DNA from: Archangium sp.
GTDB taxonomy: Bacteria > Myxococcota > Myxococcia > Myxococcales > Myxococcaceae
Direction of reading: 5' to 3'
DNA: 64,000 nt
Assembly: GCA_030695565.1 (NCBI GenBank)
Contig: JAUYRZ010000063.1
Span: 62,001 to 126,000, forward strand
The notes under the pieces were generated by a model that saw only the letters and a list, made by a program, of their open reading frames with translations, was not told where the DNA came from and ran no database searches. The position numbers were made by a program, and so were the translations under genes. Below, one piece after another: positions 1-64,000 of the stretch (the stretch's first letter is position 1; each line of letters starts with the position of its first letter).

Positions 1-596
1 AGGTCGTGGTTGTCGTTGATGACCGCGTAATAGACCTTGCCCTGGCGCAGGTAGATCTTGGCTTCCTGCTGGTTGTTCACCACCAGCACGCCGTTCTTCT
101 TCGACGTGTGGAAGAGCTGCAACAGGTCGGGGAGCGGGACTTCTTCGATCTTCCCGGTCATCGCCGTCTTGGTCTGCCGCTGGCTCTGCACCACGGCGAC
201 CTGCTCGAGGTTCTGCTTCACCTGAGCATCCGACAGCTCGACCGCGTTGGCGCCGGCCTTGACCAGCTTGAGGATCGACGTGCCGACCAGGATGCGATCG
301 CCTTCTTTGAGGCGCGAGGTCTTCACCTTCTCGCCGTTGACGAAGGTGCCGTTGGTCGAGCCGAGATCCTCGATGGTGATCTTCCCACCCGAGAGCGTGA
401 TCTTCGCGTGCTTGCGCGAGACCATGTCTTCCACGAGCACGATGTCGAGCTCGCTGGAGCGGCCGATGATCAGCTGCTTGTCGCCCTTGAGAGGGAACTC
501 CCCGCCCTGGTACTTGCCGGAGATGAATTTGAGCGCATACACGTCAGACAAGATCGCGACTCCCGGAGGCGCCGAAGCGCGCTGGCCTTGAAGCAT
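1..596 (-). CDS. FHA domain plus DUF4388 (PATAN-like) signalling protein, 3' end cut by window
   Basis: Translated from the complement, the ATG is at 596 and the frame stays open to base 1, so the C-terminus is missing. Residues about 20-115 form an FHA domain, with GRSS near 45, SRKH near 60 and the STNGTFVNG loop near 80. FHA domains bind phosphothreonine. From about residue 145 the sequence (TGKIEEVPLPDLLQLF, then VLVVNN and IYLRQGKVYYA) fits DUF4388, a domain common in myxobacterial signalling proteins. The start overlaps the stop of the upstream TPR gene (TGATG), so translation is probably coupled. It is probably cytoplasmic; no membrane segment is visible. The partner phosphoprotein is unknown. 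Confidence 0.85.
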   Translation of the reverse strand, partial: MLQGQRASAPPGVAILSDVYALKFISGKYQGGEFPLKGDKQLIIGRSSELDIVLVEDMVSRKHAKITLSGGKITIEDLGSTNGTFVNGEKVKTSRLKEGDRILVGTSILKLVKAGANAVELSDAQVKQNLEQVAVVQSQRQTKTAMTGKIEEVPLPDLLQLFHTSKKNGVLVVNNQQEAKIYLRQGKVYYAVINDNHD

Positions 597-1348
597 CACT
601 CAACCGCCCCTCCCTTTGCAGCCTCTTTGTTCACCGGAACGGTGGTGCCCATGTCGCGCACCAGGTTCAAGTACATCTCGGCACTCTTGTTACCCGGATT
701 CCGGCCCAGCACGTCCTCCCATACGAGGATGGCGTCGGCCCGCCGCCCTGCCGCGTAGAGCGTGATGCCGTAGTGCACGCGCCCGGGAAGGTAGTTCGGG
801 TTCTGCTTCAAGATCTGCTCGAACTCGCTGAGCGCACCCGCATGGTCGTTCAGATCGCGCATCACGTTGGCCAGCTTGAGGCGAATGTCCACGAAGCCAG
901 GCCCCAGCTCGAGCGCGCGGCGGTACTCGATGACCGCTTCTTCCAGCATGCCCGACGACGCGTAGACGTTGCCGATGTCGGCGTACATGTTGGCGATCTT
1001 CCCCTTCACGAAGGGGTCCATGCGCTGGGGGTTGCTGCGCTGGCGGTTCAAGGCGGCGGCGTAGACCTCCTTCGCCTCCCGGTACCGGCCCATGTCGTTG
1101 TAGATGATCGCGAGGTTGAGGGCCGCGTCGGTGTACGCCGGGTTGATCCGCAACGCCGCTTCGAAGGCCCGCTGCGCCCGGGCGAACTGACCCTGGTCGT
1201 GATAAATCACGCCGAGCATGTTGTAGACGTCGGCGAACGATTGGTTCTGCTCCACCACCTGCGTCAGGTAGCTCTCGGCTTCCTGGAACTGCTTCTTTTC
1301 GAAGTAGCCGCGGCCGAGCGTGAGCAACTGCCTGAGGGCGTCATCCAT
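596..1348 (-). CDS. TPR repeat protein
   Basis: The 250-residue protein is almost entirely tetratricopeptide repeats. At least five units are visible from residue 5 to 225, with the usual A-x-x-x-Y/F and P-x-x-x-A signatures (for example AALRINPAYTDAALNLA and ALELGPGFVDIRLKLA). There is no signal peptide, so a cytoplasmic protein-protein scaffold is likely. It is the upstream partner of the FHA-DUF4388 gene (one-base overlap) and lies downstream of a membrane protein gene and bamD on the same strand. TPR-FHA pairs are common in myxobacterial signalling, but nothing here names a client. Confidence 0.85.
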   Translation of the reverse strand: MDDALRQLLTLGRGYFEKKQFQEAESYLTQVVEQNQSFADVYNMLGVIYHDQGQFARAQRAFEAALRINPAYTDAALNLAIIYNDMGRYREAKEVYAAALNRQRSNPQRMDPFVKGKIANMYADIGNVYASSGMLEEAVIEYRRALELGPGFVDIRLKLANVMRDLNDHAGALSEFEQILKQNPNYLPGRVHYGITLYAAGRRADAILVWEDVLGRNPGNKSAEMYLNLVRDMGTTVPVNKEAAKGGAVE

Positions 1349-1382
1349 CGGTGCGCTGACCTCGCTAATGAAGGCGGCTACC

Positions 1383-2051
1383 CTACAGGATCCCGTCGGG
1401 AAAGCTAAACAACCCCGTGCTGTCTTCGAGAAGTGACAGCCGCCGGGTGGCCTTCTCGTCGATGGGGCGATCGGGCGCCAGACCTTCGAAGCGAAAGTCT
1501 TCCGAGACGGTCACGTCTTCGCGCTCGCTGCGGATGTACCAGGCCAGCCCCTGGTACTTGCGCCGCGTGACGCCGGGGAACGGAACGCCGCCATCGGGCT
1601 GGGTGTCGCCGCGATCGAGGGCGAGGCGCCGCCGCTCCAGGGTCTCGAGGATGCTGAGCAGCCGGGGGAAGTCGGTCTGCTCCGGGGCCCACTCGCCGTC
1701 CACCAGGCGATAGCGCGCGCGCTCGAGCCCCAGGGAAGAGACGCGGGTGCTCCCACCGCCCGGCCTTCGCACCTCACCGGTGAAGTCGAGCGTCGAAGTA
1801 ACGGTGGCGCCCTGCCCGTCGGCGTCGAGCACCACCGAGATGCGCTCGAACTGGAGCTTCGGGCCCAGCAGCTTGGCCCACGGCAGGTCATGTTCGGCCC
1901 CGCTGCGTTCGAGCCTCTTGAGGTGCGTGATGATCGCGCCGTCAGCGCCGCCGGCCGAGCCAAGAAGACGCGCGCCGTACACGCCGAGGACCAGCACCAG
2001 CGCCGCAGCAGCAGCCAGGAACCCCAGGAACCGGCTGAGCTCGCGGTTCAT
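1383..2051 (-). CDS. Membrane-anchored protein of unknown function
   Basis: 222 residues with one N-terminal membrane helix (about residues 8-30, FLGFLAAAAALVLVLGVYGA) followed by a soluble, probably periplasmic region. I do not recognise the family. The soluble part alternates beta-rich stretches with an Arg-rich segment (LETLERRRLALDRG) and resembles proteins that score a field over time, but no catalytic motif is visible. Its start overlaps the bamD stop by four bases (ATGA, 2048-2051), which argues for co-translation with BamD and a role in the envelope. Confidence 0.75.
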   Translation of the reverse strand: MNRELSRFLGFLAAAAALVLVLGVYGARLLGSAGGADGAIITHLKRLERSGAEHDLPWAKLLGPKLQFERISVVLDADGQGATVTSTLDFTGEVRRPGGGSTRVSSLGLERARYRLVDGEWAPEQTDFPRLLSILETLERRRLALDRGDTQPDGGVPFPGVTRRKYQGLAWYIRSEREDVTVSEDFRFEGLAPDRPIDEKATRRLSLLEDSTGLFSFPDGIL

Positions 2052-2872
2052 GACCCCGCGTCGGCCGGGGCCTCGACCGGAGCAGCGGGCAGCTCGGCGA
2101 TCAACTTGAGCGCCTTCTTCGCGCCGGTCGTTTCGGGGAACTTTTCGGCGTACTTCTGCAGCACGTCCTTCGCCTTCGCGGGCTCCTTGAGCTTCACGTA
2201 GGCGTCGTAGAGGCCGAACGACACGCGTTCATCAAGGCCGATGCCGCTGAAGTCTTTGGCCACCACGTTCAGCCGGGTGACCACCGCGGGCCAGCGATCA
2301 CGCCGCGCGTAGAAGTCGGCCACGTAGATCTCGTGCTCGGCCAGGCGCAGGCGCACTTCGTCGAGCACCGTCTTGGCCTCCTTCACGTACTCCGAGGCGC
2401 TGTAGCCGCGCAGGAAGTCGGTCATCGCCGAAGCGGCGTTGCGCACCTCGACCTGATCCTTCTCGGAGGCGGGAGGGAGCAGGAAGAAGTCGCTGGGGAT
2501 TTCTTTGTAGTGCGTCAACGCCGCGCGGAAGGCGGCGTAATCGACCTTGGGGTGCGTGGGGTGCAGGCGCACGAAGTTCTGGTACCGATCACGCGCTTCG
2601 GCGAACCGTTCACGCTCGAAGTCGGCGTCGGCCAGCCGCAGCTCGGCGGTCTTGGCGAGGTCGAGGTACACGTACTTGGTCTTCACGAACTCGAAGAAGC
2701 TCGCCGCTTCGGTGTAGTTCTTCGCGTTCATCGCGTCGTCGCCCTTGCGCATGTTCGTTTCGGCGTCAGCGGCGAACTCCACCTCGCCCCCTTCCTGGCC
2801 GGCGAACGTTCCGAACGAGACACACGCCGAGAGGCACAACGCCAACGAAGCTGAGACGACGCGAAAGTTCAT
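2048..2872 (-). CDS. bamD: BamD-like outer membrane assembly lipoprotein
   Basis: 274 residues with a lipoprotein signal: hydrophobic n-region, then LSAC with the lipidated Cys at 17. Residues 35-250 contain TPR-like helical hairpins (ANSYxEA-like AKNYTEAASFFEFVKTKY, then FAEARDRYQNFVRLHPTHP), the arrangement of BamD/YfiO in the beta-barrel assembly machine at the inner face of the outer membrane. The phrase ending FLRGYSASEYVKEA matches the FL-x-x-YP-S-Y segment typical of BamD. Length is close to family size. It heads a minus-strand run with the coupled membrane protein at 1383-2051. A generic TPR lipoprotein is the main alternative. Confidence 0.82.
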   Translation of the reverse strand: MNFRVVSASLALCLSACVSFGTFAGQEGGEVEFAADAETNMRKGDDAMNAKNYTEAASFFEFVKTKYVYLDLAKTAELRLADADFERERFAEARDRYQNFVRLHPTHPKVDYAAFRAALTHYKEIPSDFFLLPPASEKDQVEVRNAASAMTDFLRGYSASEYVKEAKTVLDEVRLRLAEHEIYVADFYARRDRWPAVVTRLNVVAKDFSGIGLDERVSFGLYDAYVKLKEPAKAKDVLQKYAEKFPETTGAKKALKLIAELPAAPVEAPADAGS

Positions 2873-2883
2873 CGGCGCGCACC

Positions 2884-3330
2884 CTACCTTTCGATCTCTC
2901 CAGTGCCAATCACGCGCTCCACCACCTCTTCCTCATAGCCACGGCTCGCCAGAAACCGCGCCGCCTTCGCCCCTTCGATCTTCCGGGAAGCCACCAGCGC
3001 CCGGGCGGCGTTCAGCGGGGTCCACCCCGATTCGGCGATCGCCTCCTTCACCGCCGTGCGCGCGGTGGACGCCTCCAGGCCCGCGGCCAACAAGCGGCCC
3101 AGCAGCGCCTCTCCCGCCCAACCGGCCTGGAGCTCAGCGCGGGCTTTTCGCTGAGCGACCCGGGTGTCGTCGAGGTAGCCCAGTGCCCGCGCGCGCTCTA
3201 CGGCGCCGTCGATCTCGGATTGCGGATAGCCGCGGCGCTCGAGGGCAGCGATGAGCTGGGCGCGCGTCTTGTCGGTCGCAGCGAGCAGCCGGGTGATCTG
3301 GGAGAGCGCGTCGGGCTTGGGAGGTGCCAC
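2884..3330 (-). CDS. recX: RecX-family regulator of RecA
   Basis: 148 residues from a GTG at 3330. RecX binds RecA filaments and limits recombinase activity. The three-helix repeats are visible: LERRGYPQSEIDGAVERARALGYLDDTRVAQ near residues 28-58, a middle repeat, and the C-terminal FLASRGYEEEVVERVI. Length matches the family (about 150). A longer open frame extends upstream, but it would run through the divergent gene at 3364 and its N-terminal residues are not RecX-like, so GTG 3330 is preferred despite a weak ribosome site. The gene is 11 bases upstream of bamD, same strand. Confidence 0.85.
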   Translation of the reverse strand: MAPPKPDALSQITRLLAATDKTRAQLIAALERRGYPQSEIDGAVERARALGYLDDTRVAQRKARAELQAGWAGEALLGRLLAAGLEASTARTAVKEAIAESGWTPLNAARALVASRKIEGAKAARFLASRGYEEEVVERVIGTGEIER

Positions 3331-3363
3331 GAATTCGGAAGCTACTGTGCTACTCGCGGCCCC

Positions 3364-4155
3364 ATGCACCCGTTGATCGCGCGCTTCATCGATTTGCCTG
3401 CCGCCCTCCTGGCCCTCGAGAAGGAGGCCGGTGAGACCACCCTCGACTCCGACGAAGCGGCGCTGATCGCTGCGGCCGTGGCGTTCCCCAAAGCCCGGGG
3501 CAGTGTCTTGAAAGCGCGCGGCGCGAAGAGCCCGTCTTCGGAGGCCCAGCAGCAACTCATCGTGCTCGCCACCCGCGCCGCCGCCTTGCGCATCGCGGTC
3601 GATCCCGTGCTGGGGCCCCGGGTGACCTCGGCGAAGGCGGCGCTCCAGGCCGAAGGGGCCAGCGCCTCGGCAGCCGACGATCTGATCGCCCAGGCCGTGC
3701 TCGAAGAAGCGTTCGGTTACGCCGAAGATCCCGAGGTGTTCGACGCGGAGTACCTCGCCGAGACGCTCGACTCGTTGGTGCACCTGGCGAAGGTCTCCCA
3801 GGAGAAGCTCGACGACTGGCTCGAGGCCTTCGCACGCGGTGGGTCAGCGGGTGACCGCGCGCTGCGGCTCAAGGTGGCCGAGGTGCTGCTGGAGAGCGCC
3901 TGGAGTGAAGGCCCTCAGCCCATCACGCCCGAGCACCTCGATGATGCGATCGAACAGCTCGCCGACACCGTGGCGGAGTCGGAGTTCACCAGGGCGGCGC
4001 AGACCTTGAGCCAGTTCCTCGGCTTCCTCGCGCAGCAGCACGTGGTGGGTTCACAGCGGAAGACCCGGCTGGAGCAGGTGCTCACCAGCGCCACCGCGCG
4101 CGGCGCCGAGTCGGAAGACGACGACGCCGAAGCGGGCGAAGACGACGACGAGTGA
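3364..4155 (+). CDS. Conserved hypothetical alpha-helical acidic-tail protein
   Basis: 263 residues; ATG at 3364, 33 bases from the divergent recX start. The protein is predicted almost wholly helical and Ala/Glu/Leu-rich, without signal peptide or membrane segment. The last 18 residues are strongly acidic (SEDDDAEAGEDDDE). I do not recognise a family. The regular helical spacing (for example DDLIAQAVLEEAFGYAEDP and EHLDDAIEQLADTVAE) suggests a helical bundle or HEAT-like adaptor. It ends 41 bases from the convergent AgmX-domain gene, with a perfect palindromic repeat between them. Confidence 0.7.
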   Translation: MHPLIARFIDLPAALLALEKEAGETTLDSDEAALIAAAVAFPKARGSVLKARGAKSPSSEAQQQLIVLATRAAALRIAVDPVLGPRVTSAKAALQAEGASASAADDLIAQAVLEEAFGYAEDPEVFDAEYLAETLDSLVHLAKVSQEKLDDWLEAFARGGSAGDRALRLKVAEVLLESAWSEGPQPITPEHLDDAIEQLADTVAESEFTRAAQTLSQFLGFLAQQHVVGSQRKTRLEQVLTSATARGAESEDDDAEAGEDDDE

Positions 4156-4163
4156 AGACAGCT

Positions 4164-4186
4164 CCCTCTCCCCGCGGGGGAGAGGG
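4164..4186. repeat. Palindromic intergenic repeat, perfect 10-bp stem
   Basis: CCCTCTCCCC (4164-4173), loop GCG, then its exact reverse complement (4177-4186). It sits between two convergent gene ends (4155 and 4197). It may act as a bidirectional hairpin terminator, although it has no U-run. It is one of at least eight related copies in this window. Confidence 0.8.
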
Positions 4187-4196
4187 TTGGCGGATC

Positions 4197-5426
4197 TCAG
4201 TCGGGGCTGCTGCCGGCGACCTGAAAGACCCACGGAAACGTGATCGCCACCTCCTGGCCGCCTTGCGGCTCGGGGAAGGTCCACCGCTTCACGCGCTGCA
4301 CGATGCACGCTTCGACACGTTCGTTCGACAACCCGCTCTCGGCGATCTGCGCGCTCTCCACCGAGCCGCTGGCGCCGATGGTCCAGGCCACCGTCACCTT
4401 GCCGGAAAGATCCGGGGCCTGGGCGAGCTCCGATTCATAACAGAAGCGGATCTCGTTCTGATGACGCCGCACCACCTTGAGCACCAGGTCGCGGTCGTAG
4501 CCGGGCGGCAGCGTGGGCAAGCAGTCCTTGCAGATCACGCTTTCGATGTGGTGTCCGCGCAGACCACTGGGGAGACCGTTGGGGCCCGGTCCACGCCCCG
4601 GACCCAGGGGGCCGATGCCGAGCGAGCCGGGGCCCATGCCGGCGCCGATGTCTCGCCCGGTGTTGTTGCCCATGCCTTCATTGGGGGACGCCGGCCCGTG
4701 CAGCTTGTTGATCGCGGAGTCCATTCCATCCGAGCTGCGCGCGAGGAACCCGGCCATCCCGCCGCCCCCGCCCATCAGCAGCCGGATCGCATCCATCGCG
4801 GTGGGCTTCGTCTTCGGCTGCGTGATCGGCTGGTGGTTCGCGGTCTTGACCACGTCGTTGATGCGCTCCTCGAGCACCGGCTTCTTCCGCTCGGGGAGCG
4901 AGGTGAAGGGCGTGACGATTCGTTTGAGCAGCGAAGACGGAGCGCCCCACATCGACTCTTCGTCCGTGCGCGGGGTGATCACCATCGCCACGGTGACCGC
5001 CACGAAGAGCATCAGCGAGTGCGTCATCACCAGGCCGAAGAACAGCCCCTCTTGCTTCCGCACCGCGGGCGCCTTCTCGCTGCGCCGTTGAATGCGCGCT
5101 TCGAGGGTCAGCTCGCCCGACTGCACGATCAACGTCTCGCCCAGCTCCAGCGCCGTGCGGCGGCCGGGATCGACCCAGTTGCCCGGTGAACGTTCGACCC
5201 ACGCGCGCGCGCCGGCGGCGGTGGCGACGATGGGCAGGTTGCCCTCCCAACGAATCTCCACCCCGTCGAGCGGAATGCGCGCTTCACCCACCTTCACGTG
5301 ATCGACGCTCAGCGGCCGATCGGCCCAACGCAACGCGACCGCGAGCACCCGATCTCCGTCGAGCGGCGCTCCGTCATCTGCACCGAGCACACGACGCGTG
5401 GGCACACCTTCAGTGCGCAGTTCCAT
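4197..5426 (-). CDS. Membrane protein with Gly-rich linker and AgmX/PglI-type C-terminal domain
   Basis: 409 residues from ATG 5426, with a TGGAGT ribosome site. Residues 1-120 are a soluble N-terminal region (FHA-like beta content is possible but no FHA motif is clear). One membrane helix spans about 128-151. A Gly/Pro/Asn-rich linker covers about 235-310. The end (about 320-405) has HQNEIRFCYE, then LSGKVTVAWTIGASGSV and CIVQRVKRWTFP, the TonB-like layout of the AgmX/PglI C-terminal domain found in myxobacterial gliding proteins. The topology resembles TonB: anchored in the inner membrane and reaching through the periplasm. A single Cys pair (CKDC) lies just before the C-terminal domain. 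The client is unknown. Confidence 0.8.
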   Translation of the reverse strand: MELRTEGVPTRRVLGADDGAPLDGDRVLAVALRWADRPLSVDHVKVGEARIPLDGVEIRWEGNLPIVATAAGARAWVERSPGNWVDPGRRTALELGETLIVQSGELTLEARIQRRSEKAPAVRKQEGLFFGLVMTHSLMLFVAVTVAMVITPRTDEESMWGAPSSLLKRIVTPFTSLPERKKPVLEERINDVVKTANHQPITQPKTKPTAMDAIRLLMGGGGGMAGFLARSSDGMDSAINKLHGPASPNEGMGNNTGRDIGAGMGPGSLGIGPLGPGRGPGPNGLPSGLRGHHIESVICKDCLPTLPPGYDRDLVLKVVRRHQNEIRFCYESELAQAPDLSGKVTVAWTIGASGSVESAQIAESGLSNERVEACIVQRVKRWTFPEPQGGQEVAITFPWVFQVAGSSPD

Positions 5427-5544
5427 GGCAGGACTCCAGGTTGAAAAGGCGCAGAAAAACCCGCGCGTGAGAGCACTGACATCCACTCACCGTTCGGGTT
5501 CCTGACGACCTACCCACCGTCTGCTGAAACGCGCGATCCCCGTC

Positions 5545-6507
5545 TCATTCTGAGTAGAGCCGGGTCAGCAGCGCGGCGAAGGCGTCACCTCGAGAAGGCA
5601 GCACGGCAGCGAGCACGTGCTGCGCCCGGAGCGTCTCGATCAGCAGCAGCGGGGGCACTCCGTTTTCCCCCACCACCGCCGCGTGCCCTTCTTTGAGCTC
5701 GACGGTGGTCACCCGCGGATCCGAAGTGAGCAGCGGGCTGTACTGTTCGTGCAGGTCGAAGACGGAGTCGCTCTTCTTGCAGGCGCCGGTGGCGTCGCGC
5801 ACCCGGCACGTTGCTCGTTCATCGGTGATGATCTGCAGGTGACGGGTGCTCAGCATCGGCGCCGGGTTGGTCATGAAGCCCGAGCCCGGCGGAATCTCCG
5901 TCCACTTGTTGCCGGTCACCACCAGGCACACCACGATGGTGGCGGTGAGCGTCAGCGCATGCAGCCAGGGCCGGCCACAATCAGCAGACGAGTCGATGCC
6001 CGAGAACGGTGAAGAGACGGTCACCAGCCGGTAACTGAACCCCTCACGCGTCACCAGCGGGCGCGGCAGATCGGCTTGCAGCGCGCGCCGGGCAATGAGC
6101 CCTCCCTGGCTGTGTCCGAGAATGGTCAGCTCATGGGGGGCGACACGAAGCTCCAGCGCGCTGAGCGCCTGGGCGAGTTGGGTAGCGGAGGTGTTGAGGT
6201 AGTCGCGGTCGTTGTAGTTGAAGCAGATCGTCTGCTGATCGTTCGCTTCGAAGACCTGCGCGAGGGTCTTGAAACGTTCGCCTGACGAGTTGCAGCCGTG
6301 CACCAGCACCGTCACCGGCCGTGAAGGGTCGAGATCCATCACGTCGCGGCCGCCCGCTTCGCAGGGAAAAAGCCCCACGATGCGTGCGTCGGTCGTATCG
6401 GTGCCGGTGCGAATCAGGGCCCCCAGATTCCGGGTGCATCCCGTCGCGAGCAGCAGGGAGAGGGCGCCGACGCGCGCGAGAAGCTTCATCCAAAAGGGTA
6501 ACTGCAT
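5545..6507 (-). CDS. Alpha/beta-hydrolase (lipase/esterase-like) lipoprotein
   Basis: 320 residues from ATG 6507, chosen because GAGGA lies just upstream; ATG 6489 is also in frame. Residues 7-24 form a lipoprotein signal ending LLLATGC. The hydrolase core has the oxyanion segment VTVLVHGCNSSG and the nucleophile elbow GHSQGG, as in triacylglycerol lipases and PGAP1-like esterases. Asp/His candidates follow (a conserved His in the ELKEGHAAVV segment). It is probably exported and lipid-anchored, acting on an ester. Its start is 23 bases from the divergent SDR gene. The substrate cannot be read from the sequence. Confidence 0.83.
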   Translation of the reverse strand: MQLPFWMKLLARVGALSLLLATGCTRNLGALIRTGTDTTDARIVGLFPCEAGGRDVMDLDPSRPVTVLVHGCNSSGERFKTLAQVFEANDQQTICFNYNDRDYLNTSATQLAQALSALELRVAPHELTILGHSQGGLIARRALQADLPRPLVTREGFSYRLVTVSSPFSGIDSSADCGRPWLHALTLTATIVVCLVVTGNKWTEIPPGSGFMTNPAPMLSTRHLQIITDERATCRVRDATGACKKSDSVFDLHEQYSPLLTSDPRVTTVELKEGHAAVVGENGVPPLLLIETLRAQHVLAAVLPSRGDAFAALLTRLYSE

Positions 6508-6530
6508 GCTTTCCTCGTTAAACATGCGGG

Positions 6531-7517
6531 GTGACTGATCATCGCAGACCTCGAAGAGTCCTGGTGACCGGAGCGACCGGCTTCGTGGGCAGAGCCCTCC
6601 TACCCGCGCTGGTCGAGGCCGGATACGGCGTTCGCGCCACCACCCGGGGCCGCCCACCCCACAACACCGCAGGCATCGACTGGGTGACCTGCGACATCGG
6701 CCGAAAGGCAGACCTCGATCGGGCGCTCACCGGCATCGACGCGGTGTTCTTCCTGGTGCACTCGATGGGGAATGGCGCGCATGACTACGCCCAGACCGAG
6801 CAGCGGGTGGCCACGCAGCTGCGCGAGGCCGCCGAACGTGCGGGCGTGACACGCCTCGTCTACCTGGGCGGTGTGGCGCCCGCGTCTGAACCCTCCGAAC
6901 ATCTGCAGAGCCGGCTGGCGGTGGGCGAGCTGCTGCGTGCGGGAGCGGTGCCGGCGGTCGAGCTGCGCGCCTCGATGATCATCGGCAACGGCAGTGCGTC
7001 GTGGCAGATCGTGCGCGATCTCGCGATGCGGTTGCCCGCGATGTTGCTGCCCTCGTGGACGGCCTCACGCACCTGCCCCATCGCCATCGAAGACGTGGTG
7101 GTGGCCTTGGTGCGCGCGCTCGAGGTGAAGCTGCCGGTGAGCGCCTGGTACGACATCCCCGGGCCCGACACGGTGAGCGGGCGGCAGATCCTCTCCACCA
7201 TCGCGTCGCTCAACGGCCGGCGGGTGCCCAGCGTGCGGGTGCCCTTCTTGAGCGTCTCGCTCTCGTCGTGGTGGCTCAAGCTGGTGACCGGGGCCGACTT
7301 CTCTCTCGCGCGCGAGCTGGTGCTCGGCTTCAAGACCGACCTGCTCCCGGCCGACGCCCGGTATTGGGCCGAGATCGACTACCAACCCCGCTGGAGCTTC
7401 GAAGCGGCGGCGAAGAAGGCCCTGAGGGATGAAGGCTGGCGCCCGGGCTTACGAGGCGTCGCCGGCAAGCTCGAAGAGGCGCTCGTGCAGCTGGTCTCGC
7501 CCCGGCTGCGCAAGTGA
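6531..7517 (+). CDS. Extended SDR / NAD(P)-binding oxidoreductase-like protein
   Basis: 328 residues from GTG 6531. The Rossmann dinucleotide motif VTGATGFVG begins at residue 11, with DIGRKADLDRAL and FFLVHSMG following, as in the atypical SDRs of the NmrA/UbiE-associated group (YbjT-like). The usual YxxxK catalytic pair is not evident: the corresponding segment is RLVYLGGV followed by HLQSRLAVGELLRAG. It may therefore bind NAD(P) for a non-dehydrogenase role or work on a quinone or sugar derivative. No membrane segment is visible. The promoter region is shared with the divergent lipase gene. Confidence 0.83.
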   Translation: MTDHRRPRRVLVTGATGFVGRALLPALVEAGYGVRATTRGRPPHNTAGIDWVTCDIGRKADLDRALTGIDAVFFLVHSMGNGAHDYAQTEQRVATQLREAAERAGVTRLVYLGGVAPASEPSEHLQSRLAVGELLRAGAVPAVELRASMIIGNGSASWQIVRDLAMRLPAMLLPSWTASRTCPIAIEDVVVALVRALEVKLPVSAWYDIPGPDTVSGRQILSTIASLNGRRVPSVRVPFLSVSLSSWWLKLVTGADFSLARELVLGFKTDLLPADARYWAEIDYQPRWSFEAAAKKALRDEGWRPGLRGVAGKLEEALVQLVSPRLRK

Positions 7518-7520
7518 GCT

Positions 7521-7870
7521 TCAGGGCAGGCAGGCCGCCCGGTAGCTGACGAGCACCGTCCTGCCTGGCTCGGGCACGGAGCGCGACTCGAAGACGATCG
7601 CGTTGCTGAGCAGGTCGTCGTTCCAAGATCTCGCCGCTGACCGGAGTGCCCGGCGGGCCGGAGCCGAAGTCGAGCGTGCCGGGTGAAGCTCGGCGTGCCG
7701 GTGGCCTTCGGGGTCGACGACCACGTGGCGCCCGCGTCGGCCGGGGGCGGGCGGTTCTCCTCGTGACTCCACGCCGGGGCCTGCGTCGATCGAGGCGTCG
7801 GGAGACGACGGTGCCGGTGGGCAGGCCGCGAAGGGGAAGGCAGCAGCGACAGCCCGACTCGGCCCCTCAC
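7521..7870 (-). pseudogene. Decayed small lipoprotein gene (frameshifted)
   Basis: This 386-base gap between the SDR and pilT ends has no intact gene, but the minus strand reads as a fragmented lipoprotein. Three reading frames supply in order a signal and lipobox-like piece (FPFAACPPAP then DASIDAG, near 7850-7765), a middle piece (ADAGATWSSTPKATGTPSF), a third (GTLDFGSGPPGTPVSGEILE), and an end piece (NAIVFESRSVPEPGRTVLV, stop at 7521). The DASIDAG linker matches other lipoproteins here. Several small indels would be needed to restore one frame. Sequencing error is possible, but three shifts in one short gene favour decay. Confidence 0.5.
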
Positions 7871-7898
7871 CCCGCGTTTCTTCGCAGGGAGAGGGAGC
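7863..7898. repeat. Palindromic intergenic repeat, imperfect copy
   Basis: CCCTCACCCCGCG, a short loop, then CGCAGGGAGAGGG: an imperfect palindrome of the dispersed family, immediately downstream of the pilT stop codon. It may serve as the 3' hairpin of the pilT transcript. Confidence 0.7.
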
Positions 7899-7903
7899 AC
7901 GGG

Positions 7904-9199
7904 TCAGAACCGTTCGATCTGGAAGTCGTCGTCGGGCTTGGCGCCAGCGGGTTTGGCCGCGGCCGGGGCTGCTGCGGGTGCAGCGGGTTGCGGGGGCCTC
8001 TGCTGCTGCTGCGGCGGCGCGTTCGGCTTGGGCGCGTTGGTCATCTGCGCCACGTAGGCCGCGCTGCCGGGCACGGGCTTCTCTTCGCCCGGCTTGCCGT
8101 CGAAGTCGTCCCACTTCGCGTCTGACGTCGAGCTGACACCCTGGAAGCGCAGCGCGAAGTCGTCGGGGTTCGTCGCCTGCCGCAGCGCCTCGTTGTAGGT
8201 GATGACGTTCGAGCGCACCAACTGCATCAGCGACTGATCGAAGGTCTGCATGCCGTAGCTGATCTGGCCCTGCGCGATCGCGTCGGGGATCTCCTTGGTG
8301 CGATCCTTGTCCTCGATCATCTCCTTGATGCGCGAGGTGGCCTTCATGATCTCCACCGAGGCCACCCGGCCCTTGCCGTCGGCGCGAGGCACCAGGCGCT
8401 GCGAGACCACGCCCTTGAGCACCGAGCCCAGCTGAATTCGGATCTGCTTCTGCTGGTGCGGGGGGAAGGCCGAGATGATGCGGTTGATGGTCTCCGAGGC
8501 GTCGAGGGTGTGCAGCGTCGACATCACGAGGTGGCCCGTCTCGGCGGCGTGCAGCGCCGTCTCGATGGTCTCGATGTCGCGCATTTCGCCGACCAGGATG
8601 ACGTCAGGGTCTTGCCGCAGCGCGCTCTTGAGCGCCTGGCTGAAGGACATCGTGTCGACGCCGACTTCGCGCTGGTTGATGATCGACCGCTTGTCGCGGA
8701 TGAGGAACTCGATCGGGTCTTCGATGGTGATGATGTGGTTCGTCTCGGTCGCGTTGATGTGATCGATCATCGCGGCCAGCGTGGTCGACTTGCCCGAGCC
8801 CGTCGTACCGGTCACCAGAATGAGACCACGCTCCTCCAGCGCCATCTTCTCCAACGCCGGCGGGAGCATCAGCTCCTTGATCGTCATGATCTTGAAGGGG
8901 ATCACCCGGAGCACGGCGCCGATGGTGCCGCGCTGCTGGAAGACGTTCACGCGGAAGCGGCCCAGGCCAGGCACCCCGTAGGCCAAGTCGACTTCGTTGC
9001 TCTGCTTGAACTTCTCTTTCTGAAACTCATTCATGATCCCGAAGGCCATGCGCGCGACCTCCTCCGGGGGGAGCCGCTTGCCGTCTTTCAGGGGCACCAG
9101 CTGGCCGTCGACCCGGAACATCGGGGGCAGGCCGGCCTTCAAGTGAATGTCTGAGGCGCCGCCACGCAGCGCGATGGTCAGGATCTCGTTGAGTTCCAT
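7904..9199 (-). CDS. pilT: PilT, type IV pilus retraction ATPase
   Basis: 431 residues. PilT hexamers at the inner membrane drive pilus depolymerisation and so twitching (S-) motility. Signatures are in order: N-terminal domain with GGASDIHLKAG, Walker A GTTGSGKS at 131-138, Asp box TIEDPIEF near 158, Walker B with DVILVGEMRD near 199-208, and His box GHLVMSTLHT near 222-231. The family core ends near 368. The extra ~60 residues are rich in Pro, Gln and Ala and end in DDFQIERF, longer than typical PilT. Downstream lies a palindromic repeat and upstream the ribosomal genes. Confidence 0.95.
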   Translation of the reverse strand: MELNEILTIALRGGASDIHLKAGLPPMFRVDGQLVPLKDGKRLPPEEVARMAFGIMNEFQKEKFKQSNEVDLAYGVPGLGRFRVNVFQQRGTIGAVLRVIPFKIMTIKELMLPPALEKMALEERGLILVTGTTGSGKSTTLAAMIDHINATETNHIITIEDPIEFLIRDKRSIINQREVGVDTMSFSQALKSALRQDPDVILVGEMRDIETIETALHAAETGHLVMSTLHTLDASETINRIISAFPPHQQKQIRIQLGSVLKGVVSQRLVPRADGKGRVASVEIMKATSRIKEMIEDKDRTKEIPDAIAQGQISYGMQTFDQSLMQLVRSNVITYNEALRQATNPDDFALRFQGVSSTSDAKWDDFDGKPGEEKPVPGSAAYVAQMTNAPKPNAPPQQQQRPPQPAAPAAAPAAAKPAGAKPDDDFQIERF

Positions 9200-9277
9200 A
9201 CACCGCGAACGGTACGCGCCTTCTCACGCCACGAACAGCGCGGAAAACCAACCAACGGGTAGGACGCGGAAACACAT

Positions 9278-9310
9278 CGAGCCGCCACTCCGTTTCGGGA
9301 GGGCGGCTCG
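9278..9310 (-). terminator. Hairpin downstream of rpsI
   Basis: CGAGCCGCC (9278-9286) pairs exactly with GGCGGCTCG (9302-9310), and CTCC/GGAG extends the stem inwards past one bulged A. On the minus strand it follows the rpsI stop by about 20 bases and is followed by TGTGTTT, a weak U-tract. It probably terminates the rplM-rpsI transcript. Confidence 0.6.
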
Positions 9311-9331
9311 GGTGACCAGAACAAAACGCGA

Positions 9332-9733
9332 TTAGCGCTTGCTGAACTGGAAGCGGCGGCGGGCGCCAGGCTGGCCCGACTTCTTACGCTCGACGGAGCG
9401 GGAGTCGCGGGTCAGGAAGCCGGCCTTCTTGAGCGGCGGGCGGTACTCGGGGTTGAGCCGAGCGAGCGCGCGCGACAGGCCGTGACGGATCGCGCCGGCC
9501 TGGCCCGAGAGCCCGCCACCACGAACGTTCACGGTCATGTCGATCTTGCTCACCTGCTCCAGCACCTGAAGGGGCTGGTTGATGATCATGATCGACGTCT
9601 CACGGCCGAAGTACTCGTCGAGAGGACGACCGTTGACGAGCATCGCGCCCGTACCGGTCTTGATCCAGACGCGGGCGGTCGCTTCCTTGCGGCGGCCCGT
9701 TGCGTAGAAACCATCAGTGCCAGACTTGGCCAT
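9332..9733 (-). CDS. rpsI: 30S ribosomal protein S9
   Basis: 133 residues, standard family length. Hallmarks are [13 protein letters not shown] at residues 10-22, the [10 protein letters not shown] segment, [14 protein letters not shown] near 72-85, and the basic end finishing in SKR, whose last residues reach the ribosomal P-site tRNA. It follows rplM by 24 bases, the universal L13-S9 operon order. Confidence 0.98.
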
Positions 9734-9757
9734 TTTCGTGTCCGTTCTTCGAAAAGA

Positions 9758-10207
9758 TTAAGCGTTGACCTGCATGGCAGCCGGCTTCTGAGCCGTGTGC
9801 GGGTGCTTGTCGCCGGCGTAGACGCGCAACTTGGTCATCATCTGGCGGCCCAGCGCGTTACGCGGAAGCATGCGGCGCACGGCGTTGACGATGATGTCTT
9901 CCGGGTGGCGACGCTGAAGGGTCTCGTAGTTCGAGCTCTTCAGGGTGCCGGGCATGCCGGGCACGCCCATGCGGTAGTACATCTTCTGGTTGGCCTTGTT
10001 GCCCGTGACCTTCACCTTGTCGGCGTTGATCACCACGACGTGATCGCCAGTGTCGATCGACGGGGTGTACATCGGCTTGTGCTTGCCCTTCAGGAGGGAA
10101 GCAATCTGGCTACAGGCGCGACCGAGCACTTTGTCGGACACATCGATGATGTGCCACTCGTGCTTGATGTCTTTCGCCTTCGCGCTGTACGTACGCTGGT
10201 GCGGCAT
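9758..10207 (-). CDS. rplM: 50S ribosomal protein L13
   Basis: 149 residues from ATG 10207, chosen over an upstream in-frame start because a GAGG ribosome site precedes it and L13 begins near this point. Family signatures include WHIIDVSDKVLGR, GDHVVVINADKVKVTGNK, and the VRRMLPRNALGRQMMTKLRVYAG segment. L13 is an early assembly protein of the large subunit. The gene starts 34 bases after the stop of the Rep-like helicase, on the same strand, so some read-through transcription is likely. Confidence 0.97.
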   Translation of the reverse strand: MPHQRTYSAKAKDIKHEWHIIDVSDKVLGRACSQIASLLKGKHKPMYTPSIDTGDHVVVINADKVKVTGNKANQKMYYRMGVPGMPGTLKSSNYETLQRRHPEDIIVNAVRRMLPRNALGRQMMTKLRVYAGDKHPHTAQKPAAMQVNA

Positions 10208-10241
10208 GGGTTTGGAACCTCGATCAGAAAGGGCGGCCCTG

Positions 10242-12314
10242 CTACCTGTCGTTCCGCTGAGTGTCAAGGCCTGATCCACTCGGCGCGACTGGTTCTTTCT
10301 CAGTCTTGAGCTTGTCGCGCAAGCTGCTGAAGAAGCTTTTCTCCTTCACGGTGACCGGCCCCACGGGGATCGCCGCCAGCTCCACAACGTCACAGAGTTG
10401 TTCAGGAATGTCGGCCAGGAACCGGCTCGGCGTGCGGGGGAGTTCTTTGCCCCGTTTCACCCGGGTGGCGGCCCTCGTCATGACCAGCCGATCGCGCGCG
10501 CGCGTCATGCCCACATAACAGAGTCGGCGCTCCTCTTCGGGGTTGGGCGCCTCGCCCTGCATGCCGCTGTGGGGCAGCAGGTCTTCTTCCACGCCCACCA
10601 TGAAGACCAGCTTCCATTCGAGCCCTTTCGAGCCGTGGTAGGTCATCAGGGTCACCCGCCCGGCGTGGTGGTGCGGCTCGTCTTCTTCCGACTTGGTGTC
10701 GAGGGAGAGCCGGTTCAAATACGTGAGCAGGCTCGCTTTGGGGCCTTCGCGTTTTTCGTAGTTCTCCAGCGACTGGATCACGTGGGCGATCGCCTTGGCC
10801 TTGCGATCACCCGACGCGAGCGTGGGGGCTGAAGCGCGCGCGCTGCCCACGAAGTCGACCTCGGCGATCAGCTCGCGGGTGAGGTGGCTGAGGTTGCCCT
10901 TGTTGAAGGCCTTCCGGTAGCGATCGATCAAGCCGACGAATTCGCCCACCTTCTCCGCGGCGCCGGTGGGCAGCGTGTCGATCTCGCTCGCCCGCTGCAT
11001 GGCCTGCCACAGGTGCACTTCTTCCTTGAGGGCCCAGGCGGTGAGCCGCTCCATGGTGACGTCGCCGATGCCACGCGCGGGCGTGTTGACGATGCGCAGC
11101 AGGGAGATCTCGTCTTTCGGGTTCGCGATCGCCCGGAAGTACGCGATCACGTCTTTGACCTCACGCAGGTCGAAGAACTCGGTGCCCCCCAGCACTTCGT
11201 AACGAACCTCGCGTTCCCGCAGGAACTCCTCGAGGAAACGCGACTGGCCGTTGACCCGGTAGAGAATGGCCACCTCGTCTGACGAGATGCCCTCGACGAT
11301 CGCCCGCTTCACCTCGGAGGCCACCCAGCGCGCTTCGTCTTCTTCCGTGGGCGCGCAGCACAGGGTGATGCGGGGGCCCATCTTCACGTCGCTCCACATG
11401 CGCTTGGCGCGGCGATCGGGGTTCTTCTCGATCACCGCGTTGGCCGCGTCGAGGATCACCTGGTTGCTGCGGTAGTTCTGCTGCAGGCGCACTTCTTTGC
11501 CGCCGGGGAAGAGCCGCTCGAAGTCGAGGATGTTGCGCACCTCGGCGCCGCGCCAGGAATAGATGCACTGGTCGTCGTCGCCCACCACGCACACGTTCAG
11601 GTGCGAGTCACCCAGGTGGCGCAGCAGATCGAGCTGCGCCTTGTTCGTGTCCTGGTACTCGTCGACCATGATGTAGCGAAAACGTTTGGCGTAGTGCTCC
11701 TTCACCTCGGGGTGTTTCTCGAAGATGCGCGAGGGGAAGACGATGAGATCGTCGAAGTCGACCGCGCCCTGGGCCTTGAGCGCGAGCTGGTAGAGGGGAA
11801 AGACCAGGTGCGCGACCAGCTCGATGTCGTCGTTCTCTTCGCCGTTGGGTTGTTTGTACGGCGGCTCGGTACCGGAGCTCTTCGCGCGGGAGATCAAGGT
11901 GAGCACCTTGCGCGAGTCGAAGACCTTGTCGTCGATCTGCCGCTCCTTCATGGCGCGGCGCACCAGGGCGATCTGATCACCCGTGTCGACGATGGCGAAC
12001 TTCTTGGGCCAGCCGAGCTTGCTCAGGTGTTCCTTGAGCACCTCCGCGCCGAACGCGTGAAAGGTCGAGAGCGTCACGCCGAGCGCGCGCTGCCCGGCCA
12101 TCTGCACCACGCGCTCCTTCATCTCGGAGGCGGCCTTGTTGGTGAAGGTCACCGCCAGGATGGCGCGGGCGGGGACCTTCTTGTCGAGGAGGTGGCAGAT
12201 GCGGTGCGTGATGACGCGCGTCTTGCCGGAGCCGGCGCCTGCGAGCACGAGCAGCGGCCCTTCGGTGGTGAGCACCGCTTCGCGCTGCGGGGGGTTGAGA
12301 TGCGACAGATCCAC
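10242..12314 (-). CDS. rep: UvrD/Rep-family ATP-dependent 3'-5' DNA helicase, Rep-like
   Basis: 690 residues, superfamily 1A. Motif I is GAGSGKT (26-32), Ia is AVTFTNKAASEMKERV, II is VDEYQDTN, III is VVGDDDQCIYSWRGA, IV is LQQNYRS, V is LMTYHGSKGLEWK and VI is RRLCYVGMTRARDRL. The Ib segment STFHAFGAEVLKEHL and the 2B-domain sequence (RIVNTPARGIG) look closer to Rep than to UvrD or PcrA. Length is also near Rep. Rep removes protein roadblocks ahead of replication forks. UvrD/PcrA remains possible from sequence alone. It sits directly upstream of rplM-rpsI. Confidence 0.9.
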   Translation of the reverse strand: MDLSHLNPPQREAVLTTEGPLLVLAGAGSGKTRVITHRICHLLDKKVPARAILAVTFTNKAASEMKERVVQMAGQRALGVTLSTFHAFGAEVLKEHLSKLGWPKKFAIVDTGDQIALVRRAMKERQIDDKVFDSRKVLTLISRAKSSGTEPPYKQPNGEENDDIELVAHLVFPLYQLALKAQGAVDFDDLIVFPSRIFEKHPEVKEHYAKRFRYIMVDEYQDTNKAQLDLLRHLGDSHLNVCVVGDDDQCIYSWRGAEVRNILDFERLFPGGKEVRLQQNYRSNQVILDAANAVIEKNPDRRAKRMWSDVKMGPRITLCCAPTEEDEARWVASEVKRAIVEGISSDEVAILYRVNGQSRFLEEFLREREVRYEVLGGTEFFDLREVKDVIAYFRAIANPKDEISLLRIVNTPARGIGDVTMERLTAWALKEEVHLWQAMQRASEIDTLPTGAAEKVGEFVGLIDRYRKAFNKGNLSHLTRELIAEVDFVGSARASAPTLASGDRKAKAIAHVIQSLENYEKREGPKASLLTYLNRLSLDTKSEEDEPHHHAGRVTLMTYHGSKGLEWKLVFMVGVEEDLLPHSGMQGEAPNPEEERRLCYVGMTRARDRLVMTRAATRVKRGKELPRTPSRFLADIPEQLCDVVELAAIPVGPVTVKEKSFFSSLRDKLKTEKEPVAPSGSGLDTQRNDR

Positions 12315-12358
12315 GGCGAGTGGCTCTTACACCGTTCCGACCAGCCGCAGTCGAGGGG

Positions 12359-12985
12359 TCAGGCCGTCTCGTAATCGATGCCAGCACCCCGAATCGGAGT
12401 GCCCTCTTCCGACTGCAGCGCCACCGGCTTGGGCGCGTTCGGCTGATAGCTCGAGGCCAACATCTCTTCGGGTGCTGCAGCGCCGGAGATCACGCGCGGC
12501 ACGGCGTGGGCGATCTGGGGAATGCGCCCGCGAATGAGCTGCTCGTAGTGCTTGGCGTGAGGCCGGTTGCGGCCGCCGTTGCCGCCGTGCCAGGCGCGCA
12601 CGGCCTCCCACTCGCGGCCACCGAACTTCTCGGTGAGTTTGTCGAGCTTCATGGCGAGGAACTCGATCTGCTTCTCCGGCGCGATGGTGTTCGCGCGATG
12701 GCCCCGCCCCACCCGCGTACCGCTCCACTTCTCGAACTCGGGCAACAGGCCGTTGTCGTCGAGCCCGATCAAGCCATGACCGGTGCCGTCGTCGTGAACG
12801 CCGTGGTTGATGAAGCTCGACTCCTGAGCGACCACCGCGGCGACGATCTGCGGGTTCACGCCGTACTTCCCCGCGTACTTCGCGATCCACGGGGCGAGCG
12901 TGCGCACATCGATCTCCGCGTTGCGAGCGCGGGGCAGGCTGGGCAACGGGCGAGTTCCACCGATTCCGTTCGTCACGGCACCCAT
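12359..12985 (-). CDS. Lysozyme-like (SLT-type) muramidase-fold protein
   Basis: 208 residues from ATG 12985. Residues 30-140 resemble the soluble lytic transglycosylase fold: YGVNPQIVAAVVAQESSF (candidate catalytic Glu 55), then GTGHGLIGLDDNG, and a C-terminal lobe with REWEAVRAWHGGNGG and KHYEQLI. Such enzymes cleave the glycan strands of peptidoglycan. There is no clear signal peptide, which is odd for a wall enzyme: either export uses another route or the protein is taken up in a larger complex. The remaining C-terminus is low-complexity. It is divergent from the Cys-rich protein gene. Confidence 0.7.
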   Translation of the reverse strand: MGAVTNGIGGTRPLPSLPRARNAEIDVRTLAPWIAKYAGKYGVNPQIVAAVVAQESSFINHGVHDDGTGHGLIGLDDNGLLPEFEKWSGTRVGRGHRANTIAPEKQIEFLAMKLDKLTEKFGGREWEAVRAWHGGNGGRNRPHAKHYEQLIRGRIPQIAHAVPRVISGAAAPEEMLASSYQPNAPKPVALQSEEGTPIRGAGIDYETA

Positions 12986-13065
12986 TGTCGCGAGCAGTGA
13001 GGGCAGTTCGCAAGGGTCATGAAAGATTCCTCGCACGAACGCAGGCCTTGCGGCTTACTCCCGGC

Positions 13066-13542
13066 GTGGCTCGCGAAACGCGGAAGCAGACCGACCCGAA
13101 GGAAGCCCGGGAACTCGTTTCGTCGCTGGATAAGCGACGCTTCCTCGAGGAGCTGGGCCGTCTCACCAACAGCTTCGCGGCCGATCCGGGAAACCCCGGC
13201 AGCTACGCCTGCACCGACTGTGTTCGCTGCGCGAACTGCATGTTCAGCGTCGAGTGCGAAGGCTGTTACGGGTGCACGCACTGCATTCGCTGCGAGCTGT
13301 GCAACAACTGCACGCACTGCGTCGACTCACGCTCGCTCAACGCGTGCGCGTACTCGGTCGAGAGTGAGAACTGCGCCAACAGCGCGTACGTGTACTACTC
13401 GCGCAATTTGTCGGACTGCACCTACTGCTTCGGGTGTGTGGGCCTGACCAAGAAGGACTTTCACATCTTGAATCAGGGCTTCAACCGCACCGAGTACTTC
13501 GAGCTCGTGGCCAAGCTGAAGCGTGAGTTGGGGGTCAAATAG
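13066..13542 (+). CDS. Cys-rich repeat protein of unknown function
   Basis: 158 residues from GTG 13066; earlier in-frame starts would overlap the divergent gene. Residues about 48-130 hold 17 cysteines, mostly spaced C-x2-C, in phrases such as CTDCVRCANC and CELCNNCTHC. They then give way to Ser/Asn-rich turns (SLNACAYSVESENCANS). The end, CFGCVGLTKKDFHILN followed by FNRTEYFELVAKL, recalls a C-terminal signature I have seen in uncharacterised Cys-rich bacterial proteins. The periodicity suggests a solenoid that could bind metal or iron-sulfur. No signal peptide, so presumably cytoplasmic. Family and function are unknown. Confidence 0.75.
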   Translation: MARETRKQTDPKEARELVSSLDKRRFLEELGRLTNSFAADPGNPGSYACTDCVRCANCMFSVECEGCYGCTHCIRCELCNNCTHCVDSRSLNACAYSVESENCANSAYVYYSRNLSDCTYCFGCVGLTKKDFHILNQGFNRTEYFELVAKLKRELGVK

Positions 13543-13547
13543 GGAGG

Positions 13548-13590
13548 CCCTCACCCTGACCCTCTCCCAGAGGGCCCAGAGGGAGAGGGG
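13548..13590. repeat. Palindromic intergenic repeat, full-length copy
   Basis: CCCTCACCCTGACCCTCTCCC, a 12-base loop, then GGGAGAGGGG. The stem CCTCTCCC (13561-13568) pairs with GGGAGAGG (13581-13588). It lies between the convergent ends at 13542 and 13594. Confidence 0.8.
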
Positions 13591-13593
13591 AGC

Positions 13594-14847
13594 TCACTCC
13601 AGACCGCGCGCCGCCAACTCCGAGTCGTCTTCACCCCGCAGGTGACCGACCTCGTGCAGCAACGTCACGCTGATCTGCTCCACCAGCTCATCCCGGGTCT
13701 TCACCGCCCGCGCGAGGTTCTTCCGGTACAGCGCGATCGATCGGCACGGTGAACCCGGCTTCGCACCCGGCTCCAGCTCGCACGGCTCACTCAGCGGCGT
13801 GCCGCGAAAGAGCCCCAGGATGTTCGGAGAGAGCGGCGGATCACCCGAGGTGAGATCGAGCACGGCCGGCAAATCCTCCATCGCCACCGGCACGCCCTTC
13901 AGATCCTTCCGCATGTCATCCGGCAGTGAAGAGATGGCCTTGTCGAGCTCCGCCTGGAACTCCTCCTTCGAGAGCAGCACCGGTGCGGGGAACGCCTCCA
14001 GGTCGAGCGCGCGCGCCTTACCGAAGTGAACGTCGGCCTCCTTCTCCTTGCCCTCCCGCTCGAGCAGCAACGCCAGGTGGTGGTGCGCCCAGGCCGCCCG
14101 TTCGGGGTCGACCAGCAGGCGATTGAACGCCGTCTTGGCATCGGAGAACCGGCACAGCTCGAACAACGCCACCGCCCGCTCGTACAACGCCTCGGCGTCG
14201 TCCTTCTCGCGCTGCAGCACCCAGTCGGCCCGATCGAGCGCGTCTTGCGGCTGCCCGGTGTCGTTGAAGCCCATCGCCGACAAGCGCGCGAACGACAACG
14301 CGAACGGCTCGTCACGCTGCGAGGTGGCCAGCTCGAAGCCCCGTTCGGCATACGTGCTGCCCAGCTCGTCGAGCTCGCGGCTCGAGGGCATCAGCACGAT
14401 GTAGAAGTGCGCGGCCCCCGCGAGCGCATCGAGCGAGTCGGGATCGATCGCCAGGGCCCGCGCGTACGCGAGCACCGCCTCGTCATTCCGCAGCAGCTGC
14501 GCCAGCGCGTTGGCCCGCTCGGTGTGCGCCAACACGTCGCCCGGAGCGAGCGCCGCGGCCTGGGCCGCACACGACAACGCTTTCTCGTACGCGCGCGCGT
14601 CGAAGGCCTCACGGGCTGCGTCGAGGGGCAGCTGCCCCCTGCCGTCACACAGCGCCAGCGGGTGCACATGCGGGGTGGCCGCGGTGGGCTCCTGCCGCAC
14701 GATGTTCTTGGGCAGCGGGTGGCTGGCGGTCACCTCGGGCTGCGGCGCGCACACACATTCCCCTGCGTCGGCGGCGGGCGCGAGCGCAGGGCTGCGGCAG
14801 GTGCAGCCCTGAACCAAAAGGGTGAGGAGAAGAAAGAGAGACCGCAT
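13594..14847 (-). CDS. TPR lipoprotein with C-terminal minimal zincin metalloprotease motif
   Basis: 417 residues. The signal ends LVQGC with lipidated Cys near 15, followed by a Cys- and Ala-Asp-Ala-Gly-rich linker. Residues about 75-285 are TPR repeats (EKALSCAAQAAALAPGDVLAHTERA and others). Residues about 290-417 end in LLHEVGHLRGEDDSEL, an HExxH motif (398-402) with an acidic tail matching the minimal metallopeptidase family (Zincin_1, COG3824), which normally reads HExxHxFG-x-x-DDEL. A lipid-anchored TPR-zincin fusion is unusual because the family is usually a short stand-alone protein. Whether it is proteolytically active is not established for the family. Confidence 0.8.
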   Translation of the reverse strand: MRSLFLLLTLLVQGCTCRSPALAPAADAGECVCAPQPEVTASHPLPKNIVRQEPTAATPHVHPLALCDGRGQLPLDAAREAFDARAYEKALSCAAQAAALAPGDVLAHTERANALAQLLRNDEAVLAYARALAIDPDSLDALAGAAHFYIVLMPSSRELDELGSTYAERGFELATSQRDEPFALSFARLSAMGFNDTGQPQDALDRADWVLQREKDDAEALYERAVALFELCRFSDAKTAFNRLLVDPERAAWAHHHLALLLEREGKEKEADVHFGKARALDLEAFPAPVLLSKEEFQAELDKAISSLPDDMRKDLKGVPVAMEDLPAVLDLTSGDPPLSPNILGLFRGTPLSEPCELEPGAKPGSPCRSIALYRKNLARAVKTRDELVEQISVTLLHEVGHLRGEDDSELAARGLE

Positions 14848-14870
14848 CGCTGTGACAGGAACCTACCTGC

Positions 14871-16154
<1,284 letters not shown>

Positions 16155-16169
16155 TTACGTCCTCCTCAC

Positions 16170-16232
16170 GGGGTGTTGCCCCAACTGTAACGCTGGGGTT
16201 GGGGTGAATTGCAACCTAGCAACCCCCAACCC
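16170..16232 (-). promoter_or_regulatory. clpX leader with alternative hairpins
   Basis: On the minus strand three segments lie in order before the clpX ribosome site: A GGGTTGGGG, B CCCCAACCC and C GTTGGGG. A pairs with B over 9 bases, and B can instead pair with C over 7. C also has GGGG-CAACA-CCCC potential. Such competing pairings are typical of attenuators, but A:B could simply be the terminator of the upstream gene ending at 16260. No U-run follows either hairpin. Confidence 0.4.
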
Positions 16233-16259
16233 ACTTCTCACGAAAGAGTCCCTGCCTCT

Positions 16260-16889
16260 TCAGGCGTCGGCTTCCGCCCTGGCCGAGACCAGCTCTTCCA
16301 AATCGCTTGCCAACGCATCGGCCCGCTCCCGAATCGCCGCGGGCACCTTGCGGTTCGAGTGGAGCTCCGCCGCCAGGCGCTTCGACGACGCCCAGAGCTT
16401 CTTGAGTTCGCCGGTGGAGTCGACCTTGACCTCAGGCGCCGGGAACTTCTCAACCAGCTCTTTCTTCAGCTCGCTGGTGGGCTTTTCCTGGTTCCAGATC
16501 GAGTCGCGAATCGACTTGTACTCGGCGGCGTTCAGCTGGCCGCGCTCTTCGGCCTGGGCCAGCACCTCGACCACCTCGAAGGCGGGCGCAGCTTCCGCCA
16601 ACTCGGGCGTGCGCATGACCTGCGGCTCGTGCTTCTCCAGAAACCCAAAGTTGCGGGTGAGCTTGTCGGCCGTCTGCTTCTTGATGCGCAGCTCCGACAG
16701 GCAATAGGCGTCGAAGGTGGGGTAGCCCCACTCGGTGAAGGTGCCGTCGTTGCGAATCTTCGCCAGCAGCTTGCCCAGCTCGACCCATGACGACTTGAAG
16801 CGCTTGGCCGCGAGCAGCACCGTCTGACGGAGGCTGCCCGGCTCGACCTCAGACATGTTGCGGCTGATCACTTCTTCCACGGATGCCAT
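16260..16889 (-). CDS. Conserved hypothetical helical protein
   Basis: 209 residues with a good start (GAGAAG upstream of ATG 16889). No signal or membrane segment. Residues 20-95 (KRFKSSWVELGKLLAKIRND, then EWGYPTFDAYCLSELRIKKQ) are helical, and the W-x-E-x-G-x-L pattern with a following G-Y-x-T-F-x-x-Y resembles small DNA-binding or ParB-associated proteins that decide on 'growth in this medium' type inputs, but I cannot assign a family. The C-terminal half is coiled-coil-like with many Lys, Glu and Ala. It is followed by clpX on the same strand. Confidence 0.7.
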   Translation of the reverse strand: MASVEEVISRNMSEVEPGSLRQTVLLAAKRFKSSWVELGKLLAKIRNDGTFTEWGYPTFDAYCLSELRIKKQTADKLTRNFGFLEKHEPQVMRTPELAEAAPAFEVVEVLAQAEERGQLNAAEYKSIRDSIWNQEKPTSELKKELVEKFPAPEVKVDSTGELKKLWASSKRLAAELHSNRKVPAAIRERADALASDLEELVSARAEADA

Positions 16890-16924
16890 GCGGCGTCGCT
16901 TCTCTCAGCGCAGCAGCTGATGGG

Positions 16925-17788
16925 CTAGCCTTTTTTACCGACGTTGAAGGACAGGTTGACCGAGTTCCCCGAGTGACCCGACTTGAAGGGCCACTTCTGG
17001 AGCTCTTTGAGCAGGCACTCCTGCAGGCCGCTGTCTTTCAGATCCGGGTTGTCGACCCACACCTTCGAGACCTTGCCCGCCTCGGCGATGGAGAACTCGA
17101 TGGGGATCTTCAGGTACACCCCGGGCTTCGCCACCGTCTTGATGCAGGGAATCAGGCTCGACTTGTTGCGGGCGACCACCGCGTTGATGCCCGCTTCATC
17201 GACCTCACCCATCGACATGCCATCGGGGTCGGAGTTGCCCAGCGGCGGTTTGGTGGTGGGGTTCTTCGGCGGGTTGTTGCCCACCGGAGGCCGGTTCGCG
17301 ATGGGCGCGTTGCCCACCGGCGGCTTCTTGGTGGAGCCCTGGTAGTCGACCAGCTCGTCATCCACCCGGCGCTTGGCCTTGGAGATCGAGGGCGCGTCGA
17401 TGGTGATGTCGCCCCAGGCCAGCTCTTCGGCCGTCTTGCCGTTGGGCGTGTGCACGGCCAGGTAGCTGCCCAGCACCGCGACCACGATGCCTAAGGTGAC
17501 CAGCACGCCTGCGCCGATGCCCAGCGCACGGGTGAGCTTCTTCTTCTGTTCGGACTGGTGCTCGTGGGCGTGCGCGTCGACGCGCTTCTTCGCCTCCGAC
17601 TTGGCGACGTGCACCTTGAAGTCGGCGATCTCGGAGACCTTCACGAAGCGCCCCGAACCGAGCAGCTGCACTTCGCTTTGCGGGAGCAATTCACCCGCGT
17701 ACAGCTTGTCGATGATCTGCTGCGAAGCGACGGGACCCAGGATCAGGTCACCTTCGCGAAACAACCAGCCCTGATCATTCGGCCCCAT
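16925..17788 (-). CDS. GYF_2 (DUF4339) membrane protein with AgmX-like C-terminal domain
   Basis: 287 residues. Residues 1-58 form a GYF_2/DUF4339 domain: WLFREGDLILGPVASQQI, then LYAGELLPQSEVQ. A basic segment follows, then a membrane helix at about 89-112. The linker (about 150-195) repeats Pro-Pro-Val/Leu-Gly-Asn units. The C-terminal ~95 residues (AVVARNKSSLIPCIKTV to KWPFKSGHSG) match the AgmX/PglI-type domain, with two Cys that may form a disulfide. The expected topology is a cytoplasmic GYF and a periplasmic AgmX domain. A partner for proline-rich peptides on the cytoplasmic side is a reasonable inference. Confidence 0.82.
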   Translation of the reverse strand: MGPNDQGWLFREGDLILGPVASQQIIDKLYAGELLPQSEVQLLGSGRFVKVSEIADFKVHVAKSEAKKRVDAHAHEHQSEQKKKLTRALGIGAGVLVTLGIVVAVLGSYLAVHTPNGKTAEELAWGDITIDAPSISKAKRRVDDELVDYQGSTKKPPVGNAPIANRPPVGNNPPKNPTTKPPLGNSDPDGMSMGEVDEAGINAVVARNKSSLIPCIKTVAKPGVYLKIPIEFSIAEAGKVSKVWVDNPDLKDSGLQECLLKELQKWPFKSGHSGNSVNLSFNVGKKG

Positions 17789-17845
17789 GGAGGCCGCATT
17801 GTGGAGTCGGCGACCCAGAGGCGCAACTGGCGAAATCGCCAGCGC

Positions 17846-18016
17846 TCAGTCGTTCAACTTCTCTTCGTACTTCTCCAGCAGATCGCTGATGGCCTCGCGG
17901 AGGTATTCGCTCTGGCGGATTCGCGTCTCCTTCGAGAGATCCTTGAGCATCTCGAGGCGGTCACGGTTGAGACGAAAAACCACGGAGGTGAGACGGGCGT
18001 TGTCGTTCATGTGCAT
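17846..18016 (-). CDS. Ribbon-helix-helix (CopG-like) DNA-binding protein
   Basis: About 56 residues from ATG 18016 (ATG 18010 is equally possible). The strand SVVFRLNRDRLEML, followed by helices LKDLSKETRIRQSEYLREAISDLLEKYEE, is the ribbon-helix-helix pattern of small dimeric repressors. These usually regulate their own promoter. An 8-base inverted repeat covers the start codon (18006-18033), consistent with that. No toxin gene is adjacent on the same strand: neighbours are a membrane protein and an OMP, so I would not call it an antitoxin without further evidence. Confidence 0.82.
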   Translation of the reverse strand: MHMNDNARLTSVVFRLNRDRLEMLKDLSKETRIRQSEYLREAISDLLEKYEEKLND

Positions 18017-18033
18017 ACATGGTCTCACATGAA
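18006..18033. promoter_or_regulatory. Candidate operator for the ribbon-helix-helix regulator
   Basis: Perfect inverted repeat TTCATGTG (18006-18013) and CACATGAA (18026-18033), 12-base spacer, overlapping the regulator's start codons. Spacing is compatible with two dimers of a ribbon-helix-helix repressor. Confidence 0.4.
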
Positions 18034-18082
18034 ACAACGTGGTCAAAAAAACACGCGATCTCGTGGAGGAACATCGCGTTGC

Positions 18083-18096
18083 TGATCAGCTGATCA
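18083..18096. promoter_or_regulatory. 14-base perfect palindrome upstream of the RHH gene
   Basis: TGATCAGCTGATCA lies between the OMP stop (18106) and the regulator start. It could be a second operator or part of the OMP 3' end. An AT-richer stretch with a run of seven T on the minus strand lies between it and the regulator. Confidence 0.35.
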
Positions 18097-18105
18097 ACTT
18101 CGTGA

Positions 18106-18696
18106 TCATTCGAAGACGTAGGTCCGAAACTGGACACCGGCCATGACTTCGAACGAGAGCCGCAACGAGGTCGCCCCTCCGAGCTGGCCGCCGAGCTGCG
18201 CGTACACGCCCATCACCGGCAGAAAATCGAACTGCACGCCGAACGCGCCGCGCACTCCGAAGGCCAGAAACGGCGTCACGTGCGCGGCGAGCTCGAGATC
18301 GAAGAACGTCTTCCACTGCTCGTAGCCGATGCTGTTGCGAAGGCCGGCGTAGAACGAACCGCCGAACGCCGTGAGCGGGCTCACGCCCGGGCTCAAACGG
18401 CCTGCGAGGCGCAGCTCGTTGTGATCGCTCAAGGACAGGGTGGCGCCCACCTCGATGGGGAGACGAAGGCCACGTTCCCCGTTGGCGCCGGTGGTCACCG
18501 CGGCGACGACCTCGCCCCCGAAGGCGACGGTGAGCCCGAGCGAGCCGCGGTGATCGTACCGCTCGTCGGCAAACGCAGCGCTCGACGCGAGCGCCACCAC
18601 GAAGAAGGCGCCAAGAGCACTCGAGGAAGCACCTCTACCTCGCGCTGGCGGTGGCAGCTCGACTGCGCTCGATGCGAACGGTGGCGAGGCGAACAT
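18106..18696 (-). CDS. Outer-membrane beta-barrel-like protein
   Basis: 196 residues from ATG 18696, which overlaps the upstream stop as TGATG. A long n-region precedes a clear signal (LGAFFVVALASSAAFA, cleavage near residue 44). The mature part alternates hydrophobic strands with Gly turns (SLGLTVAFGGEVVAAV, then LRLPIEVGATLSL, FGVRGAFGVQFDF) and ends in an aromatic-rich strand FRTYVFE. This suggests an 8-stranded outer-membrane barrel, though the final residue is Glu, not the usual Phe. Its coupling to the MYXO-CTERM lipoprotein suggests both work at the cell surface. Confidence 0.7.
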   Translation of the reverse strand: MFASPPFASSAVELPPPARGRGASSSALGAFFVVALASSAAFADERYDHRGSLGLTVAFGGEVVAAVTTGANGERGLRLPIEVGATLSLSDHNELRLAGRLSPGVSPLTAFGGSFYAGLRNSIGYEQWKTFFDLELAAHVTPFLAFGVRGAFGVQFDFLPVMGVYAQLGGQLGGATSLRLSFEVMAGVQFRTYVFE

Positions 18697-21260
18697 CAGC
18701 TGCGGCGACGGCGCAGCAACGCAAGTGCTCCGAGCGCGAGGAGCTCGAGGCCCCCGGTCGCCGAACAACCGCTGCGCTGCGTGAGCTCGGGCACCTGCTC
18801 GACCGCCTCGGGACGAACGGCCACCTGCGCGGCGCGGTAGATCGACTGGCCCACGTTGCCGAACTCGTCGCGGGCGAACACGGTCACCCCACCCTGCACT
18901 TCGATGGCCGACAACGAGATGTCACGCGCCGGGCCGAAGCCGGAGCTCGAACCTTCACCCACCCGGTAGGCGAACTCGAGCCGGTCGGCCGAGATCACGT
19001 CGCGCGCGGTCACCACCAGCAGGTCGTGCTCGAGATCGGGCCGCAGGCTGAGCTCAGGCGCTTCCCAGTCGACCATGAAGCCCACGTCTTTCTGCGACGA
19101 GATCGCGTGCGGATCTTCAGCGATGCGCGAGCGCACGTGGATCACGTGGCGGCCCTGAATGAGGAAGCGCGGGTGCGAGACGGTCAGCTCGTTGGCCTGC
19201 GCGGGCACGAAGTCGGTCCACATACCGTCGTCGATCTTGAAGGAGTACTCCGGGCTGCCTGACGCGCCGAGCGTGCGCACGTCGAGCACCGCTTCGGGCC
19301 AGGGCAACGCGTGACCGGAGAGGCGCATGTCCTCCGACTTCGGCATGCGGCTGTGCTTGAGCGCCACGGCGACTTCCGGCGCGGCCACCGCGCACATGCC
19401 GTTGAGCGGGAGCAACGTCGCGTAGATGCCGAGGTGGTTGTAGGCCTCGGTGCCGGTGATGCGGCCGACGCCCTTCACCTCGTTCACCTTGAGCTTGAAC
19501 GCACCGAGCGCGGGCAACGCGAAGCCCGACAGGCCTCCGGCGAGTGCGGGCTCAGCGAGGCCGATCACCGCGGGCACCAGGTCTGCGAGCACCTGCGGGT
19601 CTTCAGCGAGGATCTCTGCGTTGGCCGTGCGGATGTTGGTGATGAGCGAGCGCAGATCACCCAGCGCCGGCGCCACCTTGTCGCAGCCCTCGAAGATGAG
19701 CGAGATGGGCAGAGAAATGTCGGCGGTCAGCGTGAACAGCCGCGCGAAGCGGTCATCGATCATCGCGTAGAAGTCGATGCTCAGGTCAGGCAGGGTGATC
19801 AGCAGCAGCGGCTTGATTGGCTTCTTGGTGACCGGGTCGTACGTGCCTTCGCCCACCACCACCTGCGGCGGGCGCGCGGGGCGCAGCACCACCATCATCG
19901 GAGCGTCTTTGCCGTCTCGGGTGGCCAGCTTGCCCAGCGACGGCAGGAACGTCTTGAAGAGGCCCGTGTTGATCAGGCCCACGCTCTCCGAGGAGAGGTT
20001 CAGGCAGAGCGCGCCCGACTGCTGCGCGGCCCAGAAAGCGTTGTTGAGGAAGTTCGACGAGAGGCCCAGGCCCACGTGGTAGCCGGAGTTCGGCGTGGCC
20101 TCTGCGTCGAAGTCGGGGAAGGCCACCATGGTCATCGGCGGCGCGGCCTGCGGCGGCACACAATCGGAGATCGAGTTGGGCTGAATGCCCACGCGCGTTC
20201 CGAAGCTCATGCCCGCGTTCATCTGCACGCTGGCCCCCGCGGCGAGCGAGAGCTGAATGCCCGCTTCGGCCGGCGCTCCGAACGAACCGAGCAGCGCGCC
20301 CATGTTCATGGTGCCTTCCACGCCCAGGAAACGCGGCACGCACTGGGTGCTGGTGCCCAGCAGACAGACCTTGCGTGAGCTGTCGCAGGTCGACGCCACG
20401 TTGGTGCCATCGGTGGTGCGAGGACAATCGGCGTTGGTCTGACAGGCCCAGCAGGTCTGCCCCGCCACGGCCGCGCGAACCTGAGTCTGCAGCGGCCCGG
20501 AGATCTGCTGCAGCACGAAGGTCTTGATGGGGTCCCAGTCGGCGCCGTCGCACGCGAAGCTGCAGAAACCACCCTCAGAGCTCAACGAGAGGTCATCGGG
20601 GTCGAGACAAGACGGCTTGGCCGGGGCACCGCTGGCACCGCAGATCTGCGTGCCGTTGATGGTGGTCACCTCGAAGGCGAGCAGCTTGTCGAAGCGGGTG
20701 TCGATGCTGAACTTCACCGTCGCGGTGAGGCGGTTGTCGTTGGGGTTCGCGCGCGCGGTGTTGAAGTCGATGCTGCACTTCAGGTCGCACAGGGTGTGCG
20801 GGTTGGTCAGGTAGATCTTGCCGGTGTTGATGTTGAGCTGAACGGTGGCGTCGAGCAGATCGGGCGCACGGGGCGCGAGCGAGAAGCCGGTCATGGTGAC
20901 GGCCACGTTGGCGGGCACGTCTTTGGTGTCGCACCGCGCGTCGCTGCGACCGCCGGTGGGGCCGCCCTGGTCGGCGATGTACACGTCGCCGATCACCGAG
21001 ATGCTCTGCATGCTGCAGGGGATCGGCAAGGCCAACGTGCCGCCGGGCGCGAAGGCCTGAATCAGCGTCTGCCAATTCTGGTTGAGGTAGTTGATGCCGC
21101 CGGCCGACAGGCGAATGTTGATCGCGTTGTCGTTCTTCGGGCCCGTGTAGCGGGTGCCCGCGGGAAACGGCGTGAGCGTGGAGCAGCCCGAGCCCGTGCC
21201 TGAACAGCTCAGGCCCACGAGCACCAGCAACACGAGTCCTGATCGGGCAGACCTATGCAT
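18696..21260 (-). CDS. Large lipoprotein with MYXO-CTERM tail
   Basis: 854 residues from ATG 21260. Residues 1-20 are a lipoprotein signal (SGLVLLVLVGLSC). The body is beta-rich with Cys-rich inserts (ACQTNADCPRTTDG, CDSSRKVC), a pattern of myxobacterial surface proteins. The last residues read SGCSATGGLELLALGALALLRRRRS: a Cys, a hydrophobic helix and an Arg cluster, the MYXO-CTERM signal recognised by the myxobacterial rhombosortase-type sorting system. Having both a lipobox and MYXO-CTERM is unusual and suggests attachment or processing at both ends. The coupled downstream gene is a barrel-like protein. Substrate or ligand unknown. Confidence 0.85.
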   Translation of the reverse strand: MHRSARSGLVLLVLVGLSCSGTGSGCSTLTPFPAGTRYTGPKNDNAINIRLSAGGINYLNQNWQTLIQAFAPGGTLALPIPCSMQSISVIGDVYIADQGGPTGGRSDARCDTKDVPANVAVTMTGFSLAPRAPDLLDATVQLNINTGKIYLTNPHTLCDLKCSIDFNTARANPNDNRLTATVKFSIDTRFDKLLAFEVTTINGTQICGASGAPAKPSCLDPDDLSLSSEGGFCSFACDGADWDPIKTFVLQQISGPLQTQVRAAVAGQTCWACQTNADCPRTTDGTNVASTCDSSRKVCLLGTSTQCVPRFLGVEGTMNMGALLGSFGAPAEAGIQLSLAAGASVQMNAGMSFGTRVGIQPNSISDCVPPQAAPPMTMVAFPDFDAEATPNSGYHVGLGLSSNFLNNAFWAAQQSGALCLNLSSESVGLINTGLFKTFLPSLGKLATRDGKDAPMMVVLRPARPPQVVVGEGTYDPVTKKPIKPLLLITLPDLSIDFYAMIDDRFARLFTLTADISLPISLIFEGCDKVAPALGDLRSLITNIRTANAEILAEDPQVLADLVPAVIGLAEPALAGGLSGFALPALGAFKLKVNEVKGVGRITGTEAYNHLGIYATLLPLNGMCAVAAPEVAVALKHSRMPKSEDMRLSGHALPWPEAVLDVRTLGASGSPEYSFKIDDGMWTDFVPAQANELTVSHPRFLIQGRHVIHVRSRIAEDPHAISSQKDVGFMVDWEAPELSLRPDLEHDLLVVTARDVISADRLEFAYRVGEGSSSGFGPARDISLSAIEVQGGVTVFARDEFGNVGQSIYRAAQVAVRPEAVEQVPELTQRSGCSATGGLELLALGALALLRRRRS

Positions 21261-21351
21261 GAAGAACGACCTCCCAGCGGCCGGTGAAGAAGAGCGCGCA
21301 GCGTAGCAGCACCCTGCCCGTCGGAGGGGCCCGACCGCCTGACTCAATGCG

Positions 21352-22251
21352 TCAGGTGAGCACCGGGAGCGCGATCGCCCCTGGTTTGAGGGCGTCGTTG
21401 AGCCGGCCCGAGCGGAAGGGCTCGAGATCCACGGCCACGAAGGTGAAGCCCTGCGCCTTGATGGCCTGGTTCACGGCCTCGCGGGTGGTGGGGTCGAGCA
21501 TGCGCGCGAGCTCTTCGGCGCCCAGCTCGAGCCGCGCGACTTCGTTGTGGTAGCGCACGCGGAAGTTCACGAAGCCCAGGGCGCGCACGGCTTTCTCTGC
21601 CGAGCCGACTTGCTTGAGGCGCTCCACGGTGACCTGCGTGCCGTACGGGAGGCGCGACGCGAGGCAGGCCATCTGCGGCTTGTCCCAGGTGGGGAGATCG
21701 AGGCGCTTCGACCAGGCGCGCACTTCAGCCTTGGTGAGCTGCGCTTCGGCCAGCGGAGAACGCACCGCGTGTTCGGCCGCCGCCTTGTGACCGGGGCGGT
21801 GATCCTTCTTGTCGTCGGCGTTGAAGCCGTCGAGCACCACGGCGAGCCCCAGCTCAGCGCGGTGTTTACTGGTGATCGCGTAGAGCTCGGTCTTGCAGAA
21901 GTAGCAGCGGTTCGAAGGGTTCGCGGCGTAGCGCGGGTCGTCGAGCTCCTTCGAGTCGACCAGCACGTGCTTCGCGCCGATCTTCGCGGCGAGCTCTTCG
22001 GCTTCTTTGGCTTCATCAGGCGCGACCGAAGCGGAGATGGCGGTCAACGCGATGGCCCGTTCACCCAGCTGTTCGACGGCCAGCTTGAGCACCAGCGCCG
22101 AGTCGACCCCTCCCGAGAAGGCGATCAACGCAGAGCCGTGAGCCCGCAGCGCCGCTCTCAAGCCTTCGACCCGGTCGGCTGACTGGGCGCACAGGGCATC
22201 GACCTGTGCATCGGAGAGAACGGGCTGCTGCGGCAGGGCGATTGACGACAT
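21352..22251 (-). CDS. larE: LarE-family ATP-dependent sacrificial sulfur transferase
   Basis: 299 residues. LarE adenylates then sulfurates pyridinium-dicarboxylate during synthesis of the NPN (nickel-pincer) cofactor of lactate racemase. The PP-loop SGGVDS is at 46-51. Three cysteines (C116 and C119 in NRCYFCK, C196 in MACLASRLPYG) match LarE versions that carry a [4Fe-4S] cluster and can recycle sulfur rather than sacrifice a Cys. No larB or larC is in the window. It ends the sulfur cluster, 48 bases after the APS-kinase-like gene. Other sulfuryl acceptors are possible. Confidence 0.88.
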   Translation of the reverse strand: MSSIALPQQPVLSDAQVDALCAQSADRVEGLRAALRAHGSALIAFSGGVDSALVLKLAVEQLGERAIALTAISASVAPDEAKEAEELAAKIGAKHVLVDSKELDDPRYAANPSNRCYFCKTELYAITSKHRAELGLAVVLDGFNADDKKDHRPGHKAAAEHAVRSPLAEAQLTKAEVRAWSKRLDLPTWDKPQMACLASRLPYGTQVTVERLKQVGSAEKAVRALGFVNFRVRYHNEVARLELGAEELARMLDPTTREAVNQAIKAQGFTFVAVDLEPFRSGRLNDALKPGAIALPVLT

Positions 22252-22299
22252 GCCGGTTGGATAGCGAAGCAGCGCCGGAGAGTCGAGCGCGACGCCTGC

Positions 22300-23004
22300 T
22301 TACTTCTTCTTCTTCTTGGCAGGCGCGGCGGGCTTGGCGGCCTTGGCAGGCTTGGCGGCCTTGGCAGCCTTGGCCGGAGCGACCGTCTTGGCAGGCTTGC
22401 CCGGCTTGACCTTCTTGGGGTTCGGGTTCGCCTTCATCTTCGTGCCCGTGATGACCTTGAGCTCGTCGGGGGTCATGTACGAGAGATCGAGCAGCGACTG
22501 GAACACCTTGAGGCCGCCCTCCTCGATGCTGTCGATGTTGGAGGCCACGATGACTTCAGCCGAGCTGGGCGGCTGGTAGGGCTCGGTGATCCCCACGAAG
22601 TTGGGGATCTCGCCGGCCAGCGCCTTCTTGTACTTGCCGGTGGTGTCGCGCTTGATGAGCTCGTCGGTCGGGCAGTCGACGTAGACCTCGATGTACCGCT
22701 GAATGCGGCGGCGGTTGTCGTCGCGCGACTGCTTGTCCGGGCTCGCACAGGCGACCAGGGTGGCCACGCCGTTGCGGGTCAGCGCATCGGCGACGAAGCC
22801 CAGGCGGCGCGCGATGACCATGCGCTCTTCCTTGGTGTCGCCTTCGATTTCCTTCCAGAGGTCGTCCTGGAGGTCGTCTTCATCGAGGATCTCGACCTTG
22901 CGGCCGACCTGGCGCAAACGCGCTTCGATGTACTGCGAGAGCGTGCTCTTTCCCGCTCCCAACATCCCCGTCAGCCAGACCGTGAAGCCCGTCTCTTGCG
23001 CCAT
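22300..23004 (-). CDS. APS-kinase-like P-loop protein with histone-H1-like tail
   Basis: 234 residues from ATG 23004. APS kinases phosphorylate adenylylsulfate to PAPS. Walker A GMLGAGKS is at 13-20. RRLGFVADALTRNG (67-79), EVYVDCPTDELIKRD (106-120) and FVGITEPYQPP (136-146) align with the APS-kinase pattern. The usual DGDxxR substrate motif reads DEDDLQ (41-46), so sulfate chemistry is uncertain. Residues 190-234 are almost only Lys, Ala and Pro, ending in five Lys, like histone H1 or AlgP tails that bind nucleic acid. Probably co-transcribed with larE; a separate promoter may lie at 23077-23110. Confidence 0.8.
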   Translation of the reverse strand: MAQETGFTVWLTGMLGAGKSTLSQYIEARLRQVGRKVEILDEDDLQDDLWKEIEGDTKEERMVIARRLGFVADALTRNGVATLVACASPDKQSRDDNRRRIQRYIEVYVDCPTDELIKRDTTGKYKKALAGEIPNFVGITEPYQPPSSAEVIVASNIDSIEEGGLKVFQSLLDLSYMTPDELKVITGTKMKANPNPKKVKPGKPAKTVAPAKAAKAAKPAKAAKPAAPAKKKKK

Positions 23005-23076
23005 TGCTGTCAGCTCCGATGCAGAAAGGCCCCGCAAAACCTTAAGGAATGCCGCTGCGGGCAGAAAAGTCGCGGC

Positions 23077-23082
23077 CTTATA
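23077..23082 (-). promoter_or_regulatory. Possible -10 element for the APS-kinase-like gene
   Basis: TATAAG on the minus strand within the AT-richer 122-base gap upstream of ATG 23004, 73 bases from the start. No convincing -35 is present at 17-18 bases: the sequence there is close to TACAGA. Confidence 0.25.
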
Positions 23083-23126
23083 GTCTAAAGCACTCGATTT
23101 CTGTACAGGAAAGAACCGGAGTGCGT

Positions 23127-23663
23127 TCAGGTGCTCGTTATTGCTGTGGATTTTGGCACGTGTGAACACGCTGGAACGGCGCCGGTTTCGAACCGATCAC
23201 CCCGCCAATGCACGATTCCGAGCGCGTCGGACCACCCCAGAATGAGCCGTTGGGCGGTCAAGGCGGCGAGGCTGCCCACCGGTCCACCGGGGGGTTCGCA
23301 GCCCAGGGTCAGGCGCACCTTTTCCCAACAGGCGTCACACGCAGCGGGGGTGCGAAAGGCCACTCCCGCGCCCACCACCACCTGCGTCGGGGCGGTCGAA
23401 ACGAGCTCCAGGGGAAGCAGGTCGAGCACCGGCGTCAGGGCCGAGGGCTCCAACGGGGTGTGGGCGAAGAACCCGCTCAAGGCGTGGTCTGACGTGCGTT
23501 CGATCGGCGTGCCTCCCGCCGCCAGCCAGGCCAGCGCATCGTCGATCGCCGCGCTGCTGCCCCACACGCGCACGGGGGAGACCAGGAGCTTCTCCTGCCC
23601 TTTGCCTCCCACTTCACGCAGCAGGATCTGCCGGCCGTAGCGGACGATCTGATCTTCGCGCAT
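23127..23663 (-). CDS. Degenerate ThiF/MoeB-like protein (pseudo-E1)
   Basis: 178 residues from ATG 23663 (TGATG overlap with the upstream carrier gene). The N-terminus DQIVRYGRQILLREVGGKGQEKLL matches the start of MoeB/ThiF; R11 corresponds to MoeB Arg14, which contacts ATP in the opposite subunit. After VRVWGSS the nucleotide-binding GxGGxG is missing (SSAAIDDALAWLAAGG instead). The C-terminal part keeps CDAC (109-112), like one half of the MoeB zinc site, and SLAALTAQRLILGW, equivalent to the GSLQAMEA helix. It is a shortened paralogue (usual length about 250), probably catalytically dead but able to pair with the full E1 next door. Confidence 0.78.
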   Translation of the reverse strand: MREDQIVRYGRQILLREVGGKGQEKLLVSPVRVWGSSAAIDDALAWLAAGGTPIERTSDHALSGFFAHTPLEPSALTPVLDLLPLELVSTAPTQVVVGAGVAFRTPAACDACWEKVRLTLGCEPPGGPVGSLAALTAQRLILGWSDALGIVHWRGDRFETGAVPACSHVPKSTAITST

Positions 23664-23935
23664 CAACCACCTGCCATCGCGGCGACCAGCACCACCAGCT
23701 CGGTCGCACCCAGCGGCCGGGCGAGGCCTTCGTCACTGCGCACGTCGTCTTCGCCCACGAAGATGCCCACCGTGCGCTTGAGCTTGCCGGCGCCGGTGAA
23801 GAGTTGGGGCCGCAGCTCGGGGTGCGCGCGGCACACCGACTCCAGCGCTTCGGCGACCGTGGCGCCCTCGACGGCAAGCTTCGCGCGGCCCGCAGCGCGG
23901 GGGCGAAGGGCCGCAGGGAGTTCGACGACAGGCAT
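23663..23935 (-). CDS. MoaD/ThiS-like sulfur carrier, CysO-type
   Basis: 90 residues with the beta-grasp fold expected of ubiquitin-like carriers and the C-terminal Gly-Gly that becomes a thiocarboxylate. The final stretch (FVGEDDVRSDEGLARPLGATELVVLV, then AAMAGG) resembles CysO and MoaD. The order E1-TusA-carrier-pseudo-E1 suggests it is adenylated by the cluster's E1. No cysM or Mec+ protease, which accompany CysO, is in the window. The start overlaps the TusA-like stop by one base and its stop overlaps the pseudo-E1 start, so translation is coupled throughout. Confidence 0.9.
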   Translation of the reverse strand: MPVVELPAALRPRAAGRAKLAVEGATVAEALESVCRAHPELRPQLFTGAGKLKRTVGIFVGEDDVRSDEGLARPLGATELVVLVAAMAGG

Positions 23936-24159
23936 CAGTGGTGCACCCGCAAGGTGAGCTTCGAGGTGCCGTCTTCCAGCTGCAGAAGCGAGAGCACCTC
24001 GTGACCTTCTTCGACCGCGCTGCGCGGCACGTTGGTCAACGGCTCGTGGCCGCGCAGGATCACCTCGAGCGTGGCGCCGTCTTCCAGCGCTTCGACGGCC
24101 AGCTTCACGCGCACGTAGGTCATCGGGCAGACCTCTCGGGTGATGTCGATGGTGGGCAT
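23935..24159 (-). CDS. TusA-like sulfurtransferase
   Basis: 74 residues from ATG 24159, with GGGAGA upstream; a longer in-frame start would overlap the E1 gene. The active-site motif CPMTYVRVKLAVEAL (Cys 11) is the TusA/SirA/YedF signature: the Cys accepts persulfide sulfur from a cysteine desulfurase or rhodanese and passes it on. It sits between the E1 and the carrier gene, consistent with delivering sulfur to the carrier's Gly-Gly end. TusA members have roles in tRNA thiolation and in molybdopterin or sulfur oxidation; context favours cofactor or amino-acid sulfur transfer here. Confidence 0.92.
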   Translation of the reverse strand: MPTIDITREVCPMTYVRVKLAVEALEDGATLEVILRGHEPLTNVPRSAVEEGHEVLSLLQLEDGTSKLTLRVHH

Positions 24160-24170
24160 CGAAGTCTCCC

Positions 24171-24848
24171 TTACCGGTTTTCCGTGCCGCATGCCGCGCA
24201 GTCCGCCCGCCTTCTCACCCGCACGCTCCGAAAGGTGAGGCTGCGGCCATCGACGACCTGAAGAGATGCGGTTCCCTCTCCCTTTGGGAGAAGGTCAGGT
24301 GCTCTCAAGGCAAGACTCGCCTGAAGACCGCCAATCAACCCCGCCATCGAGCCGAGCACCCCCGCCTGGGCGCAGGTGAGCGCATCATCAGGCGGCGTCT
24401 CGAACAGACACCGCAAACACGGGCCGCCCCGTTGAATGCGCATCGCGAGCCCCTCGAACCGCAGCACGCCTCCGTAGATGAGCGGCGTGCCCGTGCGCAC
24501 CGAAGTGTCGGAGAGGAGGAACTTGGTGTCGACCCCGTCGGTCGCGTCGATCACCAGGTCGTGCGTGGTGAACAACTCATCGGCGTTCTGCGCGGTGAGG
24601 CGCTCCTGCCGGGCGGTGATCTGCATGCCGGGGAATGCGCGCTCCAGCTTGGCGGCGGCGGAGTGGACCTTCGGCTGGCCCACGTCGGCGAGGTGATGCC
24701 AGGGCTGGCGATGGAGGTTGGTTGGCTCGACGACGTCGGGATCCATCAGGGTGAGCTGCGTCACCCCTGCTCGTGCGAGCGCGAGGGAGGCGGGGCAGCC
24801 CAGCCCACCGACGCCGACGATCAGCACGTGTTTTGAGTTCACCGTCAC
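24171..24848 (-). CDS. ThiF/MoeB/HesA-family E1-like adenylyltransferase without N-terminal segment
   Basis: 225 residues from GTG 24848. It adenylates the C-terminal Gly of ubiquitin-like carriers. Nucleotide motif GVGGLG is at 12-17, with R47 (NLHRQ), K60 (VGQPK) and D101 in DATDG all conserved. Zinc Cys pairs are C144/C147 and C217/C220; C159 (LTCAQAG) matches the MoeB catalytic-position Cys. The MoeB N-terminal RYxRQ segment is absent: the protein begins almost at the Rossmann strand. That segment is present in the degenerate paralogue at 23127. Residues about 183-193 are encoded by a dispersed palindromic repeat, in a loop. Confidence 0.9.
   Translation of the reverse strand: MTVNSKHVLIVGVGGLGCPASLALARAGVTQLTLMDPDVVEPTNLHRQPWHHLADVGQPKVHSAAAKLERAFPGMQITARQERLTAQNADELFTTHDLVIDATDGVDTKFLLSDTSVRTGTPLIYGGVLRFEGLAMRIQRGGPCLRCLFETPPDDALTCAQAGVLGSMAGLIGGLQASLALRAPDLLPKGEGTASLQVVDGRSLTFRSVRVRRRADCAACGTENR
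24271..24303. repeat. Palindromic repeat inside the E1 gene
   Basis: CCCTCTCCCTTTGGGAGAAGG followed by TCAGGTGC matches the dispersed element, here within the coding sequence of the E1. It encodes about residues 183-193 (APDLLPKGEGT), where MoeB has a variable loop (AGYGKPASGK). The frame is kept. Confidence 0.7.
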
Positions 24849-24852
24849 TGGC

Positions 24853-24893
24853 CCCTCACCCCGACCCTCTCCCCGCTTCGCAGGGCGAGGGAG
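24853..24893. repeat. Palindromic repeat between divergent E1 and histidine kinase genes
   Basis: CCCTCACCCCGACCCTCTCCCC, loop, then GCAGGGCGAGGGAG. It occupies most of the 56-base gap between divergent starts 24848 and 24905, and its GGGAG end lies about 12 bases before the kinase ATG, so it may supply part of that ribosome site. Confidence 0.75.
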
Positions 24894-24904
24894 ACAAGCG
24901 CTTC

Positions 24905-26191
24905 ATGCGCGACAAAGGGGATACACTCTCCGGCACCTTGCAGCACTCCGATGATCGTCGCGCTCGCGTGGCCGTGGTGCTCGAGAAGCGTGGGCTGACG
25001 CAACAGGTGTCGGCCGCCGACGCCGCGCAGTCGTGGGTTCAGGAGCGCTTCAGCGCCCGGGCCCGCGCCCTCTTCTACGCGCGCATGATGTTCCTCTCGC
25101 TGGGCCTGGGCATCCTCGCGGTGCCCATCTGGCGCTACTACTTCCACTTCACCGCGCTCGCCGTCGCCGGCTACGTGTTCATGCTGCTCTACAGCGTGGC
25201 CAACTACCTGGTGCTCGGCCATGAGCGCGCCGGCCGCATCGTCACCTACGTCACCTTGTGTCTCGACCTGGTGGTGATGGTGGTGGTGGTGGTCAAACCG
25301 CAAGAAGGCGGCGGCCTGGCCAACCCCCTCCTCGCCACGCAGCTGCTGTTCACCATGTTGTTCGCCCTGCTCTACCCCAAGCCGCTGGCGATCCTCCCGC
25401 CGCTGCTGGCGTTGCCCATCACCGCGCGCCTCGATCAGCTGCTCGATCGCAGCCCCAGCGCCATCGAGGTGCTCACCCTCATCTGGTACCTCGGGCTCAA
25501 CTTCATCGTCATCTACGTGCTGGTGTACCTCAACGAGCGCGAGGTCACCGCGCACCGCGAGGTGGTCGAGCTGCAGGGCGATCTCAAAGAGCTCGCCGTG
25601 GTGGAGGAGCGCAACCGCCTGGCCCGCGAGATCCACGACGGCCTGGGCGCCAGCCTCTCGTCGCTCATCATCCAGTCCGAATATGTCGCGCAGCTGACCA
25701 AAGACGAAGCGGTGAAGAAGGAGGTCGCCGAACTCAAACAATCCGCTGAAGAGGCGATCGAAGAGCTGCGCCGCAGCCTGCAGATGATGCGGGAAGACTT
25801 CGACCTCGCCAACGGCGTCGAGGACTACGTGAAGACCTTCGGCGATCGCACCCAGCTCCCGGTGAACTTTCAGAAGAGCGGCACCCTGCTGGGCCGCCTC
25901 GCCCCGGAGACTTCGCTCGCGTTGTTCCGGGTGCTGCAGGAGCTGCTCTCCAACGCCGCCAAACACGCCGCCGCCGCGCGGGTCGACGTGAAGCTGCACT
26001 TCGGGCCTGAGTCCGTGCAGCTCGGCGTCAAAGACGACGGCAAGGGCTTCGACCCCAGCGCGCCCCGCCCCGGCCACTACGGGCTCATCAACCTGCGCGA
26101 GCGTGCGATGAAGGCCGGCGGCGACGTCACCATCGACGCCAAGCTGGGCGCAGGCGTGCACATCACCTTCACTGTTCCAGTTGGTCCCTGA
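24905..26191 (+). CDS. NarL-type sensor histidine kinase
   Basis: 428 residues from ATG 24905. Five or six membrane helices cover about residues 45-215 (LFYARMMFLSLGLGILAVP, then AVAGYVFMLLYSVANYLVLG and others) with little extracytoplasmic loop, so the ligand may be sensed within the membrane. The HisKA_3 dimerisation site is EERNRLAREIHDGLGASL (phospho-accepting His about 244). The ATPase domain has the N box QELLSNAAKHA and the G box DDGKGFD, then GLINLRERA. A cognate regulator follows 16 bases downstream. The N-terminal MASE-like membrane region is not a family I can name. Confidence 0.9.
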   Translation: MRDKGDTLSGTLQHSDDRRARVAVVLEKRGLTQQVSAADAAQSWVQERFSARARALFYARMMFLSLGLGILAVPIWRYYFHFTALAVAGYVFMLLYSVANYLVLGHERAGRIVTYVTLCLDLVVMVVVVVKPQEGGGLANPLLATQLLFTMLFALLYPKPLAILPPLLALPITARLDQLLDRSPSAIEVLTLIWYLGLNFIVIYVLVYLNEREVTAHREVVELQGDLKELAVVEERNRLAREIHDGLGASLSSLIIQSEYVAQLTKDEAVKKEVAELKQSAEEAIEELRRSLQMMREDFDLANGVEDYVKTFGDRTQLPVNFQKSGTLLGRLAPETSLALFRVLQELLSNAAKHAAAARVDVKLHFGPESVQLGVKDDGKGFDPSAPRPGHYGLINLRERAMKAGGDVTIDAKLGAGVHITFTVPVGP

Positions 26192-26207
26192 TTGACGAGG
26201 AGTCGGC

Positions 26208-26918
26208 GTGGAAACCCCTGATGCCCTGACGAACCCGAGCCCCGTGACGCCCATCCGCGTGTTCGTGGTGGAAGATCAAACGAAGATCCTCAAGAACCAG
26301 CTCAAGCTGCTCGAAGGTCACCCCGAGCTGACCATCATCGGCACCGCGCTCTCGGGCGAGACGGGCCTCGAAGAAGTCAGAAGGCTCAAGCCCGATGTGC
26401 TGCTGCTCGACCTGGGCCTGCCGCGCATGAGCGGCATCGACGTCACCCGGGTGGTGAAGGCCGAGCTGCCGTCGATCGAGATCCTCATCTTCACCATCTT
26501 CGACGAAGAGGACAAAGTGCTCGAGGCGGTGAAGGCCGGCGCTTCTGGCTACCTGCTCAAGGGCACGCCTGCCGACAAGATGGTCGAGGCGATCAAAGAG
26601 GTGCACGCCGGGGGCACGGTCATTCAGCCCAACCTCGCGCGACGCCTGCTCAAACACTTCCGCGTCGGTGAGCCGCCTGCGCCCGCGCCCGCCAACACGC
26701 AGCAGCCCGAGCCCGAAGGCAAGAAGCTCTCAACGCGCGAGACGGAGATCCTCCAGCTGATCGCCAAGGGGGTCTCCAACAGCGAGGCGGCCACCATGCT
26801 CACGCTGTCGAAGGCCACCATTCGCACGCACCTCGAGCACATCTACCGCAAGCTCGAGGTCACCAACCGCGTGGAGGCCGTCACCGAAGGCCTGCGCAAG
26901 GGCCTCATCCAGATGTGA
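26208..26918 (+). CDS. NarL/FixJ-family response regulator
   Basis: 236 residues from GTG 26208, with GAGGAG upstream. The receiver domain has acidic residues in VVED (22-23), phospho-acceptor Asp about 68 (LLLDLGLP), a Thr/Lys pocket (IFTIFD and LLKGTP). A Pro/Ala/Gln linker (about 145-170) joins a LuxR-type HTH: KLSTRETEILQLIAKGVSN, then TLSKATIRTHLEHIYRKLEVTNRVEAV. It is co-transcribed with the kinase and probably activates or represses target promoters on phosphorylation; targets are not visible. Confidence 0.95.
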   Translation: METPDALTNPSPVTPIRVFVVEDQTKILKNQLKLLEGHPELTIIGTALSGETGLEEVRRLKPDVLLLDLGLPRMSGIDVTRVVKAELPSIEILIFTIFDEEDKVLEAVKAGASGYLLKGTPADKMVEAIKEVHAGGTVIQPNLARRLLKHFRVGEPPAPAPANTQQPEPEGKKLSTRETEILQLIAKGVSNSEAATMLTLSKATIRTHLEHIYRKLEVTNRVEAVTEGLRKGLIQM

Positions 26919-26921
26919 AGC

Positions 26922-26946
26922 GCCCTCTCCCTCTGGGGCGAGGGGC
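26922..26946. repeat. Palindromic intergenic repeat, imperfect
   Basis: CCCTCTCCC, CTCTGG, then GGGCGAGGGG. It sits just after the response-regulator stop and before the terminator hairpin of the convergent lipoprotein gene. Confidence 0.65.
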
Positions 26947-26956
26947 CGTTCACATG

Positions 26957-26988
26957 AAAAAAGCGGCCAGCGTTTCCGCCAGCCGCTT
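26957..26988 (-). terminator. Rho-independent terminator of the lipoprotein gene at 27012-28478
   Basis: On the minus strand GCGGCTGGCGGAAACGCTGGCCGC forms a strong hairpin (outer pairs AAGCGGC/GCCGCTT, 26961-26988) followed directly by TTTTTT (26957-26962). It lies 24 bases past the stop at 27012. Confidence 0.9.
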
Positions 26989-27011
26989 CGTTCATCACCT
27001 CTGAATGCGGC

Positions 27012-28478
27012 TCAGAGGCAGAAGCCGACGCGCGCGCCGGTGGTGCTGGTGACGCGGCGGCACGTGGTGCCGGTCGCGCAACGGGCGCTGGGCTCGGTGG
27101 CGCAGCGGGTCGGGCCCGTGCCGCCGTCAGCCGGGTTGCAGTCGAGGTCGCACACCGCCGTGCAGCTGGCCGCCGTGTCGGCGTCGAGCGAGGTGCAGAG
27201 CTGCGCCGAAGCACACGCGGCACCACGGAAGGCGTCGGTCTCGGTGCAGGTGGCGCCCACGGCCGCGATCTGCGCACGCTGGGGGATGCAGATGCCGTCG
27301 CCGTTGTTGCTGACCACCAGCTCACCGCTCGCTTCGGTGGGCACGCAGCTCGAAGGCGTGGTGCCCACGTTCGCGCAGGTGTTCTTGGTGGCGTCGAACA
27401 CGTTGCACTTCTTCATGCACACGCCGAGCACCGCGTTGGAGTTCGGGTCGGTGTAGCGCAGGGTGTTCACGCAGGCCTCGGCGGCGCCGCACTCCGGCTG
27501 GGGAGGGAAGCCGAGCGCGGGGGGCTGCGCGTTGCACATGCGCAGGCACACGCCGTCGTCACCACCACGCGTCTTGGTGCACTGCAGGCCCGTCGCGCAC
27601 TGGGTGGCGGTGGTGCCCGCGCCGAAGTCGTCACGGCAGGCCTGGCCTTCAGCGGCCACACCGGGAGGACGGCAGGTCTCGAAGGGGTACACGCCGTCGG
27701 CCCAGAACTGGAACACCGCGTAGGTGCAGTTGCCGGTGCCCTTGCCTTCGGCCTCGGTGGGGTTGCCGTCGCCATCCTTGAGGAGGCAGGTGTTGCCCAC
27801 CGTCACGGTGAGGCGCAGCGGGGCGCCGGCGTCGTCACGCTCGAAGCCGCCGTCGGGGGCCGACTTGGTCTGGTTGCACTCCTGATCGGAGAACAGGCCG
27901 GAGGGCAGGCAGCCGACGCCCGAGCAGAACTCGCCGCGCTGGCACTCGTTGTTGTCCATGCAGGTCTTGGTGCAGACCGCGAGATCGGCGCTGAAGACCG
28001 GCTGGCAGGTGAACATCGGGGGGCACGGCGAGTTGAGGTCGCCCTGCTTGCACTGCTGCAGCGACCTGGGGTTCGCGCACGAAGCGCCGCTGCACCACTT
28101 GCCGGCCGCCTGGCAGGTGTCGAGCGCGCCCGAGAGGCTGGAGAGGCAGGCGCACGCGCCGCCGAGGCACGCAACCTGGCCGGGCTCGCAGAGGTTGCCG
28201 CTGCAGGTGACCGCCGCGGTGCGGCACTGGAAGACGCCTTCCATCACCTTGACGCAGGTGCCGCCGTCGCAGCCGCCGCACGCATCGACGCAGGTGCGGG
28301 TGGCCGTGTTGCAAACTTGATTGCCCGCGCACCCGCCCGAGCACGCGTCACGCGGCGGAGGATTGCCGGCGTCGAACTCGACGTCATTGCCGTCGGGCTT
28401 GGGGTTGATCGGCGGACATGCGGTCAGTACGAGTGAGAGCGCGGCGATGGAAACGACGCTCAAGCTGCGGAGACTCAT
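27012..28478 (-). CDS. Cys-rich surface lipoprotein
   Basis: 488 residues from ATG 28478 with AAGGA upstream. The signal ends LSLVLTAC. The mature protein has more than 50 Cys in EGF- or disulfide-knot-like units (CSGGCAGNQVCNTATRTCVDAC, CTKTCMDNNECQRGEFC), with an Asp-Ala-Gly linker near residue 45. This Cys-rich lipoprotein style is typical of myxobacteria and of unknown function, perhaps surface adhesion or predation. A strong sigma-70-like promoter (28516-28544) and a terminator flank it, so it is a single-gene transcript. Confidence 0.85.
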   Translation of the reverse strand: MSLRSLSVVSIAALSLVLTACPPINPKPDGNDVEFDAGNPPPRDACSGGCAGNQVCNTATRTCVDACGGCDGGTCVKVMEGVFQCRTAAVTCSGNLCEPGQVACLGGACACLSSLSGALDTCQAAGKWCSGASCANPRSLQQCKQGDLNSPCPPMFTCQPVFSADLAVCTKTCMDNNECQRGEFCSGVGCLPSGLFSDQECNQTKSAPDGGFERDDAGAPLRLTVTVGNTCLLKDGDGNPTEAEGKGTGNCTYAVFQFWADGVYPFETCRPPGVAAEGQACRDDFGAGTTATQCATGLQCTKTRGGDDGVCLRMCNAQPPALGFPPQPECGAAEACVNTLRYTDPNSNAVLGVCMKKCNVFDATKNTCANVGTTPSSCVPTEASGELVVSNNGDGICIPQRAQIAAVGATCTETDAFRGAACASAQLCTSLDADTAASCTAVCDLDCNPADGGTGPTRCATEPSARCATGTTCRRVTSTTGARVGFCL

Positions 28479-28515
28479 GAGATTCCTTGGGGAAGGCTGG
28501 CCAGGCGAAAGGCGG

Positions 28516-28544
28516 CTTGTAGGGATTCGGGTAGGGAGTGTCAA
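28516..28544 (-). promoter_or_regulatory. Sigma-70-like promoter for the Cys-rich lipoprotein gene
   Basis: On the minus strand TTGACA (28544-28539), 17-base spacer, TACAAG (28521-28516). It ends 38 bases before ATG 28478. The -35 is perfect and the -10 is four of six to consensus. Confidence 0.65.
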
Positions 28545-28561
28545 CACACGGGAAAGATGAA

Positions 28562-30013
28562 TCAGAAGCTCGCCGTCACGCCCCAGATGATCGAGTGAAA
28601 CGACTCTTCACCCACGCCGCCGCACTGGAGCTCGTTGCACACGGTCCATTTCTGGCCCTGGCCGTAGTAGCGATCGGTGAAGCCCTGGTAGCGCCAGCGT
28701 ACGGTGTAGCCGAGCGGGCCCCACACCTCGCCTGAGACGCCCAGCTCGACGCCGATGCCGGTGGCCGTGGCGCCGCCGGTGGGGTCGTTCAGGTTGCCGT
28801 AGCCGACGATCTGCTCGGCCGCCGGCCGGGGATTGAGGAAGTACGAGAGCACCAGCTCGAAGCGCAGGAACTGGTTGAGGGGGACCGCGGCGTCGATGCC
28901 CAGCGTCGGGAAGCCGATGCCCGTGGGGTACACGCGCTCGCTCGAAGGCAACGAGGTGCCGGCCATCGGGTCGATCAAGAAGCTGCGCGACTGCAGGCCG
29001 CCGCGAAGGCCGACCCAGCCCACCGGCTGCGGGTCGCCGTAGCCCATCTGAAAGTGGTACCGCCACGCGAGCTGCGCGGAGAAGCCGACGTCGTCGCTCT
29101 TCACCGTCTGCTCGGGCCCCTGCCCCTGCATCGACTCCTCGACGATGCGCGTCTGCGACTGGCCGTACTGAAAGCCGATCAACACCCCGAAGCCCTGGAG
29201 AATGCGGTTGTCCATGCGCGCCAGGGGGAAGACGTCGGCATTCAAGGACAGACCGAGGTACGGAACGGTCGCGGTGAAGTCGATGGAGATGCCGGTGGGC
29301 TTCGTCTGCGCGAGGTCGTACTCCTTGCAGTTGGTCACGCCGGGCCGCAGACACTGGCTGCGCCAGGTGGTGCTGCCCGCAAGCCACACGCGAAAGAGCG
29401 GCACCGGCACGTGGGCCTGCTTCTTCTTGCGGTTCGGATCTTCCAGATCGGTGTCGCGATCTTCCGGAGGTGCGCCGCCGGTGATCACCCCGCGTTCACC
29501 GGTACCGTCGGTCTGGGTGAGGTCGAGGCCAGGCGATTCTTCGGCGGAGGGCGTCTCTTCGGCAGGAGCCGTGGTGGTACGGGCAGCGCCCTGGGTGGCG
29601 GCAGCAGCGATGGCCCGCGCGAGCTTGCCGGCGAAGTCTTCGCTCAGCAGGCCCTTCTTGACCGGAAGATCCTTGGTCCACAGCTGCTCGCCGACGCGAT
29701 CATAGATGAGCACCTTGTAGGTGCCTTCGCTCACTTCACCGCCGACGGCCGCGTCGAGGTTGAGGGCCCTGGCAGCGCGCGCGACGCCGACCGGGGTCAT
29801 CGCGGCGGCGCCCTTCATCTTCTTCTTCGCCGCGGCGTCCTTGAACGCCTTGAGCGAAACGAGGTCGACCACCGCAGCTGAACGCACCGCCGCTTCGACC
29901 TGCGCGCGGAGCTTGCCCTGGGAATCTCCGTCGAGCTCCAGGATCACGACCTTCTGGGCGAAGGCCGGAGCGGCGAGGAGCATCACGAGCGCGAAGACTG
30001 ACGAGAGGCGCAT
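28562..30013 (-). CDS. Outer-membrane beta-barrel protein with N-terminal periplasmic domain
   Basis: 483 residues. The signal peptide (residues 1-19) ends APAFAQ. Residues 20-135 form an alpha/beta domain that starts KVVILELDGDSQGKL and resembles the N-terminal, amino-acid-triplet-like regions of TolB-type or CsgG-like proteins; this is not certain. A Thr/Ala/Glu-rich linker then leads to a beta-rich C-terminal half (about 215-483) with alternating amphipathic strands (TVPYLGLSLNADVFPLA) and a final aromatic residue: the end is WGVTASF. It probably sits in the outer membrane with the N-domain in the periplasm. Function unknown. Confidence 0.78.
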   Translation of the reverse strand: MRLSSVFALVMLLAAPAFAQKVVILELDGDSQGKLRAQVEAAVRSAAVVDLVSLKAFKDAAAKKKMKGAAAMTPVGVARAARALNLDAAVGGEVSEGTYKVLIYDRVGEQLWTKDLPVKKGLLSEDFAGKLARAIAAAATQGAARTTTAPAEETPSAEESPGLDLTQTDGTGERGVITGGAPPEDRDTDLEDPNRKKKQAHVPVPLFRVWLAGSTTWRSQCLRPGVTNCKEYDLAQTKPTGISIDFTATVPYLGLSLNADVFPLARMDNRILQGFGVLIGFQYGQSQTRIVEESMQGQGPEQTVKSDDVGFSAQLAWRYHFQMGYGDPQPVGWVGLRGGLQSRSFLIDPMAGTSLPSSERVYPTGIGFPTLGIDAAVPLNQFLRFELVLSYFLNPRPAAEQIVGYGNLNDPTGGATATGIGVELGVSGEVWGPLGYTVRWRYQGFTDRYYGQGQKWTVCNELQCGGVGEESFHSIIWGVTASF

Positions 30014-30069
30014 GGAGCGCGCCTTATGCCGTCATTCGGCGCACGTGTTCAACTCTCACACACCGGCGA

Positions 30070-30088
30070 ATTCTCACGCCGTGAGAAT
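30070..30088. promoter_or_regulatory. 19-base perfect palindrome spanning a stop codon
   Basis: ATTCTCACG, one C, CGTGAGAAT overlaps the 3' end of the HAD phosphatase gene (stop at 30074-30076). It could be a hairpin at the transcript end. No U-run follows. Confidence 0.4.
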
Positions 30089-30751
30089 GGGCCAGCCGCG
30101 CGAGAGGCCGTCGAGCACGAGCTGGTTGCGTGAATCACGGGGAGAAATGACGAGGGCGTGCTTGGAGAACGCGAGCATGTCGACGTCGAAGTCGCCGTTG
30201 CCCACGCCGAGTGCGGGCTCGAGTTTCGCGCGTTCGAGCCAGGTGACCTTGCCGGGGCCGACGGGCACGGGCTGCTCCACTTCGCCGGTGAGCTTGCCGT
30301 CGCGAATGGGGCAGCTGACGCCGATCACCTGATTCGCTGGGATGCCCAGGGCGACAGCGCCAGGCGCCACCACCCAGCGGGGTGAGGCGCTGCAGATCCA
30401 CACCGGGCAGCCGGCTTCTTTCAACCTCGCCAGCAGCGGCCGCACGAAGGAGAAGATGCGCCCCTCGATGCGCTGGGCGAAGAAGGTGGTGCAGGCCTGC
30501 TCGAGCTCGGCCTCGGTGAGCGAGGCCATCACCTCGACGCAGTAGGCGTAGGCGCGCGCGTGCGACTGGCCGAGCAGCTGCTCGTAGCGGTCGTAGCTGG
30601 CCTCGAAGATCCCCCGGTGAATGGCGTACCGCAGGAAGTCTTCTCCCGCGTCACCGCGCCAGAGCGTGCCGTCGGCGTCGAAGACGACGCTCTGACCTGC
30701 ATGGGAGCGGGCGATGGTCTCGATCAACGCGGCCACGGGCGGGGGAAGCAT
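30074..30751 (-). CDS. HAD-superfamily phosphatase, SerB-like (HAD-IB)
   Basis: 225 residues from ATG 30751. Motif I FDADGTLWRGD gives nucleophile and acid Asp at 25 and 27. The HAD-IB cap region has a Tyr-rich segment (YDRYEQLLGQSHARAYAYC). Motif II is CSASPRW and motif III/IV includes GVGNGDFDVDML. Its start is 31 bases from the divergent lipoprotein. HAD-IB members dephosphorylate phosphoserine, phospholipid precursors or sugar phosphates; the substrate is not evident here. Confidence 0.85.
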   Translation of the reverse strand: MLPPPVAALIETIARSHAGQSVVFDADGTLWRGDAGEDFLRYAIHRGIFEASYDRYEQLLGQSHARAYAYCVEVMASLTEAELEQACTTFFAQRIEGRIFSFVRPLLARLKEAGCPVWICSASPRWVVAPGAVALGIPANQVIGVSCPIRDGKLTGEVEQPVPVGPGKVTWLERAKLEPALGVGNGDFDVDMLAFSKHALVISPRDSRNQLVLDGLSRGWPILTA

Positions 30752-30782
30752 GGGGCGGGTTCTAGCTGTTACGGTGTGCAGG

Positions 30783-31226
30783 ATGCGACTGACAGCACTG
30801 TTCACCCTGGTGGTTCTGGCCAGCTGCGGGCCCAACGCGGCGCCGTGCACCACGTGTCCTCCCGTCGATGGGGTGTATGCCGTCACCTGGGGCGGCGACG
30901 CGGGGGTGCTCGCGGTGGATGGCGGCACGTGCTCCACCCCGGGTTCACGCGTCAGCACGTGGACGCTCGGGCAATCAGGCACGCGGGTCACCACGACGAT
31001 CGAAGACGTGAACCTCGGCGGCACGATCTACGACACGTACGATCTGGTGCTCTCGGGGTCTTCCAGCGCGTTGAGCTACCGCCTGCGTTCGGTGGTCATC
31101 CCCGAGGGGACCAGCATGGACGCGGGCATTCGGCTGCAGGGCACGTTCACCACGCGCACGCTGCCGACGTCGGGCGAGCCGTGTGAAGTGGACGAGTCAT
31201 TCACCGCCCAACGCACCTCCCGTTAG
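30783..31226 (+). CDS. Small lipoprotein
   Basis: 147 residues from ATG 30783; signal ends TLVVLASC (lipidated Cys about 15), followed by a Cys-containing loop (CTTCPP). The mature part is beta-rich with no recognisable domain; strands alternate (YAVTWGGDAGVLAVDGG, TWTLGQSGTRVTTTIEDV). It is divergent from the phosphatase gene by 31 bases. Confidence 0.75.
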   Translation: MRLTALFTLVVLASCGPNAAPCTTCPPVDGVYAVTWGGDAGVLAVDGGTCSTPGSRVSTWTLGQSGTRVTTTIEDVNLGGTIYDTYDLVLSGSSSALSYRLRSVVIPEGTSMDAGIRLQGTFTTRTLPTSGEPCEVDESFTAQRTSR

Positions 31227-31248
31227 CGGTACGAGCCGCTGAAACGTC

Positions 31249-31279
31249 GACGGCCCAGCGCTTGTGGCGCTGAGCCGTC
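31249..31279. terminator. Bidirectional hairpin between convergent genes
   Basis: GACGGC-C-CAGCGC, loop TTGTG, GCGCTG-A-GCCGTC: two 6-base stems with one bulge. It lies between the small lipoprotein stop (31226) and the basic protein stop (31304). Neither strand has a U-run. Confidence 0.55.
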
Positions 31280-31303
31280 AAAGGGCGACCCGAAACTGCG
31301 GTC

Positions 31304-31429
31304 TTACTTCTTCGCCTTCTTGCCGGTGCTGGCGGCCTTCACGGCGGCCTTCTTGCGCTCGGCGCGCTTCTTCCACTTGAGGCGAATCTTGCTGCGAACT
31401 CGGCGGTGCTTCGACTTGCTGTTGGCCAT
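31304..31429 (-). CDS. 41-residue highly basic protein
   Basis: Translated from ATG 31429 with AGGAG at ideal spacing. 41 residues with about 20 Lys or Arg and a helix-forming core (SKIRLKWKKRAERKKAAVK). The composition resembles small ribosome-associated or nucleic-acid-binding proteins. I do not recognise a characterised family. It lies 56 bases after the peptidase gene on the same strand and ends before a hairpin, so it is likely a genuine short gene. Confidence 0.7.
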   Translation of the reverse strand: MANSKSKHRRVRSKIRLKWKKRAERKKAAVKAASTGKKAKK

Positions 31430-31485
31430 AGGGGGCTCCTGAAAAGCTGTTGGAGCCGGGTGCGTACCAGAACCGGGAGAAGCGA

Positions 31486-32793
31486 TCACCCCTCTTTGTC
31501 GTCATCGCCCTCCCCCTCCTCCTCCCGGGGCATGGGTCTGGTGGGGAAAGGCATGCCCTCGGCGCTGCGCACCCGGGTGGGCTGGGCCTCATCGAGGTTG
31601 AAGCCGAGCTGCGACTCGGCCGCCACGTCTTCGGTGGCAGGCACGGCAGGCTGATCCGGCCGGAGCTTCACGGAGGCAAAGATGGGCCGGGTGGCGTCGA
31701 CGAAGCGGCGCACCTCATCGAGCGGCAAGGCAGGCACCAGGTGACCGTGCGCGCCCGCCATCTCGGTGGCCATGCACATGGAGTTGAGGATCGCCTCCTC
31801 GGTGGCCTCCATCACCGCCTCGTAGAGGGGGTCGAGCCGGGCATCGAGCAGCAGCTTCATCTTGTAGACCATCTTGCGCGTGCGCCGGGGCACCACGTTG
31901 GCCGTGGAGAAGCCGACCACGATCTCGCCCGAGCCGTGGGCCGCGTAGCTCCCCACCCGGCCGATGCCCAGCGCGACGCGCTTGCACAGGCGGTTGATCT
32001 GGTGCGGCAGCAGCGGCGCGTCGGTGGCCACCACCGCGATGATCGACCCGTAGCTCTGAATGCGCCGGGGCATGCCGCGGAACTTCTCGGCGAGCACTTC
32101 GCCCACCGGCATGCCGGCGACGCGAAGGTTGTGCATCTTGCCGAAGTTGCTCATCACCAGCACGCCCAGGGTGTAGCCGCCGTGCACCGGGGGCAGCTTG
32201 CGTGAGCTGGTGCCGATGCCTGCCTTGAAGTCGCAGGTGATCATGCCCGTGCCGCCGCCCACCGCGCCCTCTTCGACCACGCCCGACTTCGCCCGTCTGA
32301 GCGCCTCGCGCACGTGCTCTTCCTTCACGTGCCGGCCGGCGATGTCGTTCAGGTAGCTGTCGTCGCACTCGCCCACGACCGGGATGATCACGTCGTGTTC
32401 GTCGCCGATGCCCGGGTGGGCCTCGACCATGGTGCGGGCCAGCGCGTCGCTGACGGCGCCGACCGCCATGGTGTTGGTGAGCATGATGGGGGTCTCCAGC
32501 AGGCCCCACTCCACCACCTGGGTCAGGCCGGAGACTTCACCGGCCCCGTTGAGCACGAAGGCGCCGCCGGCGAGGCGATCCATGAAGATGTTGCCGTCGT
32601 TGGGGATGATGGCGGTGACGCCGGTGCGCACCGGGCCCTTCCCCACGGCCAGCGGGCCCGGCGGCCCTTCGATGATCGTGGAGTGGCCGACCAGCACGCC
32701 CTCCACGTCGGTGATCGAGTTGAACTTGCCGGGCTTGAAGCGGCCCAGCGGGAGATCCAGTTCGCGGGCGCGCACCCGTTTCGAGTCCGACAT
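31486..32793 (-). CDS. DmpA-family (S58/P1) self-processing aminopeptidase-like protein
   Basis: 435 residues. DmpA-type N-terminal nucleophile enzymes self-cleave just before a Ser/Thr. The segment YAAHGSGEIVVGFSTAN carries the cleavage-site Gly-Ser. Other family blocks are ITDVEGVLVGHSTI, a GGxFVLNGAGEVSG loop, and AVGGGTGMITCDFKAG with AGIGTSSR. It is longer than DmpA at the C-terminus, ending in an acidic tail (REEEGEGDDDKEG). It probably processes short peptides with D-amino or beta-amino residues. No signal peptide is seen. Confidence 0.9.
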   Translation of the reverse strand: MSDSKRVRARELDLPLGRFKPGKFNSITDVEGVLVGHSTIIEGPPGPLAVGKGPVRTGVTAIIPNDGNIFMDRLAGGAFVLNGAGEVSGLTQVVEWGLLETPIMLTNTMAVGAVSDALARTMVEAHPGIGDEHDVIIPVVGECDDSYLNDIAGRHVKEEHVREALRRAKSGVVEEGAVGGGTGMITCDFKAGIGTSSRKLPPVHGGYTLGVLVMSNFGKMHNLRVAGMPVGEVLAEKFRGMPRRIQSYGSIIAVVATDAPLLPHQINRLCKRVALGIGRVGSYAAHGSGEIVVGFSTANVVPRRTRKMVYKMKLLLDARLDPLYEAVMEATEEAILNSMCMATEMAGAHGHLVPALPLDEVRRFVDATRPIFASVKLRPDQPAVPATEDVAAESQLGFNLDEAQPTRVRSAEGMPFPTRPMPREEEGEGDDDKEG

Positions 32794-32821
32794 GCGCGCA
32801 CCGTACGTGCCGCGGTGCCTT

Positions 32822-35800
32822 TTACAACCGGGAGATCACCACCGAACCAGCCGCGTTGATCCAGGCGACCCAGACCTTGCCCTCGGGGTCGATGGTCACG
32901 CCGGGTTCACTGGCGCCGGCGATGCGGCCGATCTCCGTCAGCACCGGCGCCGCGCTGCAGCTGCTGCTCACGGGCGTCGAGTACACGTACACGACGCCGC
33001 CGTACTCGCTGGCCACCACGAACCGCGAAGGCGACATCGCGCTCGCCAGCGGACTTCCGGTGAGCCGGCTGCCTCCGGGAGTCAGGGCGGACGACCGCCA
33101 GGCCGAGGCGAACGGCGTCGCATTGCACGCCACGCTCAACTGACTGTCGCTGCTCCACGCGATGTACGACGCGCTCGTCGGAATCGCAGTGGCTCGCCGG
33201 TAGCTGGTCTTGAAGGCCGGCTGGGCCGTCGCAGAGCGGATGAAGCCTCCCTGGGTGACCTCACTCATCTGACCGAAGTCCCAGAAGCGCACCCGGTACT
33301 GCCCCAGGGTCGCCACCGCCTCCACGCTGGCGCGGCCATTGAGCGAGTTGAAGTTGGTCAAGGTCGCCGTGGGAAGCGAACCCCAGCTCGGGTTCTCCTC
33401 CCAGGTCTGCATCGTCGTCGCGCCGTTGTTGGGCATGACGACCGTTCGATAGAGCCGCTCGGAGTCGGTCAACAGATTGAACGAAGGCGCCCACTCGATG
33501 GACGGCCGCACGCTGGGGAAGGTCGTGACCGAGACGTTCTGGGTCGCGCCGACGGTGTTGAGGGGTTGAAGGGTGATCTGCTCTCCTCCTGCCCAGCTGC
33601 TCGAAGCAGGCTGCACGGCGAACGAGGCGCCCCCGCCGTTGTTGAGCATCAATCCCACCTCGAGGTTGACCGTGAGGCGTTGGTCAGCGCCCCGGGCGCT
33701 GGCGGTCAGCAGCAAGTCCGTCGGTGATTGCACGGCCGAACTCGCGAGGGGCCCCACGCGGAGACCGCTTCCATTGCCCACGTCACGATAAAGGTAGCTC
33801 GCCGTGGTGAAGCCAACGACCCGCGTGTAGGCGACCGTGAACCGGCCGTCGGCATCCACCACGATGTGCGGCGCGCGGTGCTGCTGGCCGCTCGGCACGG
33901 TGTCGGCCACGAAAGGGTTGGCCAACGAGGCGGTCGCGGTGAGGAACGTCGCGGAGGCCGCTGCAGTGAGGTTGCCCGCCTTGTCCATCGACGGCGCGAT
34001 CGACAGCGACTGGGGCGTGTAGTGCTGCAGCGCCGGGCCTCCGCTGAAGCGGAAGTGCGTGCCATTGGCCGTTCCGAAGGTGGCCAGGTTGGCGGCCGGG
34101 GTGAAGGACGTCGCGTTGACCACCGCGGCGGAATTCATCGGCTCACTGAAGACCGCGACGACCGCCAGGGGATCCACGCCGCGCTGACCGTTCACCGGGA
34201 GCGTGACGGTGGGGGCCACGTTGTCGAGCCAGGTGCGGCGAACCAGCTGCGCCGAGGTGTTGCCCGCGGCATCGGTGGCGATCGCGCGCAGCTCATAGGC
34301 CGCTCCGGTGACGTTCTGAGGGAGGCTCGACCAGGTGAACGACCAGGTGGAGCCAGTCGCGGGATCGGTGGCGCTGGCCACCGTGCCTGAAGGGCCGACG
34401 AGGGTCTTCTGCACGCTCACCGCGCTCCCGTCAGAGAAGGTGCCGCCGTAGACGACCTGGGTCGACGCGCGGTTGGCCACGCTGCCAGTGCAGGCGTTGA
34501 CGCCGCTGCAGTCGAAGTCAGCTCCGTTCAGCGTGAAGACAGGCGCCACGCGATCGGCGGTGTAGCGGGTGGTGGTGGAGCGCGCGTTGCCGGCAAGATC
34601 GGTGGCACGCACGGTGAGCACCTGCTCGACCGCGTCGACGGTGGGCACGGGCACCTGCGCGACGTAGTCACCGTTCGAGTCGCGCACCGCGGCGACGAAG
34701 GGCCCGGTGGCAGCAGTGGCCACCTCGACGCGCATCAGCCCAAGGCCGTCGGTCGAAGAGGCGTTCACGCTCACCAGGCCCGTTCCCACCAACGTGCCGG
34801 CGCGAGGCGAGTTGACCAGCAGGCTGGGCTGCACGCGATCGACCAGCACCACCAGCTGCCGGGTCGAGGTGTTCCGCAAGGCGTCGGTGGCGGTGAGCTC
34901 CAACGAGTAGAAGCGGCCGTCGACGTTCGGGAAGGACGACCACGAGTACGACCAGTTGCCGGCGGCCTGAGGAATGGCGGTCTCGGGCACCACCACCGCG
35001 GCGCCGTCGAGCACGCGCAGGCTCACCGTCGCGTCGGGAGAAACGAGCCCCACCAGATCGAGCGAGGTCGAGGCTGCGGTCACCACTGCGCCAGTGCAGG
35101 CGGTCATGGTGCAGGCGGCGTTCTGCGACGGCGTGAAGGTGATGGTGGGGCGAACGCGGTCGTAGAGAACGCCGAGCGTGGCCGTGCCGCGGTTGTTCGA
35201 CGCGTCGATCGCCGCGACCTCGAGGGTGAGCTGCTTGAAGTCGAGCTGCGGGAGGTTGCTCCACGTCCAGGTCCAGTCGCCGTTCGGCTGACGAACCAGG
35301 TCGGTCCAACCCACCAGCACCGTCGTGCCGTCCATGACGCGGACTTGAACGGGCTGCGCGGCGGCGAGCGCAAGGCCGTCGGTCACCGTCGCGGTGAGTG
35401 AGAACGAAGTCGCGGCGGCATCGATGAGGGCGCCCGTGCAGCCGGCGCTCGTGCAGGCGCCGGACTGAGAGGGGGTGAGCACGACCGTCGGCGCCTGGGC
35501 GTCGAAGGTGGTCTGCGCCGAGGTGGTGTTTCCCGCCGCGTCGCGCACCGTCGCGATGACGGTGTATTCCGCGCGGCCCGTCGCGACGGGCACCTCGAGG
35601 GTCCACGTGCCGGCGACCACCGGGGCAGTGCCTGCGTTCATGCCGTTGACCTGAAGCGTCACGGGCGAAAGGGCGGTCTCGTTGTCTGAGGCGGTGCCCG
35701 AGAGGTGCAGCGTGGCGGCGGTGGTGCCGGCGCTCGCACTCAGGGTCAGCCGCGGGGCGGTCGCGTCGGCGACGCAGCGGCCAGACGAGCAGAACTCGGA

Positions 35801-36049
35801 GGCGGTGCACCTGCAGCCGGCGTCGGGCGTGCCTGCGTCGACTTCGCCCGTACCTGCATCAACTCCGGCGTCGATTGCGGTGCCCGCGTCGCCCGGCAAG
35901 CCTGCGTCCACTTCGGGGTGGCCTGCGTCGACCGGGGCCGTGCCCGCATCCACCGGTGCGAGGGCTTCGGGTTCAGGCTCGACGGGCGGCGGCGGAGGAC
36001 TGCAGGCGACGATGAAACAGGAGATGGCGAGAGACAGGAGGGCACGCAT
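32822..36049 (-). CDS. Giant Ig-like repeat lipoprotein
   Basis: 1075 residues from ATG 36049. The lipoprotein signal ends FIVAC (Cys about 17), followed by PPPPP and an Ala-Pro-Val-Asp-Ala-Gly-rich linker of about 60 residues. Bacterial Ig-like repeats follow. Several share a Cys-x-x-x-x-Cys-Thr-Gly insert (for example SGACTSAGCTGALIDAAA, then AACTMTACTGAVVTA, and ADFDCSGVNACTGS). After about residue 620 comes an SbsA_Ig-like domain then beta-rich sequence. It is presumably a surface stalk or adhesin. The gene follows a 36169-36197 repeat and precedes the DmpA-like peptidase by 28 bases. Confidence 0.83.
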   Translation of the reverse strand: MRALLSLAISCFIVACSPPPPPVEPEPEALAPVDAGTAPVDAGHPEVDAGLPGDAGTAIDAGVDAGTGEVDAGTPDAGCRCTASEFCSSGRCVADATAPRLTLSASAGTTAATLHLSGTASDNETALSPVTLQVNGMNAGTAPVVAGTWTLEVPVATGRAEYTVIATVRDAAGNTTSAQTTFDAQAPTVVLTPSQSGACTSAGCTGALIDAAATSFSLTATVTDGLALAAAQPVQVRVMDGTTVLVGWTDLVRQPNGDWTWTWSNLPQLDFKQLTLEVAAIDASNNRGTATLGVLYDRVRPTITFTPSQNAACTMTACTGAVVTAASTSLDLVGLVSPDATVSLRVLDGAAVVVPETAIPQAAGNWSYSWSSFPNVDGRFYSLELTATDALRNTSTRQLVVLVDRVQPSLLVNSPRAGTLVGTGLVSVNASSTDGLGLMRVEVATAATGPFVAAVRDSNGDYVAQVPVPTVDAVEQVLTVRATDLAGNARSTTTRYTADRVAPVFTLNGADFDCSGVNACTGSVANRASTQVVYGGTFSDGSAVSVQKTLVGPSGTVASATDPATGSTWSFTWSSLPQNVTGAAYELRAIATDAAGNTSAQLVRRTWLDNVAPTVTLPVNGQRGVDPLAVVAVFSEPMNSAAVVNATSFTPAANLATFGTANGTHFRFSGGPALQHYTPQSLSIAPSMDKAGNLTAAASATFLTATASLANPFVADTVPSGQQHRAPHIVVDADGRFTVAYTRVVGFTTASYLYRDVGNGSGLRVGPLASSAVQSPTDLLLTASARGADQRLTVNLEVGLMLNNGGGASFAVQPASSSWAGGEQITLQPLNTVGATQNVSVTTFPSVRPSIEWAPSFNLLTDSERLYRTVVMPNNGATTMQTWEENPSWGSLPTATLTNFNSLNGRASVEAVATLGQYRVRFWDFGQMSEVTQGGFIRSATAQPAFKTSYRRATAIPTSASYIAWSSDSQLSVACNATPFASAWRSSALTPGGSRLTGSPLASAMSPSRFVVASEYGGVVYVYSTPVSSSCSAAPVLTEIGRIAGASEPGVTIDPEGKVWVAWINAAGSVVISRL

Positions 36050-36168
36050 GGGGGCTCCGGGGAACGGGGTTTGAGACTCCGTCCCCTGAGCAACCTGCGT
36101 GCCCGGGTAAGTCGTTGATTCGCGCCCACTTTGTTCGGACCTACCGTCCCGCTTCGTGGATGGCCGCT

Positions 36169-36197
36169 CTCCCTCTCCCTTCGGAAGGGAGAGGGAG
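36169..36197. repeat. Palindromic repeat, perfect 13-bp stem
   Basis: CTCCCTCTCCCTT, loop CGG, AAGGGAGAGGGAG. It is the most perfect copy of the family in the window, lying just after the ATP-grasp gene stop (36213, minus strand) and about 120 bases before the Ig-like lipoprotein start. Confidence 0.85.
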
Positions 36198-36212
36198 TTC
36201 ATGGTTCTTCGA

Positions 36213-38270
36213 CTACGCAGCGTCGGCGTCGGCTCGATCGCGGCGGCGTGAACCGCGTTCTTTGTACCGGCGAATGGCCCCCGAGAGGATCTCGCCGATG
36301 AGCGTGTGGTAGTCCATGCCGTCGCCCTGCGCGATCAACACCAGATCGCTCCAGCCCGGCGTGAGCCCCGGCAGCGGGTTGCACTCGATGAAGTAGATCC
36401 GCCCCGTCTCATCCATGCGGAAGTCGATGCGGGCCACGTCGCGGCACCCCAGCGACATGAACGCGGTGCGGGCCGAAGCACGCAGCCGCTCGAGCTGCGC
36501 AGGCTCCACCTTCGCCGGCACCTCGTACCGAATGCGATCGTTCTCTTCGAGCTTGTCCTCGAACTTGTAGATCGGCGTCTTGTCGGACTTGTCCGTGAAG
36601 ACGATCTCCATCGGGGGCAACACCTCGGGGCGCCGTTCACCCAGCAGACCCACGGTGAACTCGCGGCCGCCGATGTACTCCTCGACGAGCGCAGGCTGCT
36701 GGTAGCGCTCCACCAGCTCCTTGACCACCTCACGGAGCTCGGTCTCGTTGTGGCACACGCTCTTGCTGATCACGCCCTTGCTCGAGCCCTCGGCCACCGG
36801 CTTGACCATCAACGGCCAGCGCACGAACTGTTTGTCGAGCCGTTCACGGCCGGTGCTCATCAGCTGGAAGTTCGGCGTGTCGAGGCCCGCGGCACGCACC
36901 ACGCGTTTGGCGAGCGCCTTGTCGAGCGCCAGGGACAACGTCGCCGGGTCTGAGCCCGTGTAGGGAATGTCGAGCAGCTCGAGCAGCGCGGGCACCTGGC
37001 TCTCGCGATTGCGGCCGCGGAAACCTTCGGCGATGTTGAACACCACGTCGACCGGAGTGCTGGCGAGCACCATCGGCAGCTCAGCGGTGGCCTCGAGATC
37101 GACCACCTCGTGACCATGGCTGGCGATCGCTTCTCGAATCGCCTGCAGCGTGGTGGGCGAGTCGTATTCGGCCTCCCGATCTTCACCCTCGGCCGTCGGC
37201 TTGATGCGCTTGACGTTGAAGGTGAAGCCCACCTTGAGCGGACCACGGCGCGTGGCGCGTGACAGCCCACGCGGCTTGTCCTTGATCTTGTAGCGCTTGG
37301 CCGCGTTCTGAATCACCGCGTCGATGACGCCATCGAAGTGCAGCCCCTCGAGCGCGGCGGCCGCGTAGATGCCGGCGCCCTGCTCCAGCGAAGGCAGCGC
37401 GTTGATCTCCAGGAAGTACGGCACGCCCGCATCCGACAGGCGGAAGTCGACCCGGCCGAGATCCTTGCAGTCGAGCTTCTTGATCACCGTGCGCGCCATC
37501 TTGCGGATGCGCTCACTCATGTCTTCGTCGATCACCGCGGGCGCGCGCACGCTGACCGCCTTGTCGCGCGTGGTCTTCAGCTCGTAGTCGTAGATCGAAT
37601 ACCGCCGCCCCTTCGCGATGGCGGGGTCGATCACGTACTCGACGGGGCTGAGCACGCCGTCGAAGTCGTTGTCGACCGCCTCGAGGAACGGCACCGTCAG
37701 ATCACGGCCGACGATGAACTCCTCGACCAGCACGCCCGCGGGATACTTCTCGAGCGCCTGGATCACCTTGCGCCTGAGCTCGTCGACGGTCTCGGCGACG
37801 GAGTCTTGCGTGATGCCCTTGCTGCTGCCTTCGAAGTTGGGCTTCACGATGACGGGGAAGTGAAGCTCGTCGGCCTTGAGCTCGGAGACCTTCTCCACGA
37901 ACTGCCAGCCGGGCGTGCGCACGCCCAGCTCGCGGAGCACCAGCTTGGAGAGCTGCTTGTCGAGCGTCACCGCCAGCGCGTAGGCATCGCTGCCCGTGTA
38001 CGGAAAACCGAGCTCTTCGAAGAGCGCGGGGAAGAACGCTTCACGGAAGCGGCCGCGGCGGCCTTCGGCCGTATTGAAGATGAGATCGGGCGAGAAGGCC
38101 TCGAGCCGCGCCACGGTGCGGGAGGCGGGGCCGGAGACCTCCATCTTCTCGACGCGGTGGCCCAGGCGTTCGATCGCCGCGGCCAGGGCGTTGACAGTCT
38201 CTTCCGTGTCGAACTCCGCTTCTTCTTCGGAGTCCGACAACCTCAAGTTGTGCGTCAGCGCGATGCGCAT
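36213..38270 (-). CDS. Tandem D-Ala-D-Ala-ligase-like ATP-grasp fusion protein
   Basis: 685 residues from ATG 38270; GTG 38300 overlaps the RDD stop as GTGA and could also be used. Two complete D-Ala-D-Ala-ligase-like halves (about 1-340 and 350-680) each have PNFEGSSKG / PVAEGSSKG loops, a LDK-x-x-x-K segment, an Asp-x-x-x-Gly-Arg region and metal/ligand motif EINALPSL / ECNPLPGL with the upstream Asp (RVDFRL / RIDFRM). Both halves therefore appear to have the ATP and metal residues, so it may join two substrates or make two bonds. Substrates unknown. Family length is normally about 310-350. Same-strand neighbours encode RDD and DUF4177-like proteins. Confidence 0.85.
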   Translation of the reverse strand: MRIALTHNLRLSDSEEEAEFDTEETVNALAAAIERLGHRVEKMEVSGPASRTVARLEAFSPDLIFNTAEGRRGRFREAFFPALFEELGFPYTGSDAYALAVTLDKQLSKLVLRELGVRTPGWQFVEKVSELKADELHFPVIVKPNFEGSSKGITQDSVAETVDELRRKVIQALEKYPAGVLVEEFIVGRDLTVPFLEAVDNDFDGVLSPVEYVIDPAIAKGRRYSIYDYELKTTRDKAVSVRAPAVIDEDMSERIRKMARTVIKKLDCKDLGRVDFRLSDAGVPYFLEINALPSLEQGAGIYAAAALEGLHFDGVIDAVIQNAAKRYKIKDKPRGLSRATRRGPLKVGFTFNVKRIKPTAEGEDREAEYDSPTTLQAIREAIASHGHEVVDLEATAELPMVLASTPVDVVFNIAEGFRGRNRESQVPALLELLDIPYTGSDPATLSLALDKALAKRVVRAAGLDTPNFQLMSTGRERLDKQFVRWPLMVKPVAEGSSKGVISKSVCHNETELREVVKELVERYQQPALVEEYIGGREFTVGLLGERRPEVLPPMEIVFTDKSDKTPIYKFEDKLEENDRIRYEVPAKVEPAQLERLRASARTAFMSLGCRDVARIDFRMDETGRIYFIECNPLPGLTPGWSDLVLIAQGDGMDYHTLIGEILSGAIRRYKERGSRRRDRADADAA

Positions 38271-38296
38271 TGGGTCAAGCCCTCTCCCGCCGGGCG

Positions 38297-38842
38297 TCAC
38301 TCACGCCGCAGCTCAGTCGTCGTCTGTTGCCGCAAGCGGGCCCCGGCGCTGTTCTCTTGCTGCGCCGGAATTCGCTGCGGTTGATCTGCTTGAACCTTGC
38401 CGTCGATCACTTGCGTCTGGGCCCACGTATCACCGAGGCGAATGCCTTCGCGATCTCGCAGACACTGCAGCGCCTCGATACTGCCGATCACCACCAGCCC
38501 CGCGAGGAACGCGCGCGGCCCGACCTCGGGCATCATCGAGAGAATCACCACGAGGCCGAACGGTGCGTTGCGCAGCACGCTGTCGCGATGCCGGGCTCCG
38601 CTCCTCGTGGGCACGTAGACCACCTTGACGCCGAAGATCTTCTTGCCCGGGCTCTGCCCCTGGAGCAGGCCGTCGGCGAACAACGTGTAGAGCAGGGCCA
38701 TCACCACGCCCGCGGGCCCGAACGACCAATAGAGCGACCAGGCGATCGCCGTGTCGACCAACCGCGCGCCGGCTCGCAGCAGCAGCGAGGCCTTGGGGTA
38801 GCCCGAGGGCTCACCCTCCTTCACGACGCGCAACGTCCTCAT
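38297..38842 (-). CDS. RDD-family membrane protein
   Basis: 181 residues from ATG 38842 (ATGA overlap with the upstream gene). Three membrane helices are in view. The first reads ASLLLRAGARLVDTAIAWSLYW with the Arg-Asp RDD-type pair; later helices are AGVVMALLYTLFADGL and NAPFGLVVILSM. Between them GLLQGQSPGKKIFGVKVV is the RDD family G-S-x-G-K signature. RDD proteins are poorly understood, and some may be transporters. The C-terminus is a soluble Gln-rich tail. It is co-transcribed with the DUF4177-like gene and the ATP-grasp gene. Confidence 0.88.
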   Translation of the reverse strand: MRTLRVVKEGEPSGYPKASLLLRAGARLVDTAIAWSLYWSFGPAGVVMALLYTLFADGLLQGQSPGKKIFGVKVVYVPTRSGARHRDSVLRNAPFGLVVILSMMPEVGPRAFLAGLVVIGSIEALQCLRDREGIRLGDTWAQTQVIDGKVQADQPQRIPAQQENSAGARLRQQTTTELRRE

Positions 38843-39243
38843 TCTTCCGGCTCGTGCTTGTCCGCCGCCAGCCCGTGGAGCCTCTCCCACGCGGTCTGCA
38901 TCGGATCGACTTCGGCGGTCAGCTTCTGCAGGTGCGCGAGGGCTTCGTCTTCCGTGCGATGCGCCACCTCGAGGTGGGGCACGATCTCGGGCTGCGGCAA
39001 CGGCGAGCCTTCACGCGTGAAGAACACGAAGGCCATCGAAGGCCGCTTCGATGACTCCCGCATCGCGAACTGAAGGCCGTCGAATTTCCAGCCCATGGGA
39101 ACCCACTCGTTGATCGTCCGCTCCAGCGTGTGCTCATCGACACTCGAGAGCTCCACCACTTTGTAATGGAGCGCCCGCCGCTGAGGGGCTTCCGCGGCCT
39201 CCTCGACTGGGGAGGCCTTTCTCTTCGTGCGCTTGTTCGCCAT
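38839..39243 (-). CDS. DUF4177-like small protein
   Basis: 134 residues. A basic start is followed by ALHYKVVELSSVDEHTLERTINEWVPMGWKFDGLQFAM, close to the DUF4177 layout (Y-K-V-V-x-L, then L-N-x-x-x-x-x-G-W-x). A beta strand ends in AFVFFTRE, then a C-terminal helix. The family has no known role. It shares an ATGA overlap with the RDD gene and sits 18 bases from the membrane protein gene on the same strand. Confidence 0.75.
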   Translation of the reverse strand: MANKRTKRKASPVEEAAEAPQRRALHYKVVELSSVDEHTLERTINEWVPMGWKFDGLQFAMRESSKRPSMAFVFFTREGSPLPQPEIVPHLEVAHRTEDEALAHLQKLTAEVDPMQTAWERLHGLAADKHEPEE

Positions 39244-39261
39244 TGAAGGAGCGCGAAAGTA

Positions 39262-40524
39262 CTACCAGACGCCGCGGTACGTCTGTTTGCCGGCGATCTC
39301 CGAAGTACCAGGGTTCTCCGCCGCGTCGGCCCAGAGCAGGCTCACCAACGTCTTGGCGCCGATCGCGCCCACGCCCGCCAGGATGTAGGGGACAGGCGAT
39401 TGGGTGAAGCCGGTGGTGGGCCCGAGCAACAAGCCCGAGAGCGCCAGCACCGCGCCGCCGACGATCGCCCCGAAGATGTTGGCTCTGATGATCTGCCCCA
39501 CGCTCGGGTTGAACTTGAGGGTGGCCAGCGCCATCACGCCGGCGCCGATCGCGGGCATCAGCATCACCGCGTCGAGCCCGCTGCGAGGGGTGATCGCGCC
39601 GCCCGTGGTGGCGACGATGGCCACGATGAGCGCGGTGTAGATCGCCGCCCACGCAGCGCCCGAGACGATCAGCGTCGCCTTGTTGAGCGCGATGTCGCCG
39701 CCGCCCACGATGGCCGCCAACCAGGCACCGGCCGAGCTGCCGATCATCGTCATCCACGAAGTGGCGTAGGCGTCGCCGTGGCCGGTCACGAGGTCGGTGA
39801 AGCCGCCGAGGAACATGCCGCCGATGAGCGAGCTCAAGATGCCGAAGTTGGCCGAGCGGTGGCTGATCCAATTGTTGAACTGCCAGATGGCCGCCGAGGT
39901 GAAGCCGATGCCCGCGCCCACCAGGGTGCCGGTCAGGTAGGCGAGGCGCGCGTCTTCGCCCGTGACGATGTCGGAGCAGCTGACCACCTTGCTGCCAGCC
40001 CCCAGGTAGCGCGGGTCGATGGGAGGACAGCCGCCCGCGGGGATGTCGATTCGCCCCTGGCGATCGAGCACCGCTTCACGTGAAGGGCCGGCGTCGATGG
40101 CCCGCGGAATCAGCTGGGTGGCGAGCACACCGAAACCCGTCATCAGCGTGTGGTGCATCAGGAAGGTGAGGCTGCCCGGGCCCGAGAGGAAAGCGCCTTC
40201 GCGCGGGTGGCCGTCGATCATCGCGCCCGGGCCCGAGGGCACGAGCTGCGGGGGCGTCGGATCGAGCTGCTCCGGCAGCGGGGGCGGCGGCGGCAACGCT
40301 TCGATGGTGCGCGTGTCGGGCTGCGGCGGGGTCTCCTGGGGGGGCGGCGGCTGCGGCTGAGGGATGGGCTCAGGCTGCGGCGCGGGGGGCGGCTGCGCGA
40401 CGCCGGCATCATACGGATCCCCCATCGGGACGATGATGACCTTCTCATTCGGAATCTCAGGAGTGCCTTGCGCGACGGACAACGACGCTGAAAGCACCAG
40501 TCCCAACACGATGATCCGCTGCAT
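39262..40524 (-). CDS. Exported multi-helix membrane protein with Pro-rich N-terminus
   Basis: 420 residues from ATG 40524 (AAGG upstream). A signal peptide (LVLSASLSVAQG) is followed by a Pro/Gln/Glu-rich stretch of about 60 residues. Seven or eight membrane helices lie in residues 160-400 (LAYLTGTLVGAGIGFTSAAI and others). It resembles no family I know by sequence, although the helix-rich half looks like a permease or a small multi-pass protein. It is the last gene of the 36213-40524 same-strand run and is divergent from the carbonic anhydrase. Confidence 0.72.
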   Translation of the reverse strand: MQRIIVLGLVLSASLSVAQGTPEIPNEKVIIVPMGDPYDAGVAQPPPAPQPEPIPQPQPPPPQETPPQPDTRTIEALPPPPPLPEQLDPTPPQLVPSGPGAMIDGHPREGAFLSGPGSLTFLMHHTLMTGFGVLATQLIPRAIDAGPSREAVLDRQGRIDIPAGGCPPIDPRYLGAGSKVVSCSDIVTGEDARLAYLTGTLVGAGIGFTSAAIWQFNNWISHRSANFGILSSLIGGMFLGGFTDLVTGHGDAYATSWMTMIGSSAGAWLAAIVGGGDIALNKATLIVSGAAWAAIYTALIVAIVATTGGAITPRSGLDAVMLMPAIGAGVMALATLKFNPSVGQIIRANIFGAIVGGAVLALSGLLLGPTTGFTQSPVPYILAGVGAIGAKTLVSLLWADAAENPGTSEIAGKQTYRGVW

Positions 40525-40564
40525 GGTGCCTTGCAACATAGCGTGCTTCAGGTAGCTCCCCACC

Positions 40565-41077
40565 ATGTCGAGTGAAGCCTTCGAAGGTCTGTCGCCCATC
40601 GTTCACCCCACGGCGTTTGTCCACCCGTCTGCGTTGCTCCTCGGTGACGTGAAGCTCGCAGAGCAGGTCTCGGTGTGGCCCACGGCTGTGTTGCGCGGGG
40701 ATTGTGGAACGATCCAGATCGGCGCGCGCACGAACCTTCAAGACGGCACGATCGCGCATGCCACCACCGGTTTCAGTGAGACTCACATTGGGGTGGAGTG
40801 CACGGTGGGGCACCGGGTGATTCTGCACGGGTGCACCGTGGGCAATCGGTGCCTCATCGGCATGGGCAGCATCGTGCTGGATGGGGTGGAGCTTGGGGAT
40901 GAGTGTTTCGTCGCCGCGGGTTCGGTGGTGACGCCGGGGAAGAAGTTCGAGCCGCGGAGTTTTCTGATGGGTTCACCGGCGCGGCGGGTGCGTGAGGTCA
41001 ATGAGCGGGATCTAATGGCGATCGATGCGGCGTGGCGGTCGTATGTGCACCTGATGCAGGGTTACTCGAAGCGCTGA
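40565..41077 (+). CDS. Gamma-class carbonic anhydrase family protein
   Basis: 170 residues. The left-handed beta-helix hexapeptides (for example SVWPTAVLRGDCGTIQIGARTNLQDGTIAHAT) give the trimeric fold, and the zinc His residues are IAHATTG, VGHRVILHG. It hydrates CO2 or acts on a related small molecule; YrdA/PaaY-like members have been found inactive as anhydrases, so the exact role is open. The C-terminal helix (AWRSYVHLMQGY) is typical. The stop precedes a convergent palindromic repeat. Confidence 0.9.
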   Translation: MSSEAFEGLSPIVHPTAFVHPSALLLGDVKLAEQVSVWPTAVLRGDCGTIQIGARTNLQDGTIAHATTGFSETHIGVECTVGHRVILHGCTVGNRCLIGMGSIVLDGVELGDECFVAAGSVVTPGKKFEPRSFLMGSPARRVREVNERDLMAIDAAWRSYVHLMQGYSKR

Positions 41078-41084
41078 CTCGAGG

Positions 41085-41118
41085 CCCTCACCCCGACCTC
41101 TCCCGAAGGGAGAGGGAG
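41085..41118. repeat. Palindromic intergenic repeat
   Basis: CCCTCACCCCGACCTCTCCC, GAA, GGGAGAGGGAGC. The 8-base stem (41097-41104 with 41108-41115) separates the convergent ends at 41077 and 41119. Confidence 0.8.
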
Positions 41119-41664
41119 CTACTTTCCGGCGTCTTCCCGGTACAGCTCGGCCAGCGCGTGCGCCTTCTCCACCTCGTCGCGGGCCTCATCGAGCTTCATC
41201 ACCCGATCGAAGTTCGCGACCTGCGTCTTGAGCGCATCCGACACCATCACGCCCGCCGACAAGCGGGCCCGCGCGCTCTGCCGCTCTTCCTGCAACTCCG
41301 ACAGCTGCCGCGACAGATCCTCCGCCGCATCCATCAACAACTTCGCGTTGGCCTCGGCCTGTGCATGCGCCTCGCGCGTGCTCTCGAGCAGCTGCTGCGC
41401 CTCCGACAGATCCCGCTTCAGCGTCTTCTCGATCTTCGGTTCACCCAGCGCGCGATCGAGCTTCTCCTTCGTGGTGACGACCCGCATCTCGTACTTCTGC
41501 TCATCCCGGGCGAGCTCGGCGCGCAGGGCGAGCAGCGTGGCCGCCGACTTCCGCACCTCAGCGCCCTGCCGATCGAGCGAGCTGATCACCGCGTCGAACA
41601 CCGCCAGCGGGTCGGTCGACTTCGAGACCACCGGCTTCTTTTTGAAGAACCCGAACACGGACAC
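41119..41664 (-). CDS. Coiled-coil partner of the MoxR/VWA pair
   Basis: 181 residues from GTG 41664, five bases after the VWA gene stop. It begins MSVFGFFKKKP then a short linker, and residues 45-175 are a long coiled coil (LRAELARDEQKYEMRVVTTKEKLDRAL, then LSEAQQLLESTREAHAQAEANAKLL). Overall it recalls PspA/IM30-like coiled coils, but without a clear amphipathic lipid-binding helix. Position as the third gene suggests it is remodelled by or regulates the AAA+/VWA pair. I do not recognise a named family. Confidence 0.72.
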   Translation of the reverse strand: MSVFGFFKKKPVVSKSTDPLAVFDAVISSLDRQGAEVRKSAATLLALRAELARDEQKYEMRVVTTKEKLDRALGEPKIEKTLKRDLSEAQQLLESTREAHAQAEANAKLLMDAAEDLSRQLSELQEERQSARARLSAGVMVSDALKTQVANFDRVMKLDEARDEVEKAHALAELYREDAGK

Positions 41665-41669
41665 CGACC

Positions 41670-43913
41670 TCAGCAGACCAGACGAATCCGCGCGACCGCC
41701 TTCTGAAGCCGCACCTCAGGCACCTGCACCCACTCCAGGTATTTGGGCAACGGCATCCCGTAGACCTGCAGCAGGTGCGTCAGCAGCGTGACCGCCTCGG
41801 CGCGACGGCCTTCCGTGGGCGCGAGGCTGACGGCTTCGGCGATGGCCTCCAACACGTCGACCACCCGGGGCAGCTGGGCCGACGCCACCGCGTTCGCGCG
41901 CGGCGTCTCGGGGAACAGCGCATCGAACTGCGACTCCTGGGTGGCGCTCTTGTGCACCGGCCGGCCCTGGGCGATCGCCTCCAGCGCCTCGAGGTGAGGC
42001 ACCAGTTTTTCGAGCGCGTCGCTGGTCACCGCCACGTCGGCCGGCAACAAGGTGCGCCAGGCCGAGTCGAAGTCGGTGCGCGCGAGCTGAATCTCGGCAT
42101 CGGAGACGTGGTGATAAAACGCACGACCGCCCGCATCCCGCTGCTCGACGATGAGCGACCGCAAGTCGGGGTTCTCTTCACCCAGTGAAATGAAGCTCAG
42201 CGCGATCTCCAGGCCCTCGTACGGCCTTCGCGTCTTCCTGATCAGCTCCAGCTCGACGCCGTCTTCTCCGTCGGTCACCAGCACCACGGTGGCGCGCGCG
42301 AGGTACGGGTCTTCACCGCGCGCCCGGCCGATGGAATCGAAGGCCGACACCAACGCGAGCGAGATGTCGGTCTGCCCTTCCGCCGGAGACTCGCGGAACA
42401 ACTTGTCGATGTGCCGCGAAGCCGCGTCGCCGCTGTCGATGCGCACCAGCTCGGTCGGCGCGTCATTGAAAAACGAGAAATAGAGCGGGTCGAACGGCAG
42501 CCCCGCCTTCGCCCTCACGCGGATCGCGTTGAGCTCGGACACCAGGATCGCGTCACGAAACCGCGCGCGCGAGCCGTGCATCGAACCCGACGCATCGAGC
42601 ACGTAGACCCGCACCGCCGTCTTCTGCGACTTCTTCGGGCGCGGGGGCGGCTGTTCTTCCAGATAGGCGCGCACCATCTGCCGGCCCGAGGCGAGGTCGA
42701 GCACCAACGAGCCGGGGTGATCGAGCACGAAGTGATTGAGCTGATCGAGCGAGTTGGTGGGCTCGTAGGTCATCAGCTGCGTCGGGTAGGGCACGCGCCT
42801 TTGCACGGGCCGGGTCGACCGAATCTCGGCCTCGACGATCTCCTCCGCCAGGGAGTCCTCCACGTCGAAGTACCGCGCGCAGCCTGCCGCCAGCTCGAGC
42901 GCCTTGCGTTCATCGTCGTCGAGCTCGAAGGCGAGCTTGGCCAGCTCAGAGGCGAGCTGATCATCGAGCCCCTTCTTCCCACCCGGAGCGAGCCGCTCCT
43001 CCCGTGGCCCATCCCGCCACCCGATCGACCGCATCGCTTCGGCCCGATCGACCGCGGGAGCGAGCGCACCCTTCTCACTGATGGAGAGCAGCGCCGCGCT
43101 GGCGGTCTGCGCGAGCTCGGCGTCGCCCGCTTCGATCGCCCGTTCATAGAGCGCCCGCAGGCTGCGCCACGCCGTCGACGGGTCGCGCCGGGCAGCGTGA
43201 CGCACGTGGCGAATCAGATCGTCGAGTGAACGCACCGCCGGAGACGCCCTCACCCGCTCCCGCGCCGCCCCCAGCTCGAGCCGCAGGCGCCGCGAACGAT
43301 CACGATCCCCTTTCGCGTCGGCGCCCATGCGCAGCACGATCTCGTACGCCAGATCGAGATCGCGCCGCTTCTGCGTGGTGTCACCCGTCTGCTTCTGCGC
43401 CCGTTCCGAGAAGAACTCCGCGAGGGCGAGCCGCGCGCTGGTGGGCGCGAGCCGCTCGGCCGTGCGAGGCCGGTTGAAGATCTCGAACGGCACGTTGGCC
43501 GCGTCGAACACGGCGGCCACCTTCACCACCCTGCCCAGCCGTCGGAAGTCGAGCTCGAGCGTCGAGCGCAGGTCAGCCGGGATCACCTCGAGCGCGGCCA
43601 TGCGCTCCGCTTCGGAGAGGGCGAGCTCGAACTCGGTCAGTGAGGCATCGGCCCGCGCACGCAAGCCCACGCTCAGCTCGCCCAGCTTGCCCTTCGCCGA
43701 GCCCAGCTCGCGGAGCAGCCGCGCATCCGCCACGGTGTGCACGCCCGCCCGCTCGAGCTCCGTGTCCAGCGCACGAAGCGCGTCGAGGGTGACCTTCCCG
43801 TCGTCGCGCAGGAACATCATCTTCGCCCGGCTCAAGAAGCCCAAGTCAGGCGGGCGCCCTTCGCGGAGTGCGTCGAGCCGGTCCTTGAGCTGGTTGAACC
43901 TGTCGACCGTCAT
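41670..43913 (-). CDS. VWA-domain protein (ViaA-like)
   Basis: 747 residues, three bases after the AAA+ gene. A helical N-terminal two-thirds leads to a C-terminal VWA domain. Its MIDAS has DASGSM near residue 439, the TDI Thr, and the Asp of VTDGEDG, so all metal residues are retained. In E. coli, RavA (MoxR AAA+) and ViaA (VWA) form such a pair, linked to respiratory-complex assembly and aminoglycoside sensitivity. The protein here is much larger than E. coli ViaA (about 480 residues). The start and AAA+ stop are three bases apart, so it is one operon. Confidence 0.87.
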   Translation of the reverse strand: MTVDRFNQLKDRLDALREGRPPDLGFLSRAKMMFLRDDGKVTLDALRALDTELERAGVHTVADARLLRELGSAKGKLGELSVGLRARADASLTEFELALSEAERMAALEVIPADLRSTLELDFRRLGRVVKVAAVFDAANVPFEIFNRPRTAERLAPTSARLALAEFFSERAQKQTGDTTQKRRDLDLAYEIVLRMGADAKGDRDRSRRLRLELGAARERVRASPAVRSLDDLIRHVRHAARRDPSTAWRSLRALYERAIEAGDAELAQTASAALLSISEKGALAPAVDRAEAMRSIGWRDGPREERLAPGGKKGLDDQLASELAKLAFELDDDERKALELAAGCARYFDVEDSLAEEIVEAEIRSTRPVQRRVPYPTQLMTYEPTNSLDQLNHFVLDHPGSLVLDLASGRQMVRAYLEEQPPPRPKKSQKTAVRVYVLDASGSMHGSRARFRDAILVSELNAIRVRAKAGLPFDPLYFSFFNDAPTELVRIDSGDAASRHIDKLFRESPAEGQTDISLALVSAFDSIGRARGEDPYLARATVVLVTDGEDGVELELIRKTRRPYEGLEIALSFISLGEENPDLRSLIVEQRDAGGRAFYHHVSDAEIQLARTDFDSAWRTLLPADVAVTSDALEKLVPHLEALEAIAQGRPVHKSATQESQFDALFPETPRANAVASAQLPRVVDVLEAIAEAVSLAPTEGRRAEAVTLLTHLLQVYGMPLPKYLEWVQVPEVRLQKAVARIRLVC

Positions 43914-43916
43914 GGC

Positions 43917-46448
43917 TCACCGCCGGGGCGTGCGGCTGTCGATCAACCGCCGGGAGAACCGCGAGAAGGCCTCCTCGCACTTCCTCGACTCGTCGAGCAG
44001 CGCACGAATGACCTCGGCGCGCTGACCACTCTCATGACTCAAACGCGCGATCGCCGAACCGAGCCGCACGAACTCGCCTTCACGCGTCACCAGCAAGGGG
44101 AAGCGGCTCTTCACCAGGCCATCGAAGGCCTTGTCGGCGTCAGCGGGCGAGCGCAGCTTGTCGAGCGGCAACGCAGCCTCCACGAGCCCCCACCAGGTCG
44201 AGAGGTAGCGCACCCGCACGCCCAGCGACTGCACCTCGGCGTTGGCCACCAGCTCGCGCGCTTCGGGAGCCAACGGCACGGCACCAACGGATCGCAACAA
44301 GTCGTCGATGCTCTTGAGCGCGTTGAGATCACCTTCGATCGCGTGCGCCGAGAGCTGCTGCCGATAGAAGGTGTACGGCTCACCGCTGAGGATCTTGGCG
44401 GCGTCGGGAGCGACCCCCTTCGGCGCGGTGAGCCCCTCGGCGTAGCTGGTGACCCGGCGCTCCACCTCGTCACGTGCGACCCGCAAGGCCGCATTCGGTG
44501 AGGCGCCTTCGCGCGCGAGGTTGTCCACCACGCCCTGCATCATTCGCAGCAGCTGCTCCAGCTTGCCGAAGGGCTGCACCGTCAACACGTCGCGCGCGTA
44601 CTGCTCTGCCAGGGGCGCGAGCAGCTCGACGCGCAGCCCGGCGTGGGAAGGCGAGAGCTCCACCAGGCAGCGCTCCAGCTCACGAAGGCGGCGGCTGTCT
44701 CCGATGAGCAGCTCGAGCGGTTCCCCTTTTCGCCCCGACTGGCTCTGGGCGAACGTGCGCGTCGCGCGGCGGCGCAGGGCGATCGAGGTGCGCTCGCGCA
44801 TGGTCGTGAGGTGGGCCCGCACCGGCTCGACCACTTCAGGAACGATGGAGCCCGCCACCTGCACGAGCTCGCCGATGCGCTCGAGCTCCTCCGCGAGGTT
44901 GCTGGCGATGCCGGAGACCCCATCGAGGCGCACGGCGTCGTCGAACTCGGTGCCTTCGGCGGCGAGCGCGATCATCTCGGCGGCCTGCTTGCTGAAATCG
45001 GCCACGCTGCGGGCGATGTTCGGCAAGCGGCTCTGCAGCTCGGGAACGCGGTGCGCCAACTCGAGCACGTCGCCGAAGCTGCCCAGCAGCGCGACCCCAC
45101 CGCGGCCTTCACCCTGCCCCGCCATGCCCCGCGCGCAGCGTTGATCCATCGCGTGCAGCAACAACTCGGCGGCGCGCAGCAGCGGCTTGCGGTTGTCGGG
45201 GTGACGCGGCCCGGGCACCAGCTTGGTGCGCAAGGCGATCGCGGTGGTGCTGGCGACCGAGGCGGTCCACCCGCGGCCCTGACCTTCAGCGGCCTCGACG
45301 TCTTCTTGCGCCTTCAGATCCGCCGCTTCACGCTCGAGCGATTGCTGCAGGGAGGGCTGAAGCTTCGCGTAGGCCGTCGCGAACGTCTTGTGCTCCACCC
45401 GGATGATCTCGAGCTGCGCGCGTTCACGGGGATCGGACGAGATCTTCAGCAGCGCGTCGAGCTCGGCCTCGACCGGGCCCCCCAGGATGAAGAAATGGCG
45501 AAGCATCTCGAGATCCGCAGGCTCCGCCACCAGCCTGCGCTCGGGCCGCCGGTACATGCGATCGCGCACCACGATCGCCTTGAGCACCCAGAGCGCCTTC
45601 ACCATCGAGCGCTGCGAGAAGTACTTGGTCGGCACGTAGTCGGTGAGCTTCGCGACCTGGGAGAGCAGGTCACGCTCCAGGGTGTCGGCGAGCTCCTCCA
45701 TGCCTTCAGCGACGAGGGGCGGCACTTCGACCGCCTCCACCGCTTCCTGAAGCACGTCGAGCTGCTGCAGGGTCATGCGGGCGTGGAGCGCGGGCCGCTG
45801 ACCGGTCTGCGCGCGGTGCAACATCTGCCCACGGCTGGAGCGGCGCGAAAAACTCTTGGGCGCGAAGCAGATGAACGAGATGCGATCGGCGAAGGCCTGC
45901 AGCGTCTCGGGTGAACGCTGGAGCACTTCGGAGAGATACCGGTTCGAGGTCATCACCGCGCACTCGCAGCGGCCCGGGGTCACCTTGCGGCCGTGCTTGA
46001 GCTCGCGTTCGTGCAGCACGTTCAAGATCGAGCGCAGCAACATGTCGCGGCCGTCGAACACCTCGTCGAGAAACGCGTGCACCGCGCCGAGCATGCCTTC
46101 TTCGGTGAGGTGTTCCGTGCGGCCGGTCTCGGTGAGCACTTTGAAATCGACCGGGCCGATCAGGTCGGTCTGCACCGTGTTCTCGGCCAGCTGCTTGCTG
46201 AAGAGCGAAGGCCTGCCCGACTTCTCATCGACGATGCGGCCGAGCACAGCGCCGGCGATCGCGCTCTTCGCCGTGCCGGGCGGGCCGATGATGAGCACGT
46301 GCTCCTTGCACAGCAGCGCCAGCTCGAGCTGCGTGAACAACGACTCGCGCTCCACGAAGGCTTCCCGGAGTTCGGTGAAGAACCCCCGGAACGCCGTCGA
46401 TGACTCGGTGAAGCGGACCTCGTCGGACCAATGGCTCGGTGCATTCAC
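43917..46448 (-). CDS. MoxR-family AAA+ ATPase with long C-terminal region (RavA-like)
   Basis: 843 residues from GTG 46448. Walker A is GPPGTAKS (55-62), Walker B HAFLDEVFDG (about 124-133), and VMTSNRYLSE and a sensor region follow, the MoxR pattern. The AAA+ part covers about residues 20-330; about 510 residues of helical, Arg/Leu-rich sequence follow, far longer than E. coli RavA (498 residues total). It is first in a three-gene operon with the VWA and coiled-coil genes. MoxR ATPases act as chaperones that insert cofactors or remodel complexes with VWA partners. A TATACT element sits 10 bases before the start. Confidence 0.88.
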   Translation of the reverse strand: MNAPSHWSDEVRFTESSTAFRGFFTELREAFVERESLFTQLELALLCKEHVLIIGPPGTAKSAIAGAVLGRIVDEKSGRPSLFSKQLAENTVQTDLIGPVDFKVLTETGRTEHLTEEGMLGAVHAFLDEVFDGRDMLLRSILNVLHERELKHGRKVTPGRCECAVMTSNRYLSEVLQRSPETLQAFADRISFICFAPKSFSRRSSRGQMLHRAQTGQRPALHARMTLQQLDVLQEAVEAVEVPPLVAEGMEELADTLERDLLSQVAKLTDYVPTKYFSQRSMVKALWVLKAIVVRDRMYRRPERRLVAEPADLEMLRHFFILGGPVEAELDALLKISSDPRERAQLEIIRVEHKTFATAYAKLQPSLQQSLEREAADLKAQEDVEAAEGQGRGWTASVASTTAIALRTKLVPGPRHPDNRKPLLRAAELLLHAMDQRCARGMAGQGEGRGGVALLGSFGDVLELAHRVPELQSRLPNIARSVADFSKQAAEMIALAAEGTEFDDAVRLDGVSGIASNLAEELERIGELVQVAGSIVPEVVEPVRAHLTTMRERTSIALRRRATRTFAQSQSGRKGEPLELLIGDSRRLRELERCLVELSPSHAGLRVELLAPLAEQYARDVLTVQPFGKLEQLLRMMQGVVDNLAREGASPNAALRVARDEVERRVTSYAEGLTAPKGVAPDAAKILSGEPYTFYRQQLSAHAIEGDLNALKSIDDLLRSVGAVPLAPEARELVANAEVQSLGVRVRYLSTWWGLVEAALPLDKLRSPADADKAFDGLVKSRFPLLVTREGEFVRLGSAIARLSHESGQRAEVIRALLDESRKCEEAFSRFSRRLIDSRTPRR

Positions 46449-46457
46449 GGGGCGCCG

Positions 46458-46463
46458 AGTATA
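46458..46463 (-). promoter_or_regulatory. Possible -10 for a near-leaderless MoxR transcript
   Basis: TATACT on the minus strand, 10 bases upstream of GTG 46448, with no good -35. If used, transcription would start about 3-4 bases before the start codon. Confidence 0.25.
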
Positions 46464-46488
46464 ACGACGGCCGAGAGCGCCCGTTCCC

Positions 46489-47547
46489 GTGATCGACAGC
46501 CCCCCTGAGCCGCCTCTCCGCCCCACCCTGAACTTCACCGTCGCGTGGACGGTGTTCGCTCTCATCACCTTCTTGTTGCTGGGTTTTGCAGCCCAGATGA
46601 TGCAGCTGGCCTGGGGGCTGTGGTTCTCGGAGATCATCCTCTTCGCGGGGCTTTCGGTGATCGGCTTTCAGCTGATCGGCTTCAAGGCGCTCCGGGCGAT
46701 GGGGCTGCACCGCTTCGAGGCCCGCGCCTTCGGCCTGGGGTTCGCGTTTGGCCTCTTGAACTACTTCGCCTGGGCCGTGCCCCTGATGGCGGCGGCGCAG
46801 GCGATCTTTCCCCAGTCGATGGTGGAGCAGTTCGACAGCTCACAGGTGTTCGAGCGCAGCACGCAGGTGGAGCTCGCGCTGGTGCTGCTGGGCGTGAGCA
46901 TCGCGGCGCCGCTGGGTGAAGAGCTGCTCTTTCGCGGGTTCTTTCAGCGCGGCGTCGAGCTGCACCGCGGCGCCCCGCGCGCCATCGTGCTCACCGCGTT
47001 CATCTTCAGCGCCTTCCACCTCGATCCGGTGGGGCTGACGGCGCGCTTCGAGTTGGGCGTGCTCTTCGGGTTGCTCGCCTGGCGGGCGGGCTCGTTGTGG
47101 CCGGCCATCGCGGCGCACGCGGCCAACAACCTGATCTCGTCGGTGATCTTCCTCTCGGCCGGCGACAGCGCGAAAGAAGCCGACCTGGTGTGGTGGGTGC
47201 CGGTGCTCATGCTGCTGATCGGCAACGCCGGCCTGTTCGTGCTGGTGCGAAAGACCTGGCACCGGCTGCCGGTCGCAGAGCCGATGGCGTTCGAAGACGC
47301 GCCGTCGAAGGCGCCTGCTCGTTTGTTCCTGCCGTGGGTGGCGGCAGGGCTGGTGTCGATTGGCTTCCTGCTCGCCGTCGACCTGCGCGGGGTGCAGCTC
47401 AACCTGCTCGAGGTGAAGCTCCAGCCGGGGAAGATCATCCGCGGGCGGGACGACGTGAAAGCGCTGCGCGCGAAGGTGCGCAGCGGGGATGCGGAGCTTC
47501 AGGAGTACGAGGCGCTGGTGCGCTCGCTCACTTCGTCGGGCCGTTGA
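46489..47547 (+). CDS. CPBP-family intramembrane metalloprotease
   Basis: 352 residues from GTG 46489. Six or seven membrane helices carry the CPBP (Abi/CAAX) motifs in order: EELLFRGFF (Glu-Glu-x3-Arg), FIFSAFHL (Phe-x3-His) and AAHAANN (His-x3-Asn). These proteases cleave or modify membrane-embedded peptides. A soluble C-terminal tail follows helix 8. It is divergent from the MoxR gene by 40 bases and ends convergently, overlapping the next gene by 20 bases. Confidence 0.92.
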   Translation: MIDSPPEPPLRPTLNFTVAWTVFALITFLLLGFAAQMMQLAWGLWFSEIILFAGLSVIGFQLIGFKALRAMGLHRFEARAFGLGFAFGLLNYFAWAVPLMAAAQAIFPQSMVEQFDSSQVFERSTQVELALVLLGVSIAAPLGEELLFRGFFQRGVELHRGAPRAIVLTAFIFSAFHLDPVGLTARFELGVLFGLLAWRAGSLWPAIAAHAANNLISSVIFLSAGDSAKEADLVWWVPVLMLLIGNAGLFVLVRKTWHRLPVAEPMAFEDAPSKAPARLFLPWVAAGLVSIGFLLAVDLRGVQLNLLEVKLQPGKIIRGRDDVKALRAKVRSGDAELQEYEALVRSLTSSGR

Positions 47548-47899
47548 CGCCCTTGTCGAGGTCGTCGACCGCCTGCTCGACGCCGGCGCGCAGGCTCTGC
47601 CAGGCAGAGGCGCCCGCCTTCTTCACCGCGGCGAGACGTTCGGCGGCGGCCTTCTCCTGCTTCTCCAGCACCGCGAGCTTCTCCTTCGCGCCAGCCTGGG
47701 TGCTCTCTTTGACCGACTTCGTCTTCGCGCGGAGCTCAGCGAGGCGAGCTTCCATGCGGGCTTCGAAGTCTTCCTTCTTCTCGTTCACGTACTGCTTCGA
47801 GGCGTCGACGGCTTCGGCGGTCTCCTTCTTGACCTTCTCACCAGCGGTCTGAGCGAAGGCGGCCAACGGGAGCATCAGGGACAGGAGAAGTGCGCGCAT
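47528..47899 (-). CDS. Small exported coiled-coil protein
   Basis: 123 residues from ATG 47899. The signal (ALLLSLMLPLAAFAQ) is followed by a Lys/Glu/Ala-rich helix from about 24 to 115, with heptad-like spacing (EKVKKETAEAVDASKQYVNEKKE). Probably a periplasmic stalk or apolipoprotein-like protein. Its last 20 bases overlap the convergent CPBP gene, so both 3' ends are shared. Confidence 0.78.
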   Translation of the reverse strand: MRALLLSLMLPLAAFAQTAGEKVKKETAEAVDASKQYVNEKKEDFEARMEARLAELRAKTKSVKESTQAGAKEKLAVLEKQEKAAAERLAAVKKAGASAWQSLRAGVEQAVDDLDKGVNGPTK

Positions 47900-48171
47900 G
47901 CGACGGGGTCTACCACCTGCGCCCACGGCGCGACTACGCACCATCGCCGCCCCGGGTCAGTCACAGGAGTCGCCGAGGCCCGGACGATCACCGGACCCTT
48001 CGGACGTGCCGCGAGAGGAAGCAGGCGCCCTGCGAGCAGTGCCCGACCCGTGGATGTGGCGCGGCTGCGGCTGTCAACCTCGCCTCCCACTCTTCGGGTT
48101 GAACCCCGTGCTACAGCACCGTGCACGGACCGACCTTCCAGAATGAAGAACGGGCTGAGAGGAAATACGGG

Positions 48172-48522
48172 ATGGAACGAAAGCGACGCGGCATCGACAT
48201 CCTGGCACTGGTCTTCGCGACGCTCTGCATCCTCGAGGCGATCGCAGGCCTCTTCGCGCAGCAGCTCTACGGCAAGATGTTTGCGGACATCGGCAATGCC
48301 CCGCTGCCCTCCTTCACCATCCTGATGCTGCAGCCCTCGACCCTCATCGTGGCCGGCCTCGCGCCCATGGCACTGGTCGCCGAAGGCGTGGTGCGCGCGC
48401 GCTCCGAGAGCGCCGTGCTCAGCCGCTGCGTGATCGCGATCGTCACGATGCTGACCCTGCCAGCCGCCTTCTGCATCGGGATGTACCTGCCCATCTTTGC
48501 GCTCGCCGGGGCGATCCAATAG
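48172..48522 (+). CDS. Small multi-pass membrane protein
   Basis: 116 residues from ATG 48172, preceded by AGAGGA. Three membrane helices (ILALVFATLCILEAIAGLFA, then FTILMLQPSTLIVAGLAPMAL, and AIVTMLTLPAAFCIGMYLPIFALAG). No family recognised. The 272-base gap upstream (47900-48171) holds no gene that I can support. Confidence 0.7.
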   Translation: MERKRRGIDILALVFATLCILEAIAGLFAQQLYGKMFADIGNAPLPSFTILMLQPSTLIVAGLAPMALVAEGVVRARSESAVLSRCVIAIVTMLTLPAAFCIGMYLPIFALAGAIQ

Positions 48523-48673
48523 CGACTCGAGGCTCGAGCGCGCCGGTTCTTCAGGTTCAGCCGAACGATCGCGCAAAGCGGAGAGGGCGGCCAAGTCGAC
48601 GTCCAGAACGCTGGAGGAAGCCTGACGCTCAGCACCGTTACAGCAATGAGCAGCCGAGCGACTCGCGCAACAC

Positions 48674-49081
48674 TTACGTGGCCGTCCTCCGACGCTCCAC
48701 CAGCATCATCAGCGCGAAGGCTGCGGCGCACCCGAGCGGCACGTACACACCAAGCAGACGATGCTCAAGGTAGTAGTCCATGGTGGGGTTGACTGAGAGG
48801 CAGTGCTCGCCACCGCTCGCAACACATCGCTCATACAGCACCCGGGGCGCGGGCATGCGGAGGGGGTCGTGGGGTCGCACCTGGTCGACCGCTGTCGCGT
48901 AGCTGGCCGTAAAGAAGAGACCCACAGCGAACGTGAAGGTGAGGAGCACCCCAGCTGCAGTCGCGGCGCGGAGGATGCCGAACGCGCGTATGAGGATCAA
49001 CACCACCGAGACCAGCGCGGCAGCGACGTAGAGCCATCCACCTTCCGCGAGGAAACTCTGCGTGATCACCATAATGGGCAT
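48674..49081 (-). CDS. Small membrane protein
   Basis: 135 residues from ATG 49081 (GTG 49084 or ATG 49072 possible). Three or four membrane helices (EGGWLYVAAALVSVVLILIRAFG, AGVLLTFTFAVGLFFTASYATA, and VYVPLGCAAAFALMMLVE) and a loop with two Cys (ERCVASGGEHC). It points toward the gene at 48172. I do not recognise the family. Confidence 0.65.
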   Translation of the reverse strand: MPIMVITQSFLAEGGWLYVAAALVSVVLILIRAFGILRAATAAGVLLTFTFAVGLFFTASYATAVDQVRPHDPLRMPAPRVLYERCVASGGEHCLSVNPTMDYYLEHRLLGVYVPLGCAAAFALMMLVERRRTAT

Positions 49082-49187
49082 CACCTACTTCAATTTGCAC
49101 CCGAGAAGATCTCGCGGCGTCAAGACGAACACGAGCCGCCCGGACGAGCAGCGCGCAACCCTGTCGGACTCCAACGTTCCTCCGGCG

Positions 49188-49403
49188 TCAGGTGAAGCGG
49201 TACTGCTTCACCACGAAGCGCGGGCCGACCATGGCGATGGTGGCCGAATCGGAGTCCACCTCACCCTCCGCTTCGATGCGCGCCCCGCTCTTCTTGATCT
49301 TCCGATCGCCACCCGCGAGCAGGTACGTCTTGCCGTCGTCGGCAGCGAGCACCCAGATGCCCGTCTCGAGATCACGAAACTGCACCGTGCCGGAGACCTT
49401 CAT
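49188..49403 (-). CDS. Small OB-like protein (DUF5818-like) coupled to the subtilase
   Basis: 71 residues from ATG 49403; its start overlaps the subtilase stop as ATGA. The sequence (MKVSGTVQFRDLETGIWVLAADDGKTYLL and GARIEAEGEVDSDSATIAMVG) has the five-strand rhythm of an OB-fold or DUF5818-like domain, with no signal peptide. It may be an inhibitor or accessory of the protease. Co-translation is a strong sign of functional linkage. Confidence 0.72.
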   Translation of the reverse strand: MKVSGTVQFRDLETGIWVLAADDGKTYLLAGGDRKIKKSGARIEAEGEVDSDSATIAMVGPRFVVKQYRFT

Positions 49404-51289
49404 ACGGTCTCCTTCTTGAGCATGGCGCGCGACACGAACAGACAGATGATCGCGTTGATGACCAGCCAGGGAATGGCGAGGAACTTGAACGGCATCCACG
49501 CCAGCGCAGGCGCATTCGCCCAGATGGTGTAGCCGAGGATCGACGCGAAGCCGATCGCCAGGCCTCCCACCACCGGGCGGATGCCCTTGAACTTGATCGC
49601 GAAGATCGAAGCCACCACCGGAAGCGCGGCGCTGTAGATGATCGGGTTCGCCAGCGAGCCTCGGCCGAAGATGATGCGGTTGAGCCAATCGGGAATCGGC
49701 AGCGTGATCGCCGTGGTGGCCGGGCCCGGATCAGCGACGTACTGAATCGCGAAGGCGCCCACGGTGCTCAGCAGCATCGGGATGATGAAGCCTGGCTTGG
49801 CCATCACGTTGAGGTAGCCCGGGCGCTCCTTGGTGCCGAGGGTGAGCAGCACGAAGGCCAACATCGCCGCGGCCCAGCCGAACACGTTCCAGTTGATCTG
49901 GTTGTACGAGTACACCCCGACCGTCTCGGTCACCTGCGGCTGCTGCTGAGCCAGGAGCACCTCATCGGGGAGCAGCTCGTTGCTGTCAGCCGCGCGGACT
50001 TTCTTGAGCGCATCGAGCGCGCCCTGCGCATCGAGCAGACCGTGGCCGTACTGATCCGACCAGCCCTTCGTCCCCGGAGCCACCTTCGCGCCGAGCACGA
50101 GCGCCTTCTCGACCTGATCCGGGTTCTTCGCGCCGGCCGCGTAGAGCAGCGCGGCGACACCGGCCACGTGCGGGGTGGCCATCGAGGTGCCCTGGTACGA
50201 GAGATAGACGCCTTTGCTCACGTCCTGCGGATCGATGGTGTTCTGCACGATGCCCGCAGCTTCTCCCTGCGACTTGTCGCCACCGGGCGCTGCGATGTCG
50301 AGCTCCTTGCCCCACGACGAGTACGGCGCCTTCGCACCGGTCGGCCCCACCGCGGCCACCGCGAAGGAGCCTGGATACGCCGCGGGATACTCGACGACGC
50401 CGCGGCCACCGTTGCCGGCAGCGCAGACCACCACCACACCCTTGGCGCGTGCGTACTCGACCGCCTGCTCCATCACGGCCGAACGGCCGCCACCACCCAG
50501 CGACATGTTGATCACCCTGGCGCCGTGATCGGCCGCCCAGTGAATCGCGTCGGCGATGTCGGCCGTGTTGCCGCTGCCGAAGTGGTCGAGCACCTTCACC
50601 GCCATCAGGGTCGCTTCGAACGCGACGCCCGCCACCCCTTCTTCATTGTCGGTGGCCTGGGCGATCGTGCCGGCGACGTGCGTGCCGTGGCCGTGATCGT
50701 CATTGGCGTGTTCGTCGTCGTTCACGAAGTCCCACCCGCCGGCGAACTTCTGACCTTCGAGATCGGGCACCACCGCGAAGTCATCGTGGTTCTCGAAGGC
50801 GATGCCGGTGTCGAGCACGGCGACCACCACGCCCTTGCCGCGCGAGGTCTCCCAGGCCTTCTCCATGTTGATGGCCTTCAGGTTCCACTGCTGCGCGTAC
50901 ATCGGGTCGTTGGGCACGAAGAGCGCCTTCACGCTCATCAGCGGCTCAGCGGCCTGCACCTTCGGGTTCGCTTCGATCTTCTTCAGCAGCGCCTCGAGGT
51001 CACCCTCGTACGCGCCCTGGGTGATGCCCGACTGAGGGCCCTGCTCTTCCGAGTTGAACTCGAGGTCGAGGCCCCACGCCTTCTCCAGCTCGTCGAACTC
51101 GGCCTTGGTGGTGCCGTCGACGAAGTCGACCACGATGCGGCCCGGTACGCGGGTGCTCAGGTCATCAGGAAGGTCGGCGGTGACGTAGGCGGGGCGGCTG
51201 AGATCGGGCCCCTCCTCCGCGTCGCGGGTACAGGCGGCCAGAGAGAGGGACAGCGTCACGACCGTCGACAGCGTCAGCAGCTTTCGCAT
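49400..51289 (-). CDS. S8 subtilisin-like lipoprotein protease with C-terminal membrane bundle
   Basis: 629 residues from ATG 51289. The signal ends LSLAAC (Cys 20). A propeptide-like region (about 30-125) precedes the catalytic domain: Asp 160 (VLDTGIAF), His 201 (HGTHVAGT), Asn 293 (AAGNGG) and Ser 369 (GTSMATPHVAG). From about 470 to 629 at least four membrane helices follow (WNVFGWAAAMLAFVLLTLG, FIIPMLLSTVGAFAIQYVA, and two more). A lipid-anchored subtilase with a multi-helix tail is not a standard layout. The protease is presumably held at the membrane and coupled to the small OB-like protein. Confidence 0.9.
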   Translation of the reverse strand: MRKLLTLSTVVTLSLSLAACTRDAEEGPDLSRPAYVTADLPDDLSTRVPGRIVVDFVDGTTKAEFDELEKAWGLDLEFNSEEQGPQSGITQGAYEGDLEALLKKIEANPKVQAAEPLMSVKALFVPNDPMYAQQWNLKAINMEKAWETSRGKGVVVAVLDTGIAFENHDDFAVVPDLEGQKFAGGWDFVNDDEHANDDHGHGTHVAGTIAQATDNEEGVAGVAFEATLMAVKVLDHFGSGNTADIADAIHWAADHGARVINMSLGGGGRSAVMEQAVEYARAKGVVVVCAAGNGGRGVVEYPAAYPGSFAVAAVGPTGAKAPYSSWGKELDIAAPGGDKSQGEAAGIVQNTIDPQDVSKGVYLSYQGTSMATPHVAGVAALLYAAGAKNPDQVEKALVLGAKVAPGTKGWSDQYGHGLLDAQGALDALKKVRAADSNELLPDEVLLAQQQPQVTETVGVYSYNQINWNVFGWAAAMLAFVLLTLGTKERPGYLNVMAKPGFIIPMLLSTVGAFAIQYVADPGPATTAITLPIPDWLNRIIFGRGSLANPIIYSAALPVVASIFAIKFKGIRPVVGGLAIGFASILGYTIWANAPALAWMPFKFLAIPWLVINAIICLFVSRAMLKKETV

Positions 51290-51400
51290 TGGGAGGCCTC
51301 GCACAGGCGGCTACGAACGATGGAGACAACGATTGGATCTGCACACAAGTTCCCGCCCCGTGCCGCGAAGAAGCATGAAGTCCTTGAGGACAAGTGTGGT

Positions 51401-52057
51401 TCAGCCCGGTTCCACCCGTCCACTGACCCGCCCGACAAGGGAGGCAGCCGCCTTGCCGACCATGGGCAGATTGCGGTGGTAGGTCCGGGTCGCGCCGGGG
51501 ACCACCGTAAATACAGCATCATGGCGCTCGAGCACCGCGGCCCAACGAGCCCGGTCCTGACCTTGATCCAGTTCGGCCACGATGACCGCCAAGGGCCATG
51601 CCAACGCGGCGCGGCTCTCGAAGTCAGAAGGCCGGGCCATTGACGGATTGATCAAGATGAGGCCCGCGAGCGGTTGCAGCTCAGAGAGCCTCAACGCCAC
51701 CGCGTCCGACGCGCCGATGGTGGCCACCACCACCCGCTCGCCACCCGAATTGTCCATGGCCAGTTGAAGCGCCGCGACCGCGTCTTCCACCCACTCCTGC
51801 GGGCTGCGCGAGGGTTCGCCCTGACTGCCGCCCACGCCGCGGTAGTTGAAGCGCAGCGTGGGGTGGCCCTGATGCGAGATGGCGTACGCGAGCTCGGCAC
51901 CCACCACGTGATCCATGCCGCTGCCTTCGATCGGCGGGGGCGGCAACACCAACAGACCCGGCCGCAGCTCACCCCGATGTGACACGCCTTCCAGCACCAG
52001 CCCATTGGCGAGCGGGATGAGCGTGGGCCGCTCGAGGTACTGGCCTTTCACCACCAT
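51401..52057 (-). CDS. Alpha/beta-hydrolase
   Basis: 218 residues from ATG 52057 (GGAG upstream). It resembles the small alpha/beta-hydrolases of the DLH/OsmC-adjacent type: GLLVLPPPPIEGSG, then LRFNYRGVGGSQGE, a VVATIGASDAVAL segment in the position of the nucleophile elbow with Ser in GASDA, and a C-terminal His (TYHRNLPMV). No signal peptide is visible. Its leader overlaps the terminator of the next gene upstream. Confidence 0.8.
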   Translation of the reverse strand: MVVKGQYLERPTLIPLANGLVLEGVSHRGELRPGLLVLPPPPIEGSGMDHVVGAELAYAISHQGHPTLRFNYRGVGGSQGEPSRSPQEWVEDAVAALQLAMDNSGGERVVVATIGASDAVALRLSELQPLAGLILINPSMARPSDFESRAALAWPLAVIVAELDQGQDRARWAAVLERHDAVFTVVPGATRTYHRNLPMVGKAAASLVGRVSGRVEPG

Positions 52058-52073
52058 GAAGGACTCCGCCAAA

Positions 52074-52104
52074 GAAAAACGGGAGCCCTGTTTCCAGGAC
52101 TCCC
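52074..52104 (-). terminator. Rho-independent terminator of the lipoprotein gene at 52131-52724
   Basis: On the minus strand GGGAGTCCTGGAAACAGGGCTCCC with one mismatch, then GTTTTTCTTT. It lies 27 bases past the stop at 52131 and just before the hydrolase start at 52057, insulating the two. Confidence 0.88.
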
Positions 52105-52130
52105 GCGTTGCCACCCAACCTGCCCGAAAA

Positions 52131-52724
52131 TTACGGGTTGTTGTTGTAGGCGGTCAGCTGCTGCACGTCGATGCGGCGCGCGACGAACTTGAGGTTCGCC
52201 GAGCAGCTGGCGGCGTCGTTGGCGAGGTTCTGGCCGGTCGGGCACTCACCGCGGGCCTTGGTGCAGGCGAACTGCGAGTTCAGCGCGATGGTGCCGACGG
52301 GCACGGCCGAGTAGTCGTCGAACTTGGCCGAGACGGTGGTCTGGCGCAGCTCGATGTACTGGTCCGAGACGGGGGTCTGCACGTTGCGCGAGGCGTTGAA
52401 GGTCTTGTCGGTGCCTTCGATCAGGTCGGAAACGCGGATGACGGGAGCGTCACCGAGCGTCCACGCCTGGGTGCCCAGGTCGAGGTATTCGGTCTGATCC
52501 ACGCCGCTCCAGATGACCCACTCGTCTTCCGAGCGGTAGTTCTGCTCGCTGGTGTTGTTGCGGCCGGCCGGCAGCTCGCTGTTGCGGAAGCAGGTGGGCG
52601 TGTTGACGGTGCGGACGGGCGTCTCGTCCAGAGCAACGCGGTAGAGGCGGGGCTGGCCCTGGAGACAGCCGGCGAGGCTGAGCAACGAGAGAGCGCCGAG
52701 AACGACGAGCTTCATGGAACGCAT
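52131..52724 (-). CDS. Small lipoprotein
   Basis: 197 residues from ATG 52724 (or 52715). The signal ends LSLAGC. The mature portion is polar with no recognised family, including SELPAGRNNTSEQNYRSEDEWVIW and a Cys-containing end (FACTKARGECPTGQNL, SCSANLKFVARR). A possible promoter lies at 52770-52801, with TTGACT as -35 but a poor -10. A strong terminator follows. Single-gene transcript. Confidence 0.78.
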   Translation of the reverse strand: MRSMKLVVLGALSLLSLAGCLQGQPRLYRVALDETPVRTVNTPTCFRNSELPAGRNNTSEQNYRSEDEWVIWSGVDQTEYLDLGTQAWTLGDAPVIRVSDLIEGTDKTFNASRNVQTPVSDQYIELRQTTVSAKFDDYSAVPVGTIALNSQFACTKARGECPTGQNLANDAASCSANLKFVARRIDVQQLTAYNNNP

Positions 52725-52863
52725 TTGTTTGTATCCCTTTGTTTGGTGAGACCGGCCTGAAGAGTCTGGCGCCGTTTGGCGTAGGGCCGGGGTGAAGTCA
52801 ACCGCTTCGGCCTTGGAGACACAGGGCCTCCCAGAGGTGTGCAAGGAATCTGGGGAGCCCGGC

Positions 52864-54063
52864 TCAGCGGGCGCGAAGCACGAAGAACTTGAGGTACTTG
52901 CCTTCGCGAAACTGCAGCCGAACCGGGTGATCCGGGGGCTGGTACCGCTCTTCGACCAGCGCCAGATCGACTCCGGCGTTGTGCGCGCCGTCTTTGACCG
53001 CATCGAAGAACGCTTCCGGGCTGACACGCGCGGAGCAGCTGGCGGTGCACAACAACCCACCCGGTTTGAGGATCGCGAGGGCCTGGCGGTTGAGCGAGGC
53101 GTAGCCGTCGAGCGCGCTCTCCACGGCCTTCTGGCTCTTCGCGAAGGCGGGCGGGTCGAGAATGATCAGGTCGAACTTCCGGCCCTCTTTCTTGAACGAC
53201 TCGAGCAGCTCGAACGCGTCGGCGGCGAGGAAGTCGTGCTCGCTGGCGTTGATGCCGTTGAGCGTGAAGTTCTCGCGGGCCAGGGCGATCGCGTCGGCGT
53301 CTTGATCGACGGTGAACACGCTCTTCGCCCCACCCAGCGCCGCGTTGACGGAGAAGCCGCCGGTGAACCCGAAGCAGTTGAGCACCTCGAGATCTTTCGA
53401 GATGCGGCGCACCATGAAGCGGTTCTCGCGCTGGTCGAGGAAGAAGCCGGTCTTCTGACCTGCGTAGACGTCGACCAGGAACTGCGCGCCGTGTTCGAGG
53501 ATCGGCAGGGGCTGCGGCGCTTCGGCGCCCGCGAGCACCTTGCCGTTGCCCTTTTCGGTGTCGACGTCGGCGTCGTCGCGACCCACCTCGTCACGGCCCA
53601 CCACGCCCTTGAGGCCGGGCACCATCTTCTCGAGCGCCTCGACGATCATCGGGCGGTGCGGCGTCAGACCCGCTGAGTAGAGCTTCATCACCGCGAAGCC
53701 GTCGTAGAGGTCGACGATCACGCCGGGCAGCCCATCACCTTCGCCGTGAATGAGCCGGTAGGCGTTGGTGCCCGCAAAGTCGATCATCTGGTGCCGCGAC
53801 TGGAGCGCCTGCTGCACCTTGCGCTCGAAGAAGTCGGCGTCGATGGTCTCGTGCGGGTTCGTGGTGAGCACACGCACCGCGATGGCAGAGAGCGGATCCC
53901 AGTAGCCGCGGCCCGCGAAGCGCCCTTCGTCGGTGAGGTCGACCACCGCGCCGATGGGAATGCGCGGGGGATTCTCGATGGCCTTCTTGAACACCCAGGG
54001 GTGGCCTGCACGAATGTGACGGCCCAGGCCCGGCTTGACGGCGACTTTGACCAGGTGACTCAT
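52864..54063 (-). CDS. rlmI: 23S rRNA (cytosine-5)-methyltransferase RlmI-like
   Basis: 399 residues. RlmI makes m5C1962 in 23S rRNA with AdoMet. An N-terminal PUA domain (KPGLGRHIRAGHPWVFKKAI, then VVDLTDEGRFAGRGYWDP) leads to the methyltransferase domain: LNCFGFTGGFSVNAALGGAK for AdoMet and LIILDPPAFAKS as motif IV, with a Cys nucleophile region CTASCSARV. An insertion of about 25 acidic/Lys residues (VGRDEVGRDDADVDTEKG) interrupts the middle. It overlaps the HAD gene by four bases. The function assignment relies on overall layout; related RlmI-like proteins may modify other sites. Confidence 0.9.
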   Translation of the reverse strand: MSHLVKVAVKPGLGRHIRAGHPWVFKKAIENPPRIPIGAVVDLTDEGRFAGRGYWDPLSAIAVRVLTTNPHETIDADFFERKVQQALQSRHQMIDFAGTNAYRLIHGEGDGLPGVIVDLYDGFAVMKLYSAGLTPHRPMIVEALEKMVPGLKGVVGRDEVGRDDADVDTEKGNGKVLAGAEAPQPLPILEHGAQFLVDVYAGQKTGFFLDQRENRFMVRRISKDLEVLNCFGFTGGFSVNAALGGAKSVFTVDQDADAIALARENFTLNGINASEHDFLAADAFELLESFKKEGRKFDLIILDPPAFAKSQKAVESALDGYASLNRQALAILKPGGLLCTASCSARVSPEAFFDAVKDGAHNAGVDLALVEERYQPPDHPVRLQFREGKYLKFFVLRAR

Positions 54064-54908
54064 GTGGATCTCCTGCGGGCGCGCATGATCGCGTCGGCGA
54101 CTTCGCCGAAGCCTTTGCCTTCACGCGCGCGGGTGACGAAGCGGGGTCTGGCGTCGAGCTGCTCGAGCACGTCTCGCACGTTCGCCACTCCGATGGACAG
54201 CGGGAACGCCCCGAACATCGGCGCGTCGTTGAACGAATCACCGACGTAGGCAAAGCGCCGTTCGTCGGCACGCACGGTCTTCTTCCACTCCAGCTCTGCG
54301 AAGCGCCGCACGGCCGAGAGCTTGTCGAAGCGCCCCAGCCAGCAGTTCACGTGCACCGAGCTGCGCACGGCCGTGACGCCGCGTTGGGTGAGGAAGGCCT
54401 CCAGGGCATCGGCCGCGGCCGGCCCCAACGACGCGTCTTCAGCGTAGTCGATGGCCAGGTCGACCTCGGTGTACGCGGAGTCGCTCGACAACCGCGCACC
54501 GGGCACGTGCTCGAGCGCGGCCGCGACGTGGGCGTGGAGCTTCTTGCGATCACTGACGCGCTGTCTGGGCGGCTGCGCGTAGGTCTTCACCAGCTGTTCA
54601 CCACGCCAGGCAAAGTGCAGCGCGCCGTTCTCCATGATGGCGCCGGCCACCGGCCACTGGCGAACCCACGCTTCGCCCCACCCTGCCGGCCGCCCGCTCA
54701 CCAGCACCACCTTCACGTGGTGCGCGTTGAGCCACTCGATGGCGCGCAAGGTGGCCGAGGTGAGCTTGCCTTTGGTGGTGAGGGTGCCATCGACGTCGGT
54801 GAAGACGGCCTCCACGCGCGACAAATCGGCCTGAATCAGCGGGGTCAACTCACCTGTCGCTTCGGGCTTCTTTCGCTTGGCTGCGGCGCTGCTGGGCACA
54901 CGCCTCAA
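54060..54908 (-). CDS. HAD-IIB phosphatase
   Basis: 282 residues if TTG 54908 is used (TTGA overlap with the upstream stop); GTG 54899 gives 279. Motif I is AVFTDVDGTLT. Later come LVSGRPAGW and the loop-rich cap. Motif IV is GDSFNDAPMF. The set suits the Cof/MPGP-type HAD-IIB phosphatases, acting on sugar or nucleotide phosphates. The start overlaps and the stop overlaps neighbours, so translation is coupled through 52864-55999. Confidence 0.85.
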   Translation of the reverse strand: MRRVPSSAAAKRKKPEATGELTPLIQADLSRVEAVFTDVDGTLTTKGKLTSATLRAIEWLNAHHVKVVLVSGRPAGWGEAWVRQWPVAGAIMENGALHFAWRGEQLVKTYAQPPRQRVSDRKKLHAHVAAALEHVPGARLSSDSAYTEVDLAIDYAEDASLGPAAADALEAFLTQRGVTAVRSSVHVNCWLGRFDKLSAVRRFAELEWKKTVRADERRFAYVGDSFNDAPMFGAFPLSIGVANVRDVLEQLDARPRFVTRAREGKGFGEVADAIMRARRRST

Positions 54909-55999
54909 TACTGCGAGAGGCCGGCGATCTGTACGAGGAACTGCTCCAGCTGCTCGGGCAGTGCTTCGGGCTGAGGCAGCGCTTTGCGCTGGTTGCGCAA
55001 GAAGACGTCGAAGTCAGGCGATCGCCCGTAGAGGTTCTGGCCCGCGTCGAGCGCCTCTTTGAAGGCAGCCAGCCGCCCTTCATAGCTGTCCAGGTTCATG
55101 CCGCGCTCCAGCACCACGCCCACCGACGCGAGGATCTCCTGGTCGTGCTGCACCAGGATCTCGCGCTGGCTGATGCCGCCGAAGCCGTCGACGAACTCCA
55201 CGAAGGGCTCGAGCAGGGAGAGCAGCTCGATCTTCGAAGGTGCTCCGGCGTTGATCAGCTGACGCAGGTTGTACCGGAACTCGAGGATGCCCTTCTTGTC
55301 TTGCGCGCGGAGGGCTCGCCAGGCGGCGGTGCGGCCAAAGGCGTTGAGCTCTTTTTCCATCTGCTGCGCCTGGGTGATCATCTCCAGGGGCGCCGCTTCG
55401 CTCACCTTGTGAATGCGCACCCGCATCAGCCGGCGCAGGTCGGCGCTCATCGCGCGCACCACCAGGGTCGACTTGAGCGCCTCGTCGTAGCCAGGCTCGA
55501 CCTCGCGGCGTTTGCACTCACCGAAGGCGCTGGCGGCTTCCCACACCATCTTCCCGATGCGATCGCGGAACCTGAAACGGAAGATCTGCAGCTCGGTGAT
55601 CAGGTTCCACCGATCGCCCACCACCGCCGGGTCACGCACCCGCATGCCGAAGTTCATCACCTCGGAGCGCAGCTCGGTGGCGCTCGACTGGAAACACTCG
55701 TTGACCGCCAGGGGGCGCTGATCGACGAGGAACTCGCCGGGCGGGAAGCTCGACTCGATCTGCGCGCACAGCGTATTCACCTCGCTGATGGTGCTGCCGA
55801 TGAGGGGCGCCACCAGCTCCCACATCGACAGGTCGGCAGACCCTTCGACGTCGGGCTCTTCATACTGAATGAGATCGAGCTCCCCCATCGCCTCGATCGC
55901 GCGGCCCGCGGCCAGGCTCACCATGTGAGTTCGGGCTCCGAAGTCGCGATCGGGCTCCGAGGAGATGAGGGCTTCGAGTTTGGGGGGCAGCGACTCCAC
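54905..55999 (-). CDS. Conserved hypothetical helical protein
   Basis: 364 residues from GTG 55999, preceded by GAGG. Mostly helical with no signal or membrane segment and no catalytic motif that I can name. The Arg-rich middle (RFRFRDRIGKMV, CKRREVEPGY) and helices like EMITQAQQMEKELNAFGRTAAWRAL suggest a structural or regulatory protein. The acidic N-terminus has Glu/Asp-rich stretches. It is translated upstream of and coupled to the HAD phosphatase, and divergent from corA by 48 bases. Confidence 0.72.
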   Translation of the reverse strand: MESLPPKLEALISSEPDRDFGARTHMVSLAAGRAIEAMGELDLIQYEEPDVEGSADLSMWELVAPLIGSTISEVNTLCAQIESSFPPGEFLVDQRPLAVNECFQSSATELRSEVMNFGMRVRDPAVVGDRWNLITELQIFRFRFRDRIGKMVWEAASAFGECKRREVEPGYDEALKSTLVVRAMSADLRRLMRVRIHKVSEAAPLEMITQAQQMEKELNAFGRTAAWRALRAQDKKGILEFRYNLRQLINAGAPSKIELLSLLEPFVEFVDGFGGISQREILVQHDQEILASVGVVLERGMNLDSYEGRLAAFKEALDAGQNLYGRSPDFDVFLRNQRKALPQPEALPEQLEQFLVQIAGLSQY

Positions 56000-56047
56000 G
56001 GGGCCTCATTACGATACCGGCGCGAAAAGATCTGCTAGCCAGAACGC

Positions 56048-56995
56048 ATGCTGCGTGTGCGCGTGTACGACAACGGCCGCCTCCTCGATGGTGACGAGTC
56101 GTTGCTGGCCATCCCCGGACACAAGTGGATCGACGTGCTCGAGCCCACCGAAGAAGTGCTCAACAAGCTGGGCGAACGGTACGGGCTGCACAAGCTAGCC
56201 ATCGAAGACTGCCTCCACCTCGATCAGCGCCCCAAGCTCGAGGAGTACGGCAACCACCAGTTCCTCGTGCTGCAGAGCTTCTCCACGCCCACCGAGAAGT
56301 GGACCGATCTCGAGATGCACGAGCTGCACTTCTTCGTAGGCGCCGACTGGCTCATCACGGTGCACGCCAAACAGCACATGGCGATCGAGCAGACGCACAA
56401 ACGCATCGAGGCCGACCCGGCCAACACGCTGGGGCGCGGGGTCGACTTCGTGATGTACCTGCTGGCCGACGCGCTGGTCGATCGCAACTTCCCGCTGCTC
56501 GACTGCTTCAACGAGGCGCTGGAAGACCTCGAAGAGCGCATCTTCGCCAGCTACCCCACCCGCTCGATGCTGCAGGAGACCTTCGAGCTCAAGCGCGCGC
56601 TGGTGATGGTGCGCCGGGTGCTCTCCCCCCAACGCGACATCGTGGGCCTGCTCGCCCGCCGCGGCGTGCCCCAGGTGCAGGAGCGCACGGCCATCTACTT
56701 TCGCGACGTGTTCGATCACCTGGTGCGCATCTACGAGCAGCTCGAGGCGGCGCGCGACCTGGTGGGCAACGTGGTCGAGGCCTACCTCTCTCAGGTCGCC
56801 AACCGCACCAACGACATCACCAAGCAGCTGACCATCTTCGCGGCGATCTTCCTGCCGCTCTCGTTCATCGTCGGCTTCTTCGGCCAGAACTTCGATTATC
56901 TCGGTGGGCTGGTCTTCTTCGAGATCATGATCGGCGCGGTCATCATTCTGCCGCTGGTGATGGTGCTGTGGTTCCGCCACAAGGATTGGATCTGA
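56048..56995 (+). CDS. corA: CorA-family magnesium/cobalt transporter
   Basis: 315 residues from ATG 56048. CorA pentamers form a divalent-cation channel. The large cytoplasmic funnel is followed by two membrane helices: ITKQLTIFAAIFLPLSFIVGFFGQN and FEIMIGAVIILPLVMVLWF. The family's signature Gly-Met-Asn reads Gly-Gln-Asn here (residues 279-281, FFGQNF), a substitution of the selectivity-filter Met. It overlaps the following hydrolase gene by one base (TGATG). Confidence 0.93.
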   Translation: MLRVRVYDNGRLLDGDESLLAIPGHKWIDVLEPTEEVLNKLGERYGLHKLAIEDCLHLDQRPKLEEYGNHQFLVLQSFSTPTEKWTDLEMHELHFFVGADWLITVHAKQHMAIEQTHKRIEADPANTLGRGVDFVMYLLADALVDRNFPLLDCFNEALEDLEERIFASYPTRSMLQETFELKRALVMVRRVLSPQRDIVGLLARRGVPQVQERTAIYFRDVFDHLVRIYEQLEAARDLVGNVVEAYLSQVANRTNDITKQLTIFAAIFLPLSFIVGFFGQNFDYLGGLVFFEIMIGAVIILPLVMVLWFRHKDWI

Positions 56996-57786
56996 TGCCC
57001 ACCCTCTCTCTGCAGGGCCGCCCCTCTTTCTATGAAGACCGCGGCGAAGGGGTGCCGCTGCTGCTCTTCCACGGGTTCCCGTTCTCGAGTCAGAGCTTCT
57101 GGCCGCAGCTGGCCGCGCCTCCCAAAGGGGTGCGGTTGCTGGCACCGGATCACCGGGGCTTCGGGCAGAGCGCGCCGGGGCCGGGCGTCTCGACCATGGA
57201 GGCGATGGCAGAAGACGGGCTGGCCCTGCTCGACGCCCTGGGAATTCAGAGCGCCTTGGTCGGAGGCGTCTCGATGGGTGGCTATGTGGCCATCGCCTTG
57301 ACCCGGCTCGATCCGGGCCGGGTGCAGGGGCTGGTGCTCATCGACACGCAGTCGACGGCCGATGACGAAGCGGGCCGCGCGCGCCGTGAAACGACGGCGC
57401 TCGACGTCGAGAAGAACGGGGTGGCCGGCCTGGTGAGTGGGATGTTGCCCAAGCTGATGGCGGCGGGCGTGGCGCCCGAGACGAAGGCGCGGGTGGAGAA
57501 GCTGATGCTCGCGCAGTCGGCGCAGGCAGTCGCGGCGGCCTCGCGCGGCATGGCCAGCCGGATCGACGGGAAGGACATTCTCAGCCGGTTCTCCGGGCCG
57601 TGTTCGATCATCGTCGGCGCGGAAGATCAGATCACCCCGGTCGAGAAGGCGAAGCTGATGCAGTCACTGGTGGGTGGGTCGACCCTCGAGGTGATCGAGG
57701 GCGCGGGTCACTTGAGCAACCTCGAGAGGCCCGGAGAGTTCCAGGCCATCATCGAGCGCTTCGTGAACCTTACGGCTGGCAGGTGA
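56995..57786 (+). CDS. Alpha/beta-hydrolase (esterase/epoxide hydrolase-like)
   Basis: 263 residues from ATG 56995 (TGATG overlap with corA). LLLFHGFPFSSQ is the oxyanion region, LLAPDHRGFGQS a typical DHRGxGxS, nucleophile GVSMGG, acid Asp near IIVGAEDQITP, and His in GAGHLSNLERP. The family is broad (lactonases, esterases, PcaD-like). No signal peptide. Co-transcribed with corA. Confidence 0.87.
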   Translation: MPTLSLQGRPSFYEDRGEGVPLLLFHGFPFSSQSFWPQLAAPPKGVRLLAPDHRGFGQSAPGPGVSTMEAMAEDGLALLDALGIQSALVGGVSMGGYVAIALTRLDPGRVQGLVLIDTQSTADDEAGRARRETTALDVEKNGVAGLVSGMLPKLMAAGVAPETKARVEKLMLAQSAQAVAAASRGMASRIDGKDILSRFSGPCSIIVGAEDQITPVEKAKLMQSLVGGSTLEVIEGAGHLSNLERPGEFQAIIERFVNLTAGR

Positions 57787-58150
57787 CGAGGTCGCCGCTC
57801 ACCGAACAGGTGCGGCAGGTGTTGGTCTTGGCCAGCTTGCCGTCACGGCACTCCAGCGTGCCCTGGCCATCGGCGGTGCACAGACCCTTGCCTTCAGCAG
57901 ACGAAGCGCAGGCATCGCCTTCGGCATTGCCGGTCATGTCGCACTTCACGATGTCGCCTTCGCGCTTGCAGCCGTTCGGGCCCTTGCAGGGGAGCGAGGT
58001 CCACGTGCCGACGCGGCACTCGAGGGCGCTGGCAGCCGATTCACAGAGGAAGCCCGTCGCATTGCAGGTGTCTCCGTTCACAGGCGTGCCGCAGCCGAAG
58101 GAGAAGACGGAAAGAACAGCGACGAGGGCGAGCTGAATCTGGAGGCGCAT
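57770..58150 (-). CDS. Small Cys-rich lipoprotein
   Basis: 126 residues from ATG 58150. Signal LALVAVLSVFSFGC, then Cys-rich mature part with about 12 Cys in short loops (GDTCNATGFLCESAASALEC, CRTCSVSGDLVTCQP). Typical myxobacterial surface lipoprotein; function unknown. The last 17 bases overlap the convergent hydrolase gene. Confidence 0.8.
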   Translation of the reverse strand: MRLQIQLALVAVLSVFSFGCGTPVNGDTCNATGFLCESAASALECRVGTWTSLPCKGPNGCKREGDIVKCDMTGNAEGDACASSAEGKGLCTADGQGTLECRDGKLAKTNTCRTCSVSGDLVTCQP

Positions 58151-58246
58151 GAGGGTCGTTGGCGAGAGGCGGCCGAGGTGCGGACTATCTTCTCCGCTGC
58201 GATCCGAGTCAAACGAAACAGCCAAAAGTGCCTCGGCGAGAGGCTG

Positions 58247-59257
58247 TCACAACGCCTCTCCAAAGAACCGCCGATAGTTCTCCCCGAGCACCTTCTCCAC
58301 CACGCGCACAGGAAGGCCGTGCTCCAGCAGCGCCGCGGTGAGCTTCGGCAAGTCGCGCACGTCTCTCATGCCCTGCGGCAGGGGAATCATGCCGTCGAAG
58401 TCGCTGCCGAAGGCCACGCCCTCTTCCCCCATCACCTCGAGCGCATGCGCCACGTGCCGCACCACGTGTTTCATCGTGCGCCCGCCGACGAACTGGGGCG
58501 CGAAGATGATGCCCACCACCCCGCCCTTGTCCGCGATGGCCTTGCAGACCTCATCCGACAGGTTCCGCCACAACGGCGTCGCCCCCTGCACGCCGGCGTG
58601 ACTGCAGAACACGCGCGCCTTCTTGTGAGACAGCAGGTCCGGCAGCATCGAGGGCGAGGCATGCGCGACGTCGACCAGCATGCCCACCTCACCCATCGCA
58701 TCGAGCACATCGCGCCCGTGCTGAGTGAGCGGCTTGTTGCCGAACATCGGCGTCGAAGTACCGCCCAGCTCGTTGTTCGACAGATGGCTCAACGACATGA
58801 ACCGCACGCCGCGTTCGTACAGCTCGGCGACGCGCTCCACCTTGCCGCCCAACGCGTGCCCGCCTTCGATGCCCAACACCGCCGACAGCTTCCCGCTGGC
58901 CAGGTTCGCCTCGAGCTGCGTCGCGGTGGCGGCGATCGACGCGTTGCCCTTCGACTCGCGGCAGTACTCCGCCAGGCGTTCGACCTGAAAGGTGCAACGG
59001 CTCCACTCGTCGGCGCGCGCGTGCCGTGGCCAGCCCTGCTTCATCGCGAAGAGCGAAAACCCATCGATCACGGGCAAGCCACGGGTCACCACCGTGAAGC
59101 ACTGAATCTTCACGCCCGCTTCTTTCAGCCGGGGAAAGTCGACGTGGCCCTGCTCGGAAGCGCAGTTCAAATCGCGGTTCCACATCAGAGAATCAGCGTG
59201 CCCGTCGGCCACCGCCACGCGGCGATGGAGTTCCCCAATGTCCACCGGCTCGGCCAT
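58247..59257 (-). CDS. Membrane-dipeptidase family (peptidase M19)
   Basis: 336 residues from ATG 59257. Zinc ligands of the M19 family are in place: DGHADSL (His, Asp), GIEGGHAL (Glu), DVAHAS (His) and SHAGV (His). Later FGSDFDGMIP is the conserved Asp region. Length is typical. It hydrolyses dipeptides, though in bacteria some members act on other small substrates. No signal peptide, so cytoplasmic. It is divergent from thiS by 41 bases. Confidence 0.92.
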   Translation of the reverse strand: MAEPVDIGELHRRVAVADGHADSLMWNRDLNCASEQGHVDFPRLKEAGVKIQCFTVVTRGLPVIDGFSLFAMKQGWPRHARADEWSRCTFQVERLAEYCRESKGNASIAATATQLEANLASGKLSAVLGIEGGHALGGKVERVAELYERGVRFMSLSHLSNNELGGTSTPMFGNKPLTQHGRDVLDAMGEVGMLVDVAHASPSMLPDLLSHKKARVFCSHAGVQGATPLWRNLSDEVCKAIADKGGVVGIIFAPQFVGGRTMKHVVRHVAHALEVMGEEGVAFGSDFDGMIPLPQGMRDVRDLPKLTAALLEHGLPVRVVEKVLGENYRRFFGEAL

Positions 59258-59298
59258 GAGAAGTTCGTGTAGGGTGACCGGGCCAGGAATTCAACGTC

Positions 59299-59499
59299 AT
59301 GCAGCTCCAGATCAACGGCCAACCCCGAGAACTTCCCGACGGCCTCACCGTGGCCACGCTGCTCACCTTGCTGGAGATCAAGGCGCCGCGCGTGGCGGTC
59401 GAGGTGAATGCCGAGGTGGTGGTGAAAGCACGCCACGCTCAGACCTCGTTGAAGCCCGGAGATCAGGTCGAGATCGTCACCTTCGTCGGAGGCGGATGA
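59299..59499 (+). CDS. thiS: ThiS sulfur carrier
   Basis: 66 residues with beta-grasp fold and C-terminal Gly-Gly-Gly for thiocarboxylation. [21 protein letters not shown] and [14 protein letters not shown] are typical. It starts the thiazole operon; ThiG follows one base later. ThiS normally needs ThiF for adenylation, and none is next to it. The E1 at 24171 might serve it, but is placed with a different carrier. Confidence 0.93.
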
Positions 59500-59500
59500 A

Positions 59501-60274
59501 ATGAAGCCCTTCACCATCGCAGACAAGACCTTCCAGAGCCGGCTGATCGTCGGCACCGGCAAGTACCCCAGCCACGCCGTGATGAAGGAATGTCACGAGG
59601 TCTCCGGCGCCGAGATGGTGACGGTCGCGGTGCGCCGCCTCGACCTGAAGGCGAAGGGAGAAGAGTCGCTGCTGCACTGGATCGACACCAACCGCATGAA
59701 GCTGCTGCCGAACACGGCGGGTTGTTACACGGCCGACGACGCCATTCGCACCTGCCGCCTCGCGGAAGAACTCGGCCTCTCGAAGTGGGTGAAGCTCGAG
59801 GTGCTCGGCGACGAGAAGACGCTCTATCCCGACGTGGAAGAGACCCTGAAGGCGGCGCGCGTGCTGGTGAAAGAAGGTTTCACGGTGCTGCCGTACACGA
59901 GCGACGACGTGATCACCGCGCGCAAGCTGGCCGACATGGGCTGCGCGGCCGTGATGCCGCTCGCCTCGCCGATTGGTTCGGGCCTGGGCATCCGCAATCC
60001 GCACAACATCCGGCTGATCCTCGAGACGGTGAAGGTGCCGGTGATCGTCGACGCGGGCGTGGGCACGGCCAGCGACGCGGCGATCGCTATGGAGCTGGGC
60101 ATCGACGGCATCTTGATGAACACGGCCATCGCGGCCGCCAGAGAACCCGCCCGCATGGCGCGAGCCATGAAGCTGGCGGTCGAAGCAGGCCGCGAAGCGT
60201 TCCTCGCCGGGCGCATTCCGATGAAGGCCTACGCGTCGGCCTCGAGTCCGCTGACCGGACTGGTCGGTCAGTGA
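59501..60274 (+). CDS. thiG: ThiG, thiazole synthase
   Basis: 257 residues. ThiG forms the thiazole phosphate from deoxyxylulose phosphate, ThiS-thiocarboxylate and an imine. The Schiff-base Lys is in [20 protein letters not shown] at the start, [12 protein letters not shown] and [31 protein letters not shown] complete the TIM barrel. Length matches the family. Its last base triplet overlaps the next gene (GTGA). Confidence 0.95.
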
Positions 60275-60870
60275 CCTCAGCGGCTGAGGGGCCAACGCTC
60301 CCCTTCAAGCTCATGATCATCACGGACTGGTCGATGCCCGTCCTCGAGATCCTCAAAGAGACCCTGCAAGCCGGGCCGGGAATCGCCGTGCAGCACCGCC
60401 ACCCCGGCGCCACCGATCGGCAGTTCTACGAAGAAGCCGCCCGCCTGCGCGAACTCTGCGGAGAACACCCGCTCTTCATCAACGGCCGCCTCGACATCGC
60501 GCTGGCCCTCGACGCGCATCTGCACGTGACTGATCGTTCGCTTCTCCCGGCAGACGTGCGGCCGCTGCTGGGCAAACGCTGGCTGAGCGCCTCCTGCCAT
60601 CCACCGCGCCACCCTACCGGCGCCGATCTGCTGCTGGTGAGCCCGGTCTTCGACCCCATCAGCAAAGCCCCCGAGCGCCCCGAGCTGGGAGCCCACGCGT
60701 TTCGCGCCTTCGCGAAGAAATCGCCCACCCCCTGCTTCGCGCTGGGAGGCATCACCATCGAGCGCATGAAAGAGCTCGGTCAGGTGTCCGGCGTCGCGGT
60801 GATTGGCGAAATCATGCACGCCACCCACCCGGCTCACGCCGCGGAAGCCCTGCTGCGCGCGCTGGAGTAG
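60271..60870 (+). CDS. ThiE/TenI-family protein, probably thiazole tautomerase TenI
   Basis: 199 residues from GTG 60271 (GTGA overlap with thiG). The TIM-barrel layout is of the ThiE family. The Asn-Asp of ThiE that binds magnesium reads [10 protein letters not shown], as in TenI (NGRVDIAL), and the ThiE QLR-D/E-K segment reads QHRHP. A His in SASCHPP fits the TenI active-site His. PVFDPISK and CFALGGIT match the family. I therefore favour TenI, which isomerises the thiazole product, over thiamine-phosphate synthase. A degenerate ThiE remains possible. Confidence 0.85.
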
Positions 60871-60871
60871 C

Positions 60872-61870
60872 TTGCCGCTCACTTTGAACCCGCTCCGCCC
60901 GCTGGGCCTTGGTGAGCTGATCGATCGTTCCGTCAATTTCTGGCGGGCGAACTGGAAGCCGCTCTTCTGGTTGTTGCTCGGCTTTCAGTTGGTCGAAGGC
61001 ACGCTGGTGGCGGTTTCGCAGGCCGTGACCAAGGTGCTCTTTCCGCTGGCGAGCAGCCAGGCAGCGCTCAAGCAGCCCAACGCGCAGGTCTTCACGCACA
61101 TGTTCGGCTCGCTCTCGCTGCTCATGCTGGCGATCCTGGCCTCGCTCTTCGTGGCGCAAGTCGCGGGCGTCGCGGCGACACACTTCTCGTACAGCCGGCT
61201 GATCAACCAGGGCCAGCCGAACGCGAGTGACTCGTTTCGCCACGCGGCGGCGCGGCTGGGCACCATCACCGGAGCCTTCTTCTTGAGCATGGCGTGGAGC
61301 GTGCTCGTGATGGTGTTGCTGCTCCTGCCCGCAGGCGTTCTGGGTGGCGGCGCGATGGCGCTGGGCCTCAACGATCAACGGGCCCTGGCGGCGGTGCTGG
61401 GCGTGCTCGCTGCGCTCGCCTTGATCCTGGGCACCATCGTGCTGGTGCTCTGGTTCGCCATCCGCTTCATCCTCGTCTCGCAGATCATCGCCATCGAACC
61501 CCTCGGAGCGCTGGCCACCTTCCGCCGCGCAGACGCGCTCTCTTCAGGCCGCGTCTCCGAAGGGGCAGGCGGCCTCGTGAAGCTGCGCCTGACCGTGCTG
61601 GTCACCATCGTGGGCACGGTGCTGCTGATCATGAGCGTCGTGGCCTCGATGCCCACGCTCTTCGCGGGCGCGGCGTTCGGCGCGAACTTCACGCCGGGCA
61701 ACACGCTCAACGACGTGGTGCCGCTCTACGTGATGATCCCGCTGCAGTTGGTGCAGTCGGTGATGGGGGCGGTGCTCGCGCCGCTCTACATCGTGTTTCA
61801 GACCTTCTTCTATACGGACATGCGCGTGCGCCGCGAAGGCCTCGATCTCGAACTGGCGCTCGGCACGTGA
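60872..61870 (+). CDS. Multi-pass membrane protein
   Basis: 332 residues from TTG 60872 (GGAG upstream, close spacing). Six or so membrane helices (ANWKPLFWLLLGFQLVEGTLV, LSLLMLAILASLFVAQVAGVAA and others). It resembles the membrane domain of glycerophosphodiester phosphodiesterase or similar multi-pass proteins, but no catalytic motif is present. It is placed between the thiazole genes and the DUF4129/DUF4350 pair, overlapping the latter by four bases. Confidence 0.75.
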   Translation: MPLTLNPLRPLGLGELIDRSVNFWRANWKPLFWLLLGFQLVEGTLVAVSQAVTKVLFPLASSQAALKQPNAQVFTHMFGSLSLLMLAILASLFVAQVAGVAATHFSYSRLINQGQPNASDSFRHAAARLGTITGAFFLSMAWSVLVMVLLLLPAGVLGGGAMALGLNDQRALAAVLGVLAALALILGTIVLVLWFAIRFILVSQIIAIEPLGALATFRRADALSSGRVSEGAGGLVKLRLTVLVTIVGTVLLIMSVVASMPTLFAGAAFGANFTPGNTLNDVVPLYVMIPLQLVQSVMGAVLAPLYIVFQTFFYTDMRVRREGLDLELALGT

Positions 61871-62589
61871 CCTGGCTCGTCGTCGCGCTGAGCCTCTCGG
61901 CGACCTGCGAGCATCCGGCCCTGGCGATGCTGCCGGAGGATCGGCAGGAGGCCGCGTGTGAACTGCTCGCGCAACCCGCGCCGGAGAAGCTGGAGCACTC
62001 CACGCTCGCCCCCATCTACGAGCGGCCCGGGTTCGAGCGCGCTCGCCTGCGGAACACCGGTGCGCTGCAGGCGTTGATGGCGCAGCTGCGCAATTGGTTC
62101 GAGAGCCTCTTCGAGTCTTCGGGTGCCGAGGCCTACTCGAACGTCACCCGGGTGGTGGTGCTGGTGCTCGCGCTGGTGATTGGTGGCGGGGTCACCTTGC
62201 GCCTGCTCAACCGGCGCCGCGCGAAGGTGCTCGCCCCCGAACGCGCGGGGACGGTGGCTGCGGCGCTGGTGCTCGATGATCCCGCCACGCACCTCTTACG
62301 TGCAGAGGCCCTGCTGGGCAGCGCGCCACGTGAGGCGATCCGCGAGGCGTTGCTCTCGTTGCTCTCGTCACTCGAACGGAAGCGCTTCGCCCGGCCCGAC
62401 CGCGTGAAGACCAACCGCGAGCTGACCGAAGAGCTGCCCACCCGCGGTGCACCACCTGAGCTCATCGGGCGGGTGACGCCGCTGTTCGCGTGGTTCGATC
62501 GCGCCTTCTATTCGCTCGAGGCCGTGCCGCCCGCCGATGCGCGGCGCTTTCTCGATGACGTGCGCGCCCTCACGGAGCAGGCGTCGTGA
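61867..62589 (+). CDS. DUF4129-domain membrane protein
   Basis: 240 residues from GTG 61867 (GTGA overlap). An N-terminal signal-like stretch and a membrane helix (VLVLALVIGGGVTLRLLN, about 97-115) precede a cytoplasmic domain matching DUF4129: LLSLLSSLERKRFARPDRVKTNRELTEEL, then LFAWFDRAFYSLEAVPP. DUF4129 proteins usually accompany MoxR ATPases, DUF58 and transglutaminase-like genes. Neither is next to this one. Confidence 0.85.
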   Translation: MTWLVVALSLSATCEHPALAMLPEDRQEAACELLAQPAPEKLEHSTLAPIYERPGFERARLRNTGALQALMAQLRNWFESLFESSGAEAYSNVTRVVVLVLALVIGGGVTLRLLNRRRAKVLAPERAGTVAAALVLDDPATHLLRAEALLGSAPREAIREALLSLLSSLERKRFARPDRVKTNRELTEELPTRGAPPELIGRVTPLFAWFDRAFYSLEAVPPADARRFLDDVRALTEQAS

Positions 62590-63671
62590 AGAAGGGCCCG
62601 ATCGTCCTGGGGGCGCTGGTGCTGCTGTCGATCGTGGCCAGCGTCGCGTCGCAGGATCCAGGCTCGGAGTCTCCGATCCCCAGCATCACCAACAACGGTC
62701 CGCGCGGGCTGGGTGCGCTCGCCACGTGGCTGAAAGAGAGCGGTGTTCAGGTGATCGCGCACGACGCGCCGCTCACGCAGTTGCCTGCGGAGACGCGGGT
62801 GCTGGTGATCGCCGCGCCGTCGGGTGAAGAGATTCGGGAGGAAGAGGTGCAGTCACTCACGCACTTCGTCGAAGGTGGCGGCACGTTGATCTATTTGATG
62901 CCACGCGCTTCTCCGCAGCCGTCGATCAATGAGTGGCTCTGGGTGCACGCAGGGCCGGTGGCGCCGCTGGTCACCGAGCCGGGGTTGGAAGACGTGGGCG
63001 GAACCACCGTGCAGGTCACCTTCGCGGCGGGATTGTTGGCCGGCGCGAAACGGCTGCGGCTCTCGGCGGATCGCATGCTCGCGGTGAGCGATGAGCACGC
63101 GGTGCCGGTGACCAGTGACGGCGCCGTGTGGTGGATGAAGCGCGGCGAGGGTGAGGTGTGGTTGGCGGCAGGGCCCGATCTCGCGGAGAACGCGCGGCTG
63201 GAGCTGGCTGACAACGCGCTGTTCTGGTCGCACCTCGCGGGGCGGGGCCCGGTGGCGTTCGATGAGTTTCATCTGCACAGCGGCGCGACGGTGGTGCCGG
63301 TCAACCTGCTCGTCACCGGGCTGCAGCTGGGCTTCCTGGCGGCGTTGTTTTTGTGGGCTCGTGCCACGCGGCTGGGACCGGCTCGTGATGTGCCGGCGAG
63401 CTGGCATCGGTCGTCGCTCGAGTACGTGAAGGCGATGGCTTCGCTCACGCGCAACGCGGGCGTGGAAGCGGAGCTGGTGGTGACGTTGAAAGCGGAGTTC
63501 AGGAAACGGCTCCGCGATGAGTTGGGGATCCCACTCGAGTGGAGCTGGGAAGAGGCCGACGCGGAGCTCGCTCGGCGGGGTGTGACTGACGCAGGGGTTT
63601 TGATAGGTGCTGCGAACGACGGCGCTTTCGTCTCGGTCTCGCAGGCTCTGGCGCGGATCGAACTTCGTTAG
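62586..63671 (+). CDS. DUF4350-domain membrane protein
   Basis: 361 residues from GTG 62586 (GTGA overlap). An N-terminal membrane helix is followed by SITNNGPRGLGALATWLKESG and ETRVLVIAAPSG, the DUF4350 pattern of a ThuA-like glutamine-amidotransferase-fold domain. A second membrane helix (VNLLVTGLQLGFLAALFLWA) precedes a cytoplasmic tail. It is typically coded next to DUF4129 and a MoxR ATPase in bacterial cell-envelope gene sets. Confidence 0.85.
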   Translation: MKKGPIVLGALVLLSIVASVASQDPGSESPIPSITNNGPRGLGALATWLKESGVQVIAHDAPLTQLPAETRVLVIAAPSGEEIREEEVQSLTHFVEGGGTLIYLMPRASPQPSINEWLWVHAGPVAPLVTEPGLEDVGGTTVQVTFAAGLLAGAKRLRLSADRMLAVSDEHAVPVTSDGAVWWMKRGEGEVWLAAGPDLAENARLELADNALFWSHLAGRGPVAFDEFHLHSGATVVPVNLLVTGLQLGFLAALFLWARATRLGPARDVPASWHRSSLEYVKAMASLTRNAGVEAELVVTLKAEFRKRLRDELGIPLEWSWEEADAELARRGVTDAGVLIGAANDGAFVSVSQALARIELR

Positions 63672-63692
63672 TTGGCAGTGCCCGCGAACCTG

Positions 63693-63708
63693 CCCCTCTC
63701 CCGGAGGG
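63693..63708. repeat. Partial palindromic repeat
   Basis: CCCCTCTCCCGGAGGG, a short copy of the dispersed family between the convergent ends at 63671 and 63739. Confidence 0.5.
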
Positions 63709-63738
63709 CTGTCGAAGCAGTCGACTCCGCTGAGAGCG

Positions 63739-64000
63739 TCAGTCGATCTTCCGCGACCGCTTGCCGCGTTCTTCCCGGCGCAACTCTTCCAGCGCGCCGA
63801 GCTCCAGCTTCACGTCAGACACGTTCACCCGGGTGATCTGCTGCTCGGCCGAGAGTTCGTCGACCCTGTACCGCCCCACCCGGCGCGCCACGAAGACGAG
63901 CGTCGAGAGCCCGATGAGCCCGGCGAACAAGCCGGTAATCGGAGTGCTCTTCGGCGGCGGATCCCCTGCGATCACCACCAGCACGTTCGCCGCGCCCCCC
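63739..64000 (-). CDS. Partial protein with membrane helix, 5' end beyond window
   Basis: The frame is open from 64000 to stop 63739. One membrane helix (ITGLFAGLIGLSTLVFVARR) is followed by a soluble C-terminus (LSAEQQITRVNVSDVKLELGALEELRRE). A GTG at 63984 would be a start for an 81-residue protein, but the frame continues upstream in Gly/Ala-rich sequence, so it is probably the C-terminus of a longer membrane protein. Confidence 0.6.
   Translation of the reverse strand, partial: GGAANVLVVIAGDPPPKSTPITGLFAGLIGLSTLVFVARRVGRYRVDELSAEQQITRVNVSDVKLELGALEELRREERGKRSRKID

Follow-up and report, generated by a model that had tools for sequence, protein, structure and literature searches.

The locus raises the question of why a bacterial sulfur-carrier operon holds two E1-like genes, one of which has the ATP site of a MoeB/ThiF-type enzyme without the N-terminal arginine arm, and the other the arm without the ATP site. 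The original prediction was that the two proteins form an asymmetric heterodimer, with the arm acting in trans. The analysis of the 64,000-nucleotide stretch of DNA (the window), which belongs to a genome of 8.5 Mb, supports this proposal through the pairing of the genes, the armless E1s, the complementary losses and the geometry of a model of the pair. It is quite likely that the two genes are the halves of a single asymmetric E1-type adenylating enzyme, in which the arm of the inactive paralogue (the pseudo-E1) would lie over the ATP of its partner.

The gene cluster

The cluster occupies the minus strand from 24848 to 21352 and comprises, in this order, the E1, TusA-like, ThiS-like, pseudo-E1, APS-kinase-like, and LarE genes (Table 1). 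As originally noticed, the carrier and the TusA-like gene lie between the two paralogues. The further claim that all these genes are coupled is right for the TusA/ThiS and ThiS/pseudo-E1 junctions, where the start and stop codons overlap (TGATG), but slightly overstated for the E1, which is separated from the TusA-like gene by 11 nt.

Table 1. Features of the cluster in the window
Feature	Positions	Strand	Basis
In-frame stretch 5' of the E1 start, repeat-like GC-rich element, without E1 homology	24849..24902	-	Sequence
Catalytic E1 of the ThiF/MoeB family (225 aa), N-terminal arm absent	24171..24848	-	GTG start, Pfam and MoeB alignment
TusA/SirA-like sulfur-relay protein, 74 aa	23935..24159	-	Pfam TusA 2.8e-16
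ThiS/MoaD (SAMP1-like) sulfur carrier, 90 aa, GG end	23663..23935	-	Pfam ThiS 1.9e-5; NCBIfam SAMP1 3.3e-10, below curated cut-off
Pseudo-E1 partner, 178 aa, arm and CxxC kept, ATP-site residues gone	23127..23663	-	ATG start
RYGRQ arm motif, pseudo-E1 residues 8-12	23628..23642	-	Sequence; invariant R in 75/75
APS-kinase-family protein, likely ATG at 23004 (start inferred)	22300..23004	-	Pfam APS_kinase 3.3e-39; TIGR00455 above cut-off
LarE-family ATP-dependent sulfur transferase, at the end of the conserved order	21352..22251	-	TIGR00268 310 bits, cut-off 150

A ThiS-like GG carrier, an E1, a SirA/TusA protein, and an APS kinase are thus found together in the window. The carrier ends with AMAGG, and the carriers of the relatives with AGG, in some cases followed by one further residue. 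CysM and JAMM genes are absent from the window cluster, and JAMM and PLP synthases homologous to them are located elsewhere in the same genome. The APS-kinase-like protein reads LDEDDLQDDLW, where the sequence LDGDxxRxGL is typical of APS kinases; it may act on another substrate, e.g. a serine derivative for CysM. The cluster is adjoined by a divergent sensor histidine kinase and a LuxR-type response regulator (24926-26918), and a regulatory link of this pair to the cluster is possible.

The genome also encodes a second E1, with an intact arm (RRYSRH) and a C-terminal rhodanese-like extension, beside a JAMM gene (L053:6409-7806; G000:C93:57568-57879). This protein is similar to class 4b of Iyer et al. 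As an armed, MoeB-rhodanese-like E1 located on another contig with a JAMM gene of its own, it was rejected as a nearby canonical enzyme.

Complementary losses in the two paralogues

The Pfam ThiF profile matches the E1 (7.1e-60) over positions 19-236 of 238, and the protein is therefore short of the N-terminus only. The match takes up the whole of its 225 residues, and neither a catalytic-cysteine half-domain nor a ubiquitin-fold domain is found in them. The closest solved relative in a PDB sequence search is E. coli MoeB (1jw9, 4.8e-40). In the alignment with MoeB (numbered on a MoeB sequence that agrees with the aligned PDB stretch), residues G15, D36, R47, K60, D104, and C159 correspond to Gly41, Asp62, Arg73, Lys86, Asp130, and Cys187, respectively, and the zinc pairs are C144/C147 and C217/C220. 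The protein thus has the GxGxxG loop and the Asp62, Arg73, Lys86, and Asp130 equivalents of a ThiF domain. The residues listed in the original prediction are in place in the case of the GVGGLG loop, R47, K60, the two zinc Cys pairs, and C159, but the equivalent of Asp130 is D104 and not D101, although the latter is likewise invariant. Each of the 14 catalytic and zinc positions scored is intact in 74 of the 81 E1s compared; the other seven are two decayed sister sequences (see below), one protein truncated at a contig end, and four that differ at one or two positions.

The E1 starts only a few residues ahead of the Rossmann strand. Its reading as a protein that begins almost at this strand, with no arginine segment, agrees with the ThiF coverage and with the in-frame stop at 24903-24905, which limits any upstream extension to 18 codons of repeat-like sequence. 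The arm motif R[YWF]xR[QH] occurs at none of 80 E1 loci, in any frame, within 500 nt upstream; no close homologue with an intact arm was found in this way, and a missed start or a frameshifted arm is ruled out.

In Corallococcus and Myxococcus loci such as L105 a short His-rich N-terminus, MHGHxDTDHHxRIPHAxRxER, takes the place of the arm. Directly next to the E1 start of the window, at 24853-24872, is a GC-rich, repeat-like element, CCCTCACCCCGACCCTCTCC, with a second copy at 13548-13567. A similar motif encodes APDLLPKGEG within the window E1 and TLPHPDPLPQG within the pseudo-E1 of L028, and these sequences suggest a short palindromic repeat that spreads in-frame.

The pseudo-E1 has kept the arm and lost the glycine loop, as was seen originally. 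Residues R8-Y9-G10-R11-Q12 correspond to the RYNRQ of MoeB, with R11 (codon at 23631-23633) as the equivalent of Arg14, while the position of the loop reads GSSAAI; the MoeB/ThiF-type set of ATP-site residues (Gly41, Arg73, Lys86, Asp130, Cys187) is not present. The protein falls below all Pfam and NCBIfam cut-offs, with its N-terminus matching the MoeB/ThiF models, and a family profile retrieves ThiF (1e-11) and MoeB (3.9e-6) from the PDB. Among 75 pseudo-E1s, the position of Arg14 is R in every protein and that of Arg11 in 74, and the equivalents of Gly41, Asp62, Asn70, Arg73, Lys86, Asp130, and Cys187 are gone in nearly all. In 49 dereplicated pseudo-E1s the arm has a mean pairwise identity of 0.63 and the rest of the protein one of 0.23, whereas for canonical E1s the same measure gives 0.64 and 0.49.

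The losses are therefore complementary, with the ATP site present and the arm absent in the E1, and the reverse in the pseudo-E1. Because an arm of the MoeB type serves the active site of the other subunit, it would be needed on the dead subunit only, and the active subunit would have no use for an arm of its own. Such a pattern would be expected of an obligate heterodimer, judging from MoeB/ThiF (for the finger, see PMC13139853). In two sister genomes (L104 and L193) the equivalents of Arg73, Asp130, and Cys187 are missing from the E1 and the arm from the pseudo-E1, with the carrier, APS kinase, and LarE retained; this co-decay is probably a single event. In the tree calculated without the long-branched row L098, the split E1s fall on one side of a branch that separates them from the armed canonical E1s, with support of 97/86. 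They did not do so in the first tree, which contained all rows including the very long L098.

Conservation of the pair in Myxococcota

The order E1–TusA–ThiS–pseudo-E1–(CysM)–(JAMM)–APS kinase–LarE recurs in dozens of genomes, which range from Myxococcaceae and Anaeromyxobacter-like families to deeper Myxococcota (some of the family names are inferred from kinship). The pairing is thus consistent, and extends over the phylum. A search with the single sequence gave a pseudo-E1 match in 35 of 60 relatives, the weakest of which are possibly ordinary MoeB N-termini, and a search with the profile gave a strong match in nearly all members of the family to which the window belongs. The named records with a pseudo-E1 include Corallococcus, Myxococcus (with M. 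xanthus), Pyxidicoccus, Hyalangium, Archangium, and Citreicoccus. Elsewhere in the phylum there are genomes with only one E1, which is armed and adjoins TusA (L096, L097).

Within the family, the E1 and the pseudo-E1 are present or absent together, save at contig ends and in the small genome G157. Two genomes with an apparent lone occurrence, G001 and G029, are explained by contig ends; a third, G010, carries a pseudo-E1 of 86 residues. Both genes are absent from ten genomes of the family; mostly the whole operon has gone at once, and for that reason this co-absence is not taken as strong evidence.

Several relatives (L032, L036, L039, L044, and L192) have a CysM-like synthase, for which the closest NCBIfam model is cysM (below cut-off), and a JAMM gene between the pseudo-E1 and the APS kinase. 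In these five, two CysM-like genes flank the cluster, one before the E1 and one after the pseudo-E1. The E1 and TusA are found in one open frame in L049:6835-7749 and L192:5894-7564, as a fusion, and the E1 and ThiS in one frame in L100:7876-9900. A record labelled Comamonas sp. KCTC 72670 (L116) contains a myxobacterial locus with a pseudo-E1 78% identical, and is probably mislabelled or contaminated.

The loss of the ATP site, together with shortening in several lineages, could also be taken to mean that the pseudo-E1 gene arose by duplication of an E1 and is now decaying as a pseudogene. This is extremely improbable, as in dozens of distantly related genomes the frame is open and the gene collinear, the arm is invariant, and pN is well below pS in the Corallococcus/Myxococcus pairs; the conservation and the pN/pS values largely refute it. 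The pseudo-E1 is under purifying selection, and this, with the conservation of the gene order in dozens of genomes, indicates that the arrangement is not due to chance. The shortened pseudo-E1s, of 86 (L192), 121 (L102), and 146 residues (L049), have all kept the arm, which reads RYARQ/RYARH in L192 and L102.

Predicted structure of the pair and the role of the arm

The AlphaFold2 model of the pseudo-E1 alone has a pLDDT of 85.7 and a pTM of 0.81, and its fold matches ThiF in Foldseek (1.4e-6). In VIA-align it is matched with SAE1 at a Z of 12.4 (rmsd 3.4, 160 aligned), the Z scores of SAE1, ThiF, MoeB, and APPBP1 differing by no more than one unit. Since the E1 and the pseudo-E1 share a reading frame in the window, the pair could be modelled as one chain of 573 residues, read through from 24848 to 23130 with the stops taken as Gly. 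The rows of the alignment were either read-through pairs or single E1 and pseudo-E1 sequences, and the two parts stayed cleanly apart. The pTM of the pair model is 0.68, with ~170 of the 573 residues forming a disordered linker; by our own estimate, a value of ~0.43 would be obtained if the domains were not mutually placed and ~0.67 if they were.

The pair model superposes on the single chains of UBA1, UBA6, and UBA7 with ~338-359 residues at 3.1-3.8 Å (Z of ~25-28), the superposition spanning model residues 1 to ~563, whereas MoeB is matched through the E1 part only (~213 residues). As both domains are covered, the E1 and the pseudo-E1 are predicted to adopt the canonical pseudo-dimer of E1 enzymes, with the caveat that AlphaFold may bring together whichever two E1 domains are supplied in one chain. 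The asymmetric arrangement proposed for the pair was obtained in this way, with the pseudo-twofold geometry of the UBA1-type E1s. By chain order, the E1 falls on the N-terminal (inactive) domain of the UBA1 type and the pseudo-E1 on the C-terminal domain, an assignment compatible with the pseudo-symmetry. The position of the arm is not confidently predicted in the models: the pLDDT of this segment (the first 20 residues of the protein) is 61-64 in the lone pseudo-E1 and 41-44 in the pair, where a rise with the partner had been expected.

The low pLDDT of the arm in the pair would suit a heterodimer in which the arm serves the assembly or the stability of the active subunit, and R11 has a minor part in catalysis. 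The Arg finger is reported to be non-essential in MoeB/ThiF and mildly important in yeast Tcd1, where R59A reduces ct6A by only about a quarter (PMC13139853); Tcd1 is also needed for the solubility of Tcd2, and provides a precedent. Moreover, further residues of the arm are strongly conserved in the pseudo-E1 besides the Arg14 equivalent (E3, Q5, R8, Y9, L14, L15, G19, G20, G22, and Q23). A purely structural arm is nevertheless unlikely, because the Arg14 equivalent is the sole active-site residue kept in all of the 75 pseudo-E1s, while the residues beside it change (Tyr12 to Phe/Trp, Gln15 to His/Ala, and once Arg11 to Gln), and because loss of the arm coincides with loss of the ATP-site residues in the partner.

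It is also conceivable that the pseudo-E1 is a scaffold for the carrier, for TusA, or for the JAMM peptidase, with the E1 as an armless homodimer. Natural fusions of the pseudo-E1 with a C-terminal JAMM peptidase (L038:2799-4358, L042:6100-7236) and E. coli TcdA, which has no Arg finger (PMC13139853), speak for it. We consider it improbable, given that the arm, which in MoeB extends into the neighbouring subunit, is the best conserved part of the pseudo-E1 and is still there in proteins that have little else left, and that the pair is modelled as a canonical E1 pseudo-dimer; the roles of scaffold and subunit could, however, coexist.

In the preferred reading, the two proteins act as one enzyme, and its parts are held with different confidence. 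From the sequences and the models, a heterodimer of the E1 and the pseudo-E1 is highly probable. The action of Arg11 of the pseudo-E1 on the ATP of the partner, by analogy with Arg14 of MoeB, is fairly probable, with the confidence lowered by the report that the finger is non-essential in MoeB/ThiF (PMC13139853). The E1 would hold ATP/Mg and the C-terminus of the carrier. The pseudo-E1 would be its obligate partner and complete a pseudo-twofold dimer of the MoeB/UBA1 kind, in which the N-terminal arm and its R11 would lie above the phosphates of the ATP bound by the active subunit; a single active site would be left per dimer. The ancestor would have been a homodimer with two sites, which was duplicated, each copy then shedding exactly the part whose partner site had gone. 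The substrate for adenylation would be the ThiS-like carrier encoded alongside, with the TusA-like protein as the supplier of sulfur for the carrier thiocarboxylate. The CysM-like synthases and the JAMM peptidase retained in the operons of relatives suggest a CysO-type assimilation of sulfur into cysteine (or a related compound). From the operon content and the operon classes 4c/4e (Table 1 in PMC1779556), activation of the carrier in a CysO/CysM-like pathway is the function we lean towards.

In respect to known systems, the E1 has the full catalytic set of MoeB/ThiF and the pseudo-E1 a fold of the ThiF/MoeB type, but MoeB and ThiF form homodimers in which every subunit has both arm and active site, features that are here distributed over two proteins. 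The likeness drawn originally to the eukaryotic heterodimers NAE1-UBA3 and SAE1-UBA2 stands, in that one adenylation domain is live and one is dead, with a pseudo-twofold arrangement (here by prediction only) as also in the IAD/AAD halves of UBA1, and the model of the lone pseudo-E1 matches SAE1 and APPBP1. The window pair differs from them in being bacterial, in its location in a sulfur-carrier operon, and in having neither Cys half-domains nor a ubiquitin-fold domain; its degeneration looks independent of the eukaryotic one. The nearest parallel is the MoeB-like heterodimer Tcd1-Tcd2 of yeast, reported in 2026, in which an inactive paralogue donates the Arg finger to an active one, but which is eukaryotic and acts on tRNA t6A (PMC13139853).

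ThiS/MoaD-JAB-E1-SirA-APS kinase operons are found in rows 4c/4e of Table 1 of Iyer et al. 2006 (PMC1779556), an operon catalogue which, in its passages on such operons, mentions one E1. With them and with the mycobacterial CysO-CysM-Mec-MoeZ system, the window has in common a GG carrier, a rhodanese-less E1, SirA/TusA, and an APS kinase; CysM and JAMM are shared by several relatives and not by the window cluster. Unlike these operons, the window has two complementary E1 paralogues and LarE. A recent review describes prokaryotic MoeB/ThiF E1s as homodimers and presents for eukaryotes the asymmetric kind, in which one adenylation domain is dead (PMC12355090); in the open-access literature we found neither a bacterial inactive-E1 or pseudo-E1 partner nor a reciprocal split over a phylum.

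On balance, we favor the view that bacteria have independently evolved an E1 split of the eukaryotic style, in which a MoeB-type homodimer was duplicated and reciprocally degenerated to an obligate one-site heterodimer, the dead subunit being selected, throughout the phylum, chiefly for its trans-acting arginine arm, and reduced to ~86 residues in one lineage. A bacterial pair with complementary parts shed would be a simple system for asking why E1s turn asymmetric and what the cross-subunit arginine does, as this residue is placed on a separate small protein open to mutation, omission, and swapping. The pair also points to an unstudied sulfur-carrier pathway in laboratory myxobacteria such as Myxococcus xanthus and Corallococcus.
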